This document shows, one piece after another, positions 1-53,579 of a stretch of 53,579 bases of DNA. How positions within the stretch are numbered: position 1 is the stretch's first letter; each line of letters starts with the position of its first letter. The DNA comes from Virgibacillus senegalensis (lineage in GTDB: Bacteria > Bacillota > Bacilli > Bacillales > Amphibacillaceae): assembly GCF_000821245.2 (NCBI RefSeq), contig NZ_LN611425.1:955282-1008860 (forward strand), in the 5' to 3' direction. The position numbers and the translations under genes were made by a program. The notes beneath the pieces are model-generated. The model ran no database searches and had not been told where the DNA came from. It saw nothing but the letters and a program-made list of their open reading frames with translations.

Positions 1-23
1 GGTTCTACGTCAAATGTTGGGGT
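1..23 (+). repeat. Left terminal inverted repeat of the ISL3 element
   Basis: Begins GGTTCTACG and ends GTTGGGGT. It matches the reverse complement of 1357-1379 at 17 of 23 positions. Confidence 0.8.
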
Positions 24-45
24 GGGAGAAATTTGCTCCTACTCC

Positions 46-1263
46 TTAACCCACTTGAAAGCCCCTGAATTCCTTCAGTTGATGATGTAATAACACTTTC
101 GTTCTTAAGCGATCGTAACGACGAAACCCAAAAGCATTCCGTTTGATGACTTTCGTTTGGTTGTTCAATCCTTCAATAAACCCATTGCTATAATCGAGCG
201 CAAAGCTATTCAGAATCTCTGTCTGCCAATTCTTCAAGGTGCCAATCGCTTGTAGATATTCTTCCATACCACTTTGCTTCACTCGGTCATAATACTGATA
301 CAATCGTTGTTTTACATAGCCAATATCGGTTTTCCCCATTGCTTTTGCCTCTTCAAACCAGCTGCGAAAAGCCTCTTTCAGCTTATAGGCGACTCGTAGT
401 TCATCCGATAGATCGAGGTATCGGTTCAGATACCAGCGCTGCTTCTCGGTTAGTTCCTCCTGCTTCTTGTAAAAGATATGTTTCATCCGTTTACACTTTT
501 TCCGGTCGTATTCATGGAAGTTCTTTTGGACTCGCCTGCGCACCTTTTCCAAAGCCCAATAAATATACCGACAAAAATGGAAACGATCGGCCACAATGAT
601 GGGGCTTCCCACCGCCTTCCGGACAGCTGACTTAAAACTATAGCTCATGTCCATGATGACCTTCCGGACATTACCCCCTTTTTCCCGAAGGTACTGCTTG
701 ACGGTTTTGACGGATCGATCAGGCAGGATATCTATTGGATTTCCGGTCTCTCCATCGCCAATGATGACCTGGTATTTCCCCGCATTGGTATCGCCTTTAT
801 ATTCATCAATCGCAATCACTTCTGGAAGCTCTTCCACCTCTTGAAGTTCTGGTGTGGCCACCTGATCGAACCGGCGAATGGCTGTAGCTTGTGAGGTACG
901 GAACTGCGCAGCGGTATCCTTGAAGTTCATCCCCTGGATCACCCGAAGGCCAAGTGCCTGGTTCCACTCTCTTGAATGACGCTGATAACGGTCCACCATC
1001 GGATTGGCTTCTGCGAATCGTTTACCACAGGAACAGGCATAGCGTCGTTTGCGGTAAAACAAATAGGTGGTTCGTTCAAATACCTTTAAGTGCTGGATTT
1101 TCTGTATTCGGTAATCATGAACGCGGGAAGTCTGGTTACCACACGCCGGACAGGTTTGCGCCTGCCTGGGCATCTCCACCTCTATGTGGTAAGCTCCCTC
1201 CACCTCTTCTACTTTCTTGATAGAAACACTTTCTAATCCGGGTAATGTCATGTTAGAATGCAT
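46..1263 (-). CDS. ISL3-family transposase
   Basis: DDE-type transposase of 405 residues, the usual ISL3 length. An N-terminal zinc-binding region (CPACG near residue 38 and CSCG near 77) is followed by a helix-turn-helix-like segment (about residues 104-134) and the catalytic domain. Candidate acidic residues are D153 (IDEYKG), D205 (VIMDMSYSF) and E364 (GFIEGLNN). The ATG at 1263 is chosen because AGGAG lies 10 bases upstream. The longer reading frame opening at 1401 begins outside the right inverted repeat, inside the ftsZ terminator, and cannot be the native start. The frame is intact, so the element looks potentially active. Family assignment is firm; activity is inferred. Confidence 0.9.
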   Translation of the reverse strand: MHSNMTLPGLESVSIKKVEEVEGAYHIEVEMPRQAQTCPACGNQTSRVHDYRIQKIQHLKVFERTTYLFYRKRRYACSCGKRFAEANPMVDRYQRHSREWNQALGLRVIQGMNFKDTAAQFRTSQATAIRRFDQVATPELQEVEELPEVIAIDEYKGDTNAGKYQVIIGDGETGNPIDILPDRSVKTVKQYLREKGGNVRKVIMDMSYSFKSAVRKAVGSPIIVADRFHFCRYIYWALEKVRRRVQKNFHEYDRKKCKRMKHIFYKKQEELTEKQRWYLNRYLDLSDELRVAYKLKEAFRSWFEEAKAMGKTDIGYVKQRLYQYYDRVKQSGMEEYLQAIGTLKNWQTEILNSFALDYSNGFIEGLNNQTKVIKRNAFGFRRYDRLRTKVLLHHQLKEFRGFQVG

Positions 1264-1356
1264 GTACACACAACTCCTATCTGCTTGTTTCTTAGTCAAT
1301 TCAAGTGTAGTAGAGATAGGAGCTTGTGTGTATTTTTTATGCGGAATTTTTCTAAA

Positions 1357-1379
1357 ACCCCAACAAATATTGTAGAGCC
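1357..1379 (-). repeat. Right terminal inverted repeat of the ISL3 element
   Basis: Read on the minus strand it begins GGCTCTAC and ends GTTGGGGT, pairing with bases 1-23. The next base outwards is the first of the A-run forming the U-tail of the ftsZ terminator. Confidence 0.8.
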
Positions 1380-1419
1380 AAAAAATTAAAAAACCCTTCA
1401 AGCGTTAACTTGAAGGGTT
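1380..1419 (-). terminator. Rho-independent terminator of ftsZ
   Basis: Perfect 11-bp stem (1392-1402 with 1409-1419, loop of six) followed on the minus strand by a T-rich run at 1391-1380. It lies 11 bases after the ftsZ stop, so the ftsA-ftsZ transcript should end here. The insertion sequence begins at the end of the T-run. Confidence 0.9.
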
Positions 1420-1430
1420 CTTCCAACCAA

Positions 1431-2570
1431 TTATCTTCTGCGATTTCTGTTTCGAAGAAATGTAGGGATATCTAAGGTGTCCTCTTCCTGTTTGACCTGT
1501 TGGCCTTGTACAGGTGCCTCACGGCGAGGCTCTTCTTTTCGTTTTTCACCAGCACTGGCAGATTGTGTCTGGTTGTTGACAGCTGGCCGCTGCTTAGGCT
1601 GATTAGCTTTCAATTGGGATTCATCAAAACCAGTCGCAATGACCGTCACAACGATCTCATCTTTTAAATCTTCATTGATTACCGAACCGAAAATAACGTT
1701 GACTTCCTGATCCGCAGCAGAAGTAACCAAGTCGGCTGCTTCTTGTACTTCATACAGGCTTAAGTTAGCTCCTCCGGTAATATTCATCAATACTCCATGA
1801 GCTCCATCGATAGAAGTTTCAAGCAGCGGTGAAGAAATCGCCTTCTTCGCCGCTTCTGTTGCTCTATTTTCTCCCGTTGCAACACCGATTCCCATCAAAG
1901 CAGAGCCTTTATCGTACATGATTGTTTTGACATCGGCAAAGTCGACGTTGATCAACCCTGGTTTGGCAATTAAGTCGGAAATACCTTGGACACCTTGACG
2001 TAGAACATTATCCGCCTCTCTAAATGCTTCCAGCATCGGCGTATTCTTGTCGACGATTTCCAATAACCGGTCGTTAGGAATGACAATTAATGTATCTACA
2101 TTACTTTTCAATGCGTCAATTCCACTGATAGCCTGAGTAGAGCGCCTGCGTCCTTCAAAGCTGAACGGACGAGTGACAACGCCGACTGTCAAAGCACCGA
2201 TTTCTTTGGCTACTTGAGCGATAACCGGTGCTGCACCAGTACCCGTTCCACCGCCCATTCCTGCAGTGACAAATACCATGTCCGCACCTTGTAGAACCTC
2301 TTCGAGCTGTTCCTTACTTTCCTCTGCTGCCTTTCTGCCGACCTCAGGATTGGCTCCAGCGCCCAGCCCGCGGGTCAATTTCGAACCTATCTGCATTTTC
2401 ACTTCTGCTTTGGACAGATTCAATGCTTGCGCATCCGTATTGACAGCAATGAATTCTACCCCTTCTACTCCATGCTCAATCATACGGTTAACCGCATTGC
2501 TTCCGCCTCCGCCTACACCGATTACTTTAATCGTTGCAAGCTGATCCATATTCGTATCAAACTCTAACAT
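1431..2570 (-). CDS. ftsZ: Cell division protein FtsZ
   Basis: Tubulin-like GTPase of 379 residues that polymerises into the cytoplasmic Z ring and recruits the divisome. The GTP-binding signature GGGTGTG is at residues 106-112, and the T7-loop region (NVDFADV) is in the middle of the protein. The linker (about residues 315-362) is rich in Gln, Glu, Lys and Arg. The C-terminal peptide DIPTFLR (367-373), which docks on FtsA and SepF, is followed by a basic NRNRRR tail. ATG at 2570 has AGGAGG seven bases upstream. It follows ftsA by 69 bases and is probably cotranscribed with it. Length and motifs are standard. Confidence 0.98.
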
Positions 2571-2639
2571 TTTCGTTCCTCCTAATTTGCAAGATTACAA
2601 GATTCATTGAAGTTATACATTCTGTAAGGGAACGCTTGT

Positions 2640-3923
2640 TTAATCAAAGAAGTATTTAAACAAATTAGCGATTCCGGATTCTTTTTTCTGTTTAGGCGAT
2701 GTATCCTTTTGCTTTGTTGCCCGTTTTTGATTACTCTGCTTATGTACCTCCTGTTCAGCAGGCTGTACGGATGCAGAAATCTCTTTTCCTTGTATTTTCG
2801 CATTGCTGTATGCAAACTTCAAGATACCAACGCCACAGGTATATTGCGACTCTCTGACACCTATGTAGTCTGGTATCGCAATGCGTACGTTGGATTGGTA
2901 CACATCCTGGGCAAGTTCCAATGCACCTGGAAGGCTGATTGTTCCGCCGGTAAGCACATAACCGCCCGCCAGCTCTTTGTATCCCATCTTTCGGATTTCT
3001 CTTTCTGCATAAGCATAGATTTCTTCTAGTCTAGCTTCAATCATATCAGAAATTTGCAGTTGATTAAATGTTTGTTTTTGATTGCTGCCAATGATGGTCG
3101 CTTCAAACGTTTCTTCTTCACGTGCATCATCAAAAAAAGCATGTCCATAATTCAACTTAATCAACTCTGCTTCTTCTGAAGAGGTACGGAGTCCGATCGA
3201 CAAGTCCTTGGTTATGTTGTCACCGCCTAGTGCTATTACGCTTGTAGATACCAAATGATCATTCTCAAAAACAGAAACCGTCGTACTTCCACCGCCTACA
3301 TCTATCAAGGCAACTCCCAGGTTTTTTTCATCTTTTGAAAGTGCAATAGAACCGGCGGCCAGTGGCTGAAGACATATATCAAGCACTTCCAGATTGGCAC
3401 GCTCCACACATTTCAAAATATTATGTAATAAAGTTCTCGAGCAAGTAATGATCGTTCCTTCCATCTCCAGCCTTACACCGATCATTCCTCGGGGATCATT
3501 TATCTCGTCCAGTCCATCTACAATAAACTGTTTCGGCACGACATCAATAATTTCTCTTTCCGGTGGAATGGAGATTACTTGTGCGGCATCGATTACTCTG
3601 CCAATATCTTCGTTGCCTATTTCCCTTGTTTCACTTGACACTGCAACCACTCCGTGACACGGCTGCAATTGAATATGATTGCCATTTATGCCCACGACGA
3701 CGCGGTCAATATGCATATCCACCATTCGCTCTGCTTGTTCAACGGCCGTTTTAATGGATTGCACGGTTTGATCTATATCGACGATGGCACCTTTTTTCAT
3801 TCCATTGGAAGCTGCTGTACCGACTCCAATTATATTCAATGAATCGTTTAACACTTCGCCTATTATTACTTTAATTTTTGATGTACCTATATCCAGGCTG
3901 ACTAATATTTCGCTGTTGTTCAA
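2640..3923 (-). CDS. ftsA: Cell division protein FtsA
   Basis: Actin-like ATPase that tethers FtsZ filaments to the membrane. The N-terminal phosphate-1 motif is DIGTSKIKVIIGE, further ATPase motifs follow (LIDVGGGSTTVSVF), and the protein ends in an amphipathic basic and aromatic helix (SGIANLFKYFFD) typical of the membrane-targeting sequence. Between catalytic domain and helix lies a charged linker of about 45 residues. I place the start at TTG 3923 (LNNSEILVSLDIG), because AGGAGGTG sits seven bases before it; the in-frame ATG at 3950 lies upstream of that site. This gives 427 residues. Two candidate sigma-A promoters lie upstream. Confidence 0.96.
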   Translation of the reverse strand: MNNSEILVSLDIGTSKIKVIIGEVLNDSLNIIGVGTAASNGMKKGAIVDIDQTVQSIKTAVEQAERMVDMHIDRVVVGINGNHIQLQPCHGVVAVSSETREIGNEDIGRVIDAAQVISIPPEREIIDVVPKQFIVDGLDEINDPRGMIGVRLEMEGTIITCSRTLLHNILKCVERANLEVLDICLQPLAAGSIALSKDEKNLGVALIDVGGGSTTVSVFENDHLVSTSVIALGGDNITKDLSIGLRTSSEEAELIKLNYGHAFFDDAREEETFEATIIGSNQKQTFNQLQISDMIEARLEEIYAYAEREIRKMGYKELAGGYVLTGGTISLPGALELAQDVYQSNVRIAIPDYIGVRESQYTCGVGILKFAYSNAKIQGKEISASVQPAEQEVHKQSNQKRATKQKDTSPKQKKESGIANLFKYFFD

Positions 3924-3964
3924 AGAAAGGCACCTCCTAGTCCAAAACATTTTAAGTAATTCAT

Positions 3965-3993
3965 ATACTATCGAACATTTTTATTTTTCTCAA
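3965..3993 (-). promoter_or_regulatory. Candidate sigma-A promoter proximal to ftsA
   Basis: Minus strand: -35 TTGAGA (3993-3988), spacer of exactly 17, -10 TAGTAT (3970-3965). It lies 42 bases before the ftsA TTG start. Confidence 0.6.
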
Positions 3994-4048
3994 AGAAAAT
4001 AAGCTCTCCTATTAAGTAAAACATTTCTTGACAGTAAAGTATATGGAA

Positions 4049-4077
4049 ATTTTAAGCTATCTGACGATTGTTATCAA
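4049..4077 (-). promoter_or_regulatory. Candidate sigma-A promoter distal to ftsA
   Basis: Minus strand: -35 TTGATA (4077-4072), 17-base spacer, -10 TAAAAT (4054-4049). With the proximal candidate it forms a tandem pair in the 295-base gap between sbp and ftsA; no gene is seen in that gap. Multiple promoters before ftsAZ are known in B. subtilis. Confidence 0.6.
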
Positions 4078-4218
4078 TAAAAATTATCAATTAAAATGAA
4101 ATTCGGCTTCTTATGGCAACAGCATCCATCCAGATAGCCAACTTAGCTATCATTCCCTTTTTACGGTCGAAGTAAACTTGATTACCTACCGTATTCTACA
4201 AATATCGACGAAATCCTG

Positions 4219-4587
4219 TTATTTTCTTCTCCATTCATCTAATTTCTTGGAGAAGTATTTTTTGTCGATGACATATCGCCTAATTGTCGCGATATTTTGA
4301 AACAAGCGCACACCGAAGGCGAATACTGCGGCCAAATACAAATCGATACCGAGCTGTACACCGATAAATGCAAGAAGTGCCGCAAGCAATACATTAAAGA
4401 AAAAACCGCTAAGAAAAACTTTTTCATCGAATTTTTCTTCCAGGTAAGCTCTTATTCCGCCAAACAAGGTGTCAAAGGCAGCGAGTAAAGCAATCGATAG
4501 GTAGTCCGCGTACGCTTCCGGTACGCGGATATCCGTTAGCAAACCTAATCCTATTCCTACTATTAAAAACAATACAGGAAGCCACAT
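4219..4587 (-). CDS. sbp: Small basic protein Sbp (DUF1290)
   Basis: A 122-residue membrane protein with three or four hydrophobic segments (about residues 1-17, 28-42, 57-78 and 83-93) and a basic C-terminus ending KKLDEWRRK. It belongs to the DUF1290/Sbp family found just upstream of ftsA in Firmicutes; its molecular role is not established. Its ATG overlaps the ylxX stop by one base (TAATG), indicating translational coupling. Identification rests on position and family resemblance. Confidence 0.88.
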   Translation of the reverse strand: MWLPVLFLIVGIGLGLLTDIRVPEAYADYLSIALLAAFDTLFGGIRAYLEEKFDEKVFLSGFFFNVLLAALLAFIGVQLGIDLYLAAVFAFGVRLFQNIATIRRYVIDKKYFSKKLDEWRRK

Positions 4588-5300
4588 TAGTTATCACCCG
4601 TCTCTTCTGAAACACGCATGGAATCAATGCGGACAGGTTCCTCGTATCCAGTTAATGTAACCTGTTCCTCATATTTGAACTCCATTTCCAAATTTTCAAT
4701 AGCGAAATCGTCTTTTGAATGGCTGACTTCCATATAATCTTTAAGCCTTTCAGGATTTTCAGCCAACACTTTAATTTCCAATGGGACGGAAGATAATGGA
4801 TGGTTATTGACATATGTCTCTCCATTCACCGAGCGTACCGGAGTTACGTCAACAATCCGTTCATTTGCAATTTGTATGTCCGTTGCCCCGTAAGTATTAA
4901 GCTCATTTATCAGCCGGTTGAGCAAATCCGGAGTGATAGAAGGATACGTCTGTCCACCTTCGCTTTCCACGAATATCGGCTCCACGCGGATGATGATTCC
5001 AGGTTGTTTGACAGCCGTCAACCCTGCTTCAGACTCCAGTTTTTCCAAAGAACCCTTCAATGCTTCAACCTTTTCAGACTCAGAATTTGCTTCATATTGC
5101 TCAATGGTCTGTTCCGCATCTCTTATTTGCTGATAAAGATTTTGCTGTAGCTTTTGTTCCTCTTGCAGCTGGGCCCTAATTTCCCACAAGTCTCTTGTAT
5201 CCCGCTCATCAGGTTCGTGTTTCGTTTGAAACTGAATAGCAACCATCAGACCGACCAGTCCGAAAACAAAGGATAGAATTATTTTCTGTTTGATTTTCAC
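4587..5300 (-). CDS. ylxX: DUF881 family protein YlxX
   Basis: A 237-residue protein with one N-terminal membrane anchor (about residues 6-22), a coiled coil (about 40-85, LQEEQKLQQNLYQQIRDAE) and an extracytoplasmic DUF881 domain. DUF881 proteins occur as tandem pairs between divIB and sbp in Bacillaceae; function is unknown, though the position suggests a divisome or cell-envelope role. It starts two bases after the ylxW stop and is a diverged paralogue of ylxW, sharing the layout and the DUF881 core. Confidence 0.9.
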   Translation of the reverse strand: MKIKQKIILSFVFGLVGLMVAIQFQTKHEPDERDTRDLWEIRAQLQEEQKLQQNLYQQIRDAEQTIEQYEANSESEKVEALKGSLEKLESEAGLTAVKQPGIIIRVEPIFVESEGGQTYPSITPDLLNRLINELNTYGATDIQIANERIVDVTPVRSVNGETYVNNHPLSSVPLEIKVLAENPERLKDYMEVSHSKDDFAIENLEMEFKYEEQVTLTGYEEPVRIDSMRVSEETGDN

Positions 5301-5302
5301 TG

Positions 5303-6016
5303 CTATCCCCTTTCCAGGTCGACCCTTGCGCTCATTTCAATCTCATCCATCTTTTCCATTTCTACTTCAATATTGTCGTTGATCAATTCGTCTACAAGTC
5401 CATCTGTTAGATTAATACTTGCATACATAACTTCTCTGTCCCCAATCGCTGAAATGACAAAGGGAGCAGGATGTGTCTTCCCATCTACAGAGATTACTGG
5501 TCCGACACAATTGATATAACTATCTCGAAACACTCGTTGGCCATTGATCGCAATTGCTTCTGCTCCCGCACTAAGTAATTCGTTTACCACACGGTAAATG
5601 TGACGCTCGTGCACAATATATTGATTCGCATTTTCTTCTGAAGGTACATAGTCAGCATCACTAAGTGTTATTTGGACGCCTTCTCCAATTACAGGCAATT
5701 CTCCAGTAATCATCTGTAATTCCAGTTTGCGATCGACATAGCTATTGATTGTTTCTGTTTGTCCGCCTAATTCCTTCTCCAAATTCTGGATTTCTTTCCT
5801 TTTATGTTCCAATTCCTGTTTCAATTCTCGATTTTTTTCTTCGAGATTAATTAGCTGTTGACGGTAGTAGTAATCTTTTTCCCATTCCTGATCATTGACC
5901 TGGACTACTTTCGGTTCCTGTTTTGTATGTTCATAGCTGATAGCTATTAAAAAACCGGAAACGAGTAAAACCAATGACAGAATGACATGTCTACCCTTCA
6001 CCTTCAACCTGGTCAC
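5303..6016 (-). CDS. ylxW: DUF881 family protein YlxW
   Basis: Paralogue of YlxX: N-terminal transmembrane anchor (VILSLVLLVSGFLIAI), long coiled coil (about residues 45-95) and DUF881 domain. The reading frame overlaps the end of divIB by 26 bases. The start is uncertain: GTG 6016, TTG 6007 and GTG 6001 are all in frame, and AAGGTGA lies five bases before the TTG and eleven before the later GTG. GTG 6016 gives the longest form (237 residues). No function is known; coupling to divIB and the anchor-coil-domain plan suggest a divisome-associated role. Confidence 0.88.
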   Translation of the reverse strand: MTRLKVKGRHVILSLVLLVSGFLIAISYEHTKQEPKVVQVNDQEWEKDYYYRQQLINLEEKNRELKQELEHKRKEIQNLEKELGGQTETINSYVDRKLELQMITGELPVIGEGVQITLSDADYVPSEENANQYIVHERHIYRVVNELLSAGAEAIAINGQRVFRDSYINCVGPVISVDGKTHPAPFVISAIGDREVMYASINLTDGLVDELINDNIEVEMEKMDEIEMSARVDLERG

Positions 6017-6794
6017 CTTCTTCTATATCCTGCTCTTGCTCTTCACCTTCCTGATAGGATTCAAAGTAAGCTCCAACTCCGATATGAATGATTCCCTCGC
6101 TTCCCGGTTCCAGCTGGGCTACAATGGAAGGATATGCCTTCATTTTTGTCGAAAAATTACGGATCGTTGCTTCAACTTCGAAACCATCATTCATGAAAAG
6201 GGTAATTTTATATGGATTTTCTTCGGTAGGCTCCCAATTGATTTCGGAAATCAATCCGACAATACTCGCTGGCAGACGTTGCAATTCTTTCGTCATGTCC
6301 TGGAGATATGTATCCTTCGTAAATCCGGATAAAAGTGGAGCATCCGCTCGGGCCGATTTCATCTTTTCCTGTTTCAAGCTTTGTCCATTCTCCAAAACTG
6401 GATAATAGGCCCCGCTTTCCCTCACATATCCTACCCTGTTGTATTCTTTTACCTTTATTTCGATCGTTGTCGGAAAATGTCTCAACACTTCCGCATCCTT
6501 GACAACCGGGTGCTGCTGGATATTGTCGATTACCATTTGTTTATCCACGTTCCAGAAATTATCCTCCGTCGACAACCCACTTAACGATTTTACTTCTTGT
6601 TGGTCTATGTACTCGTTTCCTGCCACCTCTATGTGACGAACTTGACTTAAAGGGGATTGCAGGTAAACCACAATGGAAATCAAGACAAAGAAAATGGAAA
6701 GATAAAAAATCAACCGGCGGTTGGCTTTTTTCTTGCGCGCTTGTTTCAGCTTCGGAATACGATCTTCTATTGATACAACTTTTTTTTGACTCAT
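5991..6794 (-). CDS. divIB: Cell division protein DivIB (FtsQ)
   Basis: Bitopic division protein of 267 residues. A basic cytoplasmic tail (KLKQARKKKANRR) precedes one transmembrane segment (about residues 29-46), then a POTRA domain (RHIEVAGNEYIDQQEV onwards), the beta domain, and an acidic tail rich in Glu and Gln. It works with FtsL and DivIC to stabilise and activate the septal synthase. ATG 6794 fits the family start and has AAAAGGGAAG upstream. It is separated from spoVE by 312 bases containing a terminator, a promoter and a leader hairpin; in B. subtilis murG and murB occupy this place. Confidence 0.95.
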   Translation of the reverse strand: MSQKKVVSIEDRIPKLKQARKKKANRRLIFYLSIFFVLISIVVYLQSPLSQVRHIEVAGNEYIDQQEVKSLSGLSTEDNFWNVDKQMVIDNIQQHPVVKDAEVLRHFPTTIEIKVKEYNRVGYVRESGAYYPVLENGQSLKQEKMKSARADAPLLSGFTKDTYLQDMTKELQRLPASIVGLISEINWEPTEENPYKITLFMNDGFEVEATIRNFSTKMKAYPSIVAQLEPGSEGIIHIGVGAYFESYQEGEEQEQDIEEGDQVEGEG

Positions 6795-6870
6795 TTTTAT
6801 CTTCCCTTTTAATTTAAAGATATTAAATGTGAAGCACAACATCCCGTCCATTAGGATCAAAACCTAAACA

Positions 6871-6891
6871 AACGGCATCCCCGATGCCGTT
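6871..6891 (-). promoter_or_regulatory. Leader hairpin between promoter and divIB
   Basis: Perfect 9-bp stem with a 3-base loop, followed on the minus strand by TGTTTAGGTTTT. It lies about 12 bases after the predicted transcription start and 77 bases before divIB. It could be a weak attenuator, an RNA-stabilising 5' hairpin or a remnant terminator. Confidence 0.55.
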
Positions 6892-6909
6892 ACAATGGTT
6901 TCTGCTAAA

Positions 6910-6918
6910 ATTATATCA
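6910..6918 (-). promoter_or_regulatory. Extended -10 promoter for divIB
   Basis: TGATATAAT on the minus strand: a perfect TATAAT (6915-6910) with a TGn extension. The -35 match is poor. It gives divIB-ylxWX-sbp a start of their own after the spoVE terminator. Confidence 0.55.
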
Positions 6919-7039
6919 TATTTTCTAAAAGCTTCGTGACGTTTTAGAATAATACTTTCGTAGCAAATTGCATTTCTATTTTCATAAAGCCGCTAATCGC
7001 ATTCTTTGATAGTTTTCAAACGTTAGTTTTTGAAATAAC

Positions 7040-7085
7040 AAATAACAAGAGACCAGCTCCCCTGTGTTAGGGGAACTGGTCTCTT
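7040..7085 (-). terminator. Terminator downstream of spoVE
   Basis: 17-bp stem with one mismatch (7047-7063 with 7069-7085, 5-base loop). On the minus strand it is followed by GTTATTTGTTATTT, a T-rich but interrupted tail. It separates the mraZ-to-spoVE genes from divIB. Confidence 0.75.
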
Positions 7086-7106
7086 GGTTAGCACACTCAA
7101 TCACAA

Positions 7107-8249
7107 TCATAATTTTGCATACCTGCTTATGTTCAGCAATATCCCCATCGAACATAACGTTAAAGTAAGCGAGGAACCGCCATAGCTCAAAAATGGGAGC
7201 GTAATACCTGTTACCGGGATAAGGCCGATGACGACACTGACATTGATCATGATTTGAATCGTTACCATACCGACGATTCCTAAGCCGAGCAAACTGCCAA
7301 ATGTATCAGGGGCTGCCAAAGAAATGCGGATCCCCCTCCATAAAAACACCCCAAACAGAATGATTAGAAATGTCCCGCCGATAAAACCAAGTTCTTCAGC
7401 AAGAATAGCAAAAATAAAATCATTATGTGGCTCGGGAAGATAGAAGAACTTCTGCAGACTTTGACCGAGTCCTAACCCCATCAAGCCACCGGGGCCAATC
7501 GCATATAATGACTGAATGATTTGAAATCCATTTCCTAACGGGTCTTCCCATGGATTCAAAAATGCCGTAATCCGGTTAATCCGATATGGAGCAGACAAAA
7601 TCAAACCGAGGAATCCGGCGATGCCAAGAACGGCAAGCCCCGCAAAATGGGAGAGCTTTGCTCCCGCTACGAACAACATAACGAAACAGGTTAGTACAAG
7701 AACTACGCCTGTCCCTAGATCAGGTTGCAGCATAATCAAGCCAAAAGCAGTGAATATAAGAAGTAAAGCAGGAAAAAAACCTTTTTTGAAAGAAGTAATG
7801 TATTTTTGATTGCTGGCCAAATAGGTTGATAAGAATATAATCAAGCCGAGCTTCATGAATTCTGAAGGCTGAATACTGAATGCTCCGACCCCAATCCAGC
7901 TTCGAGCTCCTCCCCTCACAAGTCCAATACCAGGGACCAGCACAGCAAGCAACAATAGAAAGCATATAAAAAGTAGTGGCTTGGCGTATTTCTGCCAGGA
8001 AGAATACGGAACATTCATGACAACCAACATGGCTGCAATACCAGCTCCAGCAAAAAGCAGCTGTCGCTTTACAAAGAAAAAACCGTCATCAAACTTGTAT
8101 TCTCCCCAAATTGCAGAAGCACTGTAAACCATGATCACGCCTATTGACAATAATAGTAAAATCGTGAAGGCAAGCAAATAATCCGGAGAATTCTTTGCAC
8201 CTTTAAACCATTTTTCAGCCAAAAAAACACCCCATTTCCCTTCTTTCAT
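7107..8249 (-). CDS. spoVE: SEDS glycosyltransferase SpoVE
   Basis: Polytopic SEDS (FtsW/RodA/SpoVE) protein that polymerises lipid II; SpoVE partners SpoVD in spore cortex synthesis in the outer forespore membrane. Visible family signatures are SIQPSEFMKLGLI, NPWEDPLGNGFQ, LPEPHNDFIFAILAEELGF and GITLPFLSYGGSS. About ten membrane segments are present. Close matches to B. subtilis SpoVE (YSASAIWGEYKFDDGFFFVKRQ) separate it from FtsW, encoded at 47279. The start is doubtful: ATG 8249 has no clear ribosome site, whereas TTG 8222 follows GGGGTG by five bases and gives a length nearer the family norm. It lies 33 bases or more after murD. Confidence 0.94.
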   Translation of the reverse strand: MKEGKWGVFLAEKWFKGAKNSPDYLLAFTILLLLSIGVIMVYSASAIWGEYKFDDGFFFVKRQLLFAGAGIAAMLVVMNVPYSSWQKYAKPLLFICFLLLLAVLVPGIGLVRGGARSWIGVGAFSIQPSEFMKLGLIIFLSTYLASNQKYITSFKKGFFPALLLIFTAFGLIMLQPDLGTGVVLVLTCFVMLFVAGAKLSHFAGLAVLGIAGFLGLILSAPYRINRITAFLNPWEDPLGNGFQIIQSLYAIGPGGLMGLGLGQSLQKFFYLPEPHNDFIFAILAEELGFIGGTFLIILFGVFLWRGIRISLAAPDTFGSLLGLGIVGMVTIQIMINVSVVIGLIPVTGITLPFLSYGGSSLTLTLCSMGILLNISRYAKL

Positions 8250-8282
8250 CGGTACATGGGGGTGAGTAGTAGTACAAGCCCC

Positions 8283-9632
8283 CTACTCTAATGTATGCAC
8301 AGCTTTCACAAACATGTCTCCTCTTTCCTCGAAAGTGCGATATTGATCCCAGCTGGCACAAGCCGGCGACAACAAAATCACATCCTCCTTCTCAGAAAGC
8401 TGATAAGCTTTACGGGCAGCCTCTTCTACGTTTTCAGCATATTCAATTGCTTGGATTCCTGCTTCTAATGCCGTTCCTGCCAATTTTTCCGCAGTCTCTC
8501 CAAATACGATCATCGCTTTCACATTCTCCAGCGAAGGGATTAAATCCGAAAAAGAGTTGCCCCTGTCCAATCCCCCGGCCAATAAAATGGTCGGCTGGGC
8601 GAAAGAAGACAGCGCCCTGCTGGTTGCCAAAATATTGGTAGCCTTTGAATCGTTGTAAAATAATCGTCCATTTTTATTACTGACAAATTGAAGCCGGTGC
8701 TTAACGCCAGTGAATGTATTCAAAACTTGCTTTATGCCTTCATTATCGGCACCACTTAACTTGGCTGCACTTACTGCAGCCATGATATTTTCAAGGTTAT
8801 GGCTGCCGACTAAGGCTATTTCTTTTAATAAGATAATGGGTTCCTGTTTAAAATATAGATACCTGTTATCACACCAGGCACCTTCTGGCATTCTCTCCGT
8901 TTTGGAGAAAGGTACCCGGACAGCAGCAGACTTGGCTGCGATATCGGCAATATTCTTATCATCGGCATTGTACACAATGTAATCTTCTTCGGTTTGATTC
9001 TTCGTGATATTTGCCTTCGCCTGCTTATAATTTTCAAAGGTATGATGGTAATCGAGATGTGCTTCAAATAAATTAAGCAAAACAGATACCTTTGGCTTAA
9101 AACGATCAATTCCCATTAACTGAAACGAGGATAATTCAATGACCATCCGTTCCTCTTCGTCCATGTTTTGAGCCACTTCACAGGCCACATTCCCGATATT
9201 GCCAGCTAATTTGGTTTTGCAGCCACTATGATGGAGCATTTCGTAAATCAATGTTGTGGTTGTCGTCTTTCCGTTCGAACCGGTAATTCCGATAATCGAA
9301 TCATTCACAAGCTGCCCAGCCAATTCCACTTCGGTATAAATAGGAATTTTCCTTTTTTCAGCTTCCTCTACAATAGGATTTTCATAAGGAATCCCAGGAT
9401 TTTTCACCAGCAGTTCGACGCCTTCCAATACAGATAACGGATGTCCACCTGTTATCATTTCGATTCCTAATTCCGTCAATTCTCGGACTTGGGGGTCGTT
9501 TTGGTCTGCTTTCAGATCGTTGACCCGGACTTCTTTTCCGCTATCATGCAGCAACTTAGCAGCTGCTGTCCCGCTTTTGGCAAGTCCAAGTACAAGAACT
9601 CTTTTATATGGAAAATTACTCAATGTTTTCAA
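8283..9632 (-). CDS. murD: UDP-N-acetylmuramoylalanine-D-glutamate ligase MurD
   Basis: Cytoplasmic ATP-dependent ligase adding D-Glu to UDP-MurNAc-L-Ala. The P-loop is [16 protein letters not shown] (about residues 115-130), with Mur-ligase middle-domain motifs ([14 protein letters not shown]) and the C-terminal domain ([29 protein letters not shown]) all present. The start is TTG 9632: it overlaps the mraY TGA in a TTGA junction and has TGAGGTG eight bases upstream. The 449 residues match the family. Unlike B. subtilis, the gene order before it is murE-murF-mraY. Confidence 0.96.
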
Positions 9633-10615
9633 AATGACCACACCTCAATATAAATCCCAAGTGCTGCAAATACGAGCCCTACCAGCCAAAAGGTAGTAAC
9701 TACCCGCCATTCTGACCATCCAATAAGTTCATAATGGTGATGTAAAGGACTCATTTTGAACACTCGTTTTCCTGTTGTTTTAAAAGATATAACCTGAATA
9801 ATGACCGATAATGTTTCAATGACAAAAACCCCGCCTATGATGATAAGCAAGATTTCCATCTTGGTGAGGATGGCGATCGCTCCGATGGCCCCGCCTAACG
9901 CCAGAGAACCAGTATCACCCATAAACACCTTTGCCGGGTGCGCATTGAATACCAGAAAACCGAGCAAAGCCCCGACTACTGCCAATGAGAAAATGGTCAC
10001 TTCAAATTGAGTAAAACCATACCACGCCAGGATTCCAAATGCCCCGAATGCAATAGCTGCTGTTCCTGCCAGCAAACCATCTAGACCGTCTGTCAGATTT
10101 ACAGCGTTAGACGAGCCGACCAAAATGACAATAATAAGGATGGCATAAGCCCAGCCCAAATCCCATTGGATATTCGTTCCTGGAATTTGGATATAAGTTG
10201 GAAAATCATTTGCCCTCAAAATAAAATAAAAAATTAATGAAATAACAATTTGTCCAGCCATCTTTTGCTTAGAGGTCAACCCAAGATTCCGTTTCATCGC
10301 TACTTTAATAAAGTCATCAAGAAAACCAAGCAAGCCGAAACCTAACGAGACAATCAAAAGCAATACAATTTGAAAGCTGAAGGGGTGCGGATTGAATTTT
10401 CCGATCATCACTAGTGTTGTGACAGCTACACTGACGAGAATCATGATTCCGCCCATTGTCGGTGTTCCCGTCTTTTTCATATGGGATTTAGGACCTTCTT
10501 CTCTAATACTTTGTCCAAACTTTAATCTTCTTAAGAATGGGATAAATACTGGAGAAATCAGGACGGTTATTAGAAAAGATATTGCCATAGTTATTAGTAA
10601 TACATATTCGTTCAC
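9629..10615 (-). CDS. mraY: Phospho-N-acetylmuramoyl-pentapeptide transferase MraY
   Basis: Integral membrane enzyme that transfers phospho-MurNAc-pentapeptide to undecaprenyl phosphate, making lipid I. Around ten transmembrane helices and the signatures [15 protein letters not shown] (the DD motif), [25 protein letters not shown] and [12 protein letters not shown] are all visible. GTG 10615 is preceded by AAAGGAGG with nine bases spacing. It starts 52 bases after murF and its TGA overlaps the murD TTG, so the two are translationally coupled. 328 residues is typical. Confidence 0.97.
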
Positions 10616-10667
10616 TTCTTATTTCCTCCTTTAGTACAAAAACCCGCCCATTGTATTCTTCACAAAG

Positions 10668-12029
10668 TTATTCAGCGATAGCGATATCCTTTAGCATCGC
10701 TTCAAGTTTCATGCCTCTGGATGCCTTCAACAATACGAGTGTCCCTTTCTCGAGATAAGGAATAAGTGCAGTCGTCAATTCATCCAACGAAGCAAAATGC
10801 CGGACGACAGGCACTTCATTTTGTTTAGCCGTAGAAATCTCGCTCGCATTGCTGCCGACAGTAAACAACACATCAATTTCTTCGTTGATGCTGTCTGCTA
10901 CGTCCCGATGAAGATCAGGTGCCTGCTTACCCAGTTCAAATATGTCACCAAGCACCAGGATTTTCCGTTTATAACCGGTTAATTGCCGGACTACATGAAT
11001 AGAGGCTTTCATCGAAGTCGGAGAAGCATTATATGCATCATTGATAATTGTTGATTGGTTTCTTCCCCTCACAAACTCGAATCGCATCCCAGTCAATTCC
11101 AAGTTTGACAGGGAAGTCTTAATCTTATCTACCGGTATCGCTAAATGTTCAGCAATCGATATTGCAAACAACGCATTCTTAACATTATGTTCACCGAGCA
11201 TATTTAATTCATATGCAGTGTGCCCATTGTACAGAAAAGTAGTTTTGTCGGACAGCATCCTGATATCAGCGGCAGTGATTTCGTTGTCCTGGTGAAATCC
11301 ACAGCCTATGACAGTTTTCCTTTCCTTCAAAGGCGCTAGCAGTGGTTCATCTCCATCGATAAACAGTTTCCCTTCAGGTTTCAACCCTGCCGTGATTTCC
11401 GACTTAGCCTGGGCGATTCCTTCCCTTGAACCTAAGTATTCGATATGTGATTCTCCAATATTCGTAATGACCGCATAATCGGGTTCTGCTATTTGTGACA
11501 GTAATTCGATTTCTCCAAAACCGCTCATCCCCATTTCCAATACAAGGACTTCTGTTTCTTGCGCCATCGACAATATCGTCAATGGAACTCCGATATGGTT
11601 GTTAAGATTCCCCTTTGTCCGATGCGTGCGGTAATACGAGGCAGTTACCGTTCCGATTAAATCCTTTGTGGTTGTTTTTCCGTTGGAGCCAGTAATACCG
11701 ATAACTGTAGGATTGACTTGTTTCCGATATTCACGGGCAAGCCGTTGCAAACCGTCCAAAGTGTCATCGACATAGAATATTGGAAAACCGGCTGGAAGGA
11801 AGTCGGGAAGCTTCCTTCCTTTTTCCCATAGAGCTGCTACTGCTCCATTATCAAAGGCCCCCTTTAAAAAGTCATGACCATCAAAGGAATCCCCGACCAG
11901 TGGGATAAATAAAGATTTATGACTTTGTTTGCGGCTGTCTGTAGTTACTTCTTCTATCTCTATACCATCCTTGACAGCTCCCTTATACTCCTTAAAAACT
12001 TCTGATAAAAACTTGGTGGTAAACAACAT
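10668..12029 (-). CDS. murF: UDP-N-acetylmuramoyl-tripeptide-D-alanyl-D-alanine ligase MurF
   Basis: Cytoplasmic Mur ligase that adds D-Ala-D-Ala to the UDP-MurNAc-tripeptide. The P-loop is [16 protein letters not shown], followed by GNLNNHIGVPLTIL, the EMGMSGFGEI motif, NAYNASPTSMKASI and VLGDIFELG. The ATG at 12029 is preferred, with AGGAG nine bases upstream; an in-frame GTG lies directly before it. In B. subtilis murF sits elsewhere, next to ddl; here it is inserted between murE and mraY. The murE-murF junction carries a 25-bp tandem duplication that supplies the ribosome binding site. Confidence 0.95.
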   Translation of the reverse strand: MLFTTKFLSEVFKEYKGAVKDGIEIEEVTTDSRKQSHKSLFIPLVGDSFDGHDFLKGAFDNGAVAALWEKGRKLPDFLPAGFPIFYVDDTLDGLQRLAREYRKQVNPTVIGITGSNGKTTTKDLIGTVTASYYRTHRTKGNLNNHIGVPLTILSMAQETEVLVLEMGMSGFGEIELLSQIAEPDYAVITNIGESHIEYLGSREGIAQAKSEITAGLKPEGKLFIDGDEPLLAPLKERKTVIGCGFHQDNEITAADIRMLSDKTTFLYNGHTAYELNMLGEHNVKNALFAISIAEHLAIPVDKIKTSLSNLELTGMRFEFVRGRNQSTIINDAYNASPTSMKASIHVVRQLTGYKRKILVLGDIFELGKQAPDLHRDVADSINEEIDVLFTVGSNASEISTAKQNEVPVVRHFASLDELTTALIPYLEKGTLVLLKASRGMKLEAMLKDIAIAE

Positions 12030-12030
12030 C

Positions 12031-12088
12031 ACTTAATTCTCCTTATTCCAATTCAACTTAATTCTCCTTATTCCAATTCAACTTAATT
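12031..12088 (-). repeat. 25-bp tandem duplication at the murE-murF junction
   Basis: Two identical 25-base copies (12031-12055 and 12056-12080) plus the first 8 bases of a third (12081-12088). On the minus strand each unit carries AATTGGAATAAGGAGAATTA: the upstream copy encodes the murE end, and the downstream copy is the spacer with the AAGGAG used by murF. Confidence 0.97.
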
Positions 12089-13536
12089 GCATTTGCTGCT
12101 TCCAGTCTATCGTCAAAGTCATGAACCTCACCATCAATTATCTGGTATGTTTCATGCCCTTTTCCTGCGACCAGCACGATATCGTTTTCCTCCGCAAGGC
12201 TTATTGCCTCTTCAATAGCTTGCCTGCGATTCTCGATAATCCGGTAATTGTCCTGCTTCAAACCAGCAATCATGTCATCCAAAATCGCTTTTGGATCTTC
12301 TGTGCGGGGATTATCGGCAGTGAAGATAGCTAAATCGGCATATTTCACGGCAGAATCGGCCATCAACGGCCGTTTCGTTTTATCCCTGTCTCCTCCACAG
12401 CCAACAACAACATACACCTTTCCTTTTACGAAAGAGCGAATGGTAGTAAGTACATTTTCCAAAGAATCAGGTGTATGCGCATAGTCTACAATCACCCCAA
12501 AAGGTTGACCGAGATTTACAGGCTCAAAACGCCCGCTTACTCCTGTCGTGGATTCCAATGCTTTTTTGATCGTATGTAACGGGATTCCGGCACAGTACGC
12601 AGCCGAAGTTGCCGCAAGCATATTGTAAACGCTGAATTTACCCATTAATTTACTTGTGATTTGCACTTCTTCATCAAACACTCTTAACAGGAAGCTGCTG
12701 CCATTTGCATCAAGGTTGACGTCAATCGCCTGAACATCTGCCTGTTGGTCGATTCCATATGTGACGACAGGCTGTGAGGTACTCTTTATTAACTTCTCAT
12801 GATTCTTATCATCTTTATTGATAACTGCAAATTTCGGTTTCTCTTTATCATATTTGTTTCCCAACTGGGCAAACAATAAGCTTTTTGCACGTAAATAATC
12901 ATCCATACTCGTATGGTAGTCCAGGTGATCTTGAGAAAGGTTTGTAAAAATGGCTATGTCAAAATCACACCCGTAAACCCTCCCTAAATCAAGAGCATGG
13001 GATGAGACCTCCATAAAAACGGTATCTATCTTTCTTTCTACCATCTTCTGAAAGCTTCTCTGCAGGAACAGGGAGTCCGGTGTCGTATTTTTGACATCAA
13101 AACAGTCGTCTTCCATTTTCATCTGAATTGTTCCGATCAGCCCGGTTTTTCGCCGGTGTTCTTTGAAAATCGCTTCCAGTAAATACGTTACCGATGTTTT
13201 GCCGTTAGTGCCTGTCACACCAATAACTTCTAGCTTTTCGGTCGGATAATCATAAAATTTATTGGCGAGCATGGCTACGGCCTTTGTTGTATCATTGACA
13301 ATAATAACAGGCAAAGAAACATCCAACGGTTTCTCGGAGATAATGGCGGCAGCCCCTTGCTTCTCCGCCTGCCGTGCATATAGGTGTCCATCCACTGTAA
13401 AACCTTTGATACATACAAACAGGTCGCCTTCACTGACCTTTCTGGAGTCAATTTCCATACCGGTAATATTTATGTTAGCAATATCTTTCGTTAGTCGATA
13501 AAAATGCAAAGCATCGACAATTTCACTAAGTTTCAT
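12058..13536 (-). CDS. murE: UDP-MurNAc-L-Ala-D-Glu:meso-diaminopimelate ligase MurE
   Basis: Cytoplasmic ligase adding the third stem-peptide residue. The P-loop is GVTGTNGKTSVTYLLEA, the catalytic middle domain contains FTNLSQDHLDYH, and the C-terminal domain carries DNPRTEDP; the DNPR motif is the signature of meso-diaminopimelate-specific MurE, so the wall should be mDAP-type. 492 residues is standard. The last codons lie in the tandem repeat shared with the murF leader. A promoter with a perfect -10 lies in the 200-base gap after spoVD, so murE-murF-mraY-murD-spoVE can be transcribed during growth apart from spoVD. Confidence 0.97.
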   Translation of the reverse strand: MKLSEIVDALHFYRLTKDIANINITGMEIDSRKVSEGDLFVCIKGFTVDGHLYARQAEKQGAAAIISEKPLDVSLPVIIVNDTTKAVAMLANKFYDYPTEKLEVIGVTGTNGKTSVTYLLEAIFKEHRRKTGLIGTIQMKMEDDCFDVKNTTPDSLFLQRSFQKMVERKIDTVFMEVSSHALDLGRVYGCDFDIAIFTNLSQDHLDYHTSMDDYLRAKSLLFAQLGNKYDKEKPKFAVINKDDKNHEKLIKSTSQPVVTYGIDQQADVQAIDVNLDANGSSFLLRVFDEEVQITSKLMGKFSVYNMLAATSAAYCAGIPLHTIKKALESTTGVSGRFEPVNLGQPFGVIVDYAHTPDSLENVLTTIRSFVKGKVYVVVGCGGDRDKTKRPLMADSAVKYADLAIFTADNPRTEDPKAILDDMIAGLKQDNYRIIENRRQAIEEAISLAEENDIVLVAGKGHETYQIIDGEVHDFDDRLEAANAIKLNWNKEN

Positions 13537-13698
13537 TTATTCCACATCCTAACCTTCTAAAACCAAATTCTTTTAATCTCCCATGACATTCTGACTAAAT
13601 TCCCTTTTTTTCACACTGTTAATCGTCCAATCGCCGCAGAAACGACTTTTCCACAGACAATTGAACGACAGTAGCCAGAAATGTTTTTACATCATTTT

Positions 13699-13707
13699 AT
13701 TATAACA
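13699..13707 (-). promoter_or_regulatory. Extended -10 promoter upstream of murE
   Basis: TGTTATAAT on the minus strand (TATAAT at 13704-13699 with a TGn extension). The -35 is weak. It sits 163 bases before the murE ATG, in the only sizeable gap between spoVD and murE. Confidence 0.55.
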
Positions 13708-13736
13708 GAAGTTTTTACTGATGACCGAATCGATTG

Positions 13737-15677
13737 CTAATTTCCATCTGGTTTTTTATCAGAAAGATATATCCTGACTTCCTTCCCCTGTTCCAATTTG
13801 GTTCCGGCTTCCGGTGCCTGGTCGATAATATAGTCCCCTGTACCATTTGTTTCGATGGTCAAGTTTACCATATACTCCATCAACTCATTTTTGCTTAATC
13901 CGATCAAGTCCGGGACTTCCACCAATGGCTGGTCTGGCCATTGATATTCTTTTTCCAATCCATCTTTACGTTTCTCGACCCCGAGCGCCATGAGACTGTC
14001 TCCGATAATATTCCCGACAATCGGAGCAGCTACGACACCACCGAATTGCACCGTATTTTTAGGATTATCGATTGCTACATAAACGACGATCTCTGGATCA
14101 TCGGCTGGTGCAAACCCAATAAATGAAACAATATGATTATTGCTCATATACTTGCCATCTTCGCCTACTTTTTGAGCGGTACCTGTTTTCCCTCCAACCC
14201 GATACCCCTCTACATACGCGCTTCTTCCGGTTCCTTTTGCAACCACACTTTCTAATGCTTCCCTGATCTCTTTAGAAGTTTCGTTGGAAATCACTTTCTT
14301 TCGAAGGGTCGGCTCGGTTTTTTCAATAACTTTGTCTGTTTTAGAATCTATCCATTCTGCCGCAACATACGGTTCGTATAGATATCCTCCATTAACAGCA
14401 GCTGCAACAGCCATTACTTGCTGAATAGGGGTTACCGAAACACCTTGACCGAAGGCAGTTGTCGCCAATTCTACCGGACCTATGTTTTCCGGCTTGAAAA
14501 GAATCCCGGTCCCCTCCCCTTGTAAATCGATGCCGGTTTTTTTCCCGAACCCAAATTTATCAATATAAGAAAACAATTTTTCCTTTCCCAGTCTTTCACC
14601 TAGCGTCACAAATCCAGGGTTACAAGAATTTTGAACTACTTCGAGAAACGTCTGATGTCCGTGACCACCACTTTTCCAGCAATGCAAAGTCGAACCTCCC
14701 ACTTCTATCGATCCACTATCATGGAAATGTTCGTTCTCGAGGTCTACTGCGTCTTCTTCTAATGCAGCTGCCAACGTAATGATTTTGAAGGTAGATCCCG
14801 GTTCGTACGTGCTCCAAATCGGAAGGTTTTTGTTATAAACACTTGCATCGTAATCCTGATATTGTTCCGGGTCAAAGGTTGGCCTGGAGGACATTCCTAG
14901 TACTCCCCCGGTTTTTGGATCAACAGCAATCGCAATTGCCCCATCCGGGTTATATTTCGTTTCTGCAAGATCCAGCTCCCGTTCCATGATGGTTTGGACT
15001 CTGGTATCAATGGACAATTTCAACGTATTACCATCTACAGGAGAATTGTACACATCTGCCAAATCAGCCATTCGCTGCCCCTTAGCGTCGGAAAAGTATG
15101 ACAGACTCCCCTTTTCACCGCTCAATTGTTCATCATAATATTGCTCCAGGCCCATAAGACCCTGATTATCAATACCACTGAACCCGAGTACATGGGATAA
15201 GTAAGATCCTTTAGGGTAATGACGCTTAGAATCTTCTGCAATGTACACACCATCGAGCCCCAGAGCTCTGATGGCATCGGCTTTTTCCTCTGAAATTTTC
15301 CTTCCTTCCGGATGCAGCCTTACGATATTTTCATTTTTGGTAACTTCTTGATAAGCCTTTTCTTTATCCATATCAAGTATTTTTGCCAAGGATTCTGCCG
15401 TATGTTCAGGATTCTTAATTTGACGAGGGACGAGCATAACAGTAGGTGCAGAAACATTTTCAGCCAAAACTTCGCCATTCTTGTCCAAAATTTCGCCACG
15501 CTCCGGTTCGAAAATGATATCCCTGCTCCATAACTCCTTCGCTTCTCCCGTCAGCCACTCCCCTAAGACAAATTGTACATAACCAAGACGAATATCGATA
15601 ATCCCGAACATCAAAATTCCCAAAAGAAAAACAGTGACTAAACGTTTTCGCATTGTAACATTGGATACACGTTTCAT
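13737..15677 (-). CDS. spoVD: Sporulation-specific penicillin-binding protein SpoVD
   Basis: Class B PBP (646 residues), the transpeptidase for spore cortex peptidoglycan. It has one N-terminal membrane anchor (about residues 13-29), the dimerisation domain starting RGEILDKNGEVLA, a transpeptidase domain with STFK (S295-K298), SCN (351-353) and KTG (497-499), and one C-terminal PASTA domain (about 587-642). Cysteines C333 (LHCWK) and C352 (NSCN) match the pair that in B. subtilis SpoVD forms a disulfide opened by the thioredoxin-like StoA. AGGAGAT lies five bases before the ATG. It follows pbpB by 73 bases. Confidence 0.95.
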   Translation of the reverse strand: MKRVSNVTMRKRLVTVFLLGILMFGIIDIRLGYVQFVLGEWLTGEAKELWSRDIIFEPERGEILDKNGEVLAENVSAPTVMLVPRQIKNPEHTAESLAKILDMDKEKAYQEVTKNENIVRLHPEGRKISEEKADAIRALGLDGVYIAEDSKRHYPKGSYLSHVLGFSGIDNQGLMGLEQYYDEQLSGEKGSLSYFSDAKGQRMADLADVYNSPVDGNTLKLSIDTRVQTIMERELDLAETKYNPDGAIAIAVDPKTGGVLGMSSRPTFDPEQYQDYDASVYNKNLPIWSTYEPGSTFKIITLAAALEEDAVDLENEHFHDSGSIEVGGSTLHCWKSGGHGHQTFLEVVQNSCNPGFVTLGERLGKEKLFSYIDKFGFGKKTGIDLQGEGTGILFKPENIGPVELATTAFGQGVSVTPIQQVMAVAAAVNGGYLYEPYVAAEWIDSKTDKVIEKTEPTLRKKVISNETSKEIREALESVVAKGTGRSAYVEGYRVGGKTGTAQKVGEDGKYMSNNHIVSFIGFAPADDPEIVVYVAIDNPKNTVQFGGVVAAPIVGNIIGDSLMALGVEKRKDGLEKEYQWPDQPLVEVPDLIGLSKNELMEYMVNLTIETNGTGDYIIDQAPEAGTKLEQGKEVRIYLSDKKPDGN

Positions 15678-15750
15678 AGGACATCTCCTTACAAAGGTAT
15701 GCTTGTATCCAATATATGAATGGCTGAAAACGATTAGAACACTGCTGTTC

Positions 15751-17964
15751 TTATTGTTCTCCGGAAGACTCCTCGGCTGTATCCGAGTTTTCTTCCTGTT
15801 TATTTTCGCTTCCTTCTGAACGGCGAGGTGGGGAAAATTCGACTACTAAGTAATCATCCTTTTTAAGGTCTGTCCCCTTTTCAATGCTTTGTTTTACTGC
15901 ATAACCATTCCCCATCGTTTCTATCTCAATTCCGAGAGTATCTCCAATTTTGAGCACATCCCGTATTGACCAGCCGGTTACATCCGGCATTTTCGGTTCA
16001 TCTGTTACCAGGATGACTTTTTCGTTCGCCAAAAGCTGTTTACCCGACTGGACGCTGACAGATTCTACTTTATCCCCGGTTCCAATTACCGCAGCCTGCA
16101 GCCCTTTCGACTCCAATTTTTCTTTTGCTTCGTTAACGGAATGGCCTTGAATATCCGGCATGCTGACATGTTCCACTTTCTGTTCATTTTCCTTGTCAGG
16201 CTCTATATTCAAGTAATGAAGACTGTTTTCCATTACATTTTTGAAAATGAAGGAAACCGGAGCCGATCCGGATTCGTTTTCTTCTAAATCCGGTTGTTTC
16301 ACCGATACATACATCATCAACTCCGGATCTTCTTTCGGCGCCATTCCAAGAAAAGAAAACAAATAATTTTCTTCTCCGGTCATATAACGTCCCGTCTCTG
16401 AATCCGGAATCTGGGCGGTACCTGTCTTACCTGCAACGGTATAATCATTCAGATTGTATATATTGTAACCTGTACCATTTTCGGAAGTTATTACCGTTTC
16501 CAGGATATCTTTGACTTCCTCTGCCGTTTCCTCAGAAACAGGCTGTCCCGATTGTTTTGGCTGATTCTCTTTTATGACCTTTTTGGTTTCAGAATCCACA
16601 ATTTTCGAGATGACATAAGGCTTCATCATTTTCCCATGATTTGCGATAGCAGATCCAGCCATCATCAATTGTATCGGTGTAACAGTCGTTCCCTGACCGT
16701 AAGATGTAGTCACTTTCTCTATTGGCCAGTCATAAAGAATTCGACCCGGCTGTTCATTCGGTAAATCGATCCCTGTTGGTTTATCAAAGTGAAAATCCTT
16801 CAAATAATCGAGGAATTTTTCCGGTCCAAGCTTCTCCCAAACAAGTTTTGCTGCCGCGACATTGGAAGAGCGCTGGATACCCTCTTTGTAAGAGATTGTC
16901 CCCCAATTTCTTCTCCAGTCATGGATGGGACTGTTCATGTGATCGTTTTTATACGATCCTGATTCAAATGTTTCATCCGGATTAAACACACCTTCTTCTA
17001 TTGCAGCCGCAAGCGTGAAAATTTTCATCGTAGATCCAGGTTCAAAAGGATTGGAGACTACGTCGTTATACCAATTGCTCACTTCTTCCAGTTTATTCGG
17101 GTTATAACTTGGACGGTTGCTCATGGCCACAATTTCACCAGTCTTGGGATTCATTACCACTGCCGTCATTTTCTCCGGGCTATATTCCTTGTCAACCTGA
17201 CTCATGGCATCCTCCAATAACGTTTGGATTTTTTGATCAATCGTCAGGTAAACATCTTCTCCGTCATCTGCCTGTTTGATTACCTCATCCGGATCAAGCA
17301 GTTTCGTGTTAAAGTTGTCCCTTTTATAGGAGATCGAACCATTCTTTCCACTCAGCACATTGTCCATTTCAGCTTCTATCCCATTTCTGCCAACCAGTTT
17401 TCCCTCCTGCTGCTGGGCAATACCGATGACTTGGGAAGCAAAAGTGCCATTCGGATAGTAACGAATGGAGTCTTTTTCAAAGTTGATCCCTGGTATGTCC
17501 AAGTCTTCGATCTTTTCCTTTGTTTCCTGGGTAATATTTTTCCCGTGGACGCCAAATTCCACTTGGAACCTGCCTTCTTCCTGTCCTTTTTTCAAGGTGC
17601 TGGCAATTTCCGCAGCATCCATATTCAGGAGCGGGGACAGTTGTTCGGCAGCTTTATCAATATCCTTAACGTGCTTCGGTTCTTCCAACCCCTCCGAATA
17701 GCTTTCGTCAACTATTGCTGATAATTGATAAACTGCACGGTCATAGGCGAGGGTCATGCCATTTCGGTCCAGTATCTGCCCTCTATCCGCTTCTATCACA
17801 TAGGAATTGGTCCGTTTTTTGTCCGCCCATTCCTGCAGGGAGACGCCATCCACTTCACCTGTTCCCTGTATGTATAAAAAGCGACCCGATATAACAAGGA
17901 AAATAACAATGAACAACAGCATAAACACCGATGACATGACATGGGTTGTCTTATTCTTTCGCAC
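15751..17964 (-). CDS. pbpB: Penicillin-binding protein 2B (septal transpeptidase)
   Basis: Class B high-molecular-weight PBP of 737 residues, the essential division transpeptidase (FtsI type). One membrane anchor (about residues 10-32) precedes the pedestal (RGQILDRNGMTLAYD) and the transpeptidase domain with STMK (311-314), SSN (366-368) and KTG (513-515). Two PASTA domains follow (about 598-655 and 657-711), then an acidic Glu/Ser-rich tail. GTG 17964 has GGAG seven bases upstream. It lies 19 bases after ftsL, whose product it binds in the septal complex with FtsW and DivIB. Confidence 0.96.
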   Translation of the reverse strand: MRKNKTTHVMSSVFMLLFIVIFLVISGRFLYIQGTGEVDGVSLQEWADKKRTNSYVIEADRGQILDRNGMTLAYDRAVYQLSAIVDESYSEGLEEPKHVKDIDKAAEQLSPLLNMDAAEIASTLKKGQEEGRFQVEFGVHGKNITQETKEKIEDLDIPGINFEKDSIRYYPNGTFASQVIGIAQQQEGKLVGRNGIEAEMDNVLSGKNGSISYKRDNFNTKLLDPDEVIKQADDGEDVYLTIDQKIQTLLEDAMSQVDKEYSPEKMTAVVMNPKTGEIVAMSNRPSYNPNKLEEVSNWYNDVVSNPFEPGSTMKIFTLAAAIEEGVFNPDETFESGSYKNDHMNSPIHDWRRNWGTISYKEGIQRSSNVAAAKLVWEKLGPEKFLDYLKDFHFDKPTGIDLPNEQPGRILYDWPIEKVTTSYGQGTTVTPIQLMMAGSAIANHGKMMKPYVISKIVDSETKKVIKENQPKQSGQPVSEETAEEVKDILETVITSENGTGYNIYNLNDYTVAGKTGTAQIPDSETGRYMTGEENYLFSFLGMAPKEDPELMMYVSVKQPDLEENESGSAPVSFIFKNVMENSLHYLNIEPDKENEQKVEHVSMPDIQGHSVNEAKEKLESKGLQAAVIGTGDKVESVSVQSGKQLLANEKVILVTDEPKMPDVTGWSIRDVLKIGDTLGIEIETMGNGYAVKQSIEKGTDLKKDDYLVVEFSPPRRSEGSENKQEENSDTAEESSGEQ

Positions 17965-17983
17965 GTCATATCTCCATCCTTAA

Positions 17984-18370
17984 TCACTCAGATATTTGGG
18001 TTGCCTGCTTAACTTTTGTATTTTGGATTTTCAAACCGTTTTTCTTGGCGATTTCCAAAATTCGATCTGGATTGCTTAATTCTTGCTTTTTATATTCCAA
18101 ATTCTGATTCAGTTCCTGCTGGCTTTCCACACGCTGTTCGAGTTGCTGGACATCTCTGTTCAAAGCATCCGTGGTATTACTGAACGAAACAGAAAAATAT
18201 AAGGCGCCAACAACTACAGCACTGAATACAGTATAAATGAATTTCTCTCCAGTTGTAATCCATTTTTTCTTTTGAACTTTTACTTTTACTTGTTTTGTCG
18301 GTTCCGGCCTTGAATGGCGTCCGGTTTCCTGCCAGGAATCCTGCCAATTTTTCAATGGGGATGTGCTCAT
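17984..18370 (-). CDS. ftsL: Cell division protein FtsL
   Basis: Small bitopic divisome protein (128 residues): a basic cytoplasmic part with KVKVQKKKW, one transmembrane segment (about residues 44-63) and an extracytoplasmic leucine-zipper-like coiled coil (about 70-105, [20 protein letters not shown]). It pairs with DivIC and DivIB to activate septal synthesis. The ATG overlaps the rsmH TGA (ATGA), so it is translationally coupled. Sequence similarity in this family is low, but position and architecture are decisive. Confidence 0.93.
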
Positions 18371-19347
18371 TTTTTATTCCACCCTTCTTGGTAACTGAAT
18401 TCGTCTTTCCAAGGTTTTATTTTCTCTAATATTCTCAATTTCGCTGAGCGAGAGCGACGGTTTGCGTCTAGTTCTTCCTCTTCAGGAAGAATCGGTTTAC
18501 GATTCACCTGTTGAAACGGTGGCTTGCTTTCTTCGGGTATTACCGGAATATTCCTTGGCAGAGGTGGTGTCGTACTCCACTTCTTAAATGCCTGCTTGCA
18601 TAGTCTGTCCTCCAAGGAGTGGAAGGTAATGACGGATAACCGCCCGCCGACGGCAATAACTTCCGCTGCTTGGTGCAACGCTTCGTCAAAAGCGTTCAGC
18701 TCATCATTTACGGCTATTCTGACAGCCTGAAAGACTCTTTTAGCAGGATGTCCGCCTTTCCTTCTGGCAGGCGCCGGGATTGCATCCTTGATTATATCCA
18801 CTAATTCAAAGGTGGTTTCAATCATTTTTTCTTTGCGTCGCTCTTCGATTTTCCTGGCAATTTGCTTGGAGAACTTTTCTTCTCCATACCGAAAGAAAAT
18901 TTTGACAAGCTGCTCATATGGCCATTGATTAATAACTTCATATGCCGTAAAATCCTGCGACTGGTCCATTCGCATATCCAAGGCAGCGTCATGTTGATAG
19001 CTAAAGCCTCTCTCTGCGTCGTCCAACTGAGGAGAGGAAACGCCTAAATCAAATAGCACCCCATCCACTTGATCAAAACCATGCTTGTTCAATTCTTCTT
19101 TCAAATTCCGGAAATTCGCATGGACATACAGAACCTGACCTTGATAAGGAGCGAGCCGTTGTTTGGCCGCTTGGAGCGCCTGCTCATCCTGGTCAAAAGC
19201 TATCAGCCTTCCACCAGAATCAAGCTTACTGGCTATCATCTCTGAATGACCGCCTCCCCCAAGGGTACAATCTATGTACGTTCCATTTGGCTTTACTTGC
19301 AAACCTTCTACCGCTTCCTGCTTCAGCACACTAAAATGTTCAAACAT
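18367..19347 (-). CDS. rsmH: 16S rRNA (cytosine(1402)-N4)-methyltransferase RsmH
   Basis: AdoMet-dependent methyltransferase (326 residues) that modifies C1402 in the 16S rRNA decoding centre. The AdoMet site shows [13 protein letters not shown] near residue 27; other family motifs are [39 protein letters not shown] and [11 protein letters not shown]. It is the second gene of the dcw cluster, 32 bases after mraZ; ATG 19347 has AGGTGA upstream. MraZ often controls this gene, and mraZ-rsmH linkage is near universal. Confidence 0.97.
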
Positions 19348-19379
19348 ACCGTCACCTGCTTAAGCTTTGTCTATTGTAA

Positions 19380-19811
19380 TCAAATATCAAAATCCATCAT
19401 ATTTTCTGCTATTTCAGTAAAAGAATCTTCAGATGCTTCGAAATAGGTTTCCCACTCACTGTCAGACCAGAATTCAATTCTGTTGGAGACACCTATGACC
19501 ACACATCCCTTTTCTAACCCTGCGTATTTCCGTAAAGGGGCTGGTATATTTATTCTCCCCTGTTTATCCACTTCACATTCCACAGCGCCCGAAAAGAAAA
19601 ACCTCGTAAACGCCCTGGCGTCTTTTTTGGTGAGTGGAAGCTTTTTCAGTTTTTCTTCCAATAGTCCCCATTCGTCCATGGGATATGCAAATAAACATTG
19701 ATCAAGGCCACGGGTAAGAACAAAAGTATCTCCAAGCCCTTCCCTGAATTTTGCAGGGACGATGATTCGGCCTTTGGTATCAATATTATGTTGGAACTCA
19801 CCCATGAACAT
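19380..19811 (-). CDS. mraZ: Transcriptional regulator MraZ
   Basis: DNA-binding protein of two swapped AbrB-like (SpoVT-AbrB) repeats; 143 residues, as in B. subtilis. The two DxKGRI/VxxP motifs are visible: [13 protein letters not shown] and [13 protein letters not shown]. MraZ forms a ring that binds repeated GTGG/TGGG elements at its own promoter and represses the dcw operon in several bacteria. The start MFMGEFQ at 19811 matches the family and follows the GGGGGCGG ribosome site. A 10-bp-phased GTGG array is directly upstream. Confidence 0.96.
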
Positions 19812-19843
19812 AGAGACCGCCCCCACTTTCTAAATTAATCGTA

Positions 19844-19867
19844 CCACATTCCCCCACTATTCACCAC
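19844..19867 (-). promoter_or_regulatory. MraZ-box array upstream of mraZ
   Basis: On the minus strand GTGG occurs at 19867-19864, 19857-19854 and 19847-19844, exactly 10 bp apart, with a further GTGG at 19826-19823 by the ribosome site. Three or more 10-bp-phased TGGG/GTGG boxes are the known MraZ operator form, so autoregulation is expected. Confidence 0.75.
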
Positions 19868-19970
19868 TTATTTTTCATTAAAACTTATTTACAAGAAATT
19901 TTGTTTGTAACAATTCAGTTACCGTCCATGATTGCAGCGAGAAACAAAGGATCCGAACGTTTAACACACA

Positions 19971-19999
19971 AAAAAACCGCCCCGTTAAAAACGGGGCGG
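19971..19999 (-). terminator. Rho-independent terminator downstream of bshC
   Basis: Perfect 10-bp GC-rich stem (19977-19986 with 19990-19999, AAA loop) followed by TTTTTT on the minus strand (19976-19971). It ends the transcript carrying bshC before mraZ. Confidence 0.92.
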
Positions 20000-20073
20000 C
20001 TATCAATTAAAATACATATTTCATTCAGGAAGGAAAGTGATCCAGCTTCTCCTTCTCCCACTTACCGAATAAG

Positions 20074-20092
20074 GTGGTGAAAAGTGGGGGAA
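20074..20092 (+). repeat. Inverted near-copy of the MraZ-box array
   Basis: GTGGTGAAAAGTGGGGGAA, with GTGG at 20074 and 20084 (10 bp apart). It is 18/19 identical to the reverse complement of 19849-19867, the core of the mraZ operator. It lies 11 bases beyond the bshC stop, before the bshC terminator. A possible second MraZ site. Confidence 0.7.
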
Positions 20093-20103
20093 GTCACGGT
20101 GCC

Positions 20104-21729
20104 TTATAAATAAACAACATAGTGGGCGTTGTAGTAATCAAAGGAAGATGCTGTAAGCTGCTTTAAAAAATCTTTGCCATATTGATTGACCCAAGGCAGG
20201 ATATTCCAGCACCTCTCCTGCAATCCTCCTTCCGGATGCAAGCAAATATTTACTAAATCAAAACCTTCTAATGTTTTTCTATGTTTTTCCTGTAAGGCTT
20301 TTTGGATTCTATCTTCTATAAAATCAATATCTTCATATAAATACTCCAAATTTTTGTCTGCAATAAACTTGAGGTCTGCCCGTATTTCCTCCGCAGCTTT
20401 CCTTAATGGACGATGCACTTCTTCGATTGATTTTTTAACTTGATCAGCCAGTGCTTCTATAGGAGGATTTGATTGGGAAGCCAGCCAATTTGTCTTATCT
20501 GAATACACGCCACGTTCGACAACCGTCTTAATGCTCAAAGAGAGGTTATGGATTATTTTTTCGACATTCCTGTCCACTAGCGTAAAGGATAAACGCGGAA
20601 GTACCGGCGGCATTTTCAAACCAAGTGCATGAAATGCCGGTTTTAAAACCGACCAATAACCAACTTCTCCTGGTCCCCCAAAAAAGGCGAGCGTAGGAAA
20701 AAGCAATTCCTGCATGAGCGGACGCGTCACCACATTGTTGCTTAACTTCTCAGGATGCTCCATGGCAATCAACCGTAGCTCCTCTGTCGTAAAGCTACAT
20801 TCATTTTGCTTCCCAGCCCAAGTGCCATCATCCTGTTTAAAAAGCAAAATCCTTTCCCCATCCTGATGGTAAAAAAGATGTCCGCTTTCTGGTTCAGCAT
20901 CTAGTGAAACCGCATATCCCTCGTTACTGTTTTGTTGAATAGCCTGATAAACATCATGGCTGATGGCAGGCTGATTCTCAATCATTGCCAAGAAATTTTC
21001 ACTCTCCAAGCTTCTAACAAGCGGATTTCCCGAATCAACCAGAACGATCCCTTCTTCATCAAATATCCAAAACACCAGCTTGGCGAAAAAGTCGACATAA
21101 GTTACAGAACTATGCAGCAACTCCTGACAGCAATCGTACAACTCCCTCGTATTTTCAGTTTCTGAAAGCTGCGAGAAAATCCTTTCCAGCCATTCTTCCA
21201 ACATGGCATGGTCCATTTCTAAAGTGGACATGGAGTTTTTTTGTTCCGGTTGCTGTCTTACTTTGTTTTTTTTCATGCGATTTTTTTGCGGCATCATTAT
21301 ATGATTGATTTCATCGAAATCATGATCCTCCCCGGCAATCCAGAAGACAGGGATTACTGGCTTGCCAAGCAGTTTTTCTTGTTCTCTGGCAAAATGGAGG
21401 ATGGAAATAATTTTATGTATTGTATATAAAGGACCGGTCAACAGCCCTGCCTGCTGCCCGCCGATTACAACCATGCTATTTTCTTCTTTCAGTCGTTCGA
21501 TATTGCGCATTGTCGCCTGGGGTGCACCCCATCCTTGATTTAATTCTTCTAATACAGCGGACAATCCCTGACGGTTATATTGCTTGCCACTAAGATCCGC
21601 AGCCCTTTGGACATAAGTCTCCTGTTGGAAAGGCTGGTAATCAAATTTATCCTGAATCACTTTATCTCCTGATCTGTAACCAGAGATAAGTTTTGTTTGT
21701 TTGTTTATTTCAATTGGGTCGATCCGCAC
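20104..21729 (-). CDS. bshC: Bacillithiol biosynthesis cysteine ligase BshC
   Basis: Adds L-cysteine to glucosaminyl malate in the last step of bacillithiol synthesis. The 541 residues match the family (539 in B. subtilis YllA). Recognisable stretches are GGQQAGLLTGPLYTIHKI, PVFWIAGEDHDFDEINH and FPTLAFFGGPGEVGYW, with a C-terminal coiled coil (about residues 425-485) and the ending GGLQERCWNILPWVNQYG. GTG 21729 has AAGGAG nine bases upstream. Position between panE and mraZ is conserved. It ends in a strong terminator. Confidence 0.95.
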   Translation of the reverse strand: MRIDPIEINKQTKLISGYRSGDKVIQDKFDYQPFQQETYVQRAADLSGKQYNRQGLSAVLEELNQGWGAPQATMRNIERLKEENSMVVIGGQQAGLLTGPLYTIHKIISILHFAREQEKLLGKPVIPVFWIAGEDHDFDEINHIMMPQKNRMKKNKVRQQPEQKNSMSTLEMDHAMLEEWLERIFSQLSETENTRELYDCCQELLHSSVTYVDFFAKLVFWIFDEEGIVLVDSGNPLVRSLESENFLAMIENQPAISHDVYQAIQQNSNEGYAVSLDAEPESGHLFYHQDGERILLFKQDDGTWAGKQNECSFTTEELRLIAMEHPEKLSNNVVTRPLMQELLFPTLAFFGGPGEVGYWSVLKPAFHALGLKMPPVLPRLSFTLVDRNVEKIIHNLSLSIKTVVERGVYSDKTNWLASQSNPPIEALADQVKKSIEEVHRPLRKAAEEIRADLKFIADKNLEYLYEDIDFIEDRIQKALQEKHRKTLEGFDLVNICLHPEGGLQERCWNILPWVNQYGKDFLKQLTASSFDYYNAHYVVYL

Positions 21730-21803
21730 AATTACCTGCTCCTTTATTTAAATTAGCCTATTCGTATTTTACAGAAAACAAATAGGAAATTCACTTATTA
21801 TGT

Positions 21804-22187
21804 TTACACCTCAAGAAGACTTGCTGTTACGCCGTAAATAACGAGCAAAAGATAAAGCAAGCTGAAAAGCAGGAAATTAAGCCTCCAATACTTTCTCCAT
21901 GCGATCCGGAATAACACTTCTCCCCTTTGTTTAAATTGAACGATGATAAACACACTGAGCAAAACAAGCAGGAAAAGAGCGATATATCCAAAATAATTCG
22001 TTTCATATAAGTGATGTAAAATCACTCCTACCGAGAGAATATAGAGAAGTGTTGTATAATTAACCGACACATGCAGCGCTTTCAGCCGGTTCTTTCTTAT
22101 TTTTCTGGCAATGAAATAAACAAGCCAGGATACAACTGCCGGCAAGGTCAAACAAAAAGCGAACAACCATACAATCAAATCAATCAT
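21804..22187 (-). CDS. DUF3397 membrane protein
   Basis: A 127-residue protein with four predicted transmembrane helices (about residues 2-25, 43-60, 63-85 and 101-124) and a basic loop RKIRKNRLKALH after the first. It resembles the DUF3397 family of Bacillales, of unknown function, which sits beside panE and bshC. The ATG overlaps the panE end by eight bases and uses GGAGG inside panE, so the two are coupled. No catalytic motif is visible. Confidence 0.8.
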   Translation of the reverse strand: MIDLIVWLFAFCLTLPAVVSWLVYFIARKIRKNRLKALHVSVNYTTLLYILSVGVILHHLYETNYFGYIALFLLVLLSVFIIVQFKQRGEVLFRIAWRKYWRLNFLLFSLLYLLLVIYGVTASLLEV

Positions 22188-23070
22188 TCCTCAATCCTCC
22201 CGCATTCCACTCCAAGGCCTTTATGCTTCGATAAACAAAAGCAGTATAAACAGGTTCACACAGAGCAATTTCAAGGATATAACCGGTTATTGCTTCGATT
22301 TCGGTCTTTCTTCCTGTTTCGATGTCCTTCCTCATGGAAGAGTGATTATCTTTTGTTTGAAATGCTATTCGCTTTACTCGCTCCCATGATTGTTCCAGAC
22401 TTAAACCAAGCACTTCACACGCTTCCTGGCACAGCTTCCGAGCAAGCCACAAAAGATGTTCATTCTCCAACAAACTTCCATTTTTAACTTGAAACAAAGC
22501 AGTGAGTGGATTGATCACCGCATTGACAACTAGTTTTTCAGTCAACATACGATACCAATCATCTTCTATGCAAATCGGGAAAGAGGAACTTGCCAGCCTG
22601 CGCTCGATTTCGTTACTGGACGTATCACCAATGGCTAACGGAGCAATTTTACATACCCCTATCCCAGTCTGTTCGACGGTATTATCATCATGCTTCATCG
22701 CCCCGAACTCAACAACTGCTATGAAAATCGTATGGCTTTCATTCATTTTGTTCAATTGTGCAAGGTGCCCCATTCCATTCTGCATGAAAATCAAAGGCAC
22801 TTTTGGAAAAGCATGCAAGCTTGGAAGGATTTCAGCTAACTGGTATTGTTTTACCGCCACCAGTATGATGTCTTCTTTTTTCATCTCATCCACAAGAAGC
22901 ACTTTTACCGGAAAAGCTTTTTTATCAGGAACTAAAAAGACTCCATTGTTATTGATTCTATCTTTCTGCTCCTTCCTTCTTACATAGACAGTAACTTCAT
23001 GCTCTCCTGCCGTTAAACGGGCAGCGGTAAGGAGCCCGACCGCCCCGCCGCCTATAATGCCGACATTCAT
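22180..23070 (-). CDS. panE: 2-dehydropantoate 2-reductase family protein
   Basis: NADPH-dependent ketopantoate reductase family, pantothenate pathway (YlbQ/PanE in B. subtilis). The Rossmann motif GIIGGGAVGLLTAARL is at residues 4-19, VAVKQYQL near residue 76, and the C-terminal domain carries EKLVVNAVINPLTALF, where the Lys and Asn of the catalytic helix fall. The start at 23070 puts the nucleotide-binding motif at the N-terminus as usual and has GGGGG upstream; 296 residues is the family length. Bacillus genomes can carry two such genes, so the reductase activity is likely but not certain. Confidence 0.88.
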   Translation of the reverse strand: MNVGIIGGGAVGLLTAARLTAGEHEVTVYVRRKEQKDRINNNGVFLVPDKKAFPVKVLLVDEMKKEDIILVAVKQYQLAEILPSLHAFPKVPLIFMQNGMGHLAQLNKMNESHTIFIAVVEFGAMKHDDNTVEQTGIGVCKIAPLAIGDTSSNEIERRLASSSFPICIEDDWYRMLTEKLVVNAVINPLTALFQVKNGSLLENEHLLWLARKLCQEACEVLGLSLEQSWERVKRIAFQTKDNHSSMRKDIETGRKTEIEAITGYILEIALCEPVYTAFVYRSIKALEWNAGGLRND

Positions 23071-23222
23071 GTTTTTACCCCCAATTAATCCAACTATTAG
23101 GATTGTAGCAAAGAATTCCGCAAATATCTGCAAAACTTTTTTGTTATGCAGTAAAAATATACAATTCATTTCATTCTGAAAATTTTTATATTATAATAAA
23201 ATGGAAAGCAATAGGGTTCAGA

Positions 23223-23249
23223 AAGCTTTCCCTCTTCACCGGAAAGCTT
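23223..23249. repeat. Perfect inverted repeat upstream of ylbP
   Basis: AAGCTTTCC and GGAAAGCTT (9 bp) around a 9-base loop, between a candidate promoter (TATAAT at 23192) and the ylbP start. It has no T-run after it, so it is more likely an operator or mRNA hairpin than a terminator. Confidence 0.6.
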
Positions 23250-23305
23250 GGTATATAATCTGGTGACAACCAGAGGAGAAGTACAGTAGGAAAGGGGAAA
23301 TGATG

Positions 23306-23785
23306 ATGCATCAAGTGAAGGTAGAAAGGCTGTTAGTCAATTACAAAACGCTGGAGAAATTCAAGCGTTTCAAAGAATACGGAAACCAGGAACTTTCGAT
23401 GCTGGAGGATTTGGAAAGCAACATCATTGAAAATAACAGTGAATCACCTTTTTTCGGGATTTACTATGGAAACGCTTTAGTAGCCAGGATGAGCCTGTAT
23501 AAAGTCGACGCCAAATATGACCAGTATTTTACCCCTCCACAAGACTATCTCGAGCTCTGGAAACTTGAAGTATTACCTGATTACCAAGGAAGAGGATACG
23601 GCAGCCGTCTGGTCGATTTTGCCAAAGAATATCAGTTGCCGATTAAAACGAATCCAAGGATCAATTCTCATGGTTTTTGGGAAAAGATGGGCTTTCAAAA
23701 AGCTAAATATAACATGGAGAGAGATTTAGGAGAGAACCCGCTAATATGGACTCCTGAAGGTGTAGCCGAGCAAAGTGTTTCGTGA
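23306..23785 (+). CDS. ylbP: GNAT-family N-acetyltransferase YlbP
   Basis: Acetyltransferase of 159 residues with the GNAT acetyl-CoA loop LPDYQGRGYGSRLVDFAKE (near residues 92-110) and the C-terminal HGFWEKMGFQK beta-bulge motif. It closely follows B. subtilis YlbP in length and in landmarks (NYKTLEKFKRFKEYG, DYLELWKLEVLP). Substrate unknown. Three ATGs stand in a row (23300, 23303, 23306); the last has GGGG eight bases upstream and is preferred. It is divergent from panE and one of few plus-strand genes here. Confidence 0.9.
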   Translation: MHQVKVERLLVNYKTLEKFKRFKEYGNQELSMLEDLESNIIENNSESPFFGIYYGNALVARMSLYKVDAKYDQYFTPPQDYLELWKLEVLPDYQGRGYGSRLVDFAKEYQLPIKTNPRINSHGFWEKMGFQKAKYNMERDLGENPLIWTPEGVAEQSVS

Positions 23786-23890
23786 GGTAACCGTTGGAGG
23801 ATTGGATGAACACCAAAGCCGTCCCACTTGAGCACTGCCTGTTTTGGCGGTCTCTTGAAGACGGCTCTTTTCTATTGACCGGATTTTAAT

Positions 23891-24373
23891 TTAACTCCGT
23901 GGTTCTTCCTCCTGGTTTTCCGCCCAGTTCCATAACTCCCTGATTTCGAGCCAGGCATCCTGGTACCTTTTCAACCGTTCCTTCAATTGCTCATTTTCCG
24001 TCTTTAATTTCTCGATTTCCAGATCGGTCGATTGTTTTCCGGCTTTTTCGTATTGGTGCCGCAGTTTTTCCAACAACGATATAGCGGTCTCGAGCCCGGT
24101 ATCTTTCCCACTATTTTGCACTTCTGGTTGATAGACAGGATAATGGTCGGCCTGCTTTCTTTCCTGTTTTGCAAGCTGGATTTCCTGCTGATACTGTTTT
24201 CTTATGGAAGCATTCCATCGAAACCCACAGGCTGCTGGTGTTCTGGATAGTCTGTTTGCTACTTCCTTGAATGCTTCAAGCTGGGTTTTCCCTTCTCTAA
24301 TATAGCGAAGAACAGTCTCAGCAAGCAGGATATCCTCATCCTGGCTCCACGCGTCCTGTCTCGTATTATTCAT
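23891..24373 (-). CDS. gerR: RsfA-family sporulation regulator GerR (YlbO)
   Basis: Myb/SANT-like DNA-binding protein of 160 residues: N-terminal domain ([17 protein letters not shown] to [14 protein letters not shown]) and a C-terminal coiled coil (about residues 98-150). RsfA-family proteins control sporulation genes; YlbO of B. subtilis is GerR, a mother-cell regulator acting on the sigma-E regulon, encoded at this position. ATG 24373 has AGGAGG six bases upstream. A CATACATT element (24410-24403) resembles a sigma-E -10, but the -35 is weak. Confidence 0.85.
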
Positions 24374-24443
24374 ATCATCCCTCCTGTTCACGGTTTGCTA
24401 TCAATGTATGCGAAAGATAGGAATGATAGAATAAAATCCGCTT

Positions 24444-25214
24444 CTATTTTTTTCTTTGGTTGTGAAATGCTTCTATTGCCTGTATATGTTCGGGGGAATC
24501 CCACAAAGAAGCACAATCTTTCACTTCCTTTTCCATTTCTCCAAAAATCTTTTCTACATTAACATCGTTCAAGTATTGTTTTTTTAATAGACGAAGCAAA
24601 TCGGTTGATTTGGTAAGAAAAGGACTTGCAAAGTATTCCAACGATTTTTCTTCTGAATATATTCCATGCAGCCAGCCAGATTGCACTAGCTCTTTTGCCG
24701 AATAAATCTCCCCCCTCGACAACCAGCGAAATGCATGCGAAGGCAGGATGCGATGGTACAATAAGGCTCCGCCTCCCCAACCAGGGGTAATACCGAGTTT
24801 TGACTGAATAAAACCAAATTTGCGGCCGCCTGACGCAAATCGTTCATCGCATGCGGTAGCAATTTCACAGCCACCCCCAAGTGCATCCCCATTAAGCAGA
24901 GCGATTGTCGGTAAAGGAAAAATGAATAAACGATACAAAAAATTCCTCATTTGGTTCAGTCGATTAAACGCCTCTTCCGGACTCAATTCGACGTGAAAGT
25001 CACCCAAGTCTCCACCCGCACAAAAAAAGGGGCTCTCACCGCTTGTGACAATCAAGCATTTGATAGCCGCCTGATCAATAGCTTGTTCAGCCAACGACAG
25101 TGCTTCGTTTAACTCTGCAGCCATCTCTAGTGAGACTGCATGATGTTTCTCCGGGCGTTGCAAGCGGATGACCGCAAAATGACCCTCTACCATGTTAAAT
25201 TCAATAAAATCCAT
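24444..25214 (-). CDS. Enoyl-CoA hydratase/isomerase (crotonase) family protein
   Basis: Crotonase-fold protein of 256 residues. Oxyanion-hole segments are CAGGDLGDFH and NGDALGGGCEIATACDE. The first catalytic glutamate of rat crotonase (Glu144 in GGGCEL) is kept, but the second (Glu164 in QPEILIG) is replaced: the segment reads FIQSKLGITPGWGG, with Gln at that place. It may therefore be a decarboxylase, isomerase or hydrolase rather than a hydratase. It lies between gerR and rpmF, a place without such a gene in B. subtilis. ATG 25214 starts at the family's normal N-terminus. Substrate unknown. Confidence 0.88.
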   Translation of the reverse strand: MDFIEFNMVEGHFAVIRLQRPEKHHAVSLEMAAELNEALSLAEQAIDQAAIKCLIVTSGESPFFCAGGDLGDFHVELSPEEAFNRLNQMRNFLYRLFIFPLPTIALLNGDALGGGCEIATACDERFASGGRKFGFIQSKLGITPGWGGGALLYHRILPSHAFRWLSRGEIYSAKELVQSGWLHGIYSEEKSLEYFASPFLTKSTDLLRLLKKQYLNDVNVEKIFGEMEKEVKDCASLWDSPEHIQAIEAFHNQRKK

Positions 25215-25237
25215 CGATTCCCCATCCTTTTGATCAA

Positions 25238-25289
25238 ATAAAAAAATCACCTTTCAAACCGCTCGGATAGCTAGTTCAAAAGGTGATTT
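25238..25289 (-). terminator. Rho-independent terminator of ylbN-rpmF
   Basis: Perfect 11-bp stem AAATCACCTTT/AAAGGTGATTT with a 24-base loop (25244-25289), then a run of T on the minus strand. It lies 26 bases beyond the rpmF stop. Confidence 0.85.
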
Positions 25290-25314
25290 CTTTATAAGAC
25301 GCCGATTGATGATA

Positions 25315-25488
25315 TTATTGCTCAACCACTTGTTTTCCGTCATAATGACCGCAATTTTTGCAAACATGGTGCGGTTTTGTGTATTCACCACAGTTAGAGC
25401 ACTCAATCATGCCTGGTACGTGGAGTTTTTTATGCGTACGGCGTTGATTTTTGACTTTTTTAGAAGTTCTTCTTTTTGGTACTGCCAT
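25315..25488 (-). CDS. rpmF: 50S ribosomal protein L32 (zinc-ribbon form)
   Basis: 57 residues beginning [17 protein letters not shown], the invariant L32 N-terminus. Cysteines C30-x2-C33 and C43-x2-C46 form the zinc ribbon, so this is the zinc-containing (C+) paralogue; zinc-independent copies lack them. GGAGGTG precedes the ATG. Cotranscription with the upstream ylbN (DUF177) gene is nearly universal in bacteria and is supported here by the short gap and shared terminator. Confidence 0.97.
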
Positions 25489-25602
25489 GTCTTACACCTC
25501 CTTCAACTAATAACGAAAATCTTTCCTTATCTTTACGAAAAAATAATTTAGGATTTTTTCTATTTATTCTAATAAGGTACAGGCAAAGCCCAAAAGCTTG
25601 CC

Positions 25603-26133
25603 TTAACGATTTTCTTCTTGATCATTTTTGTTTAGCAATGATTGCAGTTTTTCCAGACGTGGGTCGACCTTCTCCTCGGATTTACCCTCGGTTTGCAATT
25701 CCCAGCCTTCCCCTTCCGTCAGAGCATTTTCCTGCACCTTCGGATCATCGGAAAATACACGAAACGGTACTTCCAATAAAACATTTTCCTTTATATAAGG
25801 TTTTAAGTCAAGCATTTCTCCATCAACCGGATGAATTTCTGAATCATCTTCCTCCTGGTAATATGGAGAAGCAGAAAATACCTCCAAGGCATCGATATGG
25901 AATGGATAAGGAACATCCGCCAACGTTCTGGCACAAGGCAGAATCATTTCTCCATCAATCGTAAAATGAAAGGTAACTTCATTCCCCTGCGTAGTAGCTT
26001 GGCCTTTGACCAAAACAGGATCAATTTTCCGAATATCATTGTTCATTTCTTCAATCTCAGAAATATCTACATGGTCTTCAAATGAATAGCCTTCCACACC
26101 GGCCATCTTTAACTTTTGAAGAGGAAATTTCAT
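25603..26133 (-). CDS. ylbN: YceD/DUF177 family protein YlbN
   Basis: DUF177 protein of 176 residues with the family core (FHFTIDGEMILPCARTLADV, LDLKPYIKENVLLEVPFRV) and a C-terminal basic/acidic segment with VDPRLEKLQSLLNK. Proteins of this family are linked to 23S rRNA and ribosome assembly and are almost always upstream of rpmF, as here (114-base gap). A promoter with a perfect -35 lies directly upstream. Start ATG has GAGGTGAT before it. Confidence 0.93.
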   Translation of the reverse strand: MKFPLQKLKMAGVEGYSFEDHVDISEIEEMNNDIRKIDPVLVKGQATTQGNEVTFHFTIDGEMILPCARTLADVPYPFHIDALEVFSASPYYQEEDDSEIHPVDGEMLDLKPYIKENVLLEVPFRVFSDDPKVQENALTEGEGWELQTEGKSEEKVDPRLEKLQSLLNKNDQEENR

Positions 26134-26160
26134 TTATATCACCTCAAGGCAACAAAAAAT

Positions 26161-26189
26161 ATTTTAAAAGGAATTGTGGCATTTGTCAA
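26161..26189 (-). promoter_or_regulatory. Sigma-A promoter of ylbN-rpmF
   Basis: Minus strand: consensus -35 TTGACA (26189-26184), 17-base spacer, -10 TAAAAT (26166-26161), 28 bases before the ylbN ATG. The best housekeeping promoter in the window. Confidence 0.8.
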
Positions 26190-26350
26190 TATTTTTTCTT
26201 TACAGAGTTGATTTTATTCCAACTTAAATACTGGCAATGAGCGCATATTCTTGTATACTAACATATTCCCGATAAATACCCAAATTAAAATGCAGTTATA
26301 CAGCTTATTTGGTAGAATGATGGTAAACGATGGACAGGAGTTGGTTTTAC

Positions 26351-27571
26351 ATGAAAGCGTGTGGACTGATAGTGGAGTACAATCCGTTTCATTTCGGACA
26401 TCTTTACCATTTGCAGCAGTCACGGGGAAAATCTGGTGCCGACTGCGTTGTAGCGGTTATGAGCGGTAATTTTTTGCAGCGTGGTGAGCCTGCCATCATT
26501 GACAAATTTTCTCGTGCAAAAGCTGCCATCGAGTGTGGAGTCGACCTGGTAGTCGAACTGCCAGCAGTTTTTGCTGTGCAAAACAGTGACTTGTTTGCAA
26601 AAGGAGCCCTGCTCACCTTGGATGAATTAAAAGTAGAAACGGTGTGTTTCGGCAGTGAACATGGCAGGATTGATACTTTCAACCAGGCTTACGAGCATTA
26701 CAACCAGCATCAGGAGAAATACGACCAGGAACTTAAACGTTCATTGAGAAATGGCTATTCCTTTCCTGAAGCAAGCAGGATTGCTTATCAATCAATCGGG
26801 TTGAACGCAGAAACATTCGACTTGTCCAAACCGAACAATATCCTCGGTTACAGTTATGTGAAAACGATCAGAGATTATGGATTATCCATACATCCTTTAA
26901 CGATAAAACGTGTGCATAACGATTTCCATGAACCGGTAATCAATCACTCTATTGCTAGTGCAACCAGTATTCGGAATGAGCTAAACAAACACCAAACGAT
27001 TACGGAAGATGCAAAAAAGACGCTCCCTGAACCCGTTCAACAATTGTTGTTTGAATACAAAGCAGAGGCCGGTTTATGGCATAGTTGGCAGGCTTACTTT
27101 GACATTCTTCAGTACCGCATACTTACCATGGAAGTTGAAGAAATCCGGGAGATTCATGGGGTTGAGGAGGGGTTGGAAAATCGATTAAAAGCAACTGCTG
27201 CCGAGGCGGACAACTTTATGGATTGGATGACCGCTTTAAAAACAAAACGATATACTTGGACAAGACTCCAACGAATAATGGTGCACCTATTGCTGAACAA
27301 CAAAAAACAAACCATCCAACCGTTACTGGCTATTGAAAAGGTTCCGCATTTACGGATTTTGGCTATGAATAAGACCGGACGGGCTTACATCAATCAAAAG
27401 CGAAAGGATATCGAAGCACCACTTGTTTCCCAATTAAAAAAACAAAAAGGCCCGCTTGCCGTGATTGACGAAAAAGCTTCAAACGCCTATTATAGTGTCG
27501 CCAATCAGCATACGAGGAGCAAACTTAGACGCCAGGAACGTACTTCCCCTTACATATCATCTGAAGCATAG
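26351..27571 (+). CDS. tmcAL: tRNA(Met) cytidine acetate ligase TmcAL (YlbM)
   Basis: Nucleotidyltransferase-fold enzyme that activates acetate with ATP and acetylates the wobble C34 of elongator tRNA-Met. The N-terminus CGLIVEYNPFHFGHLYHLQQSR carries the HFGH adenylyl-transfer motif; family blocks GNFLQRGEPAIIDKFSRAKAA, ELPAVFAVQNSDLFAKGA and SKPNNILGYSYVKTI follow. The 406 residues match YlbM. ATG 26351 has AGGAG ten bases upstream, and TGGTAGAAT (26310-26318) may be an extended -10. It is divergent from ylbN and ends in a hairpin shared with ddcP. Confidence 0.94.
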   Translation: MKACGLIVEYNPFHFGHLYHLQQSRGKSGADCVVAVMSGNFLQRGEPAIIDKFSRAKAAIECGVDLVVELPAVFAVQNSDLFAKGALLTLDELKVETVCFGSEHGRIDTFNQAYEHYNQHQEKYDQELKRSLRNGYSFPEASRIAYQSIGLNAETFDLSKPNNILGYSYVKTIRDYGLSIHPLTIKRVHNDFHEPVINHSIASATSIRNELNKHQTITEDAKKTLPEPVQQLLFEYKAEAGLWHSWQAYFDILQYRILTMEVEEIREIHGVEEGLENRLKATAAEADNFMDWMTALKTKRYTWTRLQRIMVHLLLNNKKQTIQPLLAIEKVPHLRILAMNKTGRAYINQKRKDIEAPLVSQLKKQKGPLAVIDEKASNAYYSVANQHTRSKLRRQERTSPYISSEA

Positions 27572-27572
27572 A

Positions 27573-27608
27573 AAAAAGAGTCCGGGTAAGCTTGACCGGA
27601 CTCTTTTT
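27573..27608. terminator. Bidirectional terminator between tmcAL and ddcP
   Basis: Stem of AAAAAGAGTCCGG with CCGGACTCTTTTT around a 10-base loop; A-run on one side and T-run on the other serve both convergent genes. Confidence 0.9.
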
Positions 27609-27623
27609 CCATGACCAACTGGT

Positions 27624-28637
27624 TCATTCCATTTCCTGGAGATAGGATAACGCATCATCAAATGTATCTACTGGGACAACCTTCATATCTGTTCCAATTT
27701 CCTTTGCCGTTTCTACAGCAACATGATAATTGGAATCCTCGGCTCCTCCTTCATTCGGCGCAAAGAAGACCTCACAGCCTTCCCGATCAGCAGCAATGAC
27801 TTTTTTATCGATGCCTCCAATACGACCAACTTCCCCTTCATAATTAATTTCGCCTGTTCCGGCTATCTGATGTCCATGCGTCAAGTCATCTTCTGTTAAT
27901 TGATCGTAAATTTCCAAACTGAACATCAGACCGGCGCTTGGACCACCAATATTTCCACTGGCAAATTTCAGTTCAGGCTCAACTTCTACATTTCGATTGG
28001 TTACGAGTTGAATACCTACGCCTATTTTTTCCTGTCCCGGGAAACTTTCTAACTCAATGGTTTTATGGACAGTTTCTTCTTCTCTTTCCACCGTGACATC
28101 TATTTGGTCACCGGCTTTTTTACTTGAAACATAATCGATTAAGTCATCAGAGGTTTCCAGTTCTCGACCGTCTATTTCCACAATTTTGTCTCCGGCTTTC
28201 AGCTTTCCCTCTGCCGGCATCCCTTCAATTACCGCTACCACATATACCCCTTCATATTCAATGTCTATCTGTTTACCTGCAGCCTTATAAGCTACGACCG
28301 TGGAAGCTTCCTGGGAGCTTTCCATCATTTGCAATTGTGCCTGAAAGTAGTCATCTTGGGAGATTCCTTCTGGAAACACTTTGTCAATTGGTTCGATATC
28401 CTGATGGGGACGTATGGATGCCCATAAATACTGTAAAGGGGTAGCTTGTCCCCCTCTTATTGTTACAAGATGCATATCCCCTTCACTCTCATATCCATCT
28501 GCTACTTCTACAATCGGATTCAGCGCATCAGCACCGCCTGGCTTATAAATATAATAAGGCAACCGGTAACTAACCAAAAAAGCCGCAATAACTATTACTA
28601 TGATTGCGGGAATCAGAGTCTTTTTATTGAATTTCAT
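27624..28637 (-). CDS. ddcP: PDZ and Lon-like protease DdcP (YlbL)
   Basis: Membrane-anchored serine protease of 337 residues: N-terminal transmembrane helix (about 9-24), PDZ domain (about 120-195, GVYVVAVIEGMPAEGKLKAGD) and S16 Lon-like protease domain with the serine in GGPSAGLMFSLEI and the lysine in GGIDKKVIAAD. In B. subtilis YlbL (DdcP) degrades the SOS division inhibitor YneA to end the DNA-damage checkpoint. The ATG overlaps the end of ylbK by 14 bases and uses AAGGAG within it. A link to division fits the neighbouring dcw genes. Confidence 0.93.
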   Translation of the reverse strand: MKFNKKTLIPAIIVIVIAAFLVSYRLPYYIYKPGGADALNPIVEVADGYESEGDMHLVTIRGGQATPLQYLWASIRPHQDIEPIDKVFPEGISQDDYFQAQLQMMESSQEASTVVAYKAAGKQIDIEYEGVYVVAVIEGMPAEGKLKAGDKIVEIDGRELETSDDLIDYVSSKKAGDQIDVTVEREEETVHKTIELESFPGQEKIGVGIQLVTNRNVEVEPELKFASGNIGGPSAGLMFSLEIYDQLTEDDLTHGHQIAGTGEINYEGEVGRIGGIDKKVIAADREGCEVFFAPNEGGAEDSNYHVAVETAKEIGTDMKVVPVDTFDDALSYLQEME

Positions 28638-29418
28638 CTCTTTTCTCCTTCCAATCCTCGATGCTGCGAATAATCTCTGGTAGTTTGCGTAATGCTTCCC
28701 GCTCTCCTTCATCGACAATCGCTTCTATATCTTTAAATGCCCGGGAGCTATAAGCTGATACATTCGGTTTCAAAAGTATATCTGCCTGAGGACCCGACGC
28801 GTTTACCAACTCATCCTGCATGATATCGATACTTTGGATGATCACATCGTAAATGGATTCAATATCGGTATTCATCTCAAAATGAGCACAATCCACTCCT
28901 ATAACGAGATCGGCGCCTAGCTGCTTGGCGACCGAGACAGGAACACGGTCCACCACTCCCCCGTCCACAAACAGCTGACCCCCGATATTAACAGGAACAA
29001 ATATTCCCGGAATCGATATGCTAGCCCGGACGGCCTCTGCCGCATTACCTTCTGTGAAAACTTTTTTACTGCCATCATATAAATTGGTCGCTGTCACACC
29101 AACAGGAATATCAAATTGCTCCAGGTTTTTTTTGAATGTAAATAAGTGAATGTATTCTTTTATACGTTCCCCTTGAAGGAAACCCATATTCGGCAGCGTA
29201 AAATCGAGAAAATACTTTCGCCTGAACGTGCGGGCAAGCTGATATAAACTGTCAATGCCCTGACCGGATGCATAAAAAGCACCTACTAACGCTCCCATGC
29301 TGCTGCCCGCTATATAATCAATGGCAATATCATTGTCCGTTAAAGCTTTTAACACACCTAAGTGGGCAAATCCCCTTGCCCCTCCTGAACCTAACGCCAA
29401 TCCAATAGATGGGTTCAC
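28624..29418 (-). CDS. ylbK: Patatin-like phospholipase family protein YlbK
   Basis: RssA/patatin-type hydrolase, 264 residues. The oxyanion loop GSGGARGFAH is at about residue 10, the nucleophile elbow is AGSSMGALVG (GxSxG), and the catalytic aspartate lies in VDGGVVDRVPV: the full Ser-Asp dyad is present. GTG 29418 is chosen because AAGGAG lies nine bases upstream; the longer frame opening at 29439 contains that site within its coding sequence. It is coupled to ddcP. Lipid acyl hydrolysis is likely; the physiological substrate is unknown. Confidence 0.9.
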   Translation of the reverse strand: MNPSIGLALGSGGARGFAHLGVLKALTDNDIAIDYIAGSSMGALVGAFYASGQGIDSLYQLARTFRRKYFLDFTLPNMGFLQGERIKEYIHLFTFKKNLEQFDIPVGVTATNLYDGSKKVFTEGNAAEAVRASISIPGIFVPVNIGGQLFVDGGVVDRVPVSVAKQLGADLVIGVDCAHFEMNTDIESIYDVIIQSIDIMQDELVNASGPQADILLKPNVSAYSSRAFKDIEAIVDEGEREALRKLPEIIRSIEDWKEKRDEIQ

Positions 29419-29485
29419 TGCGGAACGCTCCTTTAACACCTATGTTTTTTACCTATATTATGGCATAAAACCAATAACTATGAGC

Positions 29486-29514
29486 GTATATTGTTAAAGG
29501 ATTGCTTGTACTAA
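29486..29514 (+). promoter_or_regulatory. Weak candidate sigma-E promoter for spoVV
   Basis: GTATATT, a good sigma-E -35, is followed after 14 bases by TGTACTAA, a poor match to the CATACAnT -10. The known sigma-E control of ylbJ in B. subtilis is the main reason to list it. Confidence 0.3.
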
Positions 29515-29600
29515 AGGAGCTATACATATTCTACTATTTCCCCTAATAGAAGTACAGAAATGTGTAAGCTTGTAAGCTCACCAACTGGGAGGCCGGAATT

Positions 29601-30803
29601 TTGAAATCAAAAATAAAATCGATTTTGCTTGCCGGTATAGCTTTGTTTCTGGCGGCTGCATTAATTACCTATCCAGACCAGACGTTGGAAGCAAGTATAC
29701 GAGGATTGAACATGTGGTGGGAAATCGTATTTCCTTCCCTGCTCCCTTTCTTTATCACTGCCGAATTATTAATCGGGTTCGGGGTTGTTCGCTTTATCGG
29801 CGTTTTGTGCGAACCAATCATGCGTCCGCTATTTAATGTCCCTGGAGTTGGAAGTTTCGTCTGGGCAATGGGAATGGCCAGCGGTTATCCATCCGGAGCA
29901 AAGCTTACTACTCGATTGAGACAGGAAAAACAATTAACCAAAAACGAAGCGGAACGACTAGTTTCTTTTACGAACGCTTCCAATCCTTTGTTTATTTTTG
30001 GAGCTGTATCTGTGGGATTTTTTCATGATGCCCAATTGGGTATTCTATTAGCAGTTTGTCACTATGGAGGAAATACGCTTGTCGGGTTTTGCATGCGTTT
30101 CTACGGAAGGGAACAGAAAGAACGCGGGGAAGAAAAACCAAGCGTATCCTTATACAATGCCTTACAGGCACTTCATCGAACCAGATTACAGGATTCACGC
30201 CCATTCGGAAAAATATTCGGTGACGCTGTCATCCATTCTATCCAAACACTATTGATGATAGGTGGATTTATTATCATGTTTTCCGTGTTCAATAAACTGA
30301 TTTTCCTGATCGGTATTTCCAAAATCCTCGCTGTCGGTATTTCACTGCTTTTCTCGATGGCAGGTATTCCCGGGGAATTGGCACTTCCTTTTTTTTCAGG
30401 CTTGTTCGAGATCACCCTTGGTGCTCAGATGATTTCTGGGGTGAATTTGCCGAGCATCCTTCCTCAAGTGGTAGTAGTTAGTTTTATACTTGCATTTAAC
30501 GGTTTTTCTGTGCAGGCTCAGGTCGCGAGTATCTTAGCTGAAAGCGACATTCGCTTTGCCCCTTACTTCTTTGCGAGAATCCTTCATGGTGTTTTTGCGA
30601 GCACTTTGGCCATTTTATTATTCAAACCACTATACCAGGATCAGCTGACTTCTTCCTGGAGCAGCATCCCTGTTTTTGCTGCCGACGGAGATATGGACTG
30701 GCTCTATCCCTTTGAACTGCTTCAACACTTTGGACCAATGATCACCATGATATCACTTGCGTGCGCAGCGCTTATCTTACTTCGCAGACTATCAAGGCAT
30801 TGA
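29601..30803 (+). CDS. spoVV: Sporulation membrane protein SpoVV (YlbJ)
   Basis: Polytopic protein of 400 residues with a nucleoside-transporter-gate-type fold and about eight to ten hydrophobic segments. Family landmarks are NMWWEIVFPSLLPFFITAELL, GMASGYPSGAKLTTRLR and FTNASNPLFIFGAVSVGFF. In B. subtilis SpoVV is made in the mother cell and moves dipicolinic acid across the outer forespore membrane. Start codon TTG 29601 with GGGAGG eight bases upstream. Plus strand, divergent from ylbK, convergent with coaD. Confidence 0.92.
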   Translation: MKSKIKSILLAGIALFLAAALITYPDQTLEASIRGLNMWWEIVFPSLLPFFITAELLIGFGVVRFIGVLCEPIMRPLFNVPGVGSFVWAMGMASGYPSGAKLTTRLRQEKQLTKNEAERLVSFTNASNPLFIFGAVSVGFFHDAQLGILLAVCHYGGNTLVGFCMRFYGREQKERGEEKPSVSLYNALQALHRTRLQDSRPFGKIFGDAVIHSIQTLLMIGGFIIMFSVFNKLIFLIGISKILAVGISLLFSMAGIPGELALPFFSGLFEITLGAQMISGVNLPSILPQVVVVSFILAFNGFSVQAQVASILAESDIRFAPYFFARILHGVFASTLAILLFKPLYQDQLTSSWSSIPVFAADGDMDWLYPFELLQHFGPMITMISLACAALILLRRLSRH

Positions 30804-30818
30804 ATGATCAAAAATTAA

Positions 30819-30870
30819 AGGCTGTGCCAATCCTATACGCCAAAACAGCGTACACAACCGGGCACAGCCT
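30819..30870. terminator. Nested hairpin between spoVV and coaD
   Basis: Outer stem AGGCTGTGCC/GGCACAGCCT (10 bp, perfect) encloses an inner TACGC/GCGTA stem. It lacks strong T-runs on either strand, so termination efficiency is uncertain, but it sits between convergent genes. Confidence 0.65.
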
Positions 30871-30877
30871 CACTCGT

Positions 30878-31920
<1,043 letters not shown>

Positions 31921-32018
31921 CAGCGTCCACCTCTTCGCTTTATATTCGACCTCCATCCTATCATAAAAGAGAAGGAAGCGGAAATTTTCCTCTCTTTAAA
32001 ATTATGTGCTTAGGAAGG

Positions 32019-32047
32019 GTATATTTTTAATACAGCCGTCCATACTA
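32019..32047 (+). promoter_or_regulatory. Sigma-F/sigma-G-type promoter of the csfG-like RNA
   Basis: GTATA (32019-32023), 17-base spacer, CATACTA (32041-32047). CATACTA matches the sigma-G -10 and GTATA the -35 shared by the two forespore sigma factors. The hairpin RNA begins about seven bases downstream. Confidence 0.72.
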
Positions 32048-32053
32048 ACGTAG

Positions 32054-32207
32054 TGAAGCAGCTGCCTATCCTGACGGCTGCTTCAGAACACGGAGAAGGC
32101 TTACGTTTCCCCATAAGTTCTTCTTCCGGTTTCTCCTCTCCCTTTGCCTTTTTGTTTTCTGGAAAGAGAACAAAAAGGGCCTGCAGATTTATCTGCAGGC
32201 TTTTTTT
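32054..32207 (+). ncRNA. csfG: Candidate forespore small RNA CsfG
   Basis: No gene fits here, but the sequence folds into an ordered RNA. Hairpin 1 is GAAGCAGC/GCTGCTTC (32055-32062 with 32077-32084). A pyrimidine-rich, apparently single-stranded stretch follows (about 32107-32146). Hairpin 2 has a 14-bp stem with a GGAA tetraloop (32147-32160 with 32165-32178), one pair being G-U. A rho-independent terminator with a 9-bp stem (32179-32200) and seven T ends it. Position between ylbG and ylbH (rsmD) is that of csfG in B. subtilis, a forespore sRNA transcribed by sigma-F and sigma-G and conserved in spore formers. The promoter type agrees. Identity rests on position, promoter and architecture, not on alignment; the 5' end is approximate. 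Confidence 0.74.
32179..32207 (+). terminator. Terminator of the csfG-like RNA
   Basis: Perfect 9-bp stem GCCTGCAGA/TCTGCAGGC with TTTA loop and seven T after it. No protein gene precedes it on this strand, which is why it points to an RNA gene. Confidence 0.92.
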
Positions 32208-32254
32208 ATGGAAAGGCTTTTTGTCCTTTTTTGCCGGATTTTCTCTTCCTCTAT

Positions 32255-32282
32255 TTGCAAAGGCTTTGTCTCGTGCTAAAGT
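32255..32282 (+). promoter_or_regulatory. Candidate sigma-A promoter of the DUF7147-like gene
   Basis: -35 TTGCAA (32255-32260), 16-base spacer, -10 TAAAGT (32277-32282), just before the ribosome site AGAGGTGG. Confidence 0.5.
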
Positions 32283-32304
32283 ATGGTTGAAGAGAGGTGG
32301 ACAA

Positions 32305-32691
32305 ATGATTCAACGATTTGTAGAACTGGGGAATGGGTATGCAGATCTATATGAACTCTGTGAACTTGCAGAACACATGCCAGATAGGATAAGCCACTTT
32401 GTATCGCTCCGAACAGAGAAAAATGGCAAGAGGGTTACATCACCGGCGATCATCATGAACCCGACCAAACAGGGTGATTTTCAGCCGATTTATATTAGTT
32501 TGGAAGGTGTACCGGATTCAGAAAATGCTGCAAGTAAACGGTATGAATTGTTTAAAAAGTCAGCTGATAATAAGGGATTCGAAATCAAGTCACTAGTAGT
32601 AAAGCCCTCTACGGAGTTCCATGAAAAGGCATTGTACTTTCAATATTTAATCGGGATTTTTCAAATGAACCGGTTAATGAAAATTCATTAA
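32305..32691 (+). CDS. Conserved hypothetical protein (DUF7147-like)
   Basis: A 128-residue soluble protein starting MIQRFVELGNGYADLYELCELA. I recognise it only as the small conserved protein found beside ylbG in many Bacillaceae, sometimes annotated DUF7147. It is mixed alpha/beta by appearance, without membrane segments or catalytic motifs that I can name; the C-terminus (EKALYFQYLIGIFQMNRLM) looks helical. ATG 32305 follows GAGAGGTGG. An upstream extension of the frame to 32053 would run through the csfG-like RNA and its terminator and is not coding. Confidence 0.82.
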   Translation: MIQRFVELGNGYADLYELCELAEHMPDRISHFVSLRTEKNGKRVTSPAIIMNPTKQGDFQPIYISLEGVPDSENAASKRYELFKKSADNKGFEIKSLVVKPSTEFHEKALYFQYLIGIFQMNRLMKIH

Positions 32692-32723
32692 TCAGGTGTT
32701 CATGTAAAAGAATGGAACAGCGA

Positions 32724-32760
32724 AAAAACATCCTGCCGATTAACCGGACAGGATGTTTTT
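32724..32760. terminator. Bidirectional terminator between the DUF7147-like gene and ylbG
   Basis: 12-bp perfect stem AAAAACATCCTG/CAGGATGTTTTT. The right arm abuts the ylbG TGA stop. Confidence 0.85.
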
Positions 32761-33035
32761 CAGATTCCCATTTTATAATCATATTCTTTCGCTTTGTCCA
32801 TTTTTGCATTTTCGAATTCCGTATTGACATAAGGCTTATAAGAAAAATCAACCTTCGAGATAAACGGTAATTCATTCAGTTTACTGGCTGTTTCTTCCGC
32901 TTCTAGTAAATCCACATAAACTACCGCATATTTTCGCTGCTTCGATACATATATCAAATGGCCGAATCGTTTAATTTGTTTTATGTTTTTCATATGTTGA
33001 AACCAAACAATCAGCCCCTGGCGTTTTGTTCGCAT
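32760..33035 (-). CDS. ylbG: DUF2129 family protein YlbG
   Basis: A 91-residue basic protein of the YlbG/UPF0298 (DUF2129) family: RQGLIVWFQHMKNIKQIKRFGHLIYVSKQRKYAVVYVD near the N-terminus, with a charged C-terminus. Function unknown. It follows ricF (ylbF) in the conserved ylb order. An intervening hairpin at 33119-33151 suggests that ylbF transcripts mostly stop before it. Confidence 0.9.
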   Translation of the reverse strand: MRTKRQGLIVWFQHMKNIKQIKRFGHLIYVSKQRKYAVVYVDLLEAEETASKLNELPFISKVDFSYKPYVNTEFENAKMDKAKEYDYKMGI

Positions 33036-33111
33036 ATAGAATCCTCGCTTATTAACAGATTTACATCTACTTTATCAGAATATTTAGCATTCATCAATTT
33101 ATGTGGATAAA

Positions 33112-33151
33112 TAAAAAGGGCTGGACCATTCATTCCGTATGAGATCCAGCC
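33112..33151 (-). terminator. Terminator downstream of ricF
   Basis: 7-bp GGCTGGA/TCCAGCC stem with a 19-base loop (33119-33151), followed on the minus strand by CTTTTTAT. It begins 20 bases after the ricF stop. Confidence 0.75.
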
Positions 33152-33171
33152 ACTCATGTATATATGGTAAG

Positions 33172-33612
33172 TTATGAAGCTTGGCAGCCGCAGCTTCCAC
33201 CGCTGCCACAGCCACAGCCGCTATCCTGAAGGGCTGCACCATCTTTCGGCACTTTCACCTGCTCACTGGCGCTATGGGCAACCAAATCACTGATTTCATC
33301 CAAAAACTGTTGCAAACTGCGTTCAGCAATCTTAAAAGAAGCTACTTTTTCGTTCATGTCCATTTCCCGTTTCGTAGCCCTGACATCCTTCATTATTTGA
33401 TTATAATCCGGATGGTATCGTCCAAACCGCTGAACTTCTTCGTATTGTTCTTTCATACGAGTGAAGGAAGCAATCAGTTTTTGCGCTTCAGCATCTTCTT
33501 GCAGCTGTCTTTTTTGCTGATGATACTCTTCCATGACATCAGATTGAAGAATCATTTTGCCAAGTGCTTCTGACTTATCTAAAATGTCGACTAACTCTAA
33601 AGTGGCAAACAC
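33172..33612 (-). CDS. ricF: RicF (YlbF), subunit of the RicA-RicF-RicT complex
   Basis: Helical protein of 146 residues (ComK/YmcA-YlbF family), ending in a cysteine-rich tail, CGCGSGGSCGC. In B. subtilis RicA/F/T (YmcA/YlbF/YaaT) bind two [4Fe-4S] clusters, act with RNase Y in mRNA processing, and are needed for sporulation, competence and biofilm; cysteines of this tail are expected cluster ligands. Core motif EQYEEVQRFGRYHPDYNQI is kept. GTG 33612 is chosen: GGAGGTGG lies six bases upstream, and the length matches B. subtilis YlbF. Confidence 0.94.
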   Translation of the reverse strand: MFATLELVDILDKSEALGKMILQSDVMEEYHQQKRQLQEDAEAQKLIASFTRMKEQYEEVQRFGRYHPDYNQIMKDVRATKREMDMNEKVASFKIAERSLQQFLDEISDLVAHSASEQVKVPKDGAALQDSGCGCGSGGSCGCQAS

Positions 33613-33635
33613 TGTATTCCACCTCCATAACCTAT

Positions 33636-33664
33636 ATAATACCAACTATATAGTGAATTGAAAA
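33636..33664 (-). promoter_or_regulatory. Candidate promoter of ricF
   Basis: Minus strand: -35 TTTTCA (33664-33659), 17-base spacer, -10 TATTAT (33641-33636) with TGG before it (extended -10). Confidence 0.5.
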
Positions 33665-33710
33665 GCAGTAGCGGCTGATTCAACATACGAAAGTCGACAA
33701 TAACACCTTT

Positions 33711-33739
33711 AAAAAGGAAATAAAACAATCTTATTTCCT
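33711..33739 (-). terminator. Terminator of ylbD-ylbE
   Basis: Perfect 9-bp stem AGGAAATAA/TTATTTCCT with 7-base loop, followed on the minus strand by TTTT. AT-rich but well placed between ylbE and ricF. Confidence 0.65.
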
Positions 33740-33799
33740 CAAAAAAAGCACAAATGATACAAATGATACAAATGACACGTAACGAAGATGAGTCTCTGC

Positions 33800-34033
33800 T
33801 TAATCTTTCATAGCTCCAGCCAACTGGATGAGCATCGTAACCATTTGCATTTGATCGCTTAATCGTTCCATTCGTTGCGGGATTGTCTTTCCATAAAAAA
33901 CTTTGGCTGCTTTTTCCATTTCCTTCAGTTCATCGGGATTTCGGGTCAATTTCCGGTACCATTCCGGATTCATTCTGATAAAATGCTTCAAGTCGGGACG
34001 GTTGTTCAACTGTTGATAGATAACAGGCTGCAT
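33800..34033 (-). CDS. ylbE: YlbE-like protein
   Basis: A 77-residue protein starting MQPVIYQQLNNRPDLKHFIRMNPEWYRKLTRNP, a clear YlbE-family N-terminus. No membrane segment or enzyme motif is visible; function unknown. It lies 18 bases after ylbD and ends before a terminator, so the two form a small operon. A tandem ACAAATGAT repeat lies downstream. Confidence 0.86.
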   Translation of the reverse strand: MQPVIYQQLNNRPDLKHFIRMNPEWYRKLTRNPDELKEMEKAAKVFYGKTIPQRMERLSDQMQMVTMLIQLAGAMKD

Positions 34034-34051
34034 GACGTTCCCCTCCCTATT

Positions 34052-34465
34052 CTAATCTTTACTCCATGGGCCCTTATGGAATGAAGGCTGCTTTACTGAA
34101 GACTGTTTTTTATACTCTTGGAACTGACCGATTAACGTCTGGATATTGTTAATCGCCCCGTTTAATTGATGCATGTGACCTTGCACTTTATTTAGATCTA
34201 CCTTCTCGATTATTTGCATGAACTGACTGGCGAGCTGATTCTGCTTTGTTTGGGACTCATCTTCTTCCGATTTTGCTTGCTTTTGTCCCCCACGCAGGCT
34301 GCCACTCTTGTAATTCTTCCATTTTTCATCATCTTCTCCAAGTAATACCCACATTTCATATATATCCTGCCAGGAATTCCTATTTTGATTTACTTCTTCA
34401 ATCAATCCAGGATGCTGTTTTACAAAAGCTTTGAACTCCTGGACAGAAGGATGTAATGCACTCAT
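34052..34465 (-). CDS. ylbD: YlbD-family putative spore coat protein
   Basis: A 137-residue hydrophilic, helix-rich protein (LHPSVQEFKAFVKQHPGLIEEV; SWQDIYEMWVLLGEDDEKW) of the YlbD family, listed as a putative coat protein in Bacillus. The central part is rich in Lys, Gln, Ser and Glu, and the C-terminus ends SFHKGPWSKD. No membrane segments. First gene of the ylbD-ylbE pair. The coat role is taken from family annotation, not from the sequence. Confidence 0.85.
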   Translation of the reverse strand: MSALHPSVQEFKAFVKQHPGLIEEVNQNRNSWQDIYEMWVLLGEDDEKWKNYKSGSLRGGQKQAKSEEDESQTKQNQLASQFMQIIEKVDLNKVQGHMHQLNGAINNIQTLIGQFQEYKKQSSVKQPSFHKGPWSKD

Positions 34466-34590
34466 TGAAAATCACCCGCTCCCCATATCCTTTTTCAATC
34501 ATTATATGAATACTGAAAATATACTGTGAAGAACGAAGGAACGGTCTTCCCTTAAAATATAAACCGCTAATTACTATCGCTGGATTTATA

Positions 34591-34621
34591 TAAAAAAAGA
34601 CAGCCATTAAAAAGGCTGCCT
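34591..34621 (-). terminator. Terminator of ylbC
   Basis: 8-bp stem (34598-34605 with 34614-34621, one G-U pair) followed on the minus strand by seven T. Confidence 0.85.
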
Positions 34622-34629
34622 CTTTCCCG

Positions 34630-35697
34630 CTAAGGTTTTTGCATAAAATTCTGGGTATAGTAGTAACGGTAGACACCTACACCTAGATGGGTATAGCCAT
34701 CTTTTAACAAGGCCTCACGGTGCCCTTCACTATTAAGCCAACCTTCAACCGCTGCCGGACCGTCCGTGTACTGAGCCGCTATATTTTCTCCTGCAGACAA
34801 GTAATAAATTTCATGATCACTAAGCCGTTCTTTTAGTCCCTCTCCGTTTTGGGAATAATGAGAAAAGTAATTGTTGTCCGACATGTCTTTACTATGTGAG
34901 AAGGCAACTTCCGCAATCGGGTCATCCCAACTAAGCGTACTTTTATCATGCCGGCTTCTTATCACATTGGTTATATCAAAGATTTGTTTTTCCATGCCAT
35001 TTTGCACTTCTTCCCATTCTTCATCCGTCAACTCCGGTTTTTCAGGTAATTTACCGCGATAATAGATTTCATAAGGGCGCTGTTTCAATAAAATATCTTT
35101 GGTTACAACACGTACGGAAGATAGTTTCTCCGTAAACGTATCAAAATATAGCTGCATGTAAGTTTGCTTGTCCAATTTTACCAAGGGGCGCACCTTGATT
35201 TCTTCATCCGTTAATTGGAACCGGTAAGAAGTGATCCCCTCTGAAATAGATACCTCATTCTCAAAATCAAAGTGAGAGGATGTTTCCTCATAAGATTGTC
35301 CAATGCTTACCGGATCAATCGATAAGTCATCACCTGTTGCAAAGATAGTGACCACTTTACCATCTGCCACCCCAAATTGCATATATTGATGTTCATCGTT
35401 TGTATAAATCCACCAGTCATAGCCATATGAACTCTTATCTTTCCTGAGCGGTTCTCCCAGTTCATCAACCAAATCGTCGGTTGACTCACCAATCCTGCTG
35501 TACAAATCACCTTCCAGGCCAATTTCGGAAGTAAAGTGGTCTGGAGTCGATTTACTTTCCATTTCTGTTTCCTTCGTCTTTAATTTCTGTTCTACTTTTT
35601 GTACTGCTTCATCGGGATTAAAATCACCTATTCTTACCAAATAAAAGATTCCGGTCCCGATAAGTATTAGCAAGATCCATCTTCCAATTCCTCTCAT
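34630..35697 (-). CDS. ylbC: CAP-domain protein YlbC
   Basis: Membrane-anchored extracellular protein of 355 residues: N-terminal transmembrane segment or uncleaved signal (about 6-22), a CAP-associated N-terminal domain (about 55-205, RIGESTDDLVDELGEPLRKD) and a C-terminal CAP/SCP (PR-1-like) domain (about 235-355) with SHSKDMSDNNYFSHYS, AGENIAAQY and SEGHREALL. The histidines and glutamates of the CAP cavity are present. Function unknown; similar proteins in spore formers are envelope or spore associated. Confidence 0.9.
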   Translation of the reverse strand: MRGIGRWILLILIGTGIFYLVRIGDFNPDEAVQKVEQKLKTKETEMESKSTPDHFTSEIGLEGDLYSRIGESTDDLVDELGEPLRKDKSSYGYDWWIYTNDEHQYMQFGVADGKVVTIFATGDDLSIDPVSIGQSYEETSSHFDFENEVSISEGITSYRFQLTDEEIKVRPLVKLDKQTYMQLYFDTFTEKLSSVRVVTKDILLKQRPYEIYYRGKLPEKPELTDEEWEEVQNGMEKQIFDITNVIRSRHDKSTLSWDDPIAEVAFSHSKDMSDNNYFSHYSQNGEGLKERLSDHEIYYLSAGENIAAQYTDGPAAVEGWLNSEGHREALLKDGYTHLGVGVYRYYYTQNFMQKP

Positions 35698-35815
35698 AGC
35701 CCTTAAACTCCTTTTTTGCCTGTTAAATAATTATAATAATTGAAATCCGAGTTTATGAAAAGAAATTGAGAAACCCTTTTTCTTTTCGTATAGAAAGATC
35801 AAAATATTGAAAGAA

Positions 35816-35862
35816 ACAGGCTGTCCCCCATCTAAAAGGAATGCGAAATGGGGACAGCCTGT
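35816..35862 (-). terminator. Hairpin terminator downstream of ylbB
   Basis: Perfect 13-bp stem ACAGGCTGTCCCC/GGGGACAGCCTGT with 21-base loop, followed on the minus strand by TTCTTTCAATATTTT. Confidence 0.75.
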
Positions 35863-35877
35863 TCTTAGTTACCAGTA

Positions 35878-36306
35878 TTAGTGAATTTGCGGACGCTCTG
35901 AAATTTCCTCCAGTGCATGTCCGGCAGCTAAATTGGATTTTTCCTCCAACGCTAAGTCCCCAAGGGAAACAATTCCCGTCAACTTCCCTTTTTCTACGAC
36001 AGGCAAACGACGGATTTGCTTTTCCGCCATTAAGCTACTTGCTTCTTGTACCGAAGTATCAGGGGATACAGAGTAAAGTTTCCCACTCATGACATCACTT
36101 ACTTTAGTCGAAGTACTTTTATCACGCGCCAAACCGCGCACCACCAAGTCTCTGTCGGTAATCATCCCTAGTAATTCCTGATTGGCTCCACAAACGGGAA
36201 CAGCCCCGACATTGTGGTCTGTCATGATTTTGGCAGCTTCTGTCAACGTATCATCTGCTGAACAAACAGAAAGATCTGTTGTCATAATCTCTCTCAGTTT
36301 TTTCAT
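35878..36306 (-). CDS. ylbB: CBS-domain protein YlbB
   Basis: A 142-residue protein made of two CBS motifs (MTTDLSVCSADDTLTEAAKIM ... VVRGL, and VMSGKLYSVSPDTSVQEASSLM ... LGDLA), forming one Bateman module that probably binds an adenine nucleotide. No other domain. ATG 36306 has AGGAGG seven bases upstream; the upstream frame extension to 36381 is not supported. It lies between ylbC and the divergent yugN-like gene. Confidence 0.91.
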   Translation of the reverse strand: MKKLREIMTTDLSVCSADDTLTEAAKIMTDHNVGAVPVCGANQELLGMITDRDLVVRGLARDKSTSTKVSDVMSGKLYSVSPDTSVQEASSLMAEKQIRRLPVVEKGKLTGIVSLGDLALEEKSNLAAGHALEEISERPQIH

Positions 36307-36467
36307 TGCAGGACCTCCTAGCTGATTTCTGAATGGTACTCCCCACTCTGTAAGTATTGTTCCCCCAATACGCCCAAACAAATCGCACTCGTTGCGTAAA
36401 AACTTTCCAGTTCGATTGAAATACTTTACTAAAAAATATCTGGCACCATTTATCCTTACGATAATAA

Positions 36468-36496
36468 TTGCAACTTATTGAAATAAATACTATTAT
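36468..36496 (+). promoter_or_regulatory. Sigma-A promoter of the yugN-like gene
   Basis: -35 TTGCAA (36468-36473), 17-base spacer, -10 TATTAT (36491-36496), 35 bases before the ATG. Confidence 0.65.
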
Positions 36497-36531
36497 AAGA
36501 TTAGATATACAATTTTTGCGAGGTGGAAGTA

Positions 36532-36897
36532 ATGAGAGTAGAAGGTACAGGAATCGAAGGCATAATCATGGATATTAAACCATTGGACCACTTGATGGAT
36601 GAAATCGCTTTTGTGCGTGCAGGGCAGTGGGATTACGAAAGGGTTACATATGATTATAAAATTGGTTCTGCAGAAAAAAATATCACTTATTACATAAGAA
36701 TCCAGGGGTATGCAGTCGAAGGCGAAGTAGATCGTGGAGATGCGGTCATAAAGCTTACAACACCGTTGCTTGGCAAGCACTATTACCCACATGGGGTCGA
36801 GTATGGTGAAGGTGAAGACTTCCCAGAAAGTGTTGTCGACCGGACAAAGTCTTTGCTTGCGAAAGCAAAAAAAGAACTGGACAATTTTGCAAAATAA
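36532..36897 (+). CDS. YugN-like family protein
   Basis: A 121-residue cytoplasmic protein of the YugN family (MRVEGTGIEGIIMDIKPLDHLMDE; LLGKHYYPHGVEYGE). Function unknown. ATG 36532 is preferred: GAGGTG lies six bases upstream, and the longer frame's GTG at 36523 falls inside that site. It has its own promoter and a rho-independent terminator 12 bases after the stop, so it is monocistronic. In B. subtilis yugN is elsewhere. Confidence 0.85.
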   Translation: MRVEGTGIEGIIMDIKPLDHLMDEIAFVRAGQWDYERVTYDYKIGSAEKNITYYIRIQGYAVEGEVDRGDAVIKLTTPLLGKHYYPHGVEYGEGEDFPESVVDRTKSLLAKAKKELDNFAK

Positions 36898-36908
36898 TTG
36901 CATGGTTA

Positions 36909-36936
36909 CTGTCGGCTGACAAGCCGGCAGTTTTTT
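36909..36936 (+). terminator. Terminator of the yugN-like gene
   Basis: 9-bp stem with one G-U pair (36909-36917 with 36922-36930) followed by six T. Confidence 0.9.
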
Positions 36937-37010
36937 CTTCTTTCAGGTTAACTAGATGGCGCCTATTCCCAAGAAATTGATTGTTTTTTCAACAAACAAA
37001 TGTAAAAACA

Positions 37011-37019
37011 TGTTATGAT
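37011..37019 (+). promoter_or_regulatory. Extended -10 promoter upstream of ytvI
   Basis: TGTTATGAT: TGn followed by TATGAT (37014-37019); no clear -35. It directs transcription into the hairpin leader before ytvI. Confidence 0.45.
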
Positions 37020-37023
37020 TACC

Positions 37024-37088
37024 TTTAGAGAGCTCGCTGTCTAAACGGTTAAATCGTAACACAGAACCACTGCCCCGAGGCAGTTTTC
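37024..37088 (+). ncRNA. Candidate short leader RNA or attenuator before ytvI
   Basis: Starting about seven bases after the extended -10, the RNA would form a hairpin (TTTAGA/TCTAAA, 37024-37045), an unpaired stretch, then a terminator-like hairpin ACTGCC/GGCAGT (37069-37084) with TTTTCTTTG. It is about 62 nt long and ends 78 bases before ytvI. It may be an attenuator for ytvI or a stand-alone RNA; I recognise no known family. Confidence 0.42.
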
Positions 37089-37165
37089 TTTGTATACATA
37101 ATCACGTTCCAATATGACAGCAACGATTTTATTTTTCATGCGCTGGAAAGGAGATACATTATCAA

Positions 37166-38224
37166 TTGTTCCGTTACTTGTCAAAACGCCAATGGATTTT
37201 AATTATTGCTGCTATTCTTATTCTTATAGCTGGTTATTTCATTTTACCAGTGTCCATTCCGCTTATCCTGGCTCTGCTTACCGCCATGTTTTTAAACCCG
37301 GCCATTAGATGGCTTCAATTTCGTTTTAAAATGAATCGGAAAATATCCGTTACAGTTGTATTTTTGATTTTTTTGCTTATCACCAGTCTTGTCGGAACTT
37401 ATTTTGTAACAAGAGCCGTAACACATGTCGTTAATTTCGCTGAAAACGCACCTTCTTATGTGAACCAGCTTAATACAAAGTTTACAGAATGGGAATCTGA
37501 CATGGATCGGTTCACAGAAGACCTTCCTGCGGATTTCGTTGCTGAGGTGAAAGACGGGTTCAAAAGCAATCTTGAATTGTTAAGCACAAAGGTGAAGCAA
37601 TATTTTGAGCTAGATAAAATTGCTTCAGCAGCTGCAAAGGTTCCTGAATATCTTGTCAGCCTGCTCGTGTACTTGATTGCCTTGTTTTTGTTCATGTTAG
37701 AGTTACCGCGACTGAAGGCAATGTCCTATAATCATCTGACAAAGGAAACGGCGGAAAAGGTAAAATTCATGAATGCCCGCCTGTCTTACGTTGTCCTTGG
37801 TTTTTTAAAGGCACAATTTCTCGTCAGTATTATCATATTTGTCGTTTCACTAATCGGACTACTTTATATCACCCCGGATGTGGCGATCATCATGTCAATT
37901 ATTATTTGGCTTGTCGATTTTATCCCTATTATCGGCTCCATTGTCATACTGGGGCCGTGGGCGGTGTATATGCTTCTGGCCGGGGACACTGTGATGGGTA
38001 TCCAACTCTCTGTATTGGCGATTATACTGTTGGCGATAAGAAGAACAGTAGAGCCTAAAGTAATGGGACGCCATATCGGGCTATCGCCCTTGGCAACGCT
38101 CATTGCCATGTATCTAGGCCTTCAGCTGATCGGAATCATCGGATTCATCCTCGGGCCATTGTTGGTTATAGCTTTTAACTCCGCGAAGGAAGCAGGAATC
38201 ATAAACTGGAACTTTAAAGTATAA
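37166..38224 (+). CDS. ytvI: AI-2E/YtvI-family sporulation membrane protein
   Basis: Polytopic protein of 352 residues in the AI-2E transporter superfamily. About seven membrane segments; landmarks are LPVSIPLILALLTAMFLNPAI, YLVSLLVYLIALFLFMLELPRL, DFIPIIGSIVILGPWA and VEPKVMGRHIGLSPLATLIAM. The ending KEAGIINWNFKV matches B. subtilis YtvI, linked to sporulation. The start is TTG 37166, ten bases after AAGGAGAT, which is acceptable but not ideal. Convergent with the acetyltransferase gene downstream. The transported substrate is unknown. Confidence 0.85.
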   Translation: MFRYLSKRQWILIIAAILILIAGYFILPVSIPLILALLTAMFLNPAIRWLQFRFKMNRKISVTVVFLIFLLITSLVGTYFVTRAVTHVVNFAENAPSYVNQLNTKFTEWESDMDRFTEDLPADFVAEVKDGFKSNLELLSTKVKQYFELDKIASAAAKVPEYLVSLLVYLIALFLFMLELPRLKAMSYNHLTKETAEKVKFMNARLSYVVLGFLKAQFLVSIIIFVVSLIGLLYITPDVAIIMSIIIWLVDFIPIIGSIVILGPWAVYMLLAGDTVMGIQLSVLAIILLAIRRTVEPKVMGRHIGLSPLATLIAMYLGLQLIGIIGFILGPLLVIAFNSAKEAGIINWNFKV

Positions 38225-38241
38225 TAAATTTCCCTTCTAAA

Positions 38242-38276
38242 AACGGCCAATCCAAACTTACATTGGATTGGCCGTT
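38242..38276. terminator. Bidirectional terminator between ytvI and the acetyltransferase
   Basis: Perfect 14-bp stem AACGGCCAATCCAA/TTGGATTGGCCGTT with a 7-base loop, shared by the convergent genes. Confidence 0.88.
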
Positions 38277-38279
38277 TGC

Positions 38280-38819
38280 TTATAACGAGTTGGTTCCCTG
38301 AAAACTCTTTTTTTGAACCGCTCTTCTTTTTTCATATACGAGTAATCCTTTATCATTGGCAACTTTTTTAAACCCGTTTTTCTTAAGTACTCGTTGGGAA
38401 GCAATGTTTTCCTTATCACAGCATGCCCTGATTTTTTTTATCTGTTGATAAAAAGCCCATTGGCAAAGAGAGCTTACAGCCTCTGTCGCATATCCCTGGT
38501 TTTGTCTTTTCTGTAAAATCCTATATCCTATTTCCACCGTTTTTTTCTCTTCGTCAAAAGACCGAAATCCAGCTTCTCCTATTATCCGTCCTTTTCGCTT
38601 GTCCCGAATAATCCACGGTCCCATTCCAAGCGGTACCTTGTTGTTTTCCAAATCTTCGAGGTAGTATGGCAACAATGCTTTCAAGGAGTAATGGGGCCAC
38701 TCTACATCATATGGGATACGCTTTTCATAGTAGTACTCCATTGGATTTTTAACCAGCATTTGGCCTTCATCCAATGTTATTGGTTCTATAAGCAATCGCG
38801 CACTTTCAATATCCATCAT
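38280..38819 (-). CDS. GNAT-family N-acetyltransferase (RimJ/RimL type)
   Basis: A 179-residue acetyltransferase of the ribosomal-protein/small-molecule RimJ/L group: N-terminus SARLLIEPITLDEGQML, the acetyl-CoA loop QKRQNQGYATEAVSSLCQWAF, and ENIASQRVLKKNGFKKV. The middle (PLGMGPWIIRDKRKGRIIGEAGF) fits the core beta strands. Two ATGs, 38819 and 38816, are adjacent. Substrate unknown. It is not part of the B. subtilis ylb order and looks like an insertion together with ytvI and the yugN-like gene. Confidence 0.86.
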   Translation of the reverse strand: MMDIESARLLIEPITLDEGQMLVKNPMEYYYEKRIPYDVEWPHYSLKALLPYYLEDLENNKVPLGMGPWIIRDKRKGRIIGEAGFRSFDEEKKTVEIGYRILQKRQNQGYATEAVSSLCQWAFYQQIKKIRACCDKENIASQRVLKKNGFKKVANDKGLLVYEKRRAVQKKSFQGTNSL

Positions 38820-38881
38820 ATATCGTTCCTTTCGTTCAACATCTTTTATAGCCTATATACCATCGGATGAAGAGAAATAAA

Positions 38882-38911
38882 CGTGGGAGCTGTCTGAAAT
38901 GACAACTCCCA
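38882..38911 (-). terminator. Terminator of ctaG-ctaM
   Basis: 12-bp stem with one G-U pair (38882-38893 with 38900-38911), 6-base loop, followed on the minus strand by a short T-rich stretch (CGTTTATTTC). Confidence 0.65.
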
Positions 38912-38922
38912 CTTGATTTTTC

Positions 38923-39378
38923 TTAGGTACCTAGTATCGCTTTAATCATGCTAGTAGTTTCCCCACCATCATACAAAATATACAGCAGTAAATAAACTGC
39001 TACACCGGTTATGGCGGTGAAAAACCAAATGATGCTTGTAACGGGACCAATTTTGCGATGTTTCTTTATCCTTCTTTTAAAAGCGAGTGTTAATGTCACC
39101 AGCCCGAAAACGGCCCCAACGGTTGCAAGAATGATATGGAAAATCAAGAACAATGTATAATATAACTTGATGTCATCTGGACCACCGAAGCTCGTATTTC
39201 CAACAAAAATTGTCCTTGACATATAAATGATAAAAAACAGTAAGGCACTGACTGCCGCTGCAATCATCGTGCGTTTATGAGCGGAGAACCTATTTTTCGC
39301 AATCAAATACCAGCCGATTGCAATAAGTACTGCGCTTAATACAATAAAAAACGTGCTAATTGTAGGCAATATTGGCAT
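38923..39378 (-). CDS. ctaM: Oxidase assembly factor CtaM (DUF420)
   Basis: A 151-residue membrane protein with four hydrophobic segments (about residues 8-25, 38-56, 70-100 and 118-138), of the DUF420 family. The conserved IDs KRTMIAAAVSALLFF and LYYTLFLIFHIILA hold the family histidines. In Staphylococcus aureus CtaM is needed for maturation of heme-copper oxidases; the B. subtilis relative is YozB, encoded elsewhere. Here it sits 38 bases after ctaG. ATG 39378 is preferred over TTG 39387 on ribosome-site spacing. Confidence 0.88.
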   Translation of the reverse strand: MPILPTISTFFIVLSAVLIAIGWYLIAKNRFSAHKRTMIAAAVSALLFFIIYMSRTIFVGNTSFGGPDDIKLYYTLFLIFHIILATVGAVFGLVTLTLAFKRRIKKHRKIGPVTSIIWFFTAITGVAVYLLLYILYDGGETTSMIKAILGT

Positions 39379-39416
39379 GAAACTCAAACCTCTCCCTGTT
39401 TTGAATAAAAAAAGAA

Positions 39417-40319
39417 TTATGCTTCAGTTGTAGTATTGGTAGCAGGAAGCGGATCAACTTTGTCTACGCCCTTTTTGAACCAGCCAAAGAAAATCCTTGC
39501 TAAAACAATACCATATACAATTTCCTGCATGATTTTCATCAAGATTCCCCCCAACTGCTGATCCTCCAATATCGGGATCGGCGAGAACATCTGAGGGCCA
39601 GTCAACGGAAGACCGTTTAGTACCGATTGAGGTACACAAAGTGACATCGCTTGAATCCAGCCACTTGTCTCACTGTACGTAGCATAAAGGGAATGTCCGG
39701 AGAAAATGATTAAACCACAAGCCGGAGTGATCAGTACGCCATTTGCGAAAATATAACCTATTTTCATCAATGGAGATAACTTGTCCCTTTCATGGATAGG
39801 CGTAAAAATTGGCCACCATACCAGGAATGCAGCTATCAGTATCACAGAAGTTATTACGGCATGGGCCAACACATTTGCTTTGGCGAAGTCGAAAATAACC
39901 GGCATGTGGTACATGGAAAACAAACCGTTGAACAATAACAGTGCAATCAGCGGTTTAGTCAACAGATTGAGCACCTGCTTTAAAACAGGAACGTCAAAAA
40001 TTTTTCTCCATATCCATTCCGGAATTCCTTTGATGATAAAAATAGGAAAAACTAAGTAATAAAACGACATTTGCACCATGTGCGAAGTAAACATGATGTG
40101 GGAAAGCAAATCTATGGGCGATCCTTTGATAAGATATAGAATCACTAACCCTGTGTGAAAATAGATCATTTGTTTTCGATCTGGCTTATTTTCATTGGTG
40201 AATCTCGTCCTGAAAGTAACCGTAACCAAATAATATAACAAGCCAAGACCAACTACAAACAATAAATAATATGGGCTCCAGAGGGCACGAAATCCAAAAA
40301 TTTGTAAATCAAGCCACAT
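39417..40319 (-). CDS. ctaG: Cytochrome c oxidase assembly factor CtaG
   Basis: Polytopic membrane protein of 300 residues (caa3-CtaG, DUF1405-unrelated CtaG_Cox11-independent Bacillus type) with about seven transmembrane segments. Landmarks are FHTGLVILYLIKGSPIDLLSHIMFTSHMVQM, here read in parts as SPIDLLSHIMFTSHMVQ, and LVWWPIFTPIHE. It is thought to deliver copper to caa3 oxidase. GGAG precedes ATG 40319. Separated from ctaF by a 448-base gap, so probably its own unit with ctaM; TATAAT elements at 40360-40355 and 40438-40433 (minus) may be its promoters. Confidence 0.92.
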   Translation of the reverse strand: MWLDLQIFGFRALWSPYYLLFVVGLGLLYYLVTVTFRTRFTNENKPDRKQMIYFHTGLVILYLIKGSPIDLLSHIMFTSHMVQMSFYYLVFPIFIIKGIPEWIWRKIFDVPVLKQVLNLLTKPLIALLLFNGLFSMYHMPVIFDFAKANVLAHAVITSVILIAAFLVWWPIFTPIHERDKLSPLMKIGYIFANGVLITPACGLIIFSGHSLYATYSETSGWIQAMSLCVPQSVLNGLPLTGPQMFSPIPILEDQQLGGILMKIMQEIVYGIVLARIFFGWFKKGVDKVDPLPATNTTTEA

Positions 40320-40767
40320 AACAATCTCACTCCATCCAAAAAATTGCTTCTTCCATTATAACGCATCCCGAAAACTTATCGAGCATGTATTGTGACAATT
40401 TAAAAACAGATTAACCGCCTGTACACTTCTCCATTATATCGCGTTTAACCAGTTTTTAAAATCAATGTAGAACGGTTTGTCATTGTCTAAACAAACTGCG
40501 ACATAATGATAAATGCTTGGATTCGATTTGGCAGATACGATGCTTTCCGCGGGTACTTCCTCAGTTTCCTCAAAAGAAGCTCGCTTCTTGTGGGATCTTC
40601 GGACTCGTGCTGTACTGCAGTGTTGTTTCGAAGAAGCTCATCAGCCGCCTGCTAAAAGCGAGGATAATCCAGCAGCAAAATGGATAGAAAAAGGATTACT
40701 GCATCTCAGGCTTAAGTACAAATCCATAAAAAAGAGGCCGGGAGTTTTCTCCCGTGCCCCTTATAAT
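40320..40767. other. Intergenic region with a candidate dispersed repeat
   Basis: A 448-base gap between ctaG and ctaF. The ctaG side holds two TATAAT elements set in a repeated CCATTATAnCGC context (40353 and 40431). The middle, about 40535-40640, contains CTTTCCGCGGG, AGAAGCTCGCTTCT and TCTTCGGACTCGTGCTG, which resemble a GC-rich dispersed palindromic element seen between genes of many Bacillaceae. The 92-residue frame across it (40513-40791) is not credible as a gene. The last 37 bases carry the ctaF terminator. Confidence 0.55.
40730..40758 (-). terminator. Terminator of the ctaC-ctaF genes
   Basis: CGGGAG/CTCCCG stem with four-base loop, extended by GGC/GCC after a one-base bulge, followed on the minus strand by TCTTTTTT. 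It lies nine bases after the ctaF stop. Confidence 0.88.
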
Positions 40768-41082
40768 TTACCACCAAATCAATACCGATAGAGTCAATAC
40801 CGTCAAAAATGCAACGGCTGCTCCGCCATAAATCATCAGCGCTGGCATTTCATGACCCTTATGGCTCATATGCATGAAGTAGTAAAGCTGAAAGCCTACT
40901 TGAACAGCAGCCAATACCAATAAAATTGGTATGACAAATAACTTGCTCAAATCTGCCATCACCATACCGAAAGCAATGAGCGTAAAAACGATCATCAATG
41001 CAAAGGTGATAACCTGTTGTTTCATCTCTTCCTTATTTTTCTTCCGTTTATAATCCTCATGAATATTGGTGTTCTCGGCCAT
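40768..41082 (-). CDS. ctaF: Cytochrome caa3 oxidase subunit IV CtaF
   Basis: Small membrane subunit (104 residues) with three transmembrane helices (about 23-45, 48-70 and 80-103) and a charged cytoplasmic N-terminus. The LYYFMHMSHKGHE segment is typical of CtaF/CyoD-type subunits. It lies three bases after ctaE and is the last gene of the structural operon, followed by a strong terminator. Confidence 0.93.
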   Translation of the reverse strand: MAENTNIHEDYKRKKNKEEMKQQVITFALMIVFTLIAFGMVMADLSKLFVIPILLVLAAVQVGFQLYYFMHMSHKGHEMPALMIYGGAAVAFLTVLTLSVLIWW

Positions 41083-41085
41083 CGC

Positions 41086-41703
41086 TTAGATCACCCCCAT
41101 CAGATAAACAACTGTGAAGATAAATACCCAAACAACATCGATAAAATGCCAATACAAGCTGGCAATGTAAAATTTAGGCGCATTGTATAAGTTTAATCCC
41201 CGTTTTGCATTACGCACCATCAAAGCAATAATCCACAGTAAACCGAATGTAACGTGTCCTCCATGGAAGCCGACAAGCGTATAAAAAGCAGAACCAAATG
41301 CAGAAGAACGAAGTGTGAATCCTTCTCCATGAATGTAATGATAAAACTCATAAAGTTCGCAGCCGAGGAAACCAAGGCCTAATAATACGGTAATGCCAAG
41401 CCATAGCTGCATTTTTCTAAAACTGTTGTTTTTCATATGGTACATCGCATATACACTTGTAAGAGAGCTTGTCAAAAGTAGCATGGTCATAATAAACACG
41501 AGCTCCAAGCCGAAAAGTTCCTCTGAACCAGGCCCATCATTTGTCGAATTTCTCAATGCCAGGTAAGTACCAAACAAGCTTGCAAACAATACCGTTTCTC
41601 CGCCAAGGAAAAACCAAAATCCTAAAAATTTATTTTTTCCTTCCAGGGTTGCTCTTTCGGGCTGTTCCGGCAGTGTTTCCGGATTCAATGTTTGATCACT
41701 CAT
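41086..41703 (-). CDS. ctaE: Cytochrome caa3 oxidase subunit III CtaE
   Basis: A 205-residue subunit III with five transmembrane helices. Family landmarks are KFLGFWFFLGGETVLFASLFG, read here around residues 24-44, GFHGGHVTFGLLWI (His of the subunit III signature) and YWHFIDVVWVFIF. It stabilises the catalytic core in the plasma membrane. The ATG overlaps the ctaD stop by one base (TAATG). Confidence 0.95.
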   Translation of the reverse strand: MSDQTLNPETLPEQPERATLEGKNKFLGFWFFLGGETVLFASLFGTYLALRNSTNDGPGSEELFGLELVFIMTMLLLTSSLTSVYAMYHMKNNSFRKMQLWLGITVLLGLGFLGCELYEFYHYIHGEGFTLRSSAFGSAFYTLVGFHGGHVTFGLLWIIALMVRNAKRGLNLYNAPKFYIASLYWHFIDVVWVFIFTVVYLMGVI

Positions 41704-43562
41704 TATTGTTCAGCCCCCTCTTCTACTAAGTCTTCTTTGTGAATATGGTGTCCGAGGTCATCCTTGACCGATCTGATAAGCATGCAACCAAGTGTAATAC
41801 CCATTCCCAGGAACACTAACCACAGGTATGCTAAATTGTCGACCTGATAAATAAAGCCAAATCCGGCGATGAACAGGCCGAGTGACATAACAAATGGCAG
41901 GAAGGATGGGTTCGGCATATGAATATCATCCAACGGTTCTGCTGGGGTTATTCCTTTCCGCCCTTCCATCTTTTCAATCCATAGTGGATCAAGACCACGC
42001 ACCAACGGTGTTTGCTTAAAGTTGTAATGTGGCGGTGGTGACGGAATTGACCATTCTAGCGTTCGGCCATCCCATGGATCTCCACTTACTTTTGGTGCTT
42101 TGATGGAGGTATAGATAACATTGATCAAAAAGACAATGGCACCAATTGCCATCAGGAATGCACCGAAAGTACTGACCAAGTTTCCAGTATCCAAATGTTG
42201 TCCAGGCAAATATGTCCAATAACGGCGAGGCATGCCCATTAGACCTAAGAAATGTTGGATAAAGAACGTTAGATGGAAACCAGTAAAGAATGTCCAGAAA
42301 GTAATTTGACCCAATTTTTCATTAAGTACTTTTCCAAACATTTTTGGCCACCAGTAATGCATGGCAGCGAACAATCCGAATACTACCCCTCCAACGATAA
42401 CATAGTGGAAGTGGGCAACAACAAAGTACGTATCATGATATTGATAGTCTGCAGCTGCAGCGGCGAGCATGACACCTGTAGTTCCCCCAATCGTGAACGA
42501 AGGAATGAAACCCAACGCCCATAACATGGCAGAATTGATGGTAATCGTGCCTCCCCAAAGTGTGAACAGCCAGTTGAAAATTTTAATACCTGTCGGAACT
42601 GCGATAGCCATGGTGGCAATCGCAAAAATAGAGTTGGCAGCAGGTCCTAAACCAGTTGCAAACATGTGATGCGCCCAAACCATGAAGCCAAGGAAACCGA
42701 TCAAGGTAGTCGCAAATACCATTGCTGTATAACCGAACAGGCGCTTTTTCGAGAATGTAGATAGTACATCACTGAATACCCCAAATGCAGGGAGAATTAG
42801 GATGTATACTTCCGGATGCCCGAATATCCAGAATAAATGCTCCCAAATGACCGAGTTACCGCCCATCGAAGCATCGAAAAATCCTGAACCGAACAGTCGA
42901 TCAAACATTAGCAAAAACAAACCAACAGTCAATGCTGGAAACGCAAATAAAATCAGCGTACTTGTAACAAGAGCCGTCCATGTAAACAACGGCATCCGCA
43001 TATAAGTCATGCCTGGTGCCCGCATGTTGATAATTGTGACAAGGAAGTTAATTCCCCCTATCAACGTACCTGCACCGGATATTTGCAGACCCAGCACATA
43101 GAAATCGACACCATGGCCCGGTGATACGGTTGACAATGGCGCATAAGCAGTCCATCCCGCGTCAGGAGATCCACCTAAGAACCAGCCGCAATTAAGAATA
43201 AGGCCGCCAAACAGGAACAGCCAAAAACCCAATGAATTCAAAAACGGAAATGCTACGTCCCTGGCCCCTATTTGTAATGGAACGACAGCATTCATAATTG
43301 CAAAAATTAAAGGCATTGCTGCAAGGAAGATCATCGTCGTCCCATGCATCGTCAATAACTCATTATAAAAGCCTGCGCTAACAAAATCATTACCTGGTTC
43401 TATTAGCTGAATACGAATAAGTAATGCTTCCAGGCCACCAATCAGGAAAAACAAACCACCAGCCACTAAATATAAGTGGGCAATTTTTTTATGATCGACA
43501 GTGGTTAAGTAATCCCAGATAAATGCGCCGAAGCCTTTTTTTTGCGCAATTGCAGTACTCAC
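41703..43562 (-). CDS. ctaD: Cytochrome caa3 oxidase subunit I CtaD
   Basis: Catalytic heme-copper subunit I of 619 residues with twelve core transmembrane helices plus extra C-terminal helices, as in Bacillus CtaD. Copper and heme ligands are visible: low-spin heme His in the LLTMHGTTMIF segment, WIFGHPEVYILILPAFG (CuB His and the cross-linked Tyr), WAHHMFATGLGP (two CuB His) and YVVAHFHYVIVGG (heme ligands). GLGP and the K- and D-channel regions look intact. GTG 43562 has GGGAGG nine bases upstream. It reduces oxygen to water and pumps protons. Confidence 0.97.
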   Translation of the reverse strand: MSTAIAQKKGFGAFIWDYLTTVDHKKIAHLYLVAGGLFFLIGGLEALLIRIQLIEPGNDFVSAGFYNELLTMHGTTMIFLAAMPLIFAIMNAVVPLQIGARDVAFPFLNSLGFWLFLFGGLILNCGWFLGGSPDAGWTAYAPLSTVSPGHGVDFYVLGLQISGAGTLIGGINFLVTIINMRAPGMTYMRMPLFTWTALVTSTLILFAFPALTVGLFLLMFDRLFGSGFFDASMGGNSVIWEHLFWIFGHPEVYILILPAFGVFSDVLSTFSKKRLFGYTAMVFATTLIGFLGFMVWAHHMFATGLGPAANSIFAIATMAIAVPTGIKIFNWLFTLWGGTITINSAMLWALGFIPSFTIGGTTGVMLAAAAADYQYHDTYFVVAHFHYVIVGGVVFGLFAAMHYWWPKMFGKVLNEKLGQITFWTFFTGFHLTFFIQHFLGLMGMPRRYWTYLPGQHLDTGNLVSTFGAFLMAIGAIVFLINVIYTSIKAPKVSGDPWDGRTLEWSIPSPPPHYNFKQTPLVRGLDPLWIEKMEGRKGITPAEPLDDIHMPNPSFLPFVMSLGLFIAGFGFIYQVDNLAYLWLVFLGMGITLGCMLIRSVKDDLGHHIHKEDLVEEGAEQ

Positions 43563-43600
43563 GCTTTTAAACCTCCCTTAACCTCTTCCATCCCTTTTTA

Positions 43601-44659
43601 TTACTCGTTTGTCTCTGCACTTTCAGGAGTAATGTCCGATGGTTGTAATTGTAATAAATATTCAGCAATTTTTTCTGCTTCTTCTTGGTTCACTTCATAG
43701 TTAGCGTCTGTCATTTTGTTTCCGGGTTTCACACTCTCCGGATCCATAATCCACTCAACAATATTATCTTTGGTATGTTCTTCCACACCAGCTAACGTAG
43801 TACGGTCACCAAAGTTGGTCAAATTCGGACCCGTCGCAGCTGGAGAAGCACCGATAGCGTGACAGCCGATACAACTGTTTTCCTCGAATAATTCTTGTCC
43901 TTCCTGGGCGTCTGCTGTTTCCGGTTGTGCTTCCGGATCAACATTTTGCATGTCTTCTACCCATTGGTCGTACTCTTCGGGACTAACAGCGATTACTTTG
44001 AAGTCCATCAACGAATGGGAAGTACCACAAAACTCAGCACATTTTCCATCGTAAACCCCTTCTTCATCTGCCTGAATGTACATCGTGTTTTCGTTTTCCG
44101 GATGCAAATCCATTTTACCGGACAGTGCCGGTACCCAGAAAGAGTGAAGGACATCACTGGTTTTCATGTTCAAATACACTTTTTCACCAGTAGGAATATA
44201 TAAGTCTTGACTTGTTTGAATTTCTTCCCCTTCGTAATTAAAATGCCACCAAAACTGATTACCAGTTACGTTTACGTTGATTGATTCATCTGCAGCGCTT
44301 TCGTCTGCCAGATCAAACGTGATGGCCACAGTAGGAATTGCAATAATGACCAGTAAAATAATAGGGATAACTGTCCAAATTACTTCCAACGCTTTGTTCC
44401 CCTCTGTTTGCGGTGGAATGTAACCCTCTTGCCCTTTCTTTTTTCTAAAGCGGACAATGACAATTGCGTAAATCACCATAACGACAACAAACACAAAAAT
44501 CATGACGCCTAAAGAAATATTGATAAGGTTCAAGGCTGCTTTGGATCCATAACCTTTAGGTGTTAAGGCACTCAAGTTTTCTTTCCCACAGCCTGATAAT
44601 ACAAGCGTCAGGAAACCGAATAAAGCAAGTGCCCGGAACTTTCCCATCCAACCTTTCAT
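43601..44659 (-). CDS. ctaC: Cytochrome caa3 oxidase subunit II with cytochrome c domain CtaC
   Basis: Lipoprotein subunit II of 352 residues. The signal ends in the lipobox LSGC with C24. Two transmembrane helices follow (about 43-70 and 92-114), then the CuA cupredoxin domain with H172, C207, E209, C211, H215 and M218, and a C-terminal cytochrome c domain with CIGCH (263-267) and the methionine ligand in KPGNKMTDANY. The fused heme c makes the oxidase caa3 rather than aa3. It precedes ctaD by 38 bases. The 185-base gap to ctaB holds a long inverted repeat. Confidence 0.97.
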   Translation of the reverse strand: MKGWMGKFRALALFGFLTLVLSGCGKENLSALTPKGYGSKAALNLINISLGVMIFVFVVVMVIYAIVIVRFRKKKGQEGYIPPQTEGNKALEVIWTVIPIILLVIIAIPTVAITFDLADESAADESINVNVTGNQFWWHFNYEGEEIQTSQDLYIPTGEKVYLNMKTSDVLHSFWVPALSGKMDLHPENENTMYIQADEEGVYDGKCAEFCGTSHSLMDFKVIAVSPEEYDQWVEDMQNVDPEAQPETADAQEGQELFEENSCIGCHAIGASPAATGPNLTNFGDRTTLAGVEEHTKDNIVEWIMDPESVKPGNKMTDANYEVNQEEAEKIAEYLLQLQPSDITPESAETNE

Positions 44660-44744
44660 TCGAATGATACCTCTCTTTCTCTTGTGTCCTTTTATTTAAA
44701 TAATTAGAATACCCAGATGTAAAGTTCATAGTATGTAGACAGGA

Positions 44745-44799
44745 CGGCTTGTTGTTGTACCCAAGGTAACATATTTTTACACAAGGTTCGAACAAGCCG
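44745..44799 (-). promoter_or_regulatory. Inverted repeat in the ctaB-ctaC gap
   Basis: CGGCTTGTT and AACAAGCCG (9 bp, perfect) around a 37-base loop. No T-run follows on the minus strand, so it is not a typical terminator. It may be a processing site, operator or leader structure. Confidence 0.5.
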
Positions 44800-44844
44800 C
44801 TCTTCCCGCCGATTTATAGGTGAACTTCGTTATAGTATTCTAAA

Positions 44845-45780
44845 TTAATTAACAACACCTGGAAGCGTTACTAATACCATGGTTACAAATAGTATCATCA
44901 AATAATTCAAAGAATAAACAAACATGAGATTTGCCCACTTCATGTTGTTTTTCATAAAAAAGCCGCTTATGCCCATAATCAGCCAACCAGCGTTTAACAA
45001 ACCGGCTATGATTAAAAATGTCTTTCCTAGTGAAAACAAGTAAAAAGGCAAAGGCAATAAGCATGCTACATAAATAACCATCTGTCTTCTAGTAATGGAA
45101 AAACCATGTACAGCCGGAAGCATTGGTATGCTCGCAGCTTTATATTCTTTGCATTTTTTTATAGCTAATGCCAAAAAATGCGGCGTCTGCCATAAAAACA
45201 TAATCAAAAACAAAATAAAAGCCGCAGCATGCGGACTTGGATCTACTGCCGCCCAACCGATGACTGGTGGAACGGCGCCTGATAGACTGCCGACCGCGGT
45301 ATTGATGGTGTATCTGCGTTTTGTCCACATCGTATAAAGGACAACATAGGCAAACCACCCGAAAGCACCAATTACAGCTGCCTCGATAGTCGTGAACGAC
45401 AAGAGGACAAACCCTGTCAAAGAAGAAAGAATCCCCATTCCAAGGATCACCTTCAACGAAATACTACCTGTAACAGTCGGACGGTCTTTCGTTCGTTTCA
45501 TGACTGGGTCGATATCCCGGTCGTAATAATTATTTAGTATGCAGCCACCGGCTATCAACAATGCCGTTCCGACTACCATTAATATCAATCTTCCCCAATA
45601 ATCAGACAGGATTCCTCCTGTAAAATACAGTGCCAGCCAGAATCCGGCAAAAGCAGTGATCAAATTGGAATTTATGATACCAATTTTGATGAGAGCCATA
45701 ATATCCGCCCAGAGAGCAGACTTATCCTTGCTGTCTGTCTTCCCTATTACATGAGAAGAAGTTGCTTCTACTTTATTCAT
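44845..45780 (-). CDS. ctaB: Protoheme IX farnesyltransferase (heme O synthase) CtaB
   Basis: UbiA-family membrane prenyltransferase of 311 residues that converts heme B to heme O. The first Asp-rich motif is NNYYDRDIDPVMKRTKDRP and the second segment is YTMWTKRRYTINTAVGSLSGAVPPVIGW; about nine transmembrane helices. CtaA, encoded divergently, converts the product to heme A for CtaD. ATG 45780 has GGAGGG upstream. A TGATACAAT extended -10 (minus strand, about 45940-45932) may be its promoter. Confidence 0.96.
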   Translation of the reverse strand: MNKVEATSSHVIGKTDSKDKSALWADIMALIKIGIINSNLITAFAGFWLALYFTGGILSDYWGRLILMVVGTALLIAGGCILNNYYDRDIDPVMKRTKDRPTVTGSISLKVILGMGILSSLTGFVLLSFTTIEAAVIGAFGWFAYVVLYTMWTKRRYTINTAVGSLSGAVPPVIGWAAVDPSPHAAAFILFLIMFLWQTPHFLALAIKKCKEYKAASIPMLPAVHGFSITRRQMVIYVACLLPLPFYLFSLGKTFLIIAGLLNAGWLIMGISGFFMKNNMKWANLMFVYSLNYLMILFVTMVLVTLPGVVN

Positions 45781-46294
45781 TCTAGCCTACAACCCTCCTT
45801 CCAGCTCCCTTTGCAATCAATCGCCTGGAGTGGAAAACCTCTAATGCTGCTTCCCTTACTTCAAACCTGGTTGATCGTCAATGTCGTTAGTATAACCTAT
45901 TTTTAACAACTACGCAGGTTATATCCATATTGTATCACGGATTCGATATTCAATCTATTTAACTAAACGCCGTAAAACCGGCTTTTCCGGAAAAGAAATG
46001 ATGACAATTTTGTGAACGGCAGGACAAAATAAAATTAAAGGCATAAAAGCCTTTAATCATTTTGACAGAACCGAAACAGCGGTCAAATCAGCTCTTTAAC
46101 GTCGTTAAATACGAGAATCAAATCCTCATATTTATTTCTAGCAAACAAATATCAACAATGCAAGGCTTTTTTCGTTTTTTTTATAGTGAAAATAGCCGGC
46201 AAACATGGTAGTATAACCCTTGTATGTTTCGACGATCATCTATTGGCTGAAGACAGCCTGAAAATCTCTTCCACTAAGATTGTGAGGTGGAACC
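45781..46294. promoter_or_regulatory. Divergent ctaB-ctaA regulatory region
   Basis: A 514-base gap without a credible gene. It contains a perfect 9-bp inverted repeat ATTAAAGGC/GCCTTTAAT (46034-46057), a TTTGAC/GTCAAA inverted repeat 15 bases apart (46061-46087), a TGATACAAT element towards ctaB, and TAGTATAA (46210-46217) towards ctaA. In B. subtilis this region carries ResD-dependent control of ctaA and ctaB; I cannot assign a ResD site by eye. Confidence 0.5.
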
Positions 46295-47191
46295 TTGATT
46301 AAGTTCCTAAAAAGTTTATCTGTTATAGCTTCTACTATCATGGTGCTCGTTCTGCTAGGAGGAGCATTGGTGACCAAAACCGGATCAGGAATGGGCTGTG
46401 GAGCGAACTGGCCGATTTGTGAAGGCGAACTGTCTGCAGAGCTGATCATAGAATTAAGCCATCGCCTTGTCTCAGGAGCTGCCGGAATTATTGTCCTGAT
46501 TTTATCGGTGCTTTCCTGGAAAGTGGTCGGTCATATTAGAGAAGTGAAATTTTTATCCTTTGTGTCAATTTTCTTCTTAGTATTGCAAGGATTGATTGGG
46601 GCAGCTGCTGTATTGTGGTCTCAATCGGATTTTGTTCTTGCTCTACATTTCGGCATTTCGCTGATTTCTTTTGCGGCAGTGTTTCTGCTTACATTGCTGA
46701 TATTCGAAATCGATCAGAAATTTGACGCAAGCTCCCTGATCATCACCAAGGGAATTCGCCGCCATTTCTACGGTTTGTTCATTTACACATTACTCGTAGT
46801 CTATACTGGTGCACTGGTACGTCACGCCCATTCAAGTCTTGCATGCCGAAGCTGGCCGTTCTGCGATAACCGAACTCCTTTTAACTTTGAGTTTCATTTT
46901 ACTCAGTGGATACAAATGGGGCATCGATTTGCAGCAGGATTAGCTTTTATTTGGACCTTATACTTAATGGTGAAGATTTATCAACAATATAAACATAACC
47001 GTGTCATGCTTTGGGGTTGGGCTTCGGCTTCTTTCCTGATGGTAGCCCAGGTCGCATTGGGGGCACTAGTGATTTTTACAAAGGTTAATTTGGCAGCTGC
47101 CCTATTTCATGCTTTGGTCATTTCTATTTTCTTCGGAGTACTAAGTTATTTTGTTTTGCTTTCTTCCAGGAGCGCGAAGTATGAACGATAG
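46295..47191 (+). CDS. ctaA: Heme A synthase CtaA
   Basis: Polytopic membrane monooxygenase of 298 residues with eight transmembrane helices in two four-helix halves. Each half starts with a conserved region, GALVTKTGSGMGCGANWPIC and GALVRHAHSSLACRSWPFC, holding the paired extracytoplasmic cysteines; heme-ligand histidines lie in ELSHRLVSGAAG, LALHFGISL, QMGHRFAAGL and LFHALVIS. It converts heme O to heme A. Start TTG 46295 follows GAGGTGG by four bases. B. subtilis has pycA between ctaA and ftsW; here they are directly convergent. Confidence 0.96.
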   Translation: MIKFLKSLSVIASTIMVLVLLGGALVTKTGSGMGCGANWPICEGELSAELIIELSHRLVSGAAGIIVLILSVLSWKVVGHIREVKFLSFVSIFFLVLQGLIGAAAVLWSQSDFVLALHFGISLISFAAVFLLTLLIFEIDQKFDASSLIITKGIRRHFYGLFIYTLLVVYTGALVRHAHSSLACRSWPFCDNRTPFNFEFHFTQWIQMGHRFAAGLAFIWTLYLMVKIYQQYKHNRVMLWGWASASFLMVAQVALGALVIFTKVNLAAALFHALVISIFFGVLSYFVLLSSRSAKYER

Positions 47192-47212
47192 TTGGAATCT
47201 CAAATCATCAAC

Positions 47213-47255
47213 AAGAAGCACCCTTTCCGGATTGGAAAGGGTGCTTCTTATTTTT
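47213..47255 (+). terminator. Terminator of ctaA
   Basis: Perfect 16-bp stem AAGAAGCACCCTTTCC/GGAAAGGGTGCTTCTT with 5-base loop, followed by ATTTTT. It may also serve the convergent ftsW. Confidence 0.93.
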
Positions 47256-47278
47256 CGATGTAATCTATTGAGAAACTT

Positions 47279-48481
47279 TCATTGCAGCTGAGACCATGAC
47301 CTTCGCTGCCTTACCACTTTGCTATTTTTTTCGAATGGTTTATCATCCGGTATCGTTTCTTTTGTCATCCGTTGTTCATTTGCCCGCACAGATTTTGCAA
47401 TATTATTGAGTATTCCCATTGAAATCAACAGGATAAGCAAGGATGAACCACCATAACTGACAAATGGTAGTGTCACTCCTGTAATAGGCAAAAGCCCGCT
47501 AATAGCACCGAGGTTAATAAATGCTTGTATTCCAACCATGGATGAAATACCGATTGCCATGAGAGATCCAAAGCTATCTCTACATTGATGTGCAATATAT
47601 AATCCACGAAGGACAATTGTAGCAAGCATTCCCACGACGATAAACACTCCAAGGAATCCTAACTCCTCTGCAATAACGGCCATGATAAAGTCGGTATGTG
47701 GTTCAGGGAGGTAGCCCAGCTTTTGAATGCCTTGTCCAAGTCCTTGTCCCGTAATTCCACCTGTTCCTATTGCCAGATAAGACTGAATCAGATGGAAGCC
47801 ATTCAAGTCGGGATCATCGAAAGGCTGATATGCTCCGGTAAATCGTGAAATACGTTCTGGTGTAACCATTTGGGTTGCAGCCAGTCCGATTAACACGAGT
47901 AAAGAGGCAGCCACCAAGAAAAGATGACGGAATTTTATGCCTGAACTGAAAATGACAGTAGATGCTATCAACAATATCACTGCTGCAGTACCGATGTCCG
48001 GTTGTTTAATAATCAACGCCAGCAAAATGCCCGTCATCACTAACGGTGGCAATACCCCCTTAAAAAAGTCATCAATATATTGTTGTTTCTTGGAATAAGC
48101 TGATGCCAGATAAATGATCAGCCCCAGCTTCGCTAATTCAGCTGGCTGCAATCTTAATGGTCCGATAACCAGCCATGACTGCGCATTATTTACTTCATCT
48201 CCAAACAAAAGAACAGACAGCAACAAGATAAATATCATCATGATCATCGGCTTGATAAGCTTTTGATAATGGCGATAAGCAAACATGCTGCAAAACAAAT
48301 AAAAAACAAGGCCAATGCCAAACCACATTAGTTGCCGAAGCATGAAAAAATTACTTGGCACCTCATTCTTTACAACTGCAATTACCATACTGGCACTGTA
48401 AATCATCACAATACCGAACGCAGACAATAGTAACGGGGTGATAAAAAGGGTGAAATCTAAATCTTTCCATTTCTGTTTCAA
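47279..48481 (-). CDS. ftsW: Division SEDS glycosyltransferase FtsW
   Basis: Septal peptidoglycan polymerase of 400 residues (YlaO), paralogous to SpoVE in this window. Ten transmembrane segments; signatures LRLQPAELAKLGLIIYLA, LPEPHTDFIMAVIAEELGFLG and GVTLPFVSYGGSSLLILL. A long basic C-terminal tail (NEQRMTKETIPDDKPFEKNSK onwards) is typical of Bacillus FtsW. The start is TTG 48481 with AAGGAG eight bases upstream. Partner of PbpB and the FtsL-DivIB complex. The ylaN-ftsW order is as in B. subtilis. Confidence 0.94.
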   Translation of the reverse strand: MKQKWKDLDFTLFITPLLLSAFGIVMIYSASMVIAVVKNEVPSNFFMLRQLMWFGIGLVFYLFCSMFAYRHYQKLIKPMIMMIFILLLSVLLFGDEVNNAQSWLVIGPLRLQPAELAKLGLIIYLASAYSKKQQYIDDFFKGVLPPLVMTGILLALIIKQPDIGTAAVILLIASTVIFSSGIKFRHLFLVAASLLVLIGLAATQMVTPERISRFTGAYQPFDDPDLNGFHLIQSYLAIGTGGITGQGLGQGIQKLGYLPEPHTDFIMAVIAEELGFLGVFIVVGMLATIVLRGLYIAHQCRDSFGSLMAIGISSMVGIQAFINLGAISGLLPITGVTLPFVSYGGSSLLILLISMGILNNIAKSVRANEQRMTKETIPDDKPFEKNSKVVRQRRSWSQLQ

Positions 48482-48593
48482 TGTGATGACTCCTTACTAT
48501 GTATTGGTAGCCAAATCCCATTTGACTCTTATCGTATTCGTGAGGAAAAGGATGTTTTTGAGACCCAACCGCATCATTTATAGTACTTGGTAA

Positions 48594-48640
48594 CAAAAAA
48601 ACCCCGCCGTCATAGGCAAAGGTTTTCGTCTTTATGACGG
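48594..48640 (-). terminator. Terminator between ylaN and ftsW
   Basis: CCGTCATA/TATGACGG stem (8 bp) with an 18-base loop (48607-48640), followed on the minus strand by CGGGGTTTTTTT. It lies 23 bases after the ylaN stop. Confidence 0.75.
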
Positions 48641-48662
48641 ACCGCATTCCACCCGTCCTTCT

Positions 48663-48944
48663 TTACGATTTTTGAGCCGCTTCATGCAGCACGTTCAATT
48701 GTCTTTCCAAATTTTCAAGCAACGCTTTGCCGTCTTCTTCACTTACCAAATTCAAACGGACAGCAAAATCAATTTCGCGCGACAAACCAAACATTTGCGT
48801 ATCTAAAACCTCTTCATATAAAGGACACTGAGGCATTGTCAGGTTATCCATTTGTACTTTAATCAATTTCAATATTTTATTTGCATCAGCCTCTAGAAGG
48901 GCATAGGCTTTATCACGATTGCTAACAGCCACTTCAGGTATCAC
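48663..48944 (-). CDS. ylaN: YlaN family protein (DUF1507)
   Basis: A 93-residue helical cytoplasmic protein: [45 protein letters not shown] is its conserved core, here seen in the order [27 protein letters not shown] and [14 protein letters not shown]. YlaN is conditionally essential in B. subtilis and is reported to bind iron and act with Fur in iron homeostasis. GTG 48944 follows GGAGGGG by five bases. A sigma-A promoter with 17-base spacing lies upstream. Confidence 0.93.
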
Positions 48945-48979
48945 AAAATCCCCTCCGTTTAACAGACTCTCTTCTATTT

Positions 48980-49008
48980 ATATTAGCTGTTGTCCGTAAA
49001 AAATGCAA
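48980..49008 (-). promoter_or_regulatory. Sigma-A promoter of ylaN
   Basis: Minus strand: -35 TTGCAT (49008-49003), 17-base spacer, -10 TAATAT (48985-48980), 35 bases before the ylaN GTG. Confidence 0.65.
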
Positions 49009-49147
49009 GATAAGAACAGAAATAACTTTGGAATGGAACCTATTTTTCAACAGGGTTTCATTTTATTTGGAGAGATGAATTTCCAGGCGAAGTCTGCTAT
49101 TCTTGTAAACGAATACTATAATAGAAATAGAAAGGGACTGGTTACGG

Positions 49148-49639
49148 ATGATTGTCCAGCTGACGGGAAAAGTAAAATATAACATTACATTGGATCCCAC
49201 TGTGTGGATCTTTGATGATCGCAAAATTGAGTTTGAAAAGGCGTTTACTGCTTTCGATAAACACCAGGAGAAGGATGAAGAAGAAGCGTTGAGACAAGCC
49301 TCCACCCGTTGGGAGCGCGAAGTCAACCAAAGCAGCAAACCACCAGTTAACCGAAGCATCAAACGCTTTGAGAAAGAACAAATCCTCAAAGGAACATACG
49401 TGATGCCGATCAAGGATTTTCTTAATACAGCTGAAATTGAATCAAATGCCAGTCAAGCCAGGCTTGTTTTGAATGGCCATGAGGAAATCATATCTTTATC
49501 AAATTTGGAAAACGCCTTGTTCTTATTCGCAGAAAACGGAAAACCAATACAAAATAACGGTCCGGTACATATATATTTTGCGGATGGTTCCGATCGAACA
49601 GAACCGATTGAAGGCGTGACCAAAATAATCATTGAGTGA
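49148..49639 (+). CDS. ylaL: YlaL-like protein
   Basis: A 163-residue soluble protein. The N-terminus (MIVQLTGKVKYNITLDPTVW) and position next to ylaN match YlaL of B. subtilis, sometimes labelled peptidyl-prolyl isomerase without experimental support. The middle (about residues 35-75) is highly charged and probably helical; the rest looks beta-rich. No catalytic motif is visible. AAAGGGA lies 12 bases before the ATG, a rather long spacing. Divergent from ylaN. Confidence 0.82.
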   Translation: MIVQLTGKVKYNITLDPTVWIFDDRKIEFEKAFTAFDKHQEKDEEEALRQASTRWEREVNQSSKPPVNRSIKRFEKEQILKGTYVMPIKDFLNTAEIESNASQARLVLNGHEEIISLSNLENALFLFAENGKPIQNNGPVHIYFADGSDRTEPIEGVTKIIIE

Positions 49640-49683
49640 ATTCCCTATTTTCTTTTAACTTTTCTTAAACGAGGCGCATGCCG

Positions 49684-49739
49684 CTTTTACTCCAACCCAT
49701 GCATAAACTGAAAAAGATTTGAAATGATAGGAGTAAAAG
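49684..49739 (+). repeat. Inverted repeat spanning the ylaJ promoter and ribosome site
   Basis: CTTTTACTCC (49684-49693) and GGAGTAAAAG (49730-49739), perfect 10 bp, 36 bases apart. The right arm runs into the ylaJ Shine-Dalgarno sequence AGGAGG (49738-49743). Confidence 0.75.
49701..49729 (+). promoter_or_regulatory. Candidate forespore (sigma-G-type) promoter of ylaJ
   Basis: GCATA (49701-49705), 17-base spacer, AATGATA (49723-49729). The -35 and spacing match the csfG-like promoter; the -10 differs from CATnnTA mainly at its first base. Confidence 0.4.
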
Positions 49740-49751
49740 GAGGACTGCCTT

Positions 49752-50357
49752 ATGTTTAAACGGTTTATTTTCCTATGTACAGGCTGCTTGTCGCTCGGAC
49801 TTGTGCTTGTTGGTTGCCAGCAGGAAAAAAGCTTGCCTGACCAACAAAACCAGGATCCTACCATACAGGTCGAAAATTCAGACCCTGGTGACGGACAGCA
49901 AAAAAATTACAGCAACCAGGAGATAGCGGACCACCTAGCCAGTTTAGCTGCTGATGTACCTAATGTGCATGATGCTTCCTCTGTCGTGGCTGGCCCTTAT
50001 GCAGTAGTCGGCATAGATGTAGATAAGGATTTAGATCGTTCACGTGTCAGCACCATCAAATACTCGGTTGCGGAAGCGCTCCACCACGATCCATATGGCA
50101 AAACAGCAGTAGTCATCGCAGATGCAGACGGGATGGAACGAATCAGGCACATGGCAGATAAAATTCAACAAGGACATCCTGCCCAAGGATTTGTGGATGA
50201 ACTTTCCGCGGTTGTAGGCAGGTATATGCCGGAAGTTCCTATCAATGATGATCAGCCAGAAGAGCCTGATCAAAATAAAGAAGTAATACCGCAAAAAGAA
50301 CAACAGGAATTGGACAATATTGAAAACGACCAATCCAATCACCAAAAAAGTCAATAA
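49752..50357 (+). CDS. ylaJ: YhcN/YlaJ sporulation lipoprotein
   Basis: Lipoprotein of 201 residues: signal with lipobox LVGC (Cys22), a low-complexity linker (about residues 25-52), then the YhcN/YlaJ domain (about 55-160; VPNVHDASSVVAGPYAVVGIDV, YSVAEALHHDPYGKTAVV) and a Gln/Glu/Asp-rich tail. Family members are found in spore membranes or cortex of Bacillus. AGGAGG lies eight bases before the ATG. It is followed by its own terminator. Confidence 0.92.
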   Translation: MFKRFIFLCTGCLSLGLVLVGCQQEKSLPDQQNQDPTIQVENSDPGDGQQKNYSNQEIADHLASLAADVPNVHDASSVVAGPYAVVGIDVDKDLDRSRVSTIKYSVAEALHHDPYGKTAVVIADADGMERIRHMADKIQQGHPAQGFVDELSAVVGRYMPEVPINDDQPEEPDQNKEVIPQKEQQELDNIENDQSNHQKSQ

Positions 50358-50385
50358 CAAGCCATTTAACAAGGCTGATTTGCAC

Positions 50386-50417
50386 GGACCATCATTTTTT
50401 GGTGATGGTCCTTTATT
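50386..50417 (+). terminator. Terminator of ylaJ
   Basis: 9-bp stem GGACCATCA/TGATGGTCC with an 8-base T-rich loop (50386-50411), followed by TTTATT. Confidence 0.85.
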
Positions 50418-50517
50418 TAGCCCCTGGTCATTGGCCCGTTTTTTCAGGAATAAGCATTAGATGAAAGCCCCTTGTCTATGTTACAATGGTAGAAAGAGTT
50501 ACCGCGAGGTGATACTA

Positions 50518-50721
50518 GTGAAAGTGAAATGTGTCTTATGTGATATCATTGAAAATATAGACAGCAACTGTTTACAGGCGAAAAGGTTACGAAATCGTCG
50601 AATCCACATGTATATTTGTAAAACTTGCTATGCCAGAGTTGAAAAGAACACCAATGAAAGACATGCAAGTGGGAATTTTAAGTTATACAGAGAAAAAAAG
50701 AAAAAGAATCATTTGATTTAA
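50518..50721 (+). CDS. ylaI: YlaI family zinc-binding protein (DUF2197)
   Basis: A 67-residue basic protein with two CxxC pairs, KCVLCD and CKTC, forming a likely zinc ribbon; the C-terminus is lysine-rich (YREKKKKNHL). It belongs to the DUF2197/YlaI family, of unknown function. GTG 50518 with GAGGTG six bases upstream is preferred to the longer frame at 50461, whose added N-terminus has no family resemblance. Convergent with ylaH. Confidence 0.88.
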   Translation: MKVKCVLCDIIENIDSNCLQAKRLRNRRIHMYICKTCYARVEKNTNERHASGNFKLYREKKKKNHLI

Positions 50722-50723
50722 TG

Positions 50724-50769
50724 AAAAAAGGAACGCACCGCTAACTTTTCGTTGGTGTGTTCCTTTTTT
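50724..50769. terminator. Bidirectional terminator between ylaI and ylaH
   Basis: 16-base arms (50724-50739 with 50754-50769) forming a stem with G-U pairs; A-run and T-run flank it. Confidence 0.88.
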
Positions 50770-50770
50770 A

Positions 50771-51127
50771 TTACTTTTCATTTGGGTTTGTCTGGTTATT
50801 TCGCCGCTTTCGATCTTGGGCAAGACGGAATCGGTAGATACCAAGTACTAGCGCAATGATAACCAGACATTCTGCCATAGGTAGTTTAAGCCCGAGCATT
50901 GCTATAACAAAAGCCCCGATAAACAAAAAGATATAGACAATCAAAGACTTAAGCAGCGGTAATTTTCTGGCAAATCCCAATTTATAACTAATCGCCAACA
51001 AGATGGCAATGGTCAGGTACAACAAAAGAAAACCAACAAGGAGGTCTCCATTTGCCGCAGTATTAAACAGAAAATCGACAATGGGCAAATTATTGCCGAC
51101 ATCGATTCCATTCGTTGTTTCCTCCAC
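50771..51127 (-). CDS. ylaH: YlaH-like membrane protein
   Basis: A 118-residue protein with three transmembrane helices (about residues 29-47, 58-80 and 82-99) and the family core LLYLTIAILLAISYKLGFARKLPLLKS, here around residues 34-60; basic C-terminal tail. YlaH family, function unknown. GTG 51127 is preferred: AAGGAG lies eight bases upstream and overlaps the alternative GTG at 51136. Confidence 0.86.
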   Translation of the reverse strand: MEETTNGIDVGNNLPIVDFLFNTAANGDLLVGFLLLYLTIAILLAISYKLGFARKLPLLKSLIVYIFLFIGAFVIAMLGLKLPMAECLVIIALVLGIYRFRLAQDRKRRNNQTNPNEK

Positions 51128-51208
51128 CTTTTTCACTCCTTCTTTCCGATTAACTCCCTCCCTATCATACTAAAACATAATCGACTGTGCTAGCATAAGA
51201 ATATATCG

Positions 51209-51237
51209 TTTTCAATGCCAGAAAATTTCGTTATACT
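51209..51237 (+). promoter_or_regulatory. Sigma-A promoter of ylaF
   Basis: -35 TTTTCA (51209-51214), 17-base spacer, -10 TATACT (51232-51237), 26 bases before the ATG. Confidence 0.6.
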
Positions 51238-51263
51238 TATGTTAGAAGATTAGAGGTGAAACC

Positions 51264-51443
51264 ATGAAAAAAATTCAACTACCTATGCTGTTACTGGCTT
51301 TGCTGGTTATCTCAAGCTTTGTAGCAGCGGGAATTGCTATTGGCTTCCGGAACTACTTATGGATGGTTTTATTTATTTTGGCAGGATTTCTATTGATGGG
51401 GGCAGGTCTTACAAGAAAGCGGAAAAAACAGTCGCTTTCCTGA
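51264..51443 (+). CDS. ylaF: Small membrane protein YlaF
   Basis: A 59-residue protein with two transmembrane helices (about 6-27 and 31-49) separated by a short turn (GFRNYLW) and a basic C-terminal tail (RKRKKQSLS). Position beside ylaH and its size match YlaF (DUF5325) of B. subtilis. AGAGGTGA lies five bases before the ATG, a sigma-A promoter is present, and a terminator follows after 54 bases. Function unknown. Confidence 0.82.
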   Translation: MKKIQLPMLLLALLVISSFVAAGIAIGFRNYLWMVLFILAGFLLMGAGLTRKRKKQSLS

Positions 51444-51497
51444 GTGTCATTCTATTAAACTTCATTCGGGCAGGGTCTAAAGCCGTTTTTTACCAGG

Positions 51498-51536
51498 AAA
51501 AATCATCAGCAGGGAACAGCTGATGATTTTTCTTTT
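51498..51536. terminator. Terminator between ylaF and the inositol monophosphatase gene
   Basis: Perfect 13-bp stem AAAAATCATCAGC/GCTGATGATTTTT with 8-base loop, T-rich on both strands. Confidence 0.88.
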
Positions 51537-51625
51537 ATTAGATAGGATAAAAAATTGTAAATAGAACTTAGGATCCTCCATAGAAATCAGCATAATTCCT
51601 GTTATTTTTACTGAATGGGAGTTCT

Positions 51626-52429
51626 TCACTTAAGCTCAATGTATTCTCTCACAAGTTCCTGTTGGATCTTGGGATTACAGGATAGAAGGGTATTTTCTTC
51701 GAGAATATGAATCGGACTTCCATCTGCTCTAGTCGTCATGCCGCCTACTTCGCTGACAAGGACAAGACCTCCGGCAATATCCCAAGGTGCCAGCTTCATT
51801 GTCAGGTAGCCATCTGCAATTCCTTCCGCCACATAGGCAAGTTCCAGAGCTGCAGAACCATACGATCTCGTCCCTCTGACTTTTCTTACAAGAGCCTGCA
51901 TTTTCGTCTCTTCTATCTTCAAATTCGGCCCTGTCCAAAAATTGTTCAGAATGAGAATCGCCTCTTCTAAAGGGAGTTCCTGTTTTAGCGGCTGGAGTTT
52001 CTCCTCATTCCGGTAGGCTCCATTGCCTCGCTGGGCAGCGTACAACACATCATCCATCACATTGTAAATCAACCCGATTTCCCCGATCCCATCTTGGTAA
52101 ATCCCAATAGAAATAGCAAAGTTCCTTTTTTGATGGACGAAATTCATGGTTCCGTCAATAGGATCAATAATCCAGACTACCCCTTTATCACTTTCCAATT
52201 GATCTCCATATCCTTCTTCACTGAGGATGGAATGGTCAGGGAATTGCTTCCTGATTTTATCGATGAAAAACTGTTCCGTTTGCTGGTCCATATGGGTAAC
52301 AAGATCATTTGCGTTCGATTTGGTATCGATTTTCAAGGGTTCGTTAATCACAGCACGGATATTCTCCCCCGCCTCTAGTATCCATTGCTTCGCTGTTTCA
52401 AAGAGTTTTTGTCTAGCTTCCAGTTCCAT
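51626..52429 (-). CDS. yktC: Inositol monophosphatase family protein (YktC)
   Basis: Magnesium-dependent sugar-phosphate phosphatase of 267 residues. Metal-binding motifs are complete: SEEGYG (Glu), WIIDPIDGTMNFVH (the DPIDGT signature) and APWDIAGGLVLVSEVGG near the C-terminus. Substrates in this family include inositol-1-phosphate, NADP and PAP; B. subtilis YktC is an IMPase. ATG 52429 with AAAGGA eight bases upstream is preferred over 52438. The 308-base gap to ykzI shows no further gene. Confidence 0.93.
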   Translation of the reverse strand: MELEARQKLFETAKQWILEAGENIRAVINEPLKIDTKSNANDLVTHMDQQTEQFFIDKIRKQFPDHSILSEEGYGDQLESDKGVVWIIDPIDGTMNFVHQKRNFAISIGIYQDGIGEIGLIYNVMDDVLYAAQRGNGAYRNEEKLQPLKQELPLEEAILILNNFWTGPNLKIEETKMQALVRKVRGTRSYGSAALELAYVAEGIADGYLTMKLAPWDIAGGLVLVSEVGGMTTRADGSPIHILEENTLLSCNPKIQQELVREYIELK

Positions 52430-52704
52430 AGCCAACATCCTTTTTTCTTATTTATCTAACCCAAACAACCACTACATCGTATTCCTTATTCTAATGAATA
52501 CGTCCTGAAATTTCTAGGATGACACTCGCTTTCATCAGAGCATCGATCTTCCGGATGATTCTTTAGAGAGGATGGAAAATAAAATAATCCCATCGGAGCG
52601 GACAGTCACGGTACTTTATCTACCTAACCTCTTTTTTTTACATTTCCTTTCTTATTGTAAATTTATAGAAGGTTTGAAACAAGCAACAAAGAAGTGAAAA
52701 AGGG

Positions 52705-52734
52705 TAATAAAAAAGAACGAGCAGAAGCTCATTC
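52705..52734 (-). terminator. Terminator of ykzI
   Basis: 8-bp stem with one G-U pair (52715-52722 with 52727-52734, AGAA loop) followed by CTTTTTTATTA-like T-run on the minus strand. Confidence 0.82.
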
Positions 52735-52737
52735 CTT

Positions 52738-52923
52738 TTAAGATAGGGCAAGCATTTCACGTCGCAATTCATTCAAGCGTTCTTTGGAATTATCCATTGC
52801 TTCTCGATCATTATCTTTCATAGCATCATACAAGGTAATTAATTCATAATCAATTTCCAACTTTATCACCGGCAGTTTTTCTTCCGCCTCACGTTTTTTT
52901 ATTGCTTCCATTACGTATTTCAC
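52738..52923 (-). CDS. ykzI: Small protein YkzI
   Basis: A 61-residue charged, helical protein (MKYVMEAIKKREAEEKLPVIK ... ERLNELRREMLALS, spaced as two helices). Its place between yktC and yktB matches YkzI of B. subtilis. No motif. AAGGGGAT precedes the ATG, and a terminator follows at once, so it appears monocistronic. Confidence 0.75.
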   Translation of the reverse strand: MKYVMEAIKKREAEEKLPVIKLEIDYELITLYDAMKDNDREAMDNSKERLNELRREMLALS

Positions 52924-53034
52924 TTTTATCCCCTTCCCTTTGGTTTTTATGGTCGTTAATTTTTTGCTAATTTTAACGTTTTGTTAATTTTTAGATACCC
53001 CCCTGTCCATTTACTTAAACCAAGGCTGTTCCAT

Positions 53035-53062
53035 TTGTCTTGGTAGGACACTATGATAAAAT
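53035..53062 (+). promoter_or_regulatory. Sigma-A promoter of yktB
   Basis: -35 TTGTCT (53035-53040), 16-base spacer, -10 TAAAAT (53057-53062) with a TGA extension, 34 bases before the GTG. Confidence 0.6.
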
Positions 53063-53096
53063 AAGTACTAAGCAACATAAGGAAGGAAGAGCGCAT

Positions 53097-53579
53097 GTGG
53101 AAATAAATGGATTTTCAAAAAAAGATTTCGACACATTTAAAATCGATGGTCTCGAAGCCAGAATGGGAGCAATCAGAGAACGAATCCAACCAAAGTTTCA
53201 AGTTATCGGTGATGAATTAAAAGATCACCTGGCTGCAAAGCTCGGTAACGAAATGTTTTTACATATCGCCCAACACGCCAGGAGATCCGTCAATCCTCCA
53301 GCAGATACTTGGCTGGCCGTAGCGGCAAACAAAAGAGGATACAAGAAGCACCCTCATTTCCAGGTAGGGTTGTTTGATGACCATATGTTTATATGGCTGG
53401 CATTGATTTATGAGCTTCCGGAAAAACAAACCATAGCAAAAACGTATCTGGATAATATGGATGCATTGAAACAGCTGCCGGAAAACTTTGTAGTCTCTCT
53501 TGACCACACCAAGAAGGCGGCAATGCCGATTTCGGACTTGCGTGAAGAGGATTTAATCCGATTCAGGGATGTTAAAAAA
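53097..53579 (+). CDS. yktB: DUF1054 family protein YktB (5' part)
   Basis: The first 161 residues of a protein of the YktB/UPF0637 (DUF1054) family; the window ends inside the gene (family length is about 210). Landmarks are FDTFKIDGLEARMGAIRERI, FLHIAQHARRSVNPPADTWLA and KKHPHFQVGLFDDHMFIW. Function unknown. The start is GTG 53097, preceded by AAGGAAG; the overlapping ATG at 53095 stops after three codons. Confidence 0.92.
   Translation, partial: MEINGFSKKDFDTFKIDGLEARMGAIRERIQPKFQVIGDELKDHLAAKLGNEMFLHIAQHARRSVNPPADTWLAVAANKRGYKKHPHFQVGLFDDHMFIWLALIYELPEKQTIAKTYLDNMDALKQLPENFVVSLDHTKKAAMPISDLREEDLIRFRDVKK

Follow-up and report, generated by a model that had tools for sequence, protein, structure and literature searches.

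The founding paper on the small RNA CsfG of Bacillus subtilis is reportedly that of Marchais et al. 2011. As described in papers citing that work, B. subtilis CsfG is encoded at the ylbG-ylbH site, is controlled by sigma-F and sigma-G, is confined to genomes with sigG and has CU-rich conserved stretches in loops and between helices; forespore expression of csfG has been reported for this species. The RNA has also been found in RNA-seq data from B. licheniformis (PMC3871023). In a northern analysis the strand of the 'ylbH leader' was silent, while the reverse strand was detected, identified as CsfG and described as bound by Hfq (PMC3574147). Three C-rich regions are reported for CsfG, with a mention of oxidative stress (PMC4409812), and such regions are common to CsfG and the C-rich Bacillus sRNAs RoxS/RsaE and FsrA (PMC8216469, PMC4409812). 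The promoters of these sRNAs differ from that of CsfG as reported. The passages on CsfG in papers from 2021 and 2022 give it no known mRNA target (PMC8216469, PMC9147052), and the latter describes disruption of sRNAs including CsfG as causing no obvious sporulation defect. CsfG and KrrA are said elsewhere to regulate sporulation, germination and competence mRNAs, in a passage that names no CsfG target (PMC12456014), and YlbG has been suggested as a possible participant in CsfG activity (PMC3814617).

The same site is present in the window, meaning the whole 53,579-nt stretch of Virgibacillus senegalensis DNA that was analysed. By comparison with related loci, the plus-strand segment 32019-32207 is csfG, with the predicted features of an sRNA under sigma-F/sigma-G control. 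It is a further, securely identified copy of a known sRNA, whose mechanism we infer. On one side lie RsmD/YlbH, CoaD and YlbJ, and on the other DUF7147, YlbG/DUF2129, YlbF, YlbE and YlbD. The csfG gene is thus placed between YlbG (32763-33035, minus strand) and rsmD (ylbH; 31363-31956, minus strand), which encodes 16S rRNA (guanine(966)-N(2))-methyltransferase and is divergent from csfG. As the neighbours are RsmD/YlbH and YlbG, the site is that of B. subtilis csfG with one extra gene, the DUF7147 gene (32305-32691, plus strand), which lies 3' of csfG and is separate from it. The nearest protein gene upstream, rsmD, points away on the minus strand, in line with the earlier claim that no protein gene lies upstream on the csfG strand. 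A 212-aa ORF with a GTG start in the mechanical ORF list (32053-32691, plus strand) crosses csfG and continues in the frame of the DUF7147 gene, which in reality probably starts at the ATG at 32305.

A cmscan of the window gave one match above the gathering cut-off, RF00516, with 98.8 bits against a cut-off of 50, at 32088-32209 on the minus strand. Among 18 matches in a relaxed Rfam scan of 31957-32304, RF00516 alone passes its cut-off; the RsaE model (RF01820) matches the csfG strand weakly (23.6 bits, cut-off 79). The original prediction that a covariance model would match here was borne out, with two departures: neither Rfam scan returned a family named csfG, and the matching family is the 'ylbH leader' on the other strand. 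The RF00516 match covers the same bases as csfG in antisense and omits its 5' hairpin. The genome carries a single copy. The CU-rich conserved core and the intrinsic terminator of CsfG sRNA are both present, and the identification as the local csfG is upheld by the position between YlbG and YlbH/RsmD, the RF00516 match, the conserved promoter and the co-occurrence with sigma-G. The core is 35 nt long (32108-32142, plus strand), reads TCCCCATAAGTTCTTCTTCCGGTTTCTCCTCTCCC here and departs at two positions from the core used as search pattern. It ends in the 13-mer TTTCTCCTCTCCC (32130-32142).

Conservation was assessed in 120 Bacilli loci, namely the own-genome locus (L001) and sets of 29, 30 and 60 from RF00516 searches, with 20 relaxed-search loci left out. 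All 120 loci contain TTTCTCCTCTCCC and 118 contain CCGGTTTCTCCTCTCCC exactly, in a sample that favours a conserved core because the loci were picked as RF00516 matches. Of 398 genomes of the class, 230 have an RF00516 match at E <= 0.001, 193 of them above the cut-off. Sigma-G, used as a proxy for spore formation, was scored in the same genomes with TIGR02850, for which 238 genomes exceed the model's own cut-off; the best E-values form two groups separated by a gap from 1e-44 to 1e-96, and 267 genomes were called sigG-positive and 131 negative. The csfG match is found in 230 of the 267 genomes with sigG and in none of the 131 without it (Fisher 1.6e-71, not a proper probability because the genomes are related). 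Together with the 54 genomes without sigG outside the class described below, all of which lack the core, this agrees with csfG occurring only in endospore formers, with the qualification that some sigG genomes lack csfG.

There are 37 sigG genomes without an RF00516 match, G015, G079 and G171 among them. A relaxed search gave weak matches in 18 of these at E <= 0.1, none above the cut-off, and this threshold also flags four control genomes outside Bacilli. A pattern search over 17 nt, with up to two mismatches allowed, found TTTCTCCTCTCCC intact in nine of the 37 (G118, G125, G179, G209, G245, G307, G333, G360 and G387), eight of these with a GTATR box or TCCCC upstream. In a tenth genome (G010) a weak match lies beside rsmD and ylbG. 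The 24 genomes of family f18 have a divergent sigG (E 1e-97 to 1e-120), and no csfG was detected in any of them. The weak RF00516 matches in this family (11 loci, best 29.1 bits in G176) were taken as chance, since neither the 13-mer nor rsmD within 1.5 kb accompanies them. Two csfG matches or sites occur in some genomes (L191/L210, L252, L376/L377; G106, G164, G185); the second site of L252 appears degenerate, and L376/L377 are near contig ends.

A promoter of the sigma-F/sigma-G type precedes csfG. The -35 box GTATA (32019-32023) is followed, 14 nt past the box, by the -10 region GTCCATACTA (32038-32047), and GTATA-N17-CATACTA at 32019-32047 on the plus strand is the sole exact match in the window. 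The pattern is weak by itself: with up to two mismatches allowed, the window contains 5 matches where 2.78 are expected, and as many occur in 10 of 100 shuffles. An initial, crude promoter score was likewise poor at telling real upstream regions from shuffled ones. Position is more telling, as 111 of the 120 loci have GTATA at 90-125 nt 5' of the core 13-mer, compared with 2, 2, 4 and 0 of 120 for four control windows placed further 5'. When this interval is widened slightly, 114 loci show a GTATR box, at 14-15 nt from the -10 decamer in 110 of them. The commonest letters of the 114 decamers give GGNNATAATA; position 1 is G in 111 of them, position 5 is A in 113 and position 9 is T in 111. The promoter named in the original prediction is thus exact in the window and conserved in position. 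By analogy with B. subtilis, csfG would be expressed in the forespore of V. senegalensis.

The predicted transcript, with a start inferred from the -10 box, spans 32053-32208 (about 155 nt, plus strand). Its fold has a free energy of -67.6 kcal/mol (z = -8.05; 0 of 200 shuffles equally stable) and comprises four stems, at 32054-32085, 32086-32132, 32147-32178 and 32179-32200, and not the three successive hairpins proposed earlier. The 5' hairpin (32054-32085) lies beyond the Rfam match and varies in sequence while its stem stays: among the 120 loci it has 118 distinct sequences and z < -1.5 against shuffles in 113. The second hairpin (32086-32132) holds a TTTCCCC stretch in its loop. Covariation support for its stem is slight, with double changes in 3 of 13 pairs and a covariation term of 0.02 in the 47 of the 120 loci that were aligned (49 prepared, L029 and L058 dropped). 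The pyrimidine-rich stretch 32107-32146 had been proposed as a free interaction surface; this applies to 32133-32146, the only part left unpaired between stems, and not to the remainder up to 32132, which forms the second stem's loop and right arm. A third hairpin (32147-32178) leads to the intrinsic terminator (32179-32207), where the expected seven T were found: a 9-bp stem in the hairpin 32179-32200 is followed by T7 at 32201-32207. The terminator scan reports the hairpin for the minus strand only, and the plus-strand stem and T7 were taken directly from the sequence. The minus side of the hairpin is also T-rich (CCTTTTTGTT), and the terminator may act in both directions.

Linkage to rsmD was read by tblastn with the RsmD of the window. 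The gene adjoins csfG in 119 of the 120 Bacilli loci, 115 divergent and 4 with csfG inverted, and in 50 of 55 loci outside the class, 49 divergent and 1 inverted. Among the 81 named sites listed below, 70 have rsmD no more than 2 kb away, and some of the records end early. With 1.5 kb flanks and E <= 1e-4, DUF7147 was found beside csfG in at least 13 and YlbG in at least 28 of the 120 loci, both lower bounds.

Outside Bacilli the core was followed with the 35-mer TCCCCATAAGCTCTTCCTCCGGTTTCTCCTCTCCC, allowing up to three mismatches, in a phylum sample of 398 genomes, 16 of them in the class. It occurs in 113 of these genomes, and the reversed control in none. The sigG threshold was set between E 8e-54 and 2e-67, a range with a few borderline genomes; on this basis the core is present in 102 of 328 sigG genomes outside the class and in 0 of 54 others; in the other 226 sigG genomes it may have been lost or have diverged beyond three mismatches. 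The exact 17-mer was found in at least 116 stretches of named records, 80 of which are listed, and the 80 titles all read as Bacillota, including Dethiobacter, Syntrophomonadaceae and Thermoanaerobacterales MAGs. Among the 17-mer sites listed, TCCCC is just upstream in 76 of 81 and a GTATR box is in the window used for the Bacilli set in 62 of 81; at least one of them, L215, appears to match by chance.

The 55 loci outside the class (19 and 36) differ from those of Bacilli in structure. The Bacilli left arm was found in none of them by a search pattern that finds it in 94 of the 120 Bacilli loci. Another left arm, GAAGAGC..., which pairs with GCTCTTC of the core, is present in 21, and neither arm was recognised in the remaining 34, several of which have the promoter directly 5' of the core. 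Of 54 outside loci, 36 have a GTATR box 35-115 nt upstream, compared with 1, 0 and 3 of 54 for control windows. RF00516 at its cut-off finds one (L384) of 20 outside-Bacilli loci given to it. As the core is kept while the left arm is changed or unrecognised outside Bacilli, the core is kept more as sequence than as helix, and since the hairpin changes and the core does not, the core is probably selected as a linear sequence. The smallest natural form of csfG appears to be the core with its terminator.

With moderate confidence, csfG is most likely a trans-acting sRNA of about 155 nt with its own sigma-F/sigma-G promoter and terminator, in which the CU-rich core pairs with purine-rich RNA. Non-coding csfG would be transcribed from the plus strand and ended at the terminator, and the core (32108-32142) would be displayed in part by hairpin 2, in its loop and right arm, and in part as a single strand. 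The core could then base-pair with purine-rich RNA, for example at mRNA ribosome-binding sites, as has been reported for the C-rich Bacillus sRNA RoxS. The comparison of loci suggests that the hairpins serve to present the core and that selection keeps the core itself.

Target prediction, as proposed originally, yielded no target. Complements of the 13-mer with up to two mismatches number 165 in the own genome against 191 for the reversed control, which is no enrichment. Thirty of the 165 sites were read (L141-L170); nine have an ORF of at least 30 aa starting within about 14 nt, and none was recognised by eye as a sporulation gene. The reverse complement of the core reads GGAGG-N8-ATG, a pattern shown by 3-14% of shuffles. 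Start-like complements number 22 in the own genome against 11 for the reversed control, an excess that start regions alone would give. ORF starts of any length fit the start-like complement only at three mismatches. The ORFs concerned presumably are serS and genes for a VOC protein, an ABC permease, YtxH and YvrJ. The core as antisense to one start region was rejected. A generic action against Shine-Dalgarno sequences was rejected as well: the core pairs better with the start regions predicted for 54 window ORFs than inside genes (-18.15 against -13.43 kcal/mol), and 39 of 100 shuffled cores show a preference as large, so that the preference is explained by composition. The specific pairing with Shine-Dalgarno sequences proposed for the pyrimidine stretch was therefore not upheld.

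A seed whose mRNA targets drift would not usually stay invariant for as long as this core has, which hints that its partner is itself invariant. In one alternative the core is the binding site of a protein, either Hfq or an RNA-binding protein of sporulation, and csfG titrates this protein or acts as a scaffold. The linear CU sequence is invariant although the hairpins change, and CsfG co-immunoprecipitates with Hfq in B. subtilis (PMC3574147); the same source reports CsfG as only modestly reduced without Hfq, and a near-invariant site of 35 nt is long for one protein, which leaves this an unlikely explanation.

The other partner considered is the ribosome: CUUCCUCCGGUUU of the core would pair with AAACCGGAGGAAG of 16S rRNA, with UCCCCA:UGGGGA adjacent, and silence or store forespore 30S subunits. 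The consensus core has a 13-nt perfect complement in the own 16S rRNA. The duplex has an energy of -36.2 against -29.9 (sd 2.2) for dinucleotide shuffles, with 0 of 150 as good and a longest shuffle run of 12, and none of 60 mononucleotide shuffles matches the core on the rrn operon. The adjoining rsmD product, moreover, modifies 16S rRNA. Strong as the pairing is against shuffles, the covariation check failed. The 16S segment is changed with csfG unchanged in two genomes (G726, G433), and csfG is changed with 16S unchanged in two others (G331, G076). The segment was matched in 8 of 50 genomes queried and in 0 of 14 of family f86, for which the prediction had been set beforehand; a 14-pair run, G-U allowed, is kept in 3 of the 8, and runs of 8-10 in the other 5. 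The most invariant csfG bases, too, lie mostly outside the duplex. This pairing is accordingly judged very doubtful. The wider idea that csfG is an ancient ribosome-directed RNA, its core binding an invariant 16S stretch or a ribosome-associated factor to shut down forespore translation, is just as speculative. It would also explain the lasting linkage to rsmD, and if true csfG would not be an ordinary mRNA-pairing sRNA, and its core would have persisted from Bacilli to distant clostridial-type lineages through the rebuilding of the hairpins.

The filing of RF00516, by which the conserved element would be a minus-strand, cis-regulatory leader of ylbH (rsmD), is hardly credible. The minus strand folds well too (z = -4.95), fold energy does not discriminate between the strands (57 of 120 loci favour the csfG strand, p = 0.36), rsmD follows on the leader strand in 115 of 119 Bacilli loci and a start-like GGAAGAAGAACTTATG is present on the minus strand, but the signals of promoter (compared for the csfG strand), T-run and orientation favour the csfG strand. 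A T-run of at least 5 is found at the csfG 3' end in 108 of 120 loci against 5 of 120 on the antisense 3' side, and 4 of 119 Bacilli loci and 1 of 50 others have csfG in inverted orientation to rsmD. The published northern gave signal from the csfG strand only (PMC3574147), and in B. amyloliquefaciens the 'ylbH leader' is reported as not detected by dRNA-seq (PMC4634765). A putative small antisense ORF begins MGKRK in 72 of the 108 loci with CCCCAT, a motif absent from 12 of 120. Its length varies from 3 to 86 codons (median 27), and among 86 loci with the left-arm motif it is in frame in 81 and out of frame in 5. The alignment has gaps of 1, 2 and 4 nt in this region, and the ORF was set aside, because conserved non-coding sequence would give such a pattern.

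To the CsfG literature, as compared through citing papers, the present analysis adds the form that csfG takes outside Bacilli, its linkage to rsmD, the gap in family f18 and the core as a probable linear sequence signal. The record of RF00516 merits a move to the opposite strand and widening. The comparison narrows the target question: the core and not the hairpins is constant, and rsmD is its neighbour across the phylum sample. The constant core, the minimum of core and terminator and the rsmD linkage thus supply the search for a target with a minimal construct and well-defined point mutations.
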